Assembly (NCBI GenBank): GCA_025362495.1
Contig: JANYGI010000115.1
Coordinates: forward strand, 1 to 33,239
Direction of reading: 5' to 3'
DNA length: 33,239 bases
DNA from: Byssovorax sp.
Lineage (GTDB): Bacteria; Myxococcota_A; Polyangia; Polyangiales; Polyangiaceae
The notes below the pieces were generated by a model that worked only from the letters and a program-made list of their open reading frames with translations, searched no databases and had not been told where the DNA came from. This document shows positions 1 to 33,239 of this stretch, one piece after another. A program made the position numbers and the translations under genes. Within the stretch, counting starts at the first letter, position 1; every line of letters starts with the position of its first letter.

Positions 1-1
1 G

Positions 2-94
2 GATCGCGAGCACGAGCGAAATCATGCGTCACGTTACGCCGACGGGCTCGTGCCGGATCCGATACCGAAGCCGCGCATCCGCCTCGTCAAATAG
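2..94 (+). CDS. Possible C-terminal end of a gene entering from the left
   Basis: Frame 2 is open from the window edge to a TAG at 92-94 and encodes 30 residues ending in PKPRIRLVK. The tail is charged and proline-rich, and third-position GC is only moderately high, so it could be a real carboxy terminus or chance. No domain can be recognised in so little sequence. It would be convergent with the cobalt/nickel transporter operon. The 132 bases between this stop and the cbiO stop hold one hairpin and nothing else I can support. Confidence 0.3.
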   Translation, partial: DREHERNHASRYADGLVPDPIPKPRIRLVK

Positions 95-191
95 GGGAAT
101 TCTGCGTGATTTTCGGCCGTCACGAAAGAGCCACACCCAAAGTCAACCTGGCGCCTCCCGACACCCTTCGCGTTGAATCGAAATACAAGCC

Positions 192-211
192 GGAGGGTCC
201 AGACACCCTCC
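192..211 (-). terminator. Hairpin downstream of cbiO, possible terminator
   Basis: GGAGGGT (192-198) pairs with ACCCTCC (205-211) across a 6-base loop. Read on the minus strand it lies 16 bases past the cbiO stop and is followed by a moderately T-rich stretch (CTTGTATTTC). This suits the end of the cbiMNQO transcript, but the stem is only 7 bp and there is no clean U-tract. Confidence 0.35.
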
Positions 212-226
212 CCGTTAAGTTTCAGC

Positions 227-1078
227 TCACTCCAGGCGCGCGAGCCCCGATCGCAGCGCCGCCAGGGCTGCCTCCGTCGACGTGGGGAGTGGATCCCCGG
301 CCGCGAGCACTCCGGCTTCGCGCAGCGCGAGGCCGATCGCCAGAGCCACTGGCAGGCCGATCCCCGGCGTGGCGCGCACTGCGGGTTGCAACAGCGCTTC
401 GGCGGGCGGGCCGTGCGCGAGGCAGCGGCCGGCGTGGACGACGACGAGCTCGTCGGCCCAAGCGCAGGCGAGATCGGTGTCGTGGGTCGTCAGCACGAGG
501 GCGGCTCCGCCTTCGCGCAAGCGTTCCAGTGCTGCCAGGAGCAATGCTTTTCCGGAGGCGTCGAGGCCCGAGGTCGGCTCGTCGAGGAGGAGCACGCGCG
601 GTCGCATGGCGATCGATCCGGCGAGCGCGACGCGCTGCTTCTGGCCGTGCGAGAGCGCGTGGATCGGGCGGTCGGCGAGCGCGGTGATGTCGAGCGCGGC
701 GAGGGCCGAGGTGACGCGTTCGGTGATGTCGGACGGGGAGCAGCCGAGGTTCATCGGACCGAACGAGACGTCCTCGGCGACGGTGGGCGCGAAGAGCTGA
801 TCGTCGGGATCTTGCACGACGAGCTGCACGGCCGTGCGGAAGCGGCGGAGGCCCTCGGTGTCGTAGCGGAGCGCCTCGCCGTCGAGCAGCACGCTGCCGC
901 GCTCGGGGCGGAGGGCGCCGCTCAGCGCGAGCAAAAGGGTGCTTTTCCCCGCGCCATTCGCGCCCACGAGCGCGACCCTGGCGCCCGCGGGGATCGTCAT
1001 CGAGAAGCCGCCCAGCGCGCGCTCGCCTTCGTAGTCGTGGACGAGATCGCGGGCCTCCAGCGTCGCGCGCCCGCTCAT
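227..1078 (-). CDS. cbiO: ECF transporter ATPase subunit CbiO (cobalt/nickel)
   Basis: This 283-residue ATP-binding cassette protein should power uptake of Co2+ or Ni2+ through the CbiMNQ membrane complex. The Walker A motif GANGAGKS is at residues 39-46, a Q-loop Gln near 89, the ABC signature LSHGQ at 142-146, Walker B VLLLDE at 162-167, and the switch His in TTHD near 199. Length is normal for the family. The ATG at 1078 overlaps the cbiQ stop (ATGA), so the two are probably translationally coupled. Open frame continues upstream in the same frame, but that part is a shadow of cbiQ. It is the last gene of the operon. Assignment to cobalt/nickel rather than another ECF substrate rests on the neighbouring CbiM and CbiN. 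Confidence 0.95.
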   Translation of the reverse strand: MSGRATLEARDLVHDYEGERALGGFSMTIPAGARVALVGANGAGKSTLLLALSGALRPERGSVLLDGEALRYDTEGLRRFRTAVQLVVQDPDDQLFAPTVAEDVSFGPMNLGCSPSDITERVTSALAALDITALADRPIHALSHGQKQRVALAGSIAMRPRVLLLDEPTSGLDASGKALLLAALERLREGGAALVLTTHDTDLACAWADELVVVHAGRCLAHGPPAEALLQPAVRATPGIGLPVALAIGLALREAGVLAAGDPLPTSTEAALAALRSGLARLE

Positions 1079-1827
1079 GGTCGCGGCAGGCCCACGGACG
1101 CGAGCGCCGCGGCCGCGCCGTAGACGATCGTGAAGAGCGCGACGCGCGAGAGCTGCACGGCCGGCGCGGCGCGCAGCGTGTCGAGGCGCTCGGTGCCGCC
1201 GCGCGACGCGAGCGCGAGATCGAGGCGCGCCGCGCGGTCCATCGCCTTCGAGAACAGCGTCGCCGCGAAGAGGCCCACGCTCCGCTGCGCCGACGCTCGC
1301 GACGCGAAGCCGAGCCGCGCCGTCTGGGCTCGGACGGTGGCGCGCGCCGCCCCTTCGAGGGCGAACGAGAAGCGGTACACGAGGACCATGATCTCCACGA
1401 TTTCGCGGGGAACGCCGGCGTTTCGAAGCGCCCTGACGAGCTGCGGCACCGGCGTGGTGAGCGCGAGCAGGAGCACCGCCGATGTGGCGCCGATCGCGCG
1501 CACCGTCACGTCGCGCGCCGCCACGAGCGAGCCGTGCGTGACCGTCAGGCCGAGCCCGGAAGGACCGCGCGTCACGTTGACGGCGATGGCGATGCCCGAC
1601 ACCGCGAGGAAGCCCACGGGGACCGCGAGGACCCGGGCGTACTCCAGCGGGTTCACCCGCGTCGCGAAGAGGGCAATCCCGATCGAGACCGCGATGGCCA
1701 CGAGCCCGCCGGGCCACGGCGGCACGAGGAGCGCGAGCGCGAGCCCGAGGCCGGCGATGATCGCCTTCTCGGCCACGGCACGTCCCCTCCAGGCGCTCGC
1801 GTGCGCCAGCCGGTCGACCCGCGTCAC
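1075..1827 (-). CDS. cbiQ: ECF transporter transmembrane subunit CbiQ
   Basis: The 250-residue integral membrane T-component couples ATP hydrolysis by CbiO to the substrate-binding unit CbiM. Several hydrophobic segments occur in the first 130 residues. The cytoplasmic coupling region carries the family's Ala-rich Arg-Gly signature, LALASRGG, near residue 210. I chose a GTG start at 1827 because GGGGGAG lies just upstream, overlapping the cbiN stop, and the deduced N-terminus MTRVDRLAH matches the usual hydrophilic beginning of CbiQ. It starts 5 bases after cbiN ends and overlaps cbiO by 4 bases. Confidence 0.93.
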   Translation of the reverse strand: MTRVDRLAHASAWRGRAVAEKAIIAGLGLALALLVPPWPGGLVAIAVSIGIALFATRVNPLEYARVLAVPVGFLAVSGIAIAVNVTRGPSGLGLTVTHGSLVAARDVTVRAIGATSAVLLLALTTPVPQLVRALRNAGVPREIVEIMVLVYRFSFALEGAARATVRAQTARLGFASRASAQRSVGLFAATLFSKAMDRAARLDLALASRGGTERLDTLRAAPAVQLSRVALFTIVYGAAAALASVGLPRP

Positions 1828-1832
1828 GCGCT

Positions 1833-2183
1833 CTACTCCCCCGCGTCCACGTCGCGCGGATCGCGCGCATCCCGCGCGCTGCTGCCGCGGAGGCGCGCTA
1901 TCGCGAAGCCGAGGACGCCGGCGCCGATCATGGCCTGCAGGCCGAACAGCAGGACCTCGGCCGTCTTGCTGGAAGGGGCCCAGAGAGGCGATATCCAGCG
2001 TCGGTATCCGGGATCGCCTTCGAGGATCGCCGAGCTGGCGCGATCATCGGTGCCGCCGAAGCGCAGGCGATCGCCCAGCAGCGCCGCGCCGGCGTAGGCG
2101 AGGGCGACACCGACGATGACGAGGAGGGTAGTCCGCGCGACGGAGGTGCGCTTTCGACGGGGCGGGGAAGAGGGCCTGTCCAT
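1833..2183 (-). CDS. cbiN: ECF transporter small membrane subunit CbiN
   Basis: The 116-residue protein has one membrane helix near the N-terminus (LLVIVGVALAYAGAALLG, about residues 20-37). An exposed loop follows, then a second helix (LLFGLQAMIGAGVLGFAI). The loop signature FGGTDD followed by ISPLWAP is typical of CbiN, the accessory subunit that helps CbiM bind cobalt or nickel. Its ATG overlaps the cbiM stop (ATGA). A longer open frame extends upstream to 2804, but it only mirrors cbiM in another frame. A basic, proline-rich N-terminus precedes the first helix. Confidence 0.9.
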   Translation of the reverse strand: MDRPSSPPRRKRTSVARTTLLVIVGVALAYAGAALLGDRLRFGGTDDRASSAILEGDPGYRRWISPLWAPSSKTAEVLLFGLQAMIGAGVLGFAIARLRGSSARDARDPRDVDAGE

Positions 2184-2848
2184 CACGACTCTCCCCGCTC
2201 GACGATGCCCGTCATCGTCTTGCGGTGGACCGCGACGAGGGAGCGAAGCGTGACGACGGTGAGGGCGCCCTCGACCAGCGCGAGCGGGACCTGGGTCAGC
2301 GCGAAGATGGCTCCGAATTTCCCGAGGGCGCCGGGCACGCCTGTCGAGGGATCGGGGAAGGCCAGCGCGAGCTGGAGCGAGGTCGTCAGGTAGGTGGCCA
2401 GATCGCCGAGGGACGCCGCGAGGAACACGGAAACGCCGCGCGGGATGCCCGCTGCGCGCCCCCCGACGAACACGCCGTGCGCCACCCACGGGCCGACGAC
2501 GGCCATGGAGACGATGTTGGCGCCGAGGGTGGTGAGCCCGCCGTGAGCGAGCAGCAGGGCCTGGAAAAGCAGCACGATCGCGCCGAGCGCGGGCATCACC
2601 GAGGGGCCGATCAGCAGCGCGCCGAGGCCGGTCCCCGTCGCGTGCGAGCTCGATCCGGTGACGCTCGGGAGCTTGAACGACGAGAGCAGGAAGGTGAACG
2701 CGCCGGCCGCCGCGATCTCGAGCTTGCCGCGCGGGGACGAGCGCGCGTGTTTCACGATCGCTCGGGCGCTCCACACCACCGGGGGGATCGCCACGAGCGA
2801 CCACGCGAGCGCGTGACTGGCCGGCAGGTATCCCTCCATGATGTGCAT
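2183..2848 (-). CDS. cbiM: ECF transporter substrate-capture subunit CbiM
   Basis: CbiM is the S-component that binds Co2+ or Ni2+, using the N-terminal amine and early His residues. The 221-residue translation starts MHIMEGYLP, the diagnostic CbiM N-terminus in which His2 ligates metal. This decides the start at 2848 over the longer frame beginning at 2893; GAGGGG sits 5 bases upstream. About six or seven hydrophobic segments follow, with the conserved [14 protein letters not shown] region near residue 85. It is the first gene of the cbiMNQO operon. I saw no cobalamin riboswitch in the 170 bases before it, so regulation by B12 is not supported here. Cobalt versus nickel cannot be decided from sequence alone. 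Confidence 0.95.
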
Positions 2849-3018
2849 GAGCCCCTCGACCGTTATCACGCCCGGCGCGGCGTCAGGCTGCAAAAAGGCC
2901 GCGAAGCGCGCCGCCCGGGCGGGTGATCACGAGGCGCGCGATCGGCTGTGGTATGAGCGCGACATCGACGTTCCCCGGCGGCGTGGGCCGGGCGTCCGAG
3001 CTTCCCTGGAGGAGTGCG

Positions 3019-3294
3019 ATGTTCCGATCAGCGGGCGCGACGAGCGGGGCCGGGGCAGCGACGGCGCGGCAAATCAAGGACTGGGCGCGCGAGCTGCTCG
3101 CGCTGGGCGACGAGGTGACGATCCTGGTGTCGGAGCTCTCGTGCAGCGAGCCGGGCTGCCCGCCGATCGAGACGGTGATCGCGGTGTTCCGCGGCCGCGA
3201 GAACCCGACGAAGTACACCATCCACCGCGCCTCGGTGGACGTGACCCGCGACGACGTCGCCGCGCTCGCGACCGGCGACGCGAAGCCGCACTGA
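3019..3294 (+). CDS. Small conserved protein with CSEPGCPP motif, CobW-neighbour type
   Basis: The 91-residue product contains SELSCSEPGCPPIETVIAVF in its centre, two cysteines five residues apart next to a Pro-Pro-Ile-Glu turn, followed by a strand-rich half. The start at 3019 is chosen because GGAGGAG lies 5 bases upstream; the open frame extends back to 2923 without a ribosome site. I recall similar small proteins with a Cys-x3-5-Gly-Cys-Pro-Pro motif encoded next to CobW GTPases in other proteobacteria, but could not check this. It is the only plus-strand gene in the first 13.5 kb. It lies between the cobalt/nickel importer (divergent) and the CobW operon (convergent, stop-to-stop gap of 9 bases). 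A metal-related role is inference from context. Confidence 0.75.
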   Translation: MFRSAGATSGAGAATARQIKDWARELLALGDEVTILVSELSCSEPGCPPIETVIAVFRGRENPTKYTIHRASVDVTRDDVAALATGDAKPH

Positions 3295-3303
3295 CGATCG
3301 CGC

Positions 3304-4551
3304 TCAGCGCCGATCGACCCAGATCTCCGCGAGGCACGGCTCGTAGGTGTGAGCCATGACGTACGACGCGAAGCCGCTCTCGGCCCAGCGCGACGCCGCC
3401 GCGAGGACCAGCTCGCGGCGCCAGCCCTCGGGGCGCACGCGCGTCCACGGCAGGTACTGCGCTTTGCCTTCGAACACGCCGACGCGCGCGTGCGGCGGCT
3501 GATCGAGGCACTCCGTCAGCGGCTCGGGGCGGCTCTCGGCGAGGAACGAGCCCGCGCGCAGGAGCCGCGGCGCGTCGCCCCCCGGAGGCGCGTCGTGCGC
3601 GAAGTGGCCATGCGGCGCCGAGAGCAGCGTGCGTCGCTCCGGCGGGAGCTGGATCAGCCGCGTCACGGCCGTCTTCGGCCGGCCTTCGAGCACCACGTCG
3701 AGCCACTGCGCCGCGAGCTCGCGCTCGCCCACGCCGGCGATGATCCGCGGCTCGACCAGCCCCGCGAACCCCATCGACTGGAAGATGCACTTGTACCCGG
3801 CCCACACGTCGAAGAGGCCGCCGAGGTGCACGAGGTGATAGGGCGCGCTCGCCCCGTGCCGGCCGAGGCGATCGAGGAAGCGGACCAGATCCTCGGCGGC
3901 CGCGTTGTAGCTCGCGGCCATGGCGTAGAACCAGTCGTTGGGGTTGCGCGTGAGGCGGCTCCCCACGACGCGGTAGACCGACGCGCGCGCCGCCGCGCCG
4001 TCGATGCGCGCGAAGATCGGGCCGTGGCACCAGCAGCGCGCCTGGTTGGGATCGGGCACGAGATCGGGATCGAGATCCGGCATGCGACCCACGAGCGGGA
4101 GGTGCATGTCGGGGAGGAACACCGTCGGCGTCGGCGTCGCTCCCGTGGGCGTGTCGCCGCGCTTTCGCACGCACCAGCGACGGATTGCGACGTCCATCCG
4201 CTGCGGGCCCGCGAGGGCCGCGAGCAAGCGGTGAATGGCCTGCGCCTCGGGCCCGGTGTGGCCGGGATCGCGCGATGGTCGGCCCGCCTGGAACTCGCAG
4301 AGTACGGCGTGCTCGCCGCACACGACGGCGAAGCAGCGCTGGACCGCGACGTGACGTCCATCGCCCATCCACGCGCCGCAATCGACGTAGAGAAACGAAG
4401 GCGGCGCGCCCTCGCTCGCGGCCGCGATCTCGCGCGCGTCGGGCTCGGCGCCGAGGGTGACGCGCACCGCTTCGGGGCGATCGACGAGGAGCGGGCGGAC
4501 CTCGTGATCGTGAGCGTGAGCGTGATCGTGATCGAGATCGGCGGACGTCAT
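3304..4551 (-). CDS. His-rich metallophosphoesterase-like protein, active site degraded
   Basis: The 415-residue protein opens with a His/Asp run, HDHAHAHDH (residues 8-16), a likely metal-binding tail. From residue 51 it aligns along its length with the 513-residue phosphoesterase encoded at 7859-9400. Shared stretches include SFLYVDCG, FAVVCG..AVLC, DMHLPL, NDWFYA, the HLGGLFDVW region and a C-terminal MAHTY. Of the metal-binding residues, D148, H150, D248, H314 and H401 persist. The bridging Asp has become G245, the GNHD Asn and Asp have become P313 and G315, the HGH pair has become E361 and K363, and the last His of GHTH is Y403. It is therefore probably not an enzyme. CWCH at 173-176 could be a further metal site. 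The ATG overlaps the stop of the WD40 gene (ATGA), making it the last gene of the CobW operon. Confidence 0.85.
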   Translation of the reverse strand: MTSADLDHDHAHAHDHEVRPLLVDRPEAVRVTLGAEPDAREIAAASEGAPPSFLYVDCGAWMGDGRHVAVQRCFAVVCGEHAVLCEFQAGRPSRDPGHTGPEAQAIHRLLAALAGPQRMDVAIRRWCVRKRGDTPTGATPTPTVFLPDMHLPLVGRMPDLDPDLVPDPNQARCWCHGPIFARIDGAAARASVYRVVGSRLTRNPNDWFYAMAASYNAAAEDLVRFLDRLGRHGASAPYHLVHLGGLFDVWAGYKCIFQSMGFAGLVEPRIIAGVGERELAAQWLDVVLEGRPKTAVTRLIQLPPERRTLLSAPHGHFAHDAPPGGDAPRLLRAGSFLAESRPEPLTECLDQPPHARVGVFEGKAQYLPWTRVRPEGWRRELVLAAASRWAESGFASYVMAHTYEPCLAEIWVDRR

Positions 4552-5576
4552 TCGTCGTTCGCGAGCGACAGGAGCGTGATCCCACCGCCCGCGGCGACCA
4601 CGGCGAGGGCCCGGCCGTCAGGCGACGTCACCAGGCTGCACACCGCCCGCGCCACGCGCGCGAGGAGAGCGCGCTCGCGCTCTTCGCCGTTCTTGCCGAG
4701 CACGATCCGCCACACGGCGCCGTCGTCGGTGCCCACGAGCAGCGCGCCGGTGTTGAGGAACTCGAGCGCCGTGACCCGGCCCGATCCGTCGAGCGAGAGC
4801 TCTTGCGGGCGATGACGGAACGGATCGCCGCTGGTGAAATCCCACGTGACGAGGCCGGCGCCCGCGGCCGTCGCGAGCAGCGGGAGCGCCGGGCTCCACG
4901 CCAGCACCGCGACTTTGCCGACGTAGCCGGTGAGGTTCACCTCGTTGCCGTCGTCCTCCAGGTCCCAGATGTGGACCATCGGATCCTGGGTGCCCGAGGC
5001 GACGAAGCGACCGTCGGGCGAAGGGTGCACCGTCAGCAGCGAGGTGCGGAAATAGTGCTGCATTCGCGGCTCGGGATCGCCCGGCGCGAGGAGTGATACG
5101 ACGCCGTACGCCGACGTGAGGAAGGCGCCTTTGCCCACGTGCCACGCTAGCCCGGTCACGGTGCTGGGGTGCCCGTCGAAGCGGCCGCGCACCGTGCCGT
5201 CGGGCGCCAGGAAGCACACCGAGCGACCCACCGCGGCCGCGAGGACGGCGCCGTCGGGCGACCACACGAGCCGCTCGACCCAGCCGCGCCCGAGCGGCGT
5301 TCGCGCGCAAGGAGCGCCGTCGGAGGCCCGCTGGAAGGCCACCGCGCCGTCGGCGCCGCCCGTCGCGAAGAGCGGGACCATCACGTTCCAGGCGATCGAG
5401 AGCGCGCCCTCGGAGTGCCCGTCGGTGCGGAAGCGCTCGGCCCCCGACCAGGGATCGACGACGACCACCGGGCCCGTCACCGTGGCCGCGGCGAGGCTGC
5501 GTCCGTCGGGCGAAAAGCGCACGTCGGGCGCGTAGTCGGGCAGGGTGAGGGTCCAGAGCGGACGCGCGCCGGGCAT
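4548..5576 (-). CDS. WD40-repeat beta-propeller protein
   Basis: The 342-residue product is made almost wholly of WD40-like units, about eight by eye. Examples are FSPDGRSLAAATV, AWNVMVPLFATGG, VWSPDGAVLAAAV, PSPDGRFVASGTQD with HIWDLED, AWSPALPLLATAA with TWDF, and TSPDGRALAVVA. There is no signal peptide, so it is probably a cytoplasmic scaffold. It begins 13 bases after the CobW gene and overlaps the next gene by 4 bases, so the three are almost surely one transcript. WD40 proteins encoded beside COG0523 GTPases are known elsewhere. A role in metal delivery or complex assembly is inferred, not shown. Confidence 0.9.
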   Translation of the reverse strand: MPGARPLWTLTLPDYAPDVRFSPDGRSLAAATVTGPVVVVDPWSGAERFRTDGHSEGALSIAWNVMVPLFATGGADGAVAFQRASDGAPCARTPLGRGWVERLVWSPDGAVLAAAVGRSVCFLAPDGTVRGRFDGHPSTVTGLAWHVGKGAFLTSAYGVVSLLAPGDPEPRMQHYFRTSLLTVHPSPDGRFVASGTQDPMVHIWDLEDDGNEVNLTGYVGKVAVLAWSPALPLLATAAGAGLVTWDFTSGDPFRHRPQELSLDGSGRVTALEFLNTGALLVGTDDGAVWRIVLGKNGEERERALLARVARAVCSLVTSPDGRALAVVAAGGGITLLSLANDE

Positions 5577-5589
5577 CGGAGGAATGGCG

Positions 5590-6582
5590 CTACGCCGTCG
5601 CCACGCAGGCCGTGAACCCGGCGTGGAGGGCTTCGCGATCGAGGTTGCGGCCGATGAACACCAGGCGGTTCTGCCGCGGCTCGTCCGGGCCCCAGGCGCG
5701 GCCGAAGGTGCCGTCGAAGATCATGTGAACGCCCTGGAACACGAGCTGCGCGTCGCGCTTGGCCACGTGGAGGATGCCCTTCATGCGGAAGATGTCGGTG
5801 CCGCGCTCGCGGAGGAGCTGCCCCATCCAGGCCTCGAGCTTGACCTCGTCGAGGGCCTCGTCGAACTGCAGGCCGACCGAGCCGATGGTGCTGTCGTGAA
5901 CGTGGCTCGCGTCGTCGAGGATCAGCGGATCGACGGCGAGGGCGCGGGTGAGATCGAAGGCGCCGATGTCGAGCACGCGCTCGATCGGCAGGTCGGCGTT
6001 GCGGGTGCGGTTGACGACGGCGAAGCGGTTGAGCGCGCGGATCCGCCCCTCGACGATCTCCAGCTCGGCCGGCGTGACGAGGTCGATCTTGTTGAGCAGG
6101 ATCACGTCGGCGAAGGCGATCTGCTCCTGGCACTCGCTGCTGTCGTCGATGTGGAGCAGCACGTGCCGCGCGTCGACCACCGTCACCAGCGCGTCGAGCG
6201 CCGTCTGCGCCTTGACCTCTTCGTCGACGAAGAACGTCTGGATCACCGGCGCCGGATCGGCGAGCCCCGTCGTCTCGATCAGGATGTAATCGAAGCGATC
6301 CTTGCGGCGCATGAGGTTGCCGAGGATGCGGATGAGATCGCCGCGCACCGTGCAGCAGATGCACCCGTTGTTCATCTCGAAGATCTCTTCGTCGGTGCCG
6401 ACGACCAGATCGTTGTCGATGCCAATCTCGCCGAACTCGTTCTCGATCACGGCGATGCGCTTGCCGTGCTGCTCGGTCAGGATGCGGTTCAGGAGCGTGG
6501 TCTTGCCTGCGCCGAGGTAGCCCGTGAGGATGGTCACCGGCACGCGGCGCGGGGTGGCGGGCTCGTTCGCGATCGGGTCCAT
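5590..6582 (-). CDS. CobW/COG0523-family GTPase metallochaperone
   Basis: This G3E-family P-loop GTPase delivers or inserts a metal (zinc, cobalt or other) into target proteins. In the 330-residue protein the Walker A motif GYLGAGKTT is at 21-29. The metal-binding CxCC motif, GCICC, is at 73-77, ETTGLADP at 103-110, and the guanine-specificity motif NKID at 164-167. A CobW C-terminal domain follows, with an HVH pair near 227. I chose the ATG at 6582 for its GGAG site 5 bases upstream; ATGs at 6615 and 6669 lack one. It heads the operon with the WD40 and dead-phosphoesterase genes, downstream of a strong hairpin that separates it from the T6SS genes. Which metal it handles cannot be read off. 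The cobalt/nickel importer nearby suggests Co or Ni, while Zn is commonest for the wider family. Confidence 0.93.
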
Positions 6583-6641
6583 GGAGCTCCGGGGGAGGTC
6601 GCCCTCGGGCGACATGAGGAGTTGACGGTGACGCGGGAGAA

Positions 6642-6663
6642 GGCCGGAGGTGCGCCTCCGGCC
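6642..6663 (-). terminator. Strong GC hairpin between T6SS spike genes and CobW operon
   Basis: GGCCGGAGG (6642-6650) and CCTCCGGCC (6655-6663) form a perfect 9-bp stem with a 4-base loop. On the minus strand it begins 6 bases after the stop of the 272-residue protein gene and is followed by TTCTCC, with no long U-run. It is the best terminator candidate in the window and implies that the T6SS-associated genes and the CobW operon are separate transcripts. Confidence 0.55.
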
Positions 6664-6669
6664 GTGCAA

Positions 6670-7488
6670 TCAAGCCTGCGCGTATACCATGGTCTGCGTC
6701 AGCTTGAACTCTCCCGCTCCGGCGGGGACCTTGAGGTCGACCTGGCCGTCGGGGCCCGCGTCGGGCGTGGAGGCCACCGAGCCGCCGAGGCGCACCTCGA
6801 GGATCGCGCCGTCGAAGTTGCGAAGGATCAGCGTGCCAGAGAGGTTCATCGTCACCTTCGAGCCGCCCGACGCGCCCGTCACCTTGATCTCGACGCTGTA
6901 GAGCCCGTGGAGCGCGTCGTTCGGCCCCGCCGTGATCTCCGTCAGCGTCGCCCCGGCGGACTCGACCGCGGTGATCGTCGCGCCGCGCGAGACGCCGGCG
7001 ACGAGCGCCTCCACGAGCTCGCGCGAGCTCTGGCCGACTTTCTGGGGGCCGACGGGTACCTCGGGCTTCCCGGAGCCCGAGCGGCCGAACTGGCGGTATT
7101 GCCCAGCGACCTGGGCCGCGACGCCGAAGCGCGCCGGCGCCCCGCTGGCCTCGAACACGCCGATGGCGGCCTGGTCGCTCTTGCGCTCGACTTCGAACGT
7201 GTGGCCCGCGAGCGGCCCCACGATGCGCTCGACGTCGCCGTTGGTGTCGACGGTGTTGACGTCTTCGATGAACGTCACGCGCAGGCGCTCGGCGGTGTTG
7301 TCGCGCACGGCGACGACCTCCTCGCGCCGCACGTACCGGGCGCGGCTCTGCGTGAGCACGTTCACGGGCTGGTTGTCGGCGTCCATCGAGCGGAACGCCA
7401 TGCGCGTCTCCTCGTCGGCGGTGCGGAGCGTCACCTGCCCGACGCGGACGGGCGTGGTCACGAAGGAGATCTGTTCGGGAACGGTCAT
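6670..7488 (-). CDS. Beta-rich protein of unknown function, T6SS spike operon
   Basis: I do not recognise a named family for this 272-residue protein. Alternating hydrophobic strands run throughout, there is no signal peptide or membrane helix, and the composition is acidic and Gly/Ala/Val-rich. The middle (RYVRREEVVAV, RIVGPLAGHTFEVER, FGVAAQVAGQYRQFGR) reminds me of the fold seen in secreted Polyangia lipoproteins of the DUF6263 sort, but here without an export signal; that resemblance is from memory only. GGGAG lies 7 bases before the ATG. It follows the small membrane protein gene by 25 bases and ends the run of T6SS-linked genes just before a hairpin. It could be a second immunity protein, an adaptor or an unrelated cytoplasmic protein. 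Confidence 0.8.
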   Translation of the reverse strand: MTVPEQISFVTTPVRVGQVTLRTADEETRMAFRSMDADNQPVNVLTQSRARYVRREEVVAVRDNTAERLRVTFIEDVNTVDTNGDVERIVGPLAGHTFEVERKSDQAAIGVFEASGAPARFGVAAQVAGQYRQFGRSGSGKPEVPVGPQKVGQSSRELVEALVAGVSRGATITAVESAGATLTEITAGPNDALHGLYSVEIKVTGASGGSKVTMNLSGTLILRNFDGAILEVRLGGSVASTPDAGPDGQVDLKVPAGAGEFKLTQTMVYAQA

Positions 7489-7513
7489 CAGCGGACTCCC
7501 ATGGTCCCGGCGT

Positions 7514-7858
7514 TCATCGGGGGCGATGTACCAGGAACGCGTTCACCCCGGCGCCGACCAGCAGCAGCGCCTGCCCGATGCAGGCGAGACCGAACGGATC
7601 GGTCCAGCTCGTGGGGAAATCTCGGTCGTTTCGGCGCAGCGCGACCATGATCGCCAGCGGTGAGATCAGCACGGTGAAGATGCCGGCGATCACCGTGGCG
7701 ATCAGCGTCGCCGTGCGGCCCTGGAACACCGCGGTGACGCCCTCCGGGGGGAGCCGCCAGCCCAGCACGCTCAGCGTGATCACGCCGAGCACTTGCGCTA
7801 CCCACAGGTACGGTCCCACGAAGACGTAGAACATGTAGACCGGCATGAGCATCGCCAT
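7514..7858 (-). CDS. Small polytopic membrane protein, candidate immunity protein
   Basis: The 114-residue protein has three or four hydrophobic segments: about 3-35 (probably two helices), about 46-72 ending in a basic RRNDRD, and about 88-110. No enzyme motif is visible. Its ATG abuts the stop codon of the metallophosphoesterase gene with no gap, which suggests tight coupling. A membrane protein encoded immediately after a VgrG-linked candidate toxin fits a T6SS immunity role, protecting the producer's envelope. This is inference; it could equally be a membrane partner of unknown role. Confidence 0.8.
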   Translation of the reverse strand: MAMLMPVYMFYVFVGPYLWVAQVLGVITLSVLGWRLPPEGVTAVFQGRTATLIATVIAGIFTVLISPLAIMVALRRNDRDFPTSWTDPFGLACIGQALLLVGAGVNAFLVHRPR

Positions 7859-9400
7859 TCAGGTGCGGTTCAAGATGTTGATCGGGACGATCACGCCCGT
7901 GTGTGTGTGTCCCATGGCGAACACGCAGAAGGGGTTCGACTCGTTGCTGAGGAAGAGCTCGACGGCGCCGATGATCATGTCGCGGCGCCCGCCGGGCTCG
8001 ACCATGCGCACCGACGGGTACGAGAAGGCGAGCTGGGTGAGCCGCTGCCCGCTGGTGGCGCCGTCGCGGTTGGCGGTGTCCCACTTGTGCCCGTGCGACG
8101 CGAAGAGGCGAGTCTGCTTCTCGTCGAAGACCTCCTGGCGGTTGAGGTTGCCGCTGGCCTGCACCAGGCTCGTCGGGTTGTGAGCGGCGAAATAATCGTC
8201 GTGATTACCATACAGCCAGTTCTTGCGGCCGTTGGTGAAGCCGAGGAAGGCCTTGATGTGCGTCGACTGGGACGTGCCATTGAGGGTGCGATCGGTCCAG
8301 TGGTTGATCCACGTGACCGGGTCCGGGTTCGTCTTGCTGGTGTCGAGGACGACGCGGCTCGGGTGCTCGACGTAGAACCGCTCGAGCCCGATCCAGAGAT
8401 CGAACATATCGCCGAGCTGGAGCAGGTGGAGCGGGAAGCCGGTGAACGAGTTGAGCATCCCCACGAACAGCGAGAGATCCGGCCCGGCCTGCTCGAAGAT
8501 GTCGGCGCCCTTGTGGTCGCGCACGCCCGCCCGGTTCGCGCCAGCATAGCTGGCGTACCAGTCCATCGCTTCGGATTCGACCATACCGCCGTTCGAGGTA
8601 TGAGCGGGGATGGTGCCCGCGTAGTCCCCCATCGGGGTGACTATCGCTTGTTCCGGCGTGTCGCGGTCGTCGCTGCCCGGCTGCCGCCCCATGCGCGCGC
8701 CCTGGGTGTCCGTCACGCTGGTGATGACCGGTAGGTGCATGTCGCCGACGATGACGAACAGGCGATCGGGGGTGACATCTGCGTTGTTGGGGAGGAGCGT
8801 CCGAGCGGTGTGGTGGCCCCGCACCTTCACGCGCCCGAGGTCGGAGTTCTTGCCGAGGTGCTCGAGGAGAGCATTGATGTGATCCACCTCGGGGCGGTTG
8901 TACGGATTGGGCACCTTGGTGTCTTTGCCCTTTTCGGTGCGGTACGCGCAGAGCACGGCAGTCCGGCCGCAGACGATGCCGAAGTCACGGGCCTTGGGGT
9001 AGAACTGGCTTCCACCCCAGCGGCCAACATCGAGGTAGATGAAGCTGCGCTCGGCGGGGGAGAGGGTGCTCGGGCCACCGGGCGCGGACCAGGCGCCTGC
9101 GGCGGGCATGGGCGGCCCGGCGCGATCGAACACCTCGTAGTTGATCTCCGGCGGGAACGCTTCGTGCTCGGGATAGCCGCCGAAGAAGTCCGTCGTCGTG
9201 GCGTATTTGTCGGCGACCCATAGCCGGCCGCGCACGCCGGTGCGGCGCACGGCCTGATAGCCGGCCGTCGCCTGCTGTGCCGTGTAGTCGTAGGCACGGC
9301 CCGCCTGCGTGGCCGAGTAGTCGTAGGCGCGGCCCGCGGCGTCGCCCACGGCGCTCACGCCGTTGGAGATGCCGTTGCCGATGCTATCCAGGATACCCAT
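7859..9400 (-). CDS. Calcineurin-like metallophosphoesterase, candidate T6SS effector
   Basis: The 513-residue protein carries a complete metallophosphoesterase set: GDMH (D220, H222), GDMFD (D331, D334), GNHD (399-401), HGH (436-438) and GHTH (497-500). It should bind two metal ions and cut phosphoester bonds; the substrate is unknown. The N-terminus is amphipathic and Gly/Ala-rich, with a tandem AGRAYDYSATQ / AGRAYDYTAQQ repeat at 22-43, which could load it onto the spike. No signal peptide is seen. It lies 30 bases after vgrG and directly before a small membrane protein, the usual place for a VgrG cargo effector. GGAAG is about 10 bases before the ATG. Its dead homologue lies at 3304-4551. 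Nuclease, nucleotidase or phospholipase-like activities are all possible. Confidence 0.9.
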   Translation of the reverse strand: MGILDSIGNGISNGVSAVGDAAGRAYDYSATQAGRAYDYTAQQATAGYQAVRRTGVRGRLWVADKYATTTDFFGGYPEHEAFPPEINYEVFDRAGPPMPAAGAWSAPGGPSTLSPAERSFIYLDVGRWGGSQFYPKARDFGIVCGRTAVLCAYRTEKGKDTKVPNPYNRPEVDHINALLEHLGKNSDLGRVKVRGHHTARTLLPNNADVTPDRLFVIVGDMHLPVITSVTDTQGARMGRQPGSDDRDTPEQAIVTPMGDYAGTIPAHTSNGGMVESEAMDWYASYAGANRAGVRDHKGADIFEQAGPDLSLFVGMLNSFTGFPLHLLQLGDMFDLWIGLERFYVEHPSRVVLDTSKTNPDPVTWINHWTDRTLNGTSQSTHIKAFLGFTNGRKNWLYGNHDDYFAAHNPTSLVQASGNLNRQEVFDEKQTRLFASHGHKWDTANRDGATSGQRLTQLAFSYPSVRMVEPGGRRDMIIGAVELFLSNESNPFCVFAMGHTHTGVIVPINILNRT

Positions 9401-9430
9401 CGTGGTGTCTTCCGTCTCGCCGCGTGGGCG

Positions 9431-12355
9431 TTAGAGGCCGTGCGCCTTGGTGAGCTTGCCCAGCGTGTCGCCCCCGAGCTCGCCGTCGTTCGGGAGGTCC
9501 TGATCACGCTGGAACGCGCGGATGGCGTCCTTCAGCCCGTCGCTGGCCTTGCCGTCGGGATCTCCGGTGAAATAGCCGAGGTTGCGCAGCCGCATCTGCG
9601 CGCCGCGGACGTCGGCCGTCGGCGGGAGCTCGTCGTCGATGCGCACCTGCCAGCGCATGTGGACGCCCGTCGGAGGATCCTTGAGCCACAGCGTCACGTC
9701 GGCGACCGTCGCGGACTTCGGCACCTGCTCGCTCAGGTTGCCGCTCCCGTCGGTGGTGCCGTGGATGCGCTTGCCCGCGACCATGATATCGTATTGCTTG
9801 TTCTTGTACGGCTCGAACGAGGGATCGCAGAGCTGGAGCTTGAAGGGCTTCAGCTCGGCCGGATCGACGTCGCGGGTGTCGGTGCTGGCCGAGCCGCCCT
9901 TGGCGAGCTTCACCTGCGCGCCGAGCAGCGTCGCGTTGCTGGCGAGATCGAGAGAGGCACCCTTCGACGTGAGGGTGATCTGGTCCGAGGCCAGCGTCAC
10001 CACGTCGGTGAAATGCATCACTGGCTTCTTGCCGAAGATCGACGTCGACTCGTGCCCGTCGACGATGATGGCCTTGGCCTCGATGCGCACCTCGGTGGGC
10101 GAGAGCGTGACCCGGCTGTCGCCGCACTCGAGCACGATGGTCTTCTCGGACTGGATCCGGATCTCGTCGCTGGCGAAGAGCGTGCTCTTGCCCCAGACGG
10201 CAGAGTGGCTCTCCGAGGGCTTCTCGCGCGTGCCGACGACGGTCCCCGACGTGCCGGCGACCATGACCTGATAGTCGCCGCGCGCGGTGGTGTACGACGA
10301 GCCGCCGATGCTGCGCTGCTCGAGGCCGTCGATGGTGTCCTTGGAGTTGCCTTCCACGCGGCCGACGCGCGTCCCGTGCACGCTCTCGGTGCGATCGCCG
10401 GCCACGGTGGAGGCCAGATCGCCGCCGATGGTGAGCGAGTCGTTGCCGTGGATGGTCTCGGTGCGGCTGCCGCGCACCGTCTCGCGCTCGTCGCGGCCGA
10501 CCTCGACCGTGTGATCGAGCTGCACGACCTCGTCGAAGTTGCGCTGGGCGTGGATCAGGATCTGCTCGCCGCCGTTGCGATCCTCGAAGCTCAGCTCGTT
10601 GTGACCACCGTTGGTGGGGAGGGTGTTGGTGCGCAGGCCGCTGCGGGTCGCGTCCTCCGGCAGCGGGAAGGGCTGCGGGGTGACGGCGTTGGGCAGACAG
10701 CCAATCACGACGGGCTTGTCGGGATCGCCCTGGTGATAGAGCACCAGCACTTCCATGCCGATGCGCGGGATGAACTGGGTGCCCCAGCCCGACCCCGACC
10801 ACGCATGGAGCACGCGGATCCAGCACGAGCTGTGCTCGTTCTTCCGGCCGACCCGGTCCCAGTGGAACTGGACCTTGATCCGACCGACGCTGTCCGTGTA
10901 AACCTCTTTGCCCTCGGGCCCGACGACGACGGCGGTGTCGGCGACCTGCACGGCGCGCGGCGGCGGCCGGCGCGGGCGAATGGTGAGCTCGGCCGGAGCA
11001 CAGGTGAACGAGTTCTGGTATTGCACCGTCTGGCCACCGCCGCCCGAGGCGCCGGCGAACTCCACGGTGACGGCCTCGTGCTTCACGCTGGTGACGACCC
11101 ACACGCGGTTCATCCGCGGCTCTTCGTACTCGGCGAGGGCGAACTTGTAACCGGGTGAGAGGCGGCGACAGAGGCTCTCTCCCTCGGCCTCGAGCGCCTT
11201 GCGCCGGTGCTGCTCGAGCTGGTGCTGGGCGTTGGGGTTCTTGGCGTCTTGCTCGAAGAAATCCGACTGATGGCGATAGACCTCGCGCGGCTGGAGGTCG
11301 GTCGGCAAGCTGGTCAGGATATCGAGCGACGCCGCGCCGACGCTGCCGCTCCCGCCACCTCGCAGCGCCGTCGCCGCGTCGTTCAGGGCCGCAGTCCCCA
11401 TGGCCCCCGCGATGCTGGTCGCGCTGAGCGAGCTCGCCGTGCCGCGCGCGTCGAAGAGGGGACGCTCGTAGAGATAATCGCGCAGCATCACCGCGTTGGG
11501 TCGCATCTCGCGGCGGAGGCTGATCCGGGTGATGGTGCGCTCGCCGTCGTGGCGCAGGCCGAGCGGATCGCGGTGCACGAGCGAGGGCACCGAGCCCGCG
11601 AGGCTCGACACCACCGCGTTGCCCACGGCGCCCGCGACCGCGTCGATCACGTCGTCGGACGTGGCTCCGGCGATGGATGGATAGAAGCTCGCCTGATCGC
11701 TCACGACCATGGTCTCGACGAACCCGCGCGCGCCCGCCGCGGCCCCGAAGGCCCCCGCGGCGCCGAGGCCGAGCTGCTCGAGGATGCCAGTCGGAGGCTG
11801 GAAGTAGAAGTAACAGCCAGCCTCCGCGAGCAGCCGCTGGATGAACGCGAGATCGCTCTCCTGGTACTGGACGCAGTAGTTCCGCGGGGGCAGCGGCGTG
11901 GAGAGGTTGAAGCGCACCTCGAGCCCGGCCTCGCGCATGATCGTGGTGATCACGTCGGACGCGGGCTGATCCTGGAAGATGCGGGTGTTGACCCGCTTGC
12001 CGAGCTTCCACACCGAGGAGACCAGGCGCAGCGTGTAGCGGCGCGAGGTGCTCTCGTCCTTCCATGCGTTCTCGGCGCGCAGCCACGCGGTGATGCCGTG
12101 CACGATGCGCGGCGGGTGATCGTGGGCCTGCATCACCAGCGTCGCGGACTGCCCGACGAGGCCGGCCTCGAGCTCCCAGGGCGGCACTTCGCTGTCGAAG
12201 AGGATCTCGAACGCGAACGGCTTCGACAGCGCTTCGCGACCCTTGAACTTCAGGACCCGGAGCTCGCCCTGCATGAACGGCCCGGCGCGCAGCTCGTAGA
12301 GCGCGGGGGCAGATCCGGAAAGCCCTGAGACGCCGAGGCGCGACGTGGTGCTCAT
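9431..12355 (-). CDS. vgrG: T6SS spike protein VgrG with C-terminal peptidoglycan-binding domain
   Basis: The 974-residue trimeric spike caps the Hcp tube and punctures target cells. The gp27-like base comes first (LRAGPFMQGELRVLKFKG, then YCVQYQESDLAFIQRLLAEAG near 163-183). An Ala/Gly-rich insertion of roughly 190 residues interrupts the second half of that base. The gp5 OB domain follows (DSVGRIKVQFHWDR, WGTQFIPRIGMEVLV, GDPDKPVVIGCLPN). Next is the beta-helix with repeated VEG, TVAGDR and TIDG units. After it lies an extension with a small beta domain (about 850-905) and a PG_binding_1-type domain at about 911-974 (MRLRNLGYF...IRAFQRDQ). This makes it an evolved or adaptor-bearing VgrG aimed at the cell wall. 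No tss structural genes are present in the window, so it is an orphan spike. The ribosome site is weak. Confidence 0.95.
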   Translation of the reverse strand: MSTTSRLGVSGLSGSAPALYELRAGPFMQGELRVLKFKGREALSKPFAFEILFDSEVPPWELEAGLVGQSATLVMQAHDHPPRIVHGITAWLRAENAWKDESTSRRYTLRLVSSVWKLGKRVNTRIFQDQPASDVITTIMREAGLEVRFNLSTPLPPRNYCVQYQESDLAFIQRLLAEAGCYFYFQPPTGILEQLGLGAAGAFGAAAGARGFVETMVVSDQASFYPSIAGATSDDVIDAVAGAVGNAVVSSLAGSVPSLVHRDPLGLRHDGERTITRISLRREMRPNAVMLRDYLYERPLFDARGTASSLSATSIAGAMGTAALNDAATALRGGGSGSVGAASLDILTSLPTDLQPREVYRHQSDFFEQDAKNPNAQHQLEQHRRKALEAEGESLCRRLSPGYKFALAEYEEPRMNRVWVVTSVKHEAVTVEFAGASGGGGQTVQYQNSFTCAPAELTIRPRRPPPRAVQVADTAVVVGPEGKEVYTDSVGRIKVQFHWDRVGRKNEHSSCWIRVLHAWSGSGWGTQFIPRIGMEVLVLYHQGDPDKPVVIGCLPNAVTPQPFPLPEDATRSGLRTNTLPTNGGHNELSFEDRNGGEQILIHAQRNFDEVVQLDHTVEVGRDERETVRGSRTETIHGNDSLTIGGDLASTVAGDRTESVHGTRVGRVEGNSKDTIDGLEQRSIGGSSYTTARGDYQVMVAGTSGTVVGTREKPSESHSAVWGKSTLFASDEIRIQSEKTIVLECGDSRVTLSPTEVRIEAKAIIVDGHESTSIFGKKPVMHFTDVVTLASDQITLTSKGASLDLASNATLLGAQVKLAKGGSASTDTRDVDPAELKPFKLQLCDPSFEPYKNKQYDIMVAGKRIHGTTDGSGNLSEQVPKSATVADVTLWLKDPPTGVHMRWQVRIDDELPPTADVRGAQMRLRNLGYFTGDPDGKASDGLKDAIRAFQRDQDLPNDGELGGDTLGKLTKAHGL

Positions 12356-12407
12356 GAACTCACGATCCTAACAGTGTGGCAGGTTGCTGTGTGGACTTAC
12401 CACCGGC

Positions 12408-12430
12408 GATCCGATCCCGCAGATCGGATC
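12408..12430 (-). terminator. Perfect 9-bp inverted repeat between the duplicated-domain gene and vgrG
   Basis: GATCCGATC (12408-12416) and GATCGGATC (12422-12430) flank a 5-base loop, 7 bases after the stop of the upstream minus-strand gene and about 50 bases before vgrG. With no T-run it may be a partial attenuator, a protein-binding site or an RNA-stability hairpin rather than a full terminator. It would let vgrG and the upstream gene be expressed at different levels. Confidence 0.4.
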
Positions 12431-12437
12431 TGGAGGC

Positions 12438-13574
12438 TCAGGGCCGTGAACGCGACATGAACCACGCGTGGTACGTGGCGTAGGCCTTGTTCCACTGGGC
12501 CCCCAGCTCGGGTTCGACCGCGATCCGGGCCCGGTAATACTCGTCGGCGCTGGCCTTCTCGTGCGCGGTCACCTGATAACAGGCCAGCACCTCGCCGACG
12601 CGTGAGGGATCGAGGGCTATCTCCAGGCACATCGACGCATGCCGCTCCAGCGACATGGTCGGCGGTGGCTCCGGCCAAGCGGGGATGGGCGGCGGGACCG
12701 GCGCAACGAACGGTCGTGGATCGCGCTGCACGGCCGGCGTCTCGCGGCTCGGCGCGCGCGCGAACGGCAGGCCGCTGCTCTGCACCTGGAACGCCGCGTG
12801 AGTGACGCTGTCCTCGGAGCCGCCGGGGGAAGGCGCGACCCGGAACGGGAGGGCCTCGGCCAGGCCGGCGCTGGTGCCGACGAGCGTGCGTGGCGGTGGC
12901 CGCGACCGCGAGGGCTCCGCGGCGTCGGCGGGCGTGGCGCGAAACGGAAAGACCTCCATCGGTTGCCGGCGGATTGCCACGGTGCTCGACGGGTCGGGCG
13001 CGTACGCCGTTTGCTCCTGATCTTCGCCGGCCCAGGTCGGGCGCGCGGGAGCGGGAGGCTGCGGGGGGATGACCGACGGCATCTCCCTCCGCAGCATCGG
13101 CGGCTCCGCGTGAATCATCGGCGGCTCCGCGTGCATCATCGGCGCGGGGGTCGGGGCCGAATACGGCTGCGGCGACATCATCATCGGCTCGAACGAGGGG
13201 ACGGCGGACGACTCCGACGGGCTCGCGAACGAGGCGACGGGAGCCGCGAGCCCCGTCCCGGAGCGCACGAGGCGGGCCTTGCCGGCGCGGAGCGGGGCGG
13301 GCCGCGCCGGAGCGCCCTCGTCCGGCGCGGGCTCATCGCGGGAAAGCAGCCGGCTCTGGGCCGCGGCGTAGCTCGTCTGGTAGCGGCTCAGGAGCGCGGG
13401 ATCTTGATCGAGGCGCTCGGTCCAGGCGCGGTCGGCGGCGGCCCACCGGGCGGCGTCGAGCCCCTCGACGGAGAGCACGGCGCGCAGCGGGAAGCCCTCG
13501 GCCAGGGCCGCGGTCACGGCCGCGAACTGAGCGAGCGGGACCTCCGCGATAACCGATTCGCTGCTGGTGCTCAT
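12438..13574 (-). CDS. T6SS-linked protein with duplicated terminal domains and Pro/Met-rich linker
   Basis: No named family is recognised for this 378-residue product. Residues about 11-75 and about 308-372 look like copies of one helical domain: both start with a Leu/Ala helix and end in a Trp or Tyr-rich helix (AWTERLDQDPALLSRYQTSY versus RIAVEPELGAQWNKAYATYH). Between them is a long Pro/Ser/Met-rich linker. It has short repeats around HAEPPM (DNA copies near 13098-13143) and several F/LPF-x-x-A pieces (VFPFRATPA, ALPFRVAPS, GLPFARAPS). The gene is upstream of vgrG on the same strand and divergent from the PAAR-like gene. It could be a chaperone or adaptor that gathers spike components through its linker motifs. 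That is inference from shape and position. Confidence 0.8.
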   Translation of the reverse strand: MSTSSESVIAEVPLAQFAAVTAALAEGFPLRAVLSVEGLDAARWAAADRAWTERLDQDPALLSRYQTSYAAAQSRLLSRDEPAPDEGAPARPAPLRAGKARLVRSGTGLAAPVASFASPSESSAVPSFEPMMMSPQPYSAPTPAPMMHAEPPMIHAEPPMLRREMPSVIPPQPPAPARPTWAGEDQEQTAYAPDPSSTVAIRRQPMEVFPFRATPADAAEPSRSRPPPRTLVGTSAGLAEALPFRVAPSPGGSEDSVTHAAFQVQSSGLPFARAPSRETPAVQRDPRPFVAPVPPPIPAWPEPPPTMSLERHASMCLEIALDPSRVGEVLACYQVTAHEKASADEYYRARIAVEPELGAQWNKAYATYHAWFMSRSRP

Positions 13575-13670
13575 CGCCCTCTTTCGTTACATCAGCGTGA
13601 CACGATCGCGTTGCCGGCAGCAATACCCCTCGGGCGCGTGATACCCTCGACCGTCAGAAAGGGCTCCAGT
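13575..13670. promoter_or_regulatory. Divergent intergenic region of the T6SS spike island
   Basis: Ninety-six bases separate the start codons of the minus-strand duplicated-domain gene and the plus-strand PAAR-like gene, so promoters for both must lie here or overlap the genes. I could not identify a convincing sigma-70 or sigma-54 site. The PAAR-like gene has only a poor ribosome site (GGGCTCCAGT before its ATG). Confidence 0.4.
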
Positions 13671-14057
13671 ATGCCGAAGCTCGTCGTCAATGGAGCCAAG
13701 CTCAAGTGCAGCCAGGGGGCCGCGCCGTCCACCCTCACGGTGCTCCCGGTCATCGGCTCCTCCGCCGACGAGCAGCCCGCGGGCACGATCATGGATCACA
13801 TCCCGATGGTGAACGTGGCGCCGTTCGGGATGTGCCAGACGCCGGCGAACCCGCAGGTCGCCGCGGCGACCGCAGCGGCGACGGGGACGCTCACGCCGCA
13901 GCCCTGCATCCCCGTGCTCCCCGCGCCGTGGTCACCGGGCGCGTCGGTCGTCATCGTCCAGGGCCTCAAGGCCCTCTCGAACGACTCCAAATGCACCTGC
14001 GCCTGGACCGGAAGCATCGAGATCACCGATCCGGGGACCACGGTCGAGGTCGAGTGA
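13671..14057 (+). CDS. PAAR-like (DUF4280/DUF4150 type) T6SS spike-tip protein
   Basis: The 128-residue protein starts MPKLVVNGAKLKCSQG and carries conserved features of the PAAR-like DUF4280 family. These are an early Cys, IMDHIPMVNVAPFGMCQT in the middle, PCIPV before a Pro-rich turn, and a late Cys pair (CTC). Such proteins form the sharp cone on VgrG, usually holding a metal ion through Cys and His. No toxin domain is fused, so it would act as tip only. The neighbours (divergent T6SS-linked gene, then vgrG) support this. The open frame extends far upstream, but the family N-terminus fixes the start at this ATG. Confidence 0.9.
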   Translation: MPKLVVNGAKLKCSQGAAPSTLTVLPVIGSSADEQPAGTIMDHIPMVNVAPFGMCQTPANPQVAAATAAATGTLTPQPCIPVLPAPWSPGASVVIVQGLKALSNDSKCTCAWTGSIEITDPGTTVEVE

Positions 14058-14110
14058 TCGCTGCTCGAACCGAGGCGCGCGAGGGGCTCGGCGGCGAGAT
14101 CACCGAGGCC

Positions 14111-15397
14111 ATGACCGACGCCGTCCCGCAATCACCGAAGCTCATGACCTTCGCTGCTCTCGGCCTCTCCGAGCCGCTGACTCGCGCCGTCGCGGCCCTC
14201 GGTTACCTCGCGCCGACGCCGGTGCAGGCCGCGGCGATCCCCGTCATCCTGCGCGAGGGCGACGTGTGCGCGTCGGCGCAGACCGGATCGGGCAAGACGG
14301 GCGCGTTCGTCCTGCCGATCCTCGAGATGCTCGGCCGCGCGCCCAGCGCCTCGCCGCGACGGGTGCGCGCGTTGATCCTCGTGCCCACGCGCGAGCTGGC
14401 GGCGCAGATCGGCGAGGCGGTCGCGAAGTACGGGGCGCGCCTTCCTCAGCCGCTCCGCACGTGCGTCGTCGTCGGCGGCGTCTCGATCAACCCGCAGATG
14501 ATGGCCCTGCGCGGCGGCGCCGACATCGTCGTGGCCACGCCGGGGCGGCTCCTCGATCTGGTGGCGCAGAACGCGGTGCGGCTCTCGTGGGTGAAGACGC
14601 TGGTGCTCGACGAGGCCGATCGCCTGCTCTCGCTCGGGTTCGCCGAAGAGCTCGCGCGCGTCCTCGCGCTCCTGCCCGATCGTTGCCAGAGCCTGCTGTT
14701 CTCCGCGACGTTCCCGTCCGGCGTCCTCGCGCTCGCCGAGGATGTGCTCCACGAGCCCACGAAGATCACCATCGACGCGGGCGAGGCGCCCTCTCCGGCC
14801 GAGATTGTTCATCGCGCGATCGAGGTCGACACCGGCAAGCGCACGCCGCTCCTGCGGCACCTCCTGGCGACGAACCCGTGGTCGCACGTGCTGGTCTTCG
14901 TCGCCAGCCGCGACGGGGCCGAGCACGTCACGCTGAAGCTCGCGAAGACCGGGATCGCCGCCGCGCCGCTCCACGGCGACCTCAGCCAGGGCGCGCGATC
15001 GAACGCGCTCGCGGCCTTCAAAACGAAGAAAATCCGGGTCCTCGTCGCCACCGACGTCGCGGCGCGCGGGCTCGACATCGCCGGGCTCCCCGCCGTGGTG
15101 AACTACGATCTTCCTCGCTCGCCGGTCGACTACGTCCATCGCGTCGGCCGCACCGGCCGCGCCGGCGCCCCCGGCCTGGCGGTGAGCTTCGTCAGCGCCG
15201 AGACCGACGCGCATTTCCGGCTGATCGAGAAGCGCAATCAGCTGGCGATCGAGCGCGAGCGCGTCGCCGGGTTCGAGCCGGTCGAGCTCACCGTACCTGC
15301 TCACGATCCGCACGGTGGCGTGAAGGGAAAGCGCAAGAGCAAGAAGGACAAGCTCCGCGAGGCGGCCGCCCTCGCAGGCGAAAAGAAGGCCGAGTGA
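14111..15397 (+). CDS. DEAD-box ATP-dependent RNA helicase (RhlE-like)
   Basis: This 428-residue enzyme unwinds structured RNA in the cytoplasm. The Q motif region begins with the aromatic F14 of MTFAALGL, followed by PTPVQ near 36. Motif I, AQTGSGKT, is at 56-63 and motif Ia, PTRELA, at 92-97. LDEAD, a SATF motif, VATDVAARGLDI and HRVGRTGRAG then follow in order. A basic Lys-rich tail (GKRKSKKDK) suits RNA contact. The ATG at 14111 is my choice. The ATG at 14144 and a GTG at 14054 overlapping the PAAR-like stop (GTGA) are alternatives; the last would couple the helicase to the spike-tip gene. It is most likely a housekeeping or cold-response helicase that happens to sit next to the spike island. 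Confidence 0.93.
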   Translation: MTDAVPQSPKLMTFAALGLSEPLTRAVAALGYLAPTPVQAAAIPVILREGDVCASAQTGSGKTGAFVLPILEMLGRAPSASPRRVRALILVPTRELAAQIGEAVAKYGARLPQPLRTCVVVGGVSINPQMMALRGGADIVVATPGRLLDLVAQNAVRLSWVKTLVLDEADRLLSLGFAEELARVLALLPDRCQSLLFSATFPSGVLALAEDVLHEPTKITIDAGEAPSPAEIVHRAIEVDTGKRTPLLRHLLATNPWSHVLVFVASRDGAEHVTLKLAKTGIAAAPLHGDLSQGARSNALAAFKTKKIRVLVATDVAARGLDIAGLPAVVNYDLPRSPVDYVHRVGRTGRAGAPGLAVSFVSAETDAHFRLIEKRNQLAIERERVAGFEPVELTVPAHDPHGGVKGKRKSKKDKLREAAALAGEKKAE

Positions 15398-15456
15398 GCC
15401 TCGGGCGCAGCGCGCTCGTCGTGCCTGGATGAGCAGGCCCGATCGCGGGACCCGAT

Positions 15457-15481
15457 GGGTGGATCCATGATCCATCCACCC
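15457..15481 (+). terminator. Hairpin after the helicase gene, possible terminator
   Basis: GGGTGGAT (15457-15464) pairs with ATCCACCC (15474-15481), 59 bases after the helicase stop. There is no U-tract after it, so factor-independent termination is uncertain. The surrounding 162 bases before the carboxypeptidase gene show nothing else. Confidence 0.35.
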
Positions 15482-15559
15482 CGGCGCCACGAGACGGCAG
15501 TTTCCGTGGATCCGGGCTCCTGTCGTCCTGGCCCGCCGCGTGCGTAGCGGCGTCGTTTC

Positions 15560-17173
15560 ATGCGCACTCTGTTTCCCCTCCTCGCTCTACCGATGGCCCT
15601 CACGGCGTGCCTCGCGGCTCCGGGGCCTGGAGAGAGTCCTGGAGAGAGCCCCGGAGAGAGCGTCGGTGAGACCGCCGAGCCGCTGGTGAGCTACGACTGC
15701 GCGACGTCGCAAGATACGGGCTACGTCAATGGCAATCCCTTCGCGATAACGCTCGTCCACGTCGATGATCAGCCTGTCGAGATCGACACCGCCAATGCCT
15801 TCGTGACGATGGCGCAGGCCGCCGAGAACGACGGCGTCGAGCTCCACATCTCGAGCGGATTCCGCACGATGGCAGAGCAGCAGTATTACTACGACTGCTA
15901 CACCAACTGCAACTGCAACAGCTGCAGCAACGCGGCGAAGCCCGGCTACAGCAACCACCAGAGCGGGCACGCGCTCGATCTCAATACCTATGCTGGAGGC
16001 GTGTACGCCTGGCTCAACGCCCACGGCGCCAGCCATGGTTGGTCGCGCACCGTACCGAGCGAAGCGTGGCACTGGGAGTGGTGGGGCGGCGGGCCGACAC
16101 CGACGCTCTACTGCGGCACCGCGGACTGGGGAGCGCAGTTCGTCGCGCAGTCGTGGCCGCTCGCGAGCACCACGATGGCGATGACGATCAACCAGAAGGT
16201 CCCCGCGACCATCACGCTCAAGAACATCGGCAAGAAGGCCTGGGACGCGAATACCAAGCTCGCCACCAGCCAGCCGCGGGATCGCGTGAGCCCGTTCGTC
16301 GCGGCGGACTGGCTCGCTCCAAACAGGCTCTCGCAGGTGACCGGGACCGTGGCTCCCGGCGACAGCTTCACGTTCCCGTTCACGTTCCAGGCGCCGAGCA
16401 CGCCCGGCCTCTACGACGAGTTCTACAGCGTCGTGGAGGAGGGCGTGACCTGGTTCAGCGAGGCGGGCCAGGCGGGCCCGCCCGACAACTTCATCGAGGT
16501 GAAGATCCAGGTCGACGAGGCGCCCTATCACGGCAAATACGTCTCGCAGACGTATCCGACGCTCCAGCAGCCGGCGATCCTGATGACGACCGGACAGACG
16601 ATGAACGGCACCATCACGCTGACGAACATCGGTACGGCGACGTGGAAGGCGGGAGAGACCAAGCTCGCGCCGACGCCGCGCGATAAGGCCACCTCGATCG
16701 GCGGCGCCGGCTGGCTCGACATGACCCGCGTCTCGTCCCCGACCGCCGACGTGGCGCCGGGGGGCACCTTCGCGTTCCCGCTGCAAATCACCGCCGGCGC
16801 GCCCGGCGAGTACACCCAGACATTCTCTCTCGTCGAGGAAGGCGTGACCTGGTTCGCCGACGCGCCCAGCGGCGGCGGCCCGCCCGACGATCTGCTCGCC
16901 ATCCACGTGATCGTCACCGCTGATGCGGGCGGGTCGAGCAGCAGAGGTGGGAGCAGCGAGAGCGGGAGCGCGAGCAGCGAGAGTGGGAGCGAGAGCGCGA
17001 GCAGCGGTGGCACAGGCGGTGGCGATCAGGGGAGCACCGGGTCGCCGAGCGGGTGCTCGTGGAGCGCGGCGAGCGACGAGGGTCGTGGCGGCGCGCCGGC
17101 CGGGTGGCTCGTCATGGCGGGCGCGGCGCTGATCGCCACCCGCCGGCGTCGCGGCCTGCGAGAGTGTCACTGA
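15560..17173 (+). CDS. VanY-like D,D-carboxypeptidase lipoprotein with two Ig-like domains and MYXO-CTERM-like tail
   Basis: The 537-residue envelope protein should trim the terminal D-Ala of peptidoglycan stems. The signal peptide ends in the lipobox LTAC (Cys17), followed by a Pro/Gly/Glu repeat (GESP units). The M15 zinc peptidase domain (about 45-185) has SNHQSGHALD (131-140; ligands H133 and D140) and EAWHWE (catalytic E168, ligand H171). A Cys-rich loop (CYTNCNCNSC) precedes it. Two similar beta domains of the NBR1-like Ig type follow (about 190-315 and 325-450); both contain VEEGVTWF and PPD. A Ser/Gly-rich spacer leads to GCSW, one hydrophobic helix and RRRR (about 498-532), a MYXO-CTERM-like sorting tail. 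Having both an N-terminal lipid anchor and a C-terminal sorting signal is odd. No obvious ribosome site precedes the ATG. Confidence 0.9.
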   Translation: MRTLFPLLALPMALTACLAAPGPGESPGESPGESVGETAEPLVSYDCATSQDTGYVNGNPFAITLVHVDDQPVEIDTANAFVTMAQAAENDGVELHISSGFRTMAEQQYYYDCYTNCNCNSCSNAAKPGYSNHQSGHALDLNTYAGGVYAWLNAHGASHGWSRTVPSEAWHWEWWGGGPTPTLYCGTADWGAQFVAQSWPLASTTMAMTINQKVPATITLKNIGKKAWDANTKLATSQPRDRVSPFVAADWLAPNRLSQVTGTVAPGDSFTFPFTFQAPSTPGLYDEFYSVVEEGVTWFSEAGQAGPPDNFIEVKIQVDEAPYHGKYVSQTYPTLQQPAILMTTGQTMNGTITLTNIGTATWKAGETKLAPTPRDKATSIGGAGWLDMTRVSSPTADVAPGGTFAFPLQITAGAPGEYTQTFSLVEEGVTWFADAPSGGGPPDDLLAIHVIVTADAGGSSSRGGSSESGSASSESGSESASSGGTGGGDQGSTGSPSGCSWSAASDEGRGGAPAGWLVMAGAALIATRRRRGLRECH

Positions 17174-17212
17174 TTGACAGGCACCCTCTCGGCGCAACTG
17201 CCCCTGAGGGGG

Positions 17213-17569
17213 CTAGCCGCGCGCCGCGTGAACTCGCCGCTTGGCGTCGCGGGCGTCTTCTTGCCGTGGTTTCTCGCCGCTCACGCGGCCGCACGCCACC
17301 CGCACCACCTCGGCCACGTCGGCCGACCAGGCTATCCCGCGGAGCTTGTCCATCGCGTCCATCGCGCGCGGCACGGCGGCGCGATGGCCGAGCGAGTCGA
17401 CGCTCGATCGGCTGAGCCGCAGCGCGACCACCAGGAGCTCCCCCGCCTCGGTGAGGGCCTTGATCCGATTGAGATCGACGCCGTCACGCTCCACCAGCCA
17501 CAGCGTTCGGACCAGGCCGAGCGCGTCGCGCACCGGGCCGGCAGGGAATGGACGAACGGAGCGGGGCAT
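17213..17569 (-). CDS. Conserved small protein of unknown function
   Basis: This 118-residue protein is mostly helical, with RIKALTEAGELLVVALRLSR then a Gly-His turn (LGHRAAVPRAMDAMDKLRG) and a final amphipathic helix and basic tail. It resembles small unnamed proteins I associate with Polyangia genomes but cannot name. No signal peptide or membrane helix is seen. The ATG at 17569 is preferred because coding character weakens upstream; the frame stays open to 17761. It is convergent with the carboxypeptidase gene and lies downstream of the NRPS on the same strand. The 270 bases between it and the NRPS stop (17570-17839) hold no gene I can support, only a T6 run at 17660. Confidence 0.6.
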   Translation of the reverse strand: MPRSVRPFPAGPVRDALGLVRTLWLVERDGVDLNRIKALTEAGELLVVALRLSRSSVDSLGHRAAVPRAMDAMDKLRGIAWSADVAEVVRVACGRVSGEKPRQEDARDAKRRVHAARG

Positions 17570-17839
17570 CGGAGCGCACCCTAGCGGTGCCGCCGGGGGC
17601 CCGTCGACCTCGCCCGCCCGAGGGTCGGACAGCGGGCGTCCGAGCGCGATCGAAGCTTGTTTTTTCTGCGCCGATTCAGCGCGGATCACCGGCCCAACGG
17701 GAGCGTCGATCAGCAGATTGCCAGTCTTCCGCGCGCACTCTACGCCGTTCGCCCGCGTCAAACACCCCTTCCCAGCTCCCTCACCGCCTCGCGCGGGCGA
17801 CCCAGCGCGGGCGCAGAGGCCGGGGCCGCGCCGCTACAC

Positions 17840-20800
17840 TCAGCGCGTCTCGCCGAGGCGCGCGAGGTACGGGGCGATGATCGCGGCGATGCGCTCACAG
17901 TTGCTGCCCTGGAACATCGTCAGATGCTCCCCCGGGATCGTCTCGACGTCGATCGTGCCCTTGACGAAGGCCCTCCAGCCGTAGAGCGGATCGTCTGTCG
18001 CGCCCGGCCAGCGCGTCGGGATCTCCGCCTGCAAGAGGAGCAGCGAGCAGGGCTCGACGCGCCCGGGCTGGTACGCATTGCGCGCGCACCAGCGCTCGAG
18101 CGTCGTGCGGCGCAGGCGCTGATTCAAGGCCGTGTCGGCGTGCGGCACATCGTCGACCGTCTCCTCGTGACGGCCGAGGCGGCGGAGGATCCGCGTCTTG
18201 ATGTTCGCGAGCCGGCTCAGCAGGTAGGCCTGCCGCTGCGAGCCGTCGCCGCGGCCGAGCTCCTTCAGGTGCGCGAGCGCCCGCTGCGGAAGCGGCAGCA
18301 GCGCGGGGTAGCCCGGCGCGAAGCCGTCGAACGAGATCAGGAGCGGCATGGGCCGCCCTCGGAGGCGGAGGCGATGCGCGAGCTCGAACGCGATCAGCGC
18401 GCCGAAGCTGTAGCCGCCGAGCACGATCGGGCCCTCGGGGATCGCGCGCACGATCGCCGCCTCGTAGATCGTGGCCATCTCCTCGATGCTGCGCGACGGC
18501 CCGGCCGCGCCCTCGGCGCCGAGCCCCTGGAGCACGTGCAGCGGCTGCGCCTCGCCGAGCGCGCGCGTCAGCTGCTGGTACATGAAGCCGTGGCCGCCCA
18601 CGCCGGGGACGAGCACCAGCGGCGTGCGGCTCCCGCGCGCGTTGAGCGTGATCAGGTGACGATCGCCGCGCGTGCTCGGCGGCGCGCCGTCGAGCGACGC
18701 GGCCAGCAGGGCGATCGTCGGCTTCTGCAGGACGCGCGTGAGCGGCAGATCGACGCCGAGCTGCTTGCGGACGCGCGAGACGAGCATCACCGCGAGGAGC
18801 GAGTGCCCGCCCAGATCGAAGAAGCTGTCGTGAACGCCGACGCTCTCGCGCTGGAGGAGCTCGCGCCAGATCCTGGCCATCTCGTGCTCCATGGCGGTGC
18901 TCGGCGCGACGAAGCCCGGGGCCGCCGTCAGGCCGGGGCTCGGCAGCGCGTTGCGGTCGAGCTTGCCGTTGGACGAGAGCGGCAGCGCGGCGATCGCGAT
19001 CACGTGCGAGGGCACCATGTACTGCGGCAGCGTGCGCCCGAGCGCCTCCTTGATCCCCTGCGCGTCGATGATCGCGCCCACGCGCGGGACGACGTACGCG
19101 ACGAGCGCGCGCTGCCCCGACGCGTCGAGCCGGGCCGCGCACACCGCCTCGCGGACCTCGGCGAGCGCGCCGAGGGCGGCCTCGACCTCGCCGAGCTCGA
19201 CGCGAAAACCCCTTATTTTTACCTGGAAATCGTTCCTCCCCAGGAACTCGAGCTCGCCGTCGTCGAAGTAGCGCGCGAGATCGCCCGTCCGGTAGAGGCG
19301 CGCGCCCGGCTCCGCGGCGAAGGGATCGGGGATGAAGCGCTCGCGCGTCAGCGCGGGCCGGTTGAGGTAGCCGTCGGCGAGGCAGACGCCGCCGATGTAG
19401 AGATCGCCCGTCGCGCCGATCGGCACCGGGCGCAGGCGCCGATCGAGCACGTGGTAGCGCGCGTTCTGGATCGGCCGGCCGTACGGGATGCTCGTCCATC
19501 GCGGATCGACGGCGCCGATCGGGAACCAGTTCGACCAGATCGCCGCCTCGGTGGCGCCACCGAGGCTCACCACGCGGGCCCCGGGGAACGCCTCGTCGAT
19601 CGCGCCCGGCAGCGCGAGCGGGATCCAGTCGCCGCTCAGCATCACGAGGCGCAGCGAGGCTCCGCCGGCCGGGAAGAAGGGCACGAGCCGCTGCAGCGCG
19701 GCCGGCGCCGAGTCCCACACCGTGATGCCGAGCGCGCCGATCGCCGCGCCGAGCGCCGCCGGATCCCCGAGCAGCGCCGAGCTCGCGACGACCACCGTGG
19801 CGCCCGCGCCGAGCGCGCCGAAGGTGTCGTAGACCGAGAGATCGAAGCACGGCGACGTGACGAAGAGCAGCCGATCGCCGGGCCCTACCGCGAACGTGCG
19901 CGTCACCCAGTCGAAGGTGTTCAGCACCGCGCGGTGCGAGAGCACGACCCCCTTCGGCTGGCCGGTGCTGCCCGAGGTGAAGATCGCGTAGCAGGCCGAC
20001 GTCGGGCTCGCGGCGCGCGGCAAGCGCGATGACGGCATCCGCGCGAGCGCGCCGGCGGCGTCGATCGCCAGGGCGGGGCACGCGAAGCTCGCGGCGAGGC
20101 GCGAGTCCGTGACGACGAGGTGCGCCCCCGCGTCGGCGAGCAAGAACGCGAGCCGGTCGCGCGGGTGCGACGGATCGAGCGGCACGTACGCGGCGCCGGA
20201 CTTGGCCACGCCGAGGAGCGCCACGATCAGATCGAGGCTTCGATCCAGGCAGATCCCGACGAACACGCCCGCCTTCGCGCCGCGGGCGCGGAGCGCGTGG
20301 GCGAGGCGGTTCGAGCGCTCGTCGAGGTCGCGGTAGGTGAGCGTGGCGCCGTCCATCTCGGCGGCGACGGCGTCGGGCTGGAGATCGGCGCGCGCCTCGA
20401 AGGGCTCGTGGATGCAGACGTCGTCGGGGAACGGTCGCGCCGTGTCGTTCCAGGTCACGAGCAGCGTGCGGCGATCGTCCGCGGGCACGACGTCGACGTC
20501 GCCGATCCGCCGCTCCGCGCCGAGCGCGAGGCCCGCGAGCGCCGCCTCCATCGCGGCGCCGAGCCTCTCTGCCGCGAGATCGGTGAAGCGGCGGCGATCG
20601 AAGAGCAGGTGCACGTCGAGGTGCTCGTCGTCGAACACGGTGACGTTGAGCGGCGGCGACGGCCGCTCGTGCAGCGTCACGGTCCGCGTGCGCCAGGCCG
20701 CGTCGCCCGTGGCGCGGAGGCTGTGGTTGAGCTCGCGGTTCTCGAACATCAGCAGCGTCTCGAAGAGCGCCGTCCCCCGCGGGATCTCGCTCTGCCCGTG

Positions 20801-21850
20801 CACCTCGACGAGCGAGGTGTGCTCGTGATCGCGCAGCGCCACGCTCTGCGCGCGGAGATCGGCCAGCAGATCGGCGACGGCGCTGTCGTCGGCGAGGCTC
20901 ACCCGCACCGGGAGCGTGTTGATGAAGAGGCCGATCATCTGCTCGGCGTCGCCGCCGAGGGCGGTGCGACGGCAGGCGCGCGTGGTCCCGAACAGCACGT
21001 CGTCGTCGCCCGTGAAGCGCCCGAGCACGATCGCCCACGCCGCTTGCACGACGGTGCCCGTGGTGGTGTGCGTGCGCCGCGCGAGCTCGCGCACGCCGCG
21101 CGCGACGGCGTCGTCGACGCGCCGCCCGTGCTCGCCGTAGCCGTCGCGCGGGAGAGGACGCGCCGCCGGCTCGCCCGCGGGCAGTGGCGTCGGGCTGGTC
21201 TTGCCGCGGAGCAGCTCGCGAAAGAACGGGCGGCTCGCGGCGACGTCGAGGTGCGCGAGCCACGCGACGTAGTCGCCGAACGGGCGTGGCAGCGGGGCGG
21301 CCGCGACGCGCTCGCCGCGGCAGAGATCGGCGTACGCCGCGAAGACCTCGCGCAGGACTGGCACCATCGATCGCCCGTCGAGGAGGATGTGGTGGAACGT
21401 CCAGACGACCTCGGTCTTCCCCTCGCCGAGCGGGAACACGCGCACGCGCATCAGCGGCGCGACGCGGAGGTTGAAGCCTCGCGCGCGATCGCTCGCCAGG
21501 AACACCGCGCGGCGGCGATCGCGCTCGTCGGCGTCGAGCCGGCTCCAGTCCTCGCTGTCGACCGGCACCACGATGCCCACGGTCGGCCGCTGTGTCGGCG
21601 CCTCCACGGCGTCCCAGCGGAAGCTCGACGAGAGGATCGGATGGCGCCGCGCCACGTGGGTCCACGCGCGCCCGAAAGCGACGTGGTCGATGTCCTCGTC
21701 CAGGAGCAGGTGCATCTGCTCGAGATCGTGACCGCCGCTCGTGGCCTCGCCGCCAAGCATGCTCTGGTAGAGCATGCCAGCCTGCATCGGCGAGAGCGGA
21801 TATCCGGGATCGGGCGACGGATCGGGGAGCGAGATGGTTAGTGCGGCCAC
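17840..21850 (-). CDS. Stand-alone nonribosomal peptide synthetase, C-A-T-TE
   Basis: The 1336-residue module condenses an incoming acyl or peptidyl unit with one amino acid and releases the product. The condensation domain covers about 10-440 (HHILLDG near 153-159, then FINTLPVRV). The adenylation domain covers about 460-960, with A3 FTSGSTGQPKG near 622, GGATEAAIW, YRTGDLARYF, the A8 KIRGFRVE region and the A10 lysine in SSNGKLDRNAL. The carrier domain has GGHSL near 1013. The thioesterase covers about 1065-1330 (GYSFG near 1147, a FDG Asp, a GEHLTMF His). Pocket residues read by eye give D-L-Y-D-M-S-L-I-W(-K), closest to the cysteine code DLYNLSLIW. The GTG at 21850 places 23 residues before the C domain; a TTG at 21883 is possible, and neither has a clear ribosome site. 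No MbtH, phosphopantetheinyl transferase or tailoring gene is adjacent. Confidence 0.93.
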   Translation of the reverse strand: MAALTISLPDPSPDPGYPLSPMQAGMLYQSMLGGEATSGGHDLEQMHLLLDEDIDHVAFGRAWTHVARRHPILSSSFRWDAVEAPTQRPTVGIVVPVDSEDWSRLDADERDRRRAVFLASDRARGFNLRVAPLMRVRVFPLGEGKTEVVWTFHHILLDGRSMVPVLREVFAAYADLCRGERVAAAPLPRPFGDYVAWLAHLDVAASRPFFRELLRGKTSPTPLPAGEPAARPLPRDGYGEHGRRVDDAVARGVRELARRTHTTTGTVVQAAWAIVLGRFTGDDDVLFGTTRACRRTALGGDAEQMIGLFINTLPVRVSLADDSAVADLLADLRAQSVALRDHEHTSLVEVHGQSEIPRGTALFETLLMFENRELNHSLRATGDAAWRTRTVTLHERPSPPLNVTVFDDEHLDVHLLFDRRRFTDLAAERLGAAMEAALAGLALGAERRIGDVDVVPADDRRTLLVTWNDTARPFPDDVCIHEPFEARADLQPDAVAAEMDGATLTYRDLDERSNRLAHALRARGAKAGVFVGICLDRSLDLIVALLGVAKSGAAYVPLDPSHPRDRLAFLLADAGAHLVVTDSRLAASFACPALAIDAAGALARMPSSRLPRAASPTSACYAIFTSGSTGQPKGVVLSHRAVLNTFDWVTRTFAVGPGDRLLFVTSPCFDLSVYDTFGALGAGATVVVASSALLGDPAALGAAIGALGITVWDSAPAALQRLVPFFPAGGASLRLVMLSGDWIPLALPGAIDEAFPGARVVSLGGATEAAIWSNWFPIGAVDPRWTSIPYGRPIQNARYHVLDRRLRPVPIGATGDLYIGGVCLADGYLNRPALTRERFIPDPFAAEPGARLYRTGDLARYFDDGELEFLGRNDFQVKIRGFRVELGEVEAALGALAEVREAVCAARLDASGQRALVAYVVPRVGAIIDAQGIKEALGRTLPQYMVPSHVIAIAALPLSSNGKLDRNALPSPGLTAAPGFVAPSTAMEHEMARIWRELLQRESVGVHDSFFDLGGHSLLAVMLVSRVRKQLGVDLPLTRVLQKPTIALLAASLDGAPPSTRGDRHLITLNARGSRTPLVLVPGVGGHGFMYQQLTRALGEAQPLHVLQGLGAEGAAGPSRSIEEMATIYEAAIVRAIPEGPIVLGGYSFGALIAFELAHRLRLRGRPMPLLISFDGFAPGYPALLPLPQRALAHLKELGRGDGSQRQAYLLSRLANIKTRILRRLGRHEETVDDVPHADTALNQRLRRTTLERWCARNAYQPGRVEPCSLLLLQAEIPTRWPGATDDPLYGWRAFVKGTIDVETIPGEHLTMFQGSNCERIAAIIAPYLARLGETR

Positions 21851-22035
21851 CCGGTAGACTAGCGAGCGCAAGCGTACGCACAATGAGGCCTACGTCGAAA
21901 AAAAGCACAAATAATCGATGAATCAGGGACACATCCAGTCTGCCGGACAGCCCACGACGGTCGATGGCTCGACGTCAATCCGTCCACCCCTTGCGATCAC
22001 CCTCTTTGCCCGCCCATACGGTGTCACGAGGTATC
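21851..22035. promoter_or_regulatory. Divergent region between the NRPS and the ftsH remnant
   Basis: These 185 bases contain the most AT-rich intergenic patch in the window (21896-21925, with an A8 run and ATAATCGATGAATCA). Promoters for the NRPS (minus) and the ftsH remnant (plus) are expected here, but I could not assign -35/-10 hexamers with confidence. GAGG (22029-22032) is the ribosome site of the ftsH fragment. Confidence 0.4.
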
Positions 22036-22530
22036 ATGGCAGAGCCATCGAGCACCGAGCCCCCGAACGCCGAGGGCGCCCCCGGACGGCCGCCCGCGTG
22101 GATTGGCTACGCTGCGCTCACCCTGCTCGTCCTGCTCCTGCCCGGCGTCTTCTCCCTGCCGGGCACGCGCGTCGTTCCCTACAACGAGGGCGTCGCGCTG
22201 GTGCAGACGGATCGCGTCGAAAAGGCCGTCGTGACTGCGGACGACGTCGTCCTCGTCGAGAAGGCCGAGAAGACCGGGGCAAAGGACGCGGCGACGGAGG
22301 TGCGCGTGAACCGGCTCCCGGGCGTCGCCGAGGAGCCTTTGATCAAGGCGTTGCTCGACCGCGACGTGCCGATCGAGGCCACCCGCGCGACCACGCCGTT
22401 CTGGCTGCAAGCGATGTTCTGGGTCCTGCCGTTCCTCGCGCTCAATGCCCTCTTCTTCTACGGGCTTCGCCGCCTCGGGCAGGGTGGTCCGGCCGGCAAC
22501 CCCGGCCCGGCCGCTTCGATCGGCAGGTGA
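22036..22530 (+). pseudogene. ftsH: ftsH remnant, N-terminal membrane anchor
   Basis: The 164-residue product is the start of an FtsH-type protease: a cytoplasmic Pro-rich N-terminus, TM1 (about 24-43), an exposed domain of about 70 residues, and TM2 (about 118-143, FWVLPFLALNALFFYGLRRLG). After the Gly-rich GQGGPAGN the expected linker and AAA+ domain are absent. Instead the DNA jumps, at about 22500/22501, into sequence that in the next frame reads RPGRFDRQ, the end of the AAA+ core. In this frame it runs on for ten residues to a TGA at 22528-22530. The ribosome site is GAGG 5 bases before the ATG. It could be a dead gene after a deletion of roughly 500-600 bases, or a retained membrane anchor. 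Confidence 0.85.
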
Positions 22531-23393
22531 TCGTGGATCGCCCCGATCTCCAGGGACGCAAGGCCATCCTCGAGGTCCATGCGCGCCCCGTCCCGCTCGC
22601 GCCCGACGTCGATCTCTTGCAGGTCGCGCGCCGGACGCCGGGCATGGCCGGCGCCGACCTGGCGAACATCGTCAACGAAGCAGCCCTGTCGGGGGCGAGG
22701 CGCGGGGCCTCGCGGGTGAGCCAGGCCGATTTCTTCGACGCCCTCGATCGCGTCCAGCTCGGGTTGCGCCGGCGCGGCGTGATCATGACCGCCGCCGAGC
22801 GCCGCCGGGTGGCCTATCACGAGGCCGGACATGCCCTGGTGGCCCTCGCGTTCCCCGACGCAGATCCGGTGGAGCGCGTATCCATCGTGGCCCGGACGAT
22901 TGGCGCTCTCGGGATGACGGTCCAGGTCCCGCGCGACGATCGCCGCATCTTCACCGAGGGCGAGCTCACGACGCGGATCACCGTGATCCTCGGCGGGCGC
23001 GCGGCCGAGGAGCTCTCGCTCCGCGAGATCTCGACTGGCGCCCACGACGATCTCGGCAAGGCGACTGGCATGCTCCGGGAAATGGTGACGCGCCTCGGGA
23101 TGAGCCGGAAGCTCGGCCTGCCGACGCTGACGCGCACCGTGGGCTCTCCCTTGCTCGGGACCACGACCGAAGAGCGCCTGTGCAGCGAGGACACGGCGCG
23201 CGAGATCGACGAGGAGGTGCGAGAGCGGTTGACCGAGCTCTACGACGCGGCCAGGCGCATCCTCGACCGGAGGCGAGGTGCGCTGGAGTCGGTCGCCGAG
23301 GCGCTGCTCGCCCGGGAGACGCTGAGCGGCGAAGAGGTCGCGCAGCTCGCGGCCGCCGCGCCCGCGCGGGAGCTGGCGCCGAGCGCGGCGTAG
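22527..23393 (+). pseudogene. ftsH: ftsH remnant, C-terminal AAA tail and M41 zinc protease
   Basis: The FtsH-like part begins at about 22504, in a different frame from the anchor, with RPGRFDRQVIVDRPDLQGR, the second region of homology of the AAA+ core. It continues through the AAA lid (PGMAGADLANIVNEAAL) into a full M41 peptidase domain. The zinc site HEAGH and the downstream Asp region (STGAHDDLGKAT) are intact. Walker A, Walker B and the pore loop are missing altogether, so ATP-driven unfolding is impossible from this locus. A GTG at 22527 overlaps the TGA of the anchor fragment (GTGA) in the correct frame, so a 288-residue protease could still be made by coupled re-initiation. The coding pattern after the junction shows no further stops or shifts. 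Confidence 0.8.
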
Positions 23394-23439
23394 ACCAGAT
23401 CACGTGGGGGGCGCAGGGCCGTGATATAGGCTCGTACCG

Positions 23440-25299
23440 ATGGATAGCGAGCAACCCGAGGCCTCTGTCACGCTCACTCCCGATCAGGAGGTCGAGGCGG
23501 CCCGCGCCGCGCTCGCCGCGGGCGAGATCGCCGCGGCCGCAGCCCACCTGGCGCGCGCGCTCGCGCACGACGTGGGCCGCCGCGAATGGCTGATTTTCCT
23601 GGACGAGATCGTCGAGGCCGGGAAGATCGATCCCGACACGATAGCGCCCCTCGGGGAGCGCCCGTTCTTCGCCACGGTCGCGGTCCGCGCCTACGTCATC
23701 GCGCGTCGCCGCGACCTGACCACGGCGATTCAGCTCCTCGTGCGCGTCTTCGCCGCCGAGCCTTCGGTGCCCTTCATCCAGTGGGGCGCCTCGTGGTTAT
23801 CGGCCCCGGGCGCCGCCGCGAAGGTGGATGTCGACGACGTCGTCGCTTCGCTGATCGAGCTCGTCAGGGGCTTTCCCGGGGACGACCTCGACGCTCAGGA
23901 CCGGGAGCGGCTGGCCGAGACTCTGCCGGTCCTCGAAGCCCTGGAAGAGGCCCACCCGGGCTCCTGGAGGCTCGCCGGCGTGTACTCGATGATCCTGCGC
24001 AAGGTCGGTCACCACGAGGCGGCGTCGAGCGCGGCCGAGAAGGCCTTTGCGATCGAGCCTGTCGCCAGCACCGCCATCACGCTGGCCTACGCGCGCCGGG
24101 AAGAGGGCGACTTCCCCGCGGCGCGGGCCGCGTTCGAGGCGGCGATTCGCCTCGATCCAGAGAGCCTGGAGATCGTGGCCGATCTCGCCCAGCTCCTCTG
24201 CAACAACGGCGCGATGGACGAGGGAATGGCCCTGTTCAATGCCATCCTCGCCAGGGATCCCGAGCATCATTGTGCCTATCCGGCCTCGCGCTACTGTCGC
24301 GCCCTCCGCGACGCAGACGCCGGGGCGTACGCCGAGCTCGCGGCCCACGCCGAGGCCAACCCGGACGACGAAGAGACGGCGTCCTGGCTCCAGAGCGCGC
24401 GCTGCGCCTGGCTTCACCCGCCGATTGCGCCGGTCGTCGACGAGAGCTTCACCGACCATGTCGCCGCGGCGATAGCCCACGTCGGCGCGCACGACGCCGA
24501 GCTCGATCGCTTCGGCGCGCGGTCGCATCGTTACCGGTTCGCGGCGCCTCTCCCCGAGGCGCGCGCCCGGGCGATCGAGGCCGAGCACGGCGTGGAGATC
24601 CCAGCGGATTATCGCGCCTTTCTCACGCGCGTCGCCGCGTCCGGCGCGGGGCCGTATCATGGCCTGTTGCCCCTCGACGCGCCCTCGCAGCTCGCCAGCC
24701 TCGGCGGCTCCTTTGCGCACCTGCGCCCGCTCGGCCCCGACGTCGAGGCCATGACCGAGGCGGAGCGAAAGGCCTTTGAAGGCGACGCCGCCGTGGCCGG
24801 GACAATCGCCCTCGCTCACATGGGCTGTCAGTATTTCGCTCTGCTCGTGGTCCGCGGCCCGCGCGCCGGCAGCGTGTGGGCCGACATCCGCTCTGCCGGC
24901 CTCGGCATCGTCCCCCTCCACGACTCCTTCACGGACTGGTACGGCGCCTGGATCCACGCGATGATCCACGACGAGCCCTTCGCCATCCCGGTCCCCGAGG
25001 GCCTCTGCGCCCCGCAGGACGCGCTCATCAGCTACTTCGAGAGCTGGAAGGCCAGCCACGGTATCGAGGGCGACATGACCCAGGAGCAAACCCGCGAGGC
25101 CGTGAGCGGCATCGGCGCCGGAGGCATCGAGACCAGGGCCGACGCCTCACGCTACTTCGACGCCGACGATCCGGTCGACGTCTGTCGGGTGTGCGATCAG
25201 ATGTTCCGGTATTTCGGCGAGCACTGCGGCCTCGTCCCGGCGCAGATCAAGGCCGGGATCCCGCCGAAGGCCGCGAGAGGCCGAGAGGGCGCGTCGTGA
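23440..25299 (+). CDS. TPR-containing protein with SMI1/KNR4 (SUKH) domain
   Basis: The 619-residue protein has Ala-rich helical repeats in the first half. TPR-like pairs are clearest at about 175-275 (YSMILRKVGHHEAASSAAEKAFAIEP, LAYARREEGDFPAARAAFEAAIRLDP). From about 370 to 530 lies an SMI1/KNR4-type domain: helix ARAIEAEHGVEIPADYRAFLTRV, then GPYHGLLPL, GTIALAHMGCQYFALLVVRG and W-A-D. A short tail with a Cys pair (CRVCDQMFRYFGEHC) closes the protein. SUKH domains occur in immunity proteins against contact-dependent and polymorphic toxins and in regulatory proteins. No toxin gene is adjacent, so its job is open. It starts 46 bases after the ftsH remnant on the same strand. Confidence 0.85.
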   Translation: MDSEQPEASVTLTPDQEVEAARAALAAGEIAAAAAHLARALAHDVGRREWLIFLDEIVEAGKIDPDTIAPLGERPFFATVAVRAYVIARRRDLTTAIQLLVRVFAAEPSVPFIQWGASWLSAPGAAAKVDVDDVVASLIELVRGFPGDDLDAQDRERLAETLPVLEALEEAHPGSWRLAGVYSMILRKVGHHEAASSAAEKAFAIEPVASTAITLAYARREEGDFPAARAAFEAAIRLDPESLEIVADLAQLLCNNGAMDEGMALFNAILARDPEHHCAYPASRYCRALRDADAGAYAELAAHAEANPDDEETASWLQSARCAWLHPPIAPVVDESFTDHVAAAIAHVGAHDAELDRFGARSHRYRFAAPLPEARARAIEAEHGVEIPADYRAFLTRVAASGAGPYHGLLPLDAPSQLASLGGSFAHLRPLGPDVEAMTEAERKAFEGDAAVAGTIALAHMGCQYFALLVVRGPRAGSVWADIRSAGLGIVPLHDSFTDWYGAWIHAMIHDEPFAIPVPEGLCAPQDALISYFESWKASHGIEGDMTQEQTREAVSGIGAGGIETRADASRYFDADDPVDVCRVCDQMFRYFGEHCGLVPAQIKAGIPPKAARGREGAS

Positions 25300-25344
25300 A
25301 TTTCGGCACCGCGATTCGCGCGTACGACGTGAATTGCGGCACCG
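25295..25344 (+). repeat. Direct repeat before the Uma2 gene
   Basis: CGTGAATTTCGGCACCG (25295-25311) is repeated as CGTGAATTGCGGCACCG (25328-25344), 16 of 17 bases identical with start points 33 bases apart (about three helical turns). The first copy overlaps the stop codon of the SMI1 gene. It could be a tandem operator for the following gene or a remnant of a short tandem repeat; neither can be decided by eye. Confidence 0.6.
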
Positions 25345-25423
25345 GATACCATCGCTCGAATCCGCACGTCACTCGGCTTTTCTTGGCGCGGGCCGTGTGC
25401 CATACTGGCTGCCGGAGACGATC

Positions 25424-25993
25424 ATGAATGAGCCCGCCCGCAAGCTGACGTTCACCTTCGCCGAGTACCTCGCGCAGGAGCGCGCCGGCGATACGAAGCA
25501 CGAGCTGATCAACGGCGAAATTCACGACATGGCGGGGGGCACGGGGGAGCACGCGCGGCTCGCGATGAACGTGGGCGGGGAGCTGCGTGCGCTGCTCCGC
25601 GGGCGCCCCTGCGCCGTCTTCTCCTCCGATCTGCTCGTTCGGGTGCTCTCGACGGGCATGGCCACTTACCCCGATGTCACCGTCATCTGTGGCCGGTTCG
25701 AGTCTGATCCCGAAGACAAGAACGTCGCCGTCAATCCAGTCATCCTCGTCGAAGTGCTCTCGGATAGCACCGAGCTGAAGGACCGCGGGGAGAAGTTCGC
25801 TCACTACCGGCGCATCCCTTCGCTGATGGAGTACGTGCTCGTCTCCCAGAATGAACCCCGGATCGAGGTGTTCAGGAGGACCGAGGAAGGCTGGATCCTT
25901 TCCGAGGCGATGGCTGGAGAGAGCCTGAAGCTGCACTCGGTCCAGGTCGAGATCTTTGTCGACGCCGTCTACGCGAACTCCCTCTCGGCCTGA
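25424..25993 (+). CDS. Uma2-family (DUF820) PD-(D/E)XK nuclease-like protein
   Basis: The 189-residue protein has the family layout: an N-terminal FTFAEYLAQE region, HELINGEIHDMAGGTGEHARLAMN, the acidic YPDVTVICG, then NPVILVEVLSDSTELKDRGEKFAHYRRIPSLMEYVLV with the conserved Glu, Asp and Lys of the fold. Members are often annotated as restriction-endonuclease-like, are numerous in cyanobacteria and myxobacteria, and have no settled function. GGAG lies 7 bases before the ATG, which decides the start over the longer frame from 25334. It is convergent with the MBL-fold gene, 17 bases apart. Confidence 0.9.
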   Translation: MNEPARKLTFTFAEYLAQERAGDTKHELINGEIHDMAGGTGEHARLAMNVGGELRALLRGRPCAVFSSDLLVRVLSTGMATYPDVTVICGRFESDPEDKNVAVNPVILVEVLSDSTELKDRGEKFAHYRRIPSLMEYVLVSQNEPRIEVFRRTEEGWILSEAMAGESLKLHSVQVEIFVDAVYANSLSA

Positions 25994-26010
25994 CCTTCAC
26001 CCGCGCGCCG

Positions 26011-26973
26011 TCACCGCTGGTGGCCCAGGCGCACATCCATCTTCGGGTGCCGCGCCGCGAGATCTTTCAGGGCCAGGAAGCTCTTCTTGCTGGCCTCGAT
26101 GTCGGTCGAGAACGAGCCCGGGACCACGCCGTTGTCCCAGCCCCAGCGCGTGTGGCTCGCATCGCCGGTGAGCAGGACAGGGCCCTTCGGCGTGCGGACC
26201 ACGTAGGCCGTGCTCCCCGCGGTGTGGCCGGGCGTGCGCAGGGCCCACACCATCTCGTCGCCGAAAATGTCAGTCACGGAGTCGAAGCGGCCGTCCGGAT
26301 CCTTCTGCGCGGACCACTCGTTGAGCGGCTCGCAGCCCTCGAGCGCGTCGTTGGTGGAGCGGAAGACGAAGAGGTTCAGGAACCTCGTATCGCTGGCTTC
26401 GCCGGCGCCGGTGTAGAGCGACACCATGCGGGGAACGTCGGCCTGTCCGGCGATGTGGTCGAGGTGAAGGTGGGTGAAGAACACCCCGTCGATGGGCCGC
26501 TTCTGCTCCGCGATCCAGGATCGCGTGTCGACGCGGACAGTCATCTTCGACAGGCTCATGTACGAACGCACCAGCGGGCCGAGCGCCGAGCGGCCGGGAT
26601 CGTCGCGCAGGGCCTTCTCGACCCCGGTGTCGACCAGGTAGAGGCCGCGCTTCGGGTGGCGGAGGGCGTGGAAATAGATCTGGATCGGCTCCTCGCGATC
26701 GACGAGGCCGGCCGCCTTGGCCTTCGGATCATCGAGGTTGAGCAGGCCGCTGAGCTGCACGACCCAGTCGGCGGCGGCCACCGTCTCGACCTCGACGATG
26801 CCGGGCTCGTCGAGGTGCGCTTCCATCGCGGAGCTGCTGCGGGGCACGCCGAGCGCGCTGGGCCGTACATCGTGGGTCGTCACCGCGCAGTTGCAGAGGC
26901 CGAGGGCGAGGCTCGCCGTCGCGATCGCCTTGAATCCAGCCGCCAACCCGTCGTTCATCGTCGTTGCTCTCAT
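26011..26973 (-). CDS. Exported MBL-fold metallo-hydrolase
   Basis: The 320-residue protein belongs to the metallo-beta-lactamase superfamily (lactonase-like branch). Dinuclear metal motif HLHLDH is at 168-173, H250 in PGHTAGS, D271 in LLTGDASHT, and a final His at 318 in LGHQR. This pattern is shared with N-acyl-homoserine lactonases and similar hydrolases, but substrate cannot be assigned. The N-terminus has a short hydrophobic stretch ending CNC (27-29), suggestive of a signal or lipoprotein anchor, though Asn before the Cys is not a good lipobox. The ATG at 26973 is preferred; 26958 and 27021 are alternatives and none has a strong ribosome site. It ends only 2 residues after the last metal ligand. 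Confidence 0.88.
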   Translation of the reverse strand: MRATTMNDGLAAGFKAIATASLALGLCNCAVTTHDVRPSALGVPRSSSAMEAHLDEPGIVEVETVAAADWVVQLSGLLNLDDPKAKAAGLVDREEPIQIYFHALRHPKRGLYLVDTGVEKALRDDPGRSALGPLVRSYMSLSKMTVRVDTRSWIAEQKRPIDGVFFTHLHLDHIAGQADVPRMVSLYTGAGEASDTRFLNLFVFRSTNDALEGCEPLNEWSAQKDPDGRFDSVTDIFGDEMVWALRTPGHTAGSTAYVVRTPKGPVLLTGDASHTRWGWDNGVVPGSFSTDIEASKKSFLALKDLAARHPKMDVRLGHQR

Positions 26974-27043
26974 GGTCCGCGGAGGACTATGGGCCATCCG
27001 AAAACGGAGGAGAACAGCCAAATGAGCCGGCGGGTGCGGTGTG

Positions 27044-28855
27044 CTACTTCGGGATCGCCGGGACGACGACCTCGTTGATGGGCTGGAAGCCCGCGCCGGC
27101 CGGGTACGCGTACGACACCAGCTTGGTCTGCTGCGTCGTCCCCCAGCCCCACACCGTCACGCCGAAGGGGAGGGCGCTCGACATCTCCTGTCGCCCGTTG
27201 GCGCAGCCCCCGACGCCCTGGAAATCGCCGGTCACCAGATCGACGCGCGTGTACTCGTGGTCACCGATCTTCTGCCAACCACCCAGCTTGCCCGCGCACC
27301 CGAGCTCGACGTCGGCGAAGGAGCCATCGGCGCGCGAGGGCGAGCGGATGACGACCAGGCTCGTCTCCGGATAGGTCGGATCGGTGAAGAGCACGTAATG
27401 ATCGAGGTACTGCGCGGGTGGGATGATGTTGACCCACTCCGGATCTCCCACGTCGTTGAAGTCCGCGCCGCCCGTCATGTACCCGCCGAGGTAGAACGGG
27501 TGTGCGTCGTCCTGGCTCTGCACGACGAAGTCGCCATCAGGCACGAGCTCCACCACGTCACCGAGGTTGAGCGTCTTCGGGGCGCCGGGGGGCGTCGTGG
27601 GCTTCCAGTCGAGCTTCGTCCCGTCGACGACGCCCACGAGGCGGTACGGCGGCGACTCGGGCTTGCCCGCGACACGGTCCTTGTAGCGGACTGCCACGTA
27701 CGAGCTGCCCATCGCCCGCACCGGCGGGATCTGCTGCTGGGCGGAGTCGCAGTCCATCTTCCCGACGGGGACGGCCATGCACGCCGAGCCGCCGAAGACG
27801 GCCACCGGCTTGTTCGACTGGATCGGGCTCCCCGTCAGCTCCTCGGGCTGGGTGATCTGGAGATACTGGCCCTTGTCGAGCTTGTACGTCACGGCGGCGC
27901 CCGCCGCGGCCGGCGCCACGTCCGACGATCCGGCGATGTCCTTCCGCGGGACCACGGTCACCGTCGTGCCGTCCTCGTGGGCGAGGATGTTCAGCGACGG
28001 ATCGCCTCCGGGGTAGTCGGGCGCGGCGGACGCATAGGCGTTGATGGCGACATAGTTGGTGTCCCACGCGCTCGTGGGCAGCAAGAGCGTCGCCGACGTG
28101 ACGTAGGCCTGCGCGCCGCCATAAGGCACGATTTGGTAGGATACGACTGGATAATCGGTGGTGATGTGGAACGCTTCCCCGAGTCCAGTGCCTGACACCC
28201 CTACCTCGTTGCCGATCGCCGCAGGGCGCGGACAGTCCACCACGCTGCCCCCGAAGGGGCTCCGCGCGAGGAACAGAATCGCCACCTGCCCCACCGGCAG
28301 CCCGGCCACCGGATCGTAAGGAGCATAGTCGACCTCTTGCCCCTGAGTGACAGGAACGTAGATGAACCCGTCGGGCAGCGGCTGGCCCCCGCGCTCGACC
28401 TGGATGTGAACGGGCTTGGCCCAGGTGTTGGTCACGAACGCCGCGAAGCACGCGCCGTCCGCCTGGGGGCGGAGCGCCGTCTTGAGAGCCCAGTAGTCGC
28501 ACCCGTAAGAGCTCTTCGAGGCCTCGGCGGCCGCGCAGGGATCCGCGATGCACTTGCCGCCGGCGCACCCTTCGTCCGCGCCGCACGTGGAGAGCACTTG
28601 CCCCTTGCAATCGACGACGTGCGTGAGATCGTTGGAGCACGTCGGGTCGGGATCGCAGTCGCCGGGGTCGATGTTGAGCGACAGCTCGTCACTCCCGGCG
28701 GCGCCGTGATCGCCGATCGTCGGAGCACCTCCGGCCCCTGGCTGCAGATGAATCTCGACAGGCCCGCTGCAGGCGCCGATCACGGCCGAGAGCGCCAGCG
28801 CGGAGAGCGCCGCCGAGAGCGCAATACGGTGTTTGATGGAACAAGCTATGTCCAC
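27044..28855 (-). CDS. IgGFc-binding-type surface lipoprotein
   Basis: The 603-residue protein has an N-terminal lipoprotein signal (hydrophobic 11-26, lipobox IGAC with Cys29). A Cys-rich stretch follows (about 65-110; CDPDPTC, CKGQVLSTCGADEGCAGGKC), of the kind seen in myxobacterial surface proteins. The large beta-rich region matches my memory of the IgGFc-binding N-terminal domain family: FHITTDYPVVSYQIVPYG, TVTVVPRKDI, YLQITQPEELTGSPIQSNKPVAVFGGSACM, PPYRLVGVVDGTKLDW. Such proteins probably mediate adhesion; the name comes from distant eukaryotic relatives and does not imply IgG binding. I chose the GTG at 28855 because GGAGG lies 9 bases upstream and it gives a proper signal peptide, unlike the upstream start at 28924. 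Confidence 0.88.
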   Translation of the reverse strand: MDIACSIKHRIALSAALSALALSAVIGACSGPVEIHLQPGAGGAPTIGDHGAAGSDELSLNIDPGDCDPDPTCSNDLTHVVDCKGQVLSTCGADEGCAGGKCIADPCAAAEASKSSYGCDYWALKTALRPQADGACFAAFVTNTWAKPVHIQVERGGQPLPDGFIYVPVTQGQEVDYAPYDPVAGLPVGQVAILFLARSPFGGSVVDCPRPAAIGNEVGVSGTGLGEAFHITTDYPVVSYQIVPYGGAQAYVTSATLLLPTSAWDTNYVAINAYASAAPDYPGGDPSLNILAHEDGTTVTVVPRKDIAGSSDVAPAAAGAAVTYKLDKGQYLQITQPEELTGSPIQSNKPVAVFGGSACMAVPVGKMDCDSAQQQIPPVRAMGSSYVAVRYKDRVAGKPESPPYRLVGVVDGTKLDWKPTTPPGAPKTLNLGDVVELVPDGDFVVQSQDDAHPFYLGGYMTGGADFNDVGDPEWVNIIPPAQYLDHYVLFTDPTYPETSLVVIRSPSRADGSFADVELGCAGKLGGWQKIGDHEYTRVDLVTGDFQGVGGCANGRQEMSSALPFGVTVWGWGTTQQTKLVSYAYPAGAGFQPINEVVVPAIPK

Positions 28856-28931
28856 GGTTTCCCCCTCCAGCCGGGAAGCTAGCACGCCTTTCCGGGAGGG
28901 GTGGTTGAACCGCCGTCGAAACACGGCTCAC

Positions 28932-28954
28932 GAGAGGCCCGTCCGGGCCGTCTC
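28932..28954 (-). terminator. Hairpin between two surface-protein genes
   Basis: GAGAGGCCCG (28932-28941) pairs with CGGGCC and TCTC (28944-28954, one bulged G). On the minus strand it lies about 45 bases past the stop of the MYXO-CTERM gene and is followed by GTGTTTCG. It is flanked by CTCACGAG in direct orientation on both sides. It may end the upstream transcript. Confidence 0.4.
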
Positions 28955-28997
28955 ACGAGCTCATGTGGGGAATCGAAGGGTGCTTTGAGCGGCGGGC

Positions 28998-30431
28998 TCA
29001 GCCGGGGCGTACAGCCCGCGTGTCCCGGGCGCGGCGGCGCCGGACGACCGCGAGCGCGACGAGGAGGCCAGTCGCGCCGAGGCCGCCCTCGGTGCTGCCG
29101 TGCTCGCTCGCCGTGTGGCAGCCGCAGCCCGCGACCTCGTTCGGCGGGGTCGAGTCGTCTTCCTCGACGGCGACGGGCAGCGGCGTGCGCAGCGCGTGGC
29201 CGGTGAGCTCGACGATCTGGAGCGGATCGCTCGGATCGTTGGAGGCGACCGAGAGGTGCGCCGTGAAGTAACCGGGCTTGTTCGGGATGAAGCGAACGGC
29301 CGAGTCGACGGTGACCGTGGTGTCGACGTCGAGCTGGGTATCCCAGGGCGGGAACACGTCGGGGTCCGAGCTTGAGATCGTGGCGGACACCTTCGCTTCA
29401 CCCGCGTTCCAGAGGCTGTACGGGAGCAGGAGCTTCTGGCCCACCTCCACGTCGCCGAAGTCGATCTTCGTCTTCGGGAGCACCAGATCCGGCAGCGGGA
29501 CGTGGACGCGCTGGGGATCGAACTTCCACGTGGTGTCGGTGATCGGGAACGCGATCGGGATGTCGGCGACGGGGATCTGCCAGTCTTGCCCGAGGACCGA
29601 GATATAGAATGCCGGGACGAGGTGGAGAATGCCGTCGTACTTGACGGTGCCCTCGGGGTGAACGTCGAGCTCGATCGACGGCCCGCTCAGGTACTTCACC
29701 GACGATTTCCCGTCGGCCGCGGTGATCGGGCCGCCGTCGACCACGACCCCGTCGGTGGTGGCGACGACCACTCGATCGGTCGTGTACGTCGCGTCGAGCT
29801 GGAGAGCGACCTCGAGCTCGAAGCCACCGTCGAGGCCGGGGATGCCGCCGATGATGTCCTTGAGGCCGACGCTGGCGATTTTCTGAGGCTGGGTGAGGCC
29901 GGAGAGCTTCACCCCCGGATCGTGGGCCCAGGCGTCGAAGATCTTGTGGTCTTTGACCTCGAGATCGAACTGGGGGACATAGGGTATGTCGCCCGTCCAC
30001 GAGTACGTCTGTCCAGCGACCTTGATCGACACCATGCCCTGAGCGCCGAAGTCGGCGCCGTAGTGGAAGCCGAAGTCCCCACCTTCCTTGTTGCCGGGCG
30101 CCTCTAGCACGAGCGCGTCGGGCCACGAGGTGACGAGATCGCCGGCGAGGGCAACATGGGTGTTGGCCCAGACGTCGGCCCAGATGTGGACCTCGACCGG
30201 TGAGCCGCTGGGCACCCAGCCGGTGTCGAAGCTCCACTGGATGGGCAGCGCGTCGGTCTTGTCGAACTTGAGCGGGCCGGCCGCCTCGCAGAAGAGTGGA
30301 TTGTCGCCGCAGGGCGCCGCCAGCGAGATCGGATCGGCGCTGGCGCGGGGCGAGCCGAGGAGCACGGCCGCCACACCGAGCGCGGAGACGACGACCGGGA
30401 GAACGCGCGAGGAAGAGGAAAGAAGCCGCAT
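28998..30431 (-). CDS. MYXO-CTERM surface protein with SPD-2/Hydin-like domain
   Basis: The 477-residue exported protein has an N-terminal signal peptide (hydrophobic core 11-26, likely cut after ASA near 32). A long beta-rich region of unknown type (about 35-330) is followed by an ASPM/SPD-2/Hydin or choice-of-anchor-D-like Ig domain (about 340-425; IDFGDVEVGQKLLLPYSLWNAG, FIPNKPGYFTAHLSVASNDP). The tail has GCGC (about 435), a Gly-rich hydrophobic helix and RRRR, the MYXO-CTERM sorting signal of myxobacteria. It should be anchored at the outer surface. The ribosome site is not obvious. It precedes the IgGFc-type lipoprotein gene on the same strand, but a hairpin and 142 bases separate them. 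Confidence 0.87.
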   Translation of the reverse strand: MRLLSSSSRVLPVVVSALGVAAVLLGSPRASADPISLAAPCGDNPLFCEAAGPLKFDKTDALPIQWSFDTGWVPSGSPVEVHIWADVWANTHVALAGDLVTSWPDALVLEAPGNKEGGDFGFHYGADFGAQGMVSIKVAGQTYSWTGDIPYVPQFDLEVKDHKIFDAWAHDPGVKLSGLTQPQKIASVGLKDIIGGIPGLDGGFELEVALQLDATYTTDRVVVATTDGVVVDGGPITAADGKSSVKYLSGPSIELDVHPEGTVKYDGILHLVPAFYISVLGQDWQIPVADIPIAFPITDTTWKFDPQRVHVPLPDLVLPKTKIDFGDVEVGQKLLLPYSLWNAGEAKVSATISSSDPDVFPPWDTQLDVDTTVTVDSAVRFIPNKPGYFTAHLSVASNDPSDPLQIVELTGHALRTPLPVAVEEDDSTPPNEVAGCGCHTASEHGSTEGGLGATGLLVALAVVRRRRARDTRAVRPG

Positions 30432-30528
30432 CGTCGCCGCATTATCACCAAGTTGGGGCGATATTGCTAGATCTGGAAGAACAGGATTCCGGCGCGGGGA
30501 CGCGATCCGCGAATCCCTCTGAATCTGG

Positions 30529-30548
30529 GGCGGGCCTCCGTGCCCGCC
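30529..30548 (-). terminator. Hairpin after the kinase gene
   Basis: GGCGGGC (30529-30535) pairs with GCCCGCC (30542-30548) over a 6-base loop, starting 13 bases past the kinase stop on the minus strand. There is no U-tract. The 130 bases 30432-30561 hold nothing else identifiable apart from whatever promotes the downstream surface-protein gene; a TTGGTGATAAT stretch close to its start is the only promoter-like piece. Confidence 0.35.
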
Positions 30549-30561
30549 GCATGAAATCTCG

Positions 30562-31938
30562 CTAGCGCGTCCCCGCGATGGCGCCGATCACGACCCCGAC
30601 GGCCGCCGCGACGATCGCCACGAGCGCCCACAGCCAGCGGCTCCGCGGCGGGGGATCGGCGACGGCGCTGTGCAGCGTATCGGCGACCGCCGTGATCGCC
30701 GTGGGGCGGGGCGGCACCGAGATCGAGGCCGAGGCCGAGGTGCTCGTCGGCGGCGGCGCGGCGGGCAGCGCGACCGGCTGCGCGTCGGCGATCGTCTTCG
30801 CCAGCGCGGCGGAGACGTCGGCGCGCGCCCGATCGAGCTCGGCGCGGGTCTCGGGCGGGATGTCCATCGTCGGCAGCGTCTTCGCGGTGGCGAGCGACGG
30901 CGGCGCGAGGTGCAGATCGGTGTCGCCCGCGCCGAGCTGGTCGATGTCGACCGCGTGCGGCGGATGAAGCACCAGCGAGACCTTGCCTTCGCCGGCGATG
31001 GCCTCGGCGAAGGCCCGCGCGCTCGGGTAACGCGAGGCCGGATCCTTCGCCATCGCGCGGAGGATGATCGCCTCGAGCACCACCGAGATGTGATCGTCGC
31101 GGCGCACCGCGCGCGGCGACGGCGGCGCCTCGGACACGTGCGCGGACATGACGCCGATCGCGCTGCGACCCTTGAACGGGAGCTCGCCGGTCGCCATCTC
31201 GAAGAGCATCACGCCGGCCGCGTAGAGATCGCTGCGGGCGTCGGCGTCGTCGCCGCGGGCCTGCTCGGGCGCCATGTACTCGGGGGTGCCGAAGATCATC
31301 CCCTGCTCGGTGAGGTTGGTCGTGCCGCCCGCGCCTTGCACGAGCCGCGCGAGGCCGAAGTCGACGACCTTGACGCGGATCTCCGCGGGCTTGGCGACGC
31401 GACCCGACGACGCCGGCGAGCCCGCCGCCTCGGTGATCAGCACGTTCGCGGGCTTGAGATCGCGATGAATGATCCCCGCGGCGTGGGCCGCGCCGAGGGC
31501 CGCGCAGATCTGGAGCGTGATCTCCACCGACTCGGCGACCGAGAGCGGGCCGGTGCGCAGGCGCGCTTCGAGCGACACGCCCTCGACGAGCTCGAGCGCG
31601 ATCGTCAGCAGGCCATCCTCTTCGATCAGCTCGAAGAGCTTCACCACGTGCTCGCCGTGGAGCCGCGTGAGGATCTCCGCCTCGCGGTGGAAGCGCTGGA
31701 AGATCTGTGGATCGCCGCAGAGATGGCGGTGGATCACCTTGAGCGCGACGCGATCGCTCGGGGGCGCGTCGTCGGCTCCGTGCGTCGCCGCCGGGGCGGG
31801 GCGCTCGCGGATCGCGAGGTACACGACGGCGTGCGCGCCCTCGCCGATGACGGACTCGATCCGGTAGCCGCCGATCGTCGTTCCCGCGGGCAAGAGCGCG
31901 TAGGCGCGCGGTTTGTCGATGCTGCTGCGCTCGCTCAC
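30562..31938 (-). CDS. Hanks-type Ser/Thr protein kinase with C-terminal membrane helix
   Basis: The 458-residue protein has a full kinase domain. The Gly loop IGEGAHAVV is at 31-39, catalytic Lys67 in VALKV, HRDLKPAN at 158-165, DFGLA at 193-197, the activation segment ending GTPEYMAPE at 217-225, and RSDLYAAGVML after it. An unusual Ala/Pro-rich loop of about 18 residues separates the Gly loop from Lys67. A Pro/Ser/Ala-rich linker (about 390-433) leads to one helix (434-453) at the extreme C-terminus, so there is no extracellular sensor domain. The GTG at 31938 overlaps the stop of the upstream LysM gene (GTGA), indicating coupled translation. The frame open to 32619 is a shadow of that gene. 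Confidence 0.92.
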   Translation of the reverse strand: MSERSSIDKPRAYALLPAGTTIGGYRIESVIGEGAHAVVYLAIRERPAPAATHGADDAPPSDRVALKVIHRHLCGDPQIFQRFHREAEILTRLHGEHVVKLFELIEEDGLLTIALELVEGVSLEARLRTGPLSVAESVEITLQICAALGAAHAAGIIHRDLKPANVLITEAAGSPASSGRVAKPAEIRVKVVDFGLARLVQGAGGTTNLTEQGMIFGTPEYMAPEQARGDDADARSDLYAAGVMLFEMATGELPFKGRSAIGVMSAHVSEAPPSPRAVRRDDHISVVLEAIILRAMAKDPASRYPSARAFAEAIAGEGKVSLVLHPPHAVDIDQLGAGDTDLHLAPPSLATAKTLPTMDIPPETRAELDRARADVSAALAKTIADAQPVALPAAPPPTSTSASASISVPPRPTAITAVADTLHSAVADPPPRSRWLWALVAIVAAAVGVVIGAIAGTR

Positions 31939-32990
31939 GGGCTGCCTCGCGTCGGCGCCGCGCGGCTGCCGGGAGCCGGACGCGTCAGCAGCGACGGGGC
32001 CGACGCGGGCGGCTCCGGCGTCGCGGGCTTCGCGGCCTGCGCCGGGCTCGCGGCTGCCGCCGTACACGCGCGGAGGATCTTCGGGCTGAGCTCGATCGGA
32101 TCGAGGCGCGTCGCGGGATCGGCGGTGCGCCACGCGCCGCACGCGGTCTCGGCGAGGCCGACGGCGTCCATCGCGGCGTAGGCCTCGGTGAGCACGCGAT
32201 TGACGGCGGCGATCTGCGGGCGCGACAGCTCGCCGTAGCCGAGCATGCGGTTTCCCCGGGCGATCGCCTCGACATAGCGGCCCGCGCGCGCGTCGGCGGC
32301 GAGCGTCGGCAGCTCCGCGTCGACCTTGCGCTGGGCCTCGCGCGTCTGCCCCGTGCCCTCGGCGCGCACCATGGCGAAGGCGGCCGCGGCCTCTTCTTTT
32401 CCGGCGGCCGTGAGCGGCAGATCGACGAGCGGCACCAGCACCACCTCGCCGCGGCGGATCGGCTCTTCTTTCTTGTGGTTGTAGCGATCGAGCATCCAGG
32501 CCTTGTCGCGCTCGCCGAGGTAGCGATAAGCGATCGTGAGCAGCGAGTCGTTCGCGCTCGCGACGACGCGGAGGTTGTACGGGATGATCAGCTCCTGGCC
32601 GTCGGAGGGCGCGAGCCACGGCATCGATGCGTTGGCGAGCGCGAGCGCGTCGCTGCGCCGCTCGTCGCCGAGCAGCGCTGTCGCGAGGGCGACCCAGGTG
32701 TCGCCGGCGACGGCGCGTCGGTAGCCGAGCGCGGGCACTTCGAGGCGCATTCCCGGCACGATCGGGATCCCGCCGCCGGCGTCGAGGCCGTTCGCGGCGA
32801 CCAGGATCTGCTCCATCTCGACGCGGCCGTAGGTGCGCTCGGCGATCTGCGCCAGCGTCTCACCCGCCTTCACCACGTGGGGGAACGCATGCGCTGCATC
32901 GGGGTGGCCGAGGATCGCCGCCCCGAGGCCCGCGATCGCGACGGCACGAGGAGCGAAACGGGGGAGCGTGGAGGGGCGTCGGGCCGGCAC
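31935..32990 (-). CDS. Exported LysM-repeat protein
   Basis: The 351-residue protein has a signal peptide with a twin Arg-free basic start, a hydrophobic core (about 16-28) and likely cleavage after AHA near 35. Three LysM-like units follow: 38-86 (HVVKAGETLAQIAERTYG ... MRLEVP), 90-137 (YRRAVAGDTWVALATALLG ... ELIIP) and 141-188 (RVVASANDSLLTIAYRYLG ... VVLVP). The first is the most typical. LysM binds N-acetylglucosamine chains, so the protein should sit in the periplasm on peptidoglycan. A helical region and an Ala/Pro-rich tail complete it. Its 4-base overlap with the kinase gene suggests a sensor-kinase pairing across the membrane, which is inference. Confidence 0.88.
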   Translation of the reverse strand: MPARRPSTLPRFAPRAVAIAGLGAAILGHPDAAHAFPHVVKAGETLAQIAERTYGRVEMEQILVAANGLDAGGGIPIVPGMRLEVPALGYRRAVAGDTWVALATALLGDERRSDALALANASMPWLAPSDGQELIIPYNLRVVASANDSLLTIAYRYLGERDKAWMLDRYNHKKEEPIRRGEVVLVPLVDLPLTAAGKEEAAAAFAMVRAEGTGQTREAQRKVDAELPTLAADARAGRYVEAIARGNRMLGYGELSRPQIAAVNRVLTEAYAAMDAVGLAETACGAWRTADPATRLDPIELSPKILRACTAAAASPAQAAKPATPEPPASAPSLLTRPAPGSRAAPTRGSP

Positions 32991-33042
32991 GGGCGACAGG
33001 CTACCAGACGACCGCGGAGGAAGGGCGCCGCGAGGAGAACCC

Positions 33043-33086
33043 GGCCCCTCACCCCCGGCCCCTCTCCCGAAGGGCGATGGGAGGGG
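33043..33086. repeat. C-rich interspersed-type repeat with hairpin
   Basis: GGCCCCTC occurs twice (33043-33050 and 33057-33064) inside a pyrimidine-rich tract. CCCCTCTCCC (33059-33068) can fold on GGGAGGGG (33079-33086). I recall very similar CCCTCACCCCCGGCCCCTC elements scattered between genes in several large bacterial genomes; this could not be checked here. Confidence 0.5.
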
Positions 33087-33131
33087 AAGCCGGAACCGTC
33101 CTAGAGCACCGAACAGGTTGAAGAGTCGGAG

Positions 33132-33226
33132 AATTCACAGGGAGGCGAGGAGGACTGGGAGACCCGAGGGAAAATCCTTCCCGATCTTCCTCTCACCTCC
33201 CCGTCTCCTCGCCTCCCTGTTGAATT
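33132..33226. repeat. Long inverted repeat followed by a T-run at the window end
   Basis: ACAGGGAGGCGAGGAG (33137-33152) is perfectly complementary to CTCCTCGCCTCCCTGT (33205-33220). Both arms extend outward through AATTC/GAATT with one-base slips, giving about 22 paired bases around a 50-base loop. The loop contains a smaller GGGAA/TTCCC stem (33168-33182). T6 ends the window 7 bases after the arm. It may be a plus-strand terminator for a gene not in the window, or a small mobile repeat. No gene is seen in 32991-33239. Confidence 0.6.
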
Positions 33227-33239
33227 TCCGGTCTTTTTT

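Follow-up and report, generated by a model that had tools for sequence, protein, structure and literature searches.

The ftsH gene at 22036–23393 (+ strand) of the analysed window consists of an FtsH membrane anchor and a lid and M41 protease part that are joined out of frame, with the AAA+ core absent. In the assembly this core is missing, the orthologues in related genomes are intact and so are the paralogues of the same genome. The reading that we prefer, to which we give somewhat more than an even chance, is a real and recent internal deletion of about 538 bp, by which the core was lost and the frame was shifted in a third ftsH paralogue. The window is the whole stretch of DNA that was analysed, 33,239 nucleotides in length, and corresponds to one whole contig (C140) of a source genome of 10.84 Mb in 240 contigs.

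Architecture of the interrupted ftsH gene

The features on which the analysis is based are given below with their positions in the window.

22036–22530, + strand: FtsH N-terminal anchor fragment (PF06480 FtsH_ext, E 3.5e-7)
22501–22504, + strand: junction, resolved to a few bases only, by comparison with intact orthologues
22503–22524, + strand: 22-base string encoding RPGRFDR, present in exactly two copies in the genome
22527–23393, + strand: lid and M41 protease fragment (PF17862 AAA_lid_3 and PF01434 Peptidase_M41)
28998–30431, − strand: gene without assigned function, with a homologue downstream of the ftsH orthologue in Minicystis and in genome G018

The anchor reading frame extends from an ATG at 22036 to a TGA ending at 22530 and encodes 164 aa, with a GAGG-like ribosome site, as judged by eye, directly before the ATG. 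It is composed of an FtsH_ext domain between two hydrophobic stretches, which were judged by eye from the sequence to be two membrane helices, and of a tail of about nine out-of-frame residues that leads to the TGA. The PF06480 match scored 30.8 bits against a cut-off of 25.5, as is expected of the N-terminal anchor of an FtsH protein. Identity to the corresponding part of seven intact orthologue records was 42–49%, and comparison of the anchor with TIGR01241 gave no match at E 0.01.

The protease frame can be read from a GTG at 22527 to a stop at 23393 (288 aa), and the homology begins at about 22503. A search with the stretch beginning at 22530 identified AAA_lid_3 at E 6.7e-13 and Peptidase_M41 at E 8.4e-59. 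The zinc site of the protease, proposed to be intact by the reading that had been made from the sequence alone, was indeed found in this fragment as HEAGH, the HExxH motif of FtsH. Its TIGR01241 score was 306.8 bits, which is below the family cut-off of 600.

Comparison with the intact FtsH of Minicystis, the residues of which were numbered from its probable Met, matched residues 8–143 to one frame of the window and residues 323–601 to another, with none between. Residues 144–322 have no counterpart in the window and no Walker A or Walker B of an AAA+ core is present; in the relatives, Walker A, Walker B and the pore loop fall inside this missing segment. The alignment, together with the Pfam matches, confirmed the earlier description of an anchor that is followed by a protease in another frame, with the AAA+ core gone. 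From the linker proline codon to the valine codon that corresponds to the GTG of the window, there are 564 bases in Minicystis and 26 in the window. The difference, about 538 bp, cannot be divided evenly by 3; it is a hand calculation and supposes that the linkers of the window gene and of the Minicystis gene are of equal length.

Several other genes of the window were annotated. A TPR protein is encoded downstream of the M41 fragment (23440–25299, + strand); its SMI1/KNR4 (SUKH) domain is weak and narrowly misses the cut-off, and a search of seven orthologue loci found no relative of the protein. On the other side of the ftsH fragments lies a single-module nonribosomal peptide synthetase with condensation, adenylation, carrier and thioesterase domains (17840–21883, − strand). 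A VgrG-type spike protein is encoded at 9431–12355 (− strand; Phage_GPD, Gp5_trimer_C and Phage_base_V), and its C-terminal peptidoglycan-binding domain is a possible cargo.

Orthologues, paralogues and constraint

The source genome belongs to the Polyangiaceae, as do Minicystis and Polyangium. The family comparison covered 108 genomes, the source genome included, and the order comparison 183 genomes, in which no other genome carried the genus code of the window. Twelve other family genomes carry an orthologue, with 69–75% identity over the M41 part, and in all 12 the gene is a stop-free open frame of 645–774 aa. The whole translation, with Walker A and Walker B, was read in seven records, namely G018, G013, four Polyangium records and Minicystis; some named records probably duplicate genomes that are designated by G handles. 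The closest relatives found were the FtsH orthologues of Minicystis (a match is present in Minicystis rosea CP016211), Polyangium and genus g19. All 12 family orthologues found are unsplit, and the split is therefore seen in one genome only. A conserved split gene pair was rejected on the same count. Intact orthologues beside a disabling change form the pattern of a pseudogene, the change itself resting on this one assembly.

The gene at 28998–30431 has homologues with 57% (locus L064) and 51% (locus L005) identity by tblastn and gave no Pfam match. This partial synteny supports the orthology of the ftsH gene in the window. For the immediate neighbours of the gene, the search of the seven orthologue loci gave no match, and the two other weak matches revealed no common gene order. 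Presence of the paralogue is not universal in the family, given that a match at E 1e-70 or better was obtained in 20 of the 108 genomes, the source genome included. Genome G170, which shares its genus code with five carriers, had no match at E 1e-70, which indicates that the paralogue can be absent.

The search for another intact ftsH in the source genome yielded two further M41 genes with full-length frames, one on contig C61 (668 aa) and one on contig C218 (656 aa). The affected gene is therefore an additional, third paralogue, and the genome has the redundancy that is expected where a gene has become a pseudogene. When the assembly was searched with the core of the G018 orthologue, only the ftsH cores of C61 and C218 and two weak AAA matches were returned; the missing core did not turn up in any other place. 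Relocation of the core to another part of the genome was rejected, as the search gave no third FtsH core.

The degree of decay in the remaining parts was assessed by several measures. The M41 part of the window is 69–73% identical to the orthologues, the main lineages of which are 70–75% identical among themselves. In a 12-row tree of the M41 part, the window branch measured 0.28 compared with 0.22 for Minicystis and 0.24 for G018, the stem of the Polyangium group measured 0.25, and the forks among these lineages were not resolved. Three-taxon dN branches of the M41 part were 0.106–0.117 for the window and 0.092–0.106 for the others; as a control, the intact C61 gene of the same genome also displayed a longer dN branch (0.071) than its own orthologues (0.044 and 0.032). 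The anchor result was mixed, the dN branch of the window being 0.274 compared with 0.16 and 0.26 in one trio, and 0.173 compared with 0.36 and 0.368 in another.

In an alignment of 97 sequences, the window's own fragment included, 51 columns are conserved at 95% or more, and the window departs from none of them; from the 64 columns conserved at 90% it departs once, as do the orthologues shown. If constrained and neutral evolution are treated as a simple mixture, the constraint-free share of the branch would be 0.12, 0.22 or 0.29 at most, according to the trio used (97.5% upper bootstrap points). The tree, the dN branches, the conserved columns and the mixture bound thus gave no measurable excess of change in the M41 part, in agreement with the earlier claim that there is no decay after the junction. 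Since the constraint-free share is small, a neutral deletion would be young. The low decay fits a young event, continued selection and a gene that is in reality intact, with the break as an artefact, equally well.

The break zone and the assembly

An assembly fault would also account for the observed structure. The gene would then really be intact; the assembly would have broken at the conserved core, dropped a short piece of it and fused the anchor directly with the protease part. We regard this as a serious rival, with a considerable chance that nevertheless stays short of even. The right edge of the junction, 22503, is the first base of the 22-base string, and the second copy of this string lies in the intact ftsH on C61; both this coincidence and the M41 part free of decay are what an assembly fault would produce. 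The left flank of the junction, however, is single-copy, the contig contains no N and, as described above, the core does not occur elsewhere in the assembly. A tangle at the 22-base string would, moreover, most simply link the protease part to the core on C61 and not to its own anchor. Strings shared between paralogues over 24 bases in G018 and 29 bases in G013 occur without such a deletion, which likewise argues against the fault.

The two break zones share only 5–8 exact bases in eight of the 12 orthologues, those that were readable by script. As the missing piece is not bracketed by a long repeat in these eight, a collapse between long repeats is unsupported. An assembly collapse had been among the readings first offered; its long-repeat form is disfavoured by this result, and a fault at the 22-base paralogue repeat is the form that could still apply. 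A hairpin at the junction was also considered as a cause and rejected, the DNA fold z-score being 0.05.

FtsH breaks in other draft assemblies were compared by means of 11 other short-frame FtsH matches, 10 of which were drawn from at least 13 under 450 aa among the matches listed, with one further match added. Three further short matches, which start 141 bases or less from a contig start (G033:C649, G093:C436 and G125:C163), lie outside this set, as do several short or partial ones, among them matches in G051, G007, G033:C169, G030:C289 and G044:C524. Nine of the 11 genes run off a contig end, and three of these nine (L179, L181 and L182) end shortly ahead of the RPGRFDR/RAGRFDR motif, at a distance of no more than some tens of residues. 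In L178 (G164:C129), about 105 bases without FtsH similarity are joined at the FDR of RPGRFDR near the contig end, a structure that resembles a chimeric contig end, located at the very motif of the window. In L175 (G104:C223), 10 N separate two similar, non-identical copies of the RPGRFDR stretch, a scaffold gap situated at the conserved motif.

These breaks at or near the motif favour an assembly fault in the window, whereas the finding that none of the 11 is a seamless core deletion speaks against it. For the latter reason, the other short-frame genes were also rejected as independent losses of the motor. Given the fact that the 11 were picked for their short frames, breaks in the core are partly expected and no rate can be derived from them. 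Distant M41-like matches with 31–34% identity were observed at G041:C32:16332-17159, G055:C31:32451-33263 and G050:C142:228855-229676; they sit in long open frames of 784–2196 aa and are apparently divergent FtsH-like proteins.

The start/stop overlap and the fate of the fragments

The TGA of the anchor, ending at 22530, overlaps the possible GTG start of the M41 frame at 22527, and the sequence-only reading held that the junction creates this overlap. This was overstated, since GTGATC occurs at the corresponding site, as in-frame Val-Ile codons, in six of the 12 intact orthologues. Among the seven records compared, G013 and the four named Polyangium records carry GTG ATC in the coding frame; Minicystis and the five orthologues of genus g19 do not have GTGATC at that site. 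Whether or not GTGATC is ancestral, its presence in intact genes shows that no junction is required for it.

When the intact protease parts are shifted to the +1 frame, an in-frame ATG, GTG or TTG is overlapped by the first stop in all 12 orthologues and in 57 of the 90 other FtsH genes compared; a shift to the +2 frame never yields such an overlap. The +1 stop is the stop of the window in the six orthologues with GTGATC and lies farther on in the other six. Any TGA that is read in the +1 frame corresponds to NTG-A in the coding frame, and the overlap is therefore usual at such junctions. As its frequency is a matter of frame arithmetic, the overlap says nothing about reinitiation, and the window showed no overlap beyond this arithmetic of the kind that would mark a split gene pair.

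We consequently consider it very improbable that the fragments work as a motor-less M41 system of two proteins, with termination–reinitiation at the GTGA as the mode of translation. Such a system would be compatible with two open fragments, with the overlap of stop and GTG and with the conservation of the near-invariant M41 columns. It is opposed by the unsplit state of all 12 orthologues found, by an overlap that is expected from the +1 frame of intact genes and by the region before the GTG, in which no Shine-Dalgarno sequence was seen by eye. FtsH, furthermore, depends on its ATPase ring for the delivery of proteins to the protease. Least probable of all is that both fragments are made and that the M41 part is a newly born, ATP-independent, motor-less peptidase at the membrane, where it would be held by the separate anchor or in mixed rings with the two intact FtsH proteins. 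The suggestion of a two-protein, ATP-independent M41 protease in the making thus found no positive support.

Of the three readings originally offered, the recent deletion pseudogene is the best supported, given 12 intact orthologues out of 12 found and two other intact ftsH copies in the genome. The absence of the core from the assembly, the contig without N and a missing length that is not divisible by 3 lend it further support, as do a paralogue that is not universal in the family and an M41 part without accelerated change. Counted against the deletion are the 22-base edge and the motif breaks in other drafts, which also fit an assembly fault, and the mixed dN values of the anchor; the lack of decay would fit selection or an intact gene equally.

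If the preferred reading of a recent deletion holds, an illegitimate deletion would have taken out the AAA+ core. The membrane anchor would be produced with a short junk tail, and little or none of the M41 part would be synthesised; without a ring motor, this part would not process folded or membrane proteins, and the function would be left to the two intact FtsH genes. In this reading we infer a genuine deletion of recent date, a gene that was dispensable and a loss of its function.

The case calls for caution, as a start codon that overlaps a stop at a frame-breaking junction resembles designed reinitiation. It further illustrates that, in drafts of large GC-rich genomes, the assembly can break at the core that is conserved among ftsH paralogues. 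The event presents no new kind of system. Relative to the FtsH/M41 AAA+ membrane proteases (TIGR01241), the anchor, lid and protease parts of the window are homologous throughout, and the gene differs in its absent AAA+ core and broken frame. Young bacterial pseudogenes (PMC2916853) likewise combine a disabling change with little other decay; here, in contrast to them, the deletion itself is known from one draft assembly. A literature search over titles and the beginnings of abstracts returned no motor-less M41 protein, although one may still be in print. Plant FtsHi proteins, according to PMC9020784, are FtsH relatives without the zinc-protease motif and are established, conserved genes. They resemble the gene of the window in that one of the two FtsH activities has been lost, whereas in the window it is instead the ATPase core that is missing, and in a single genome.
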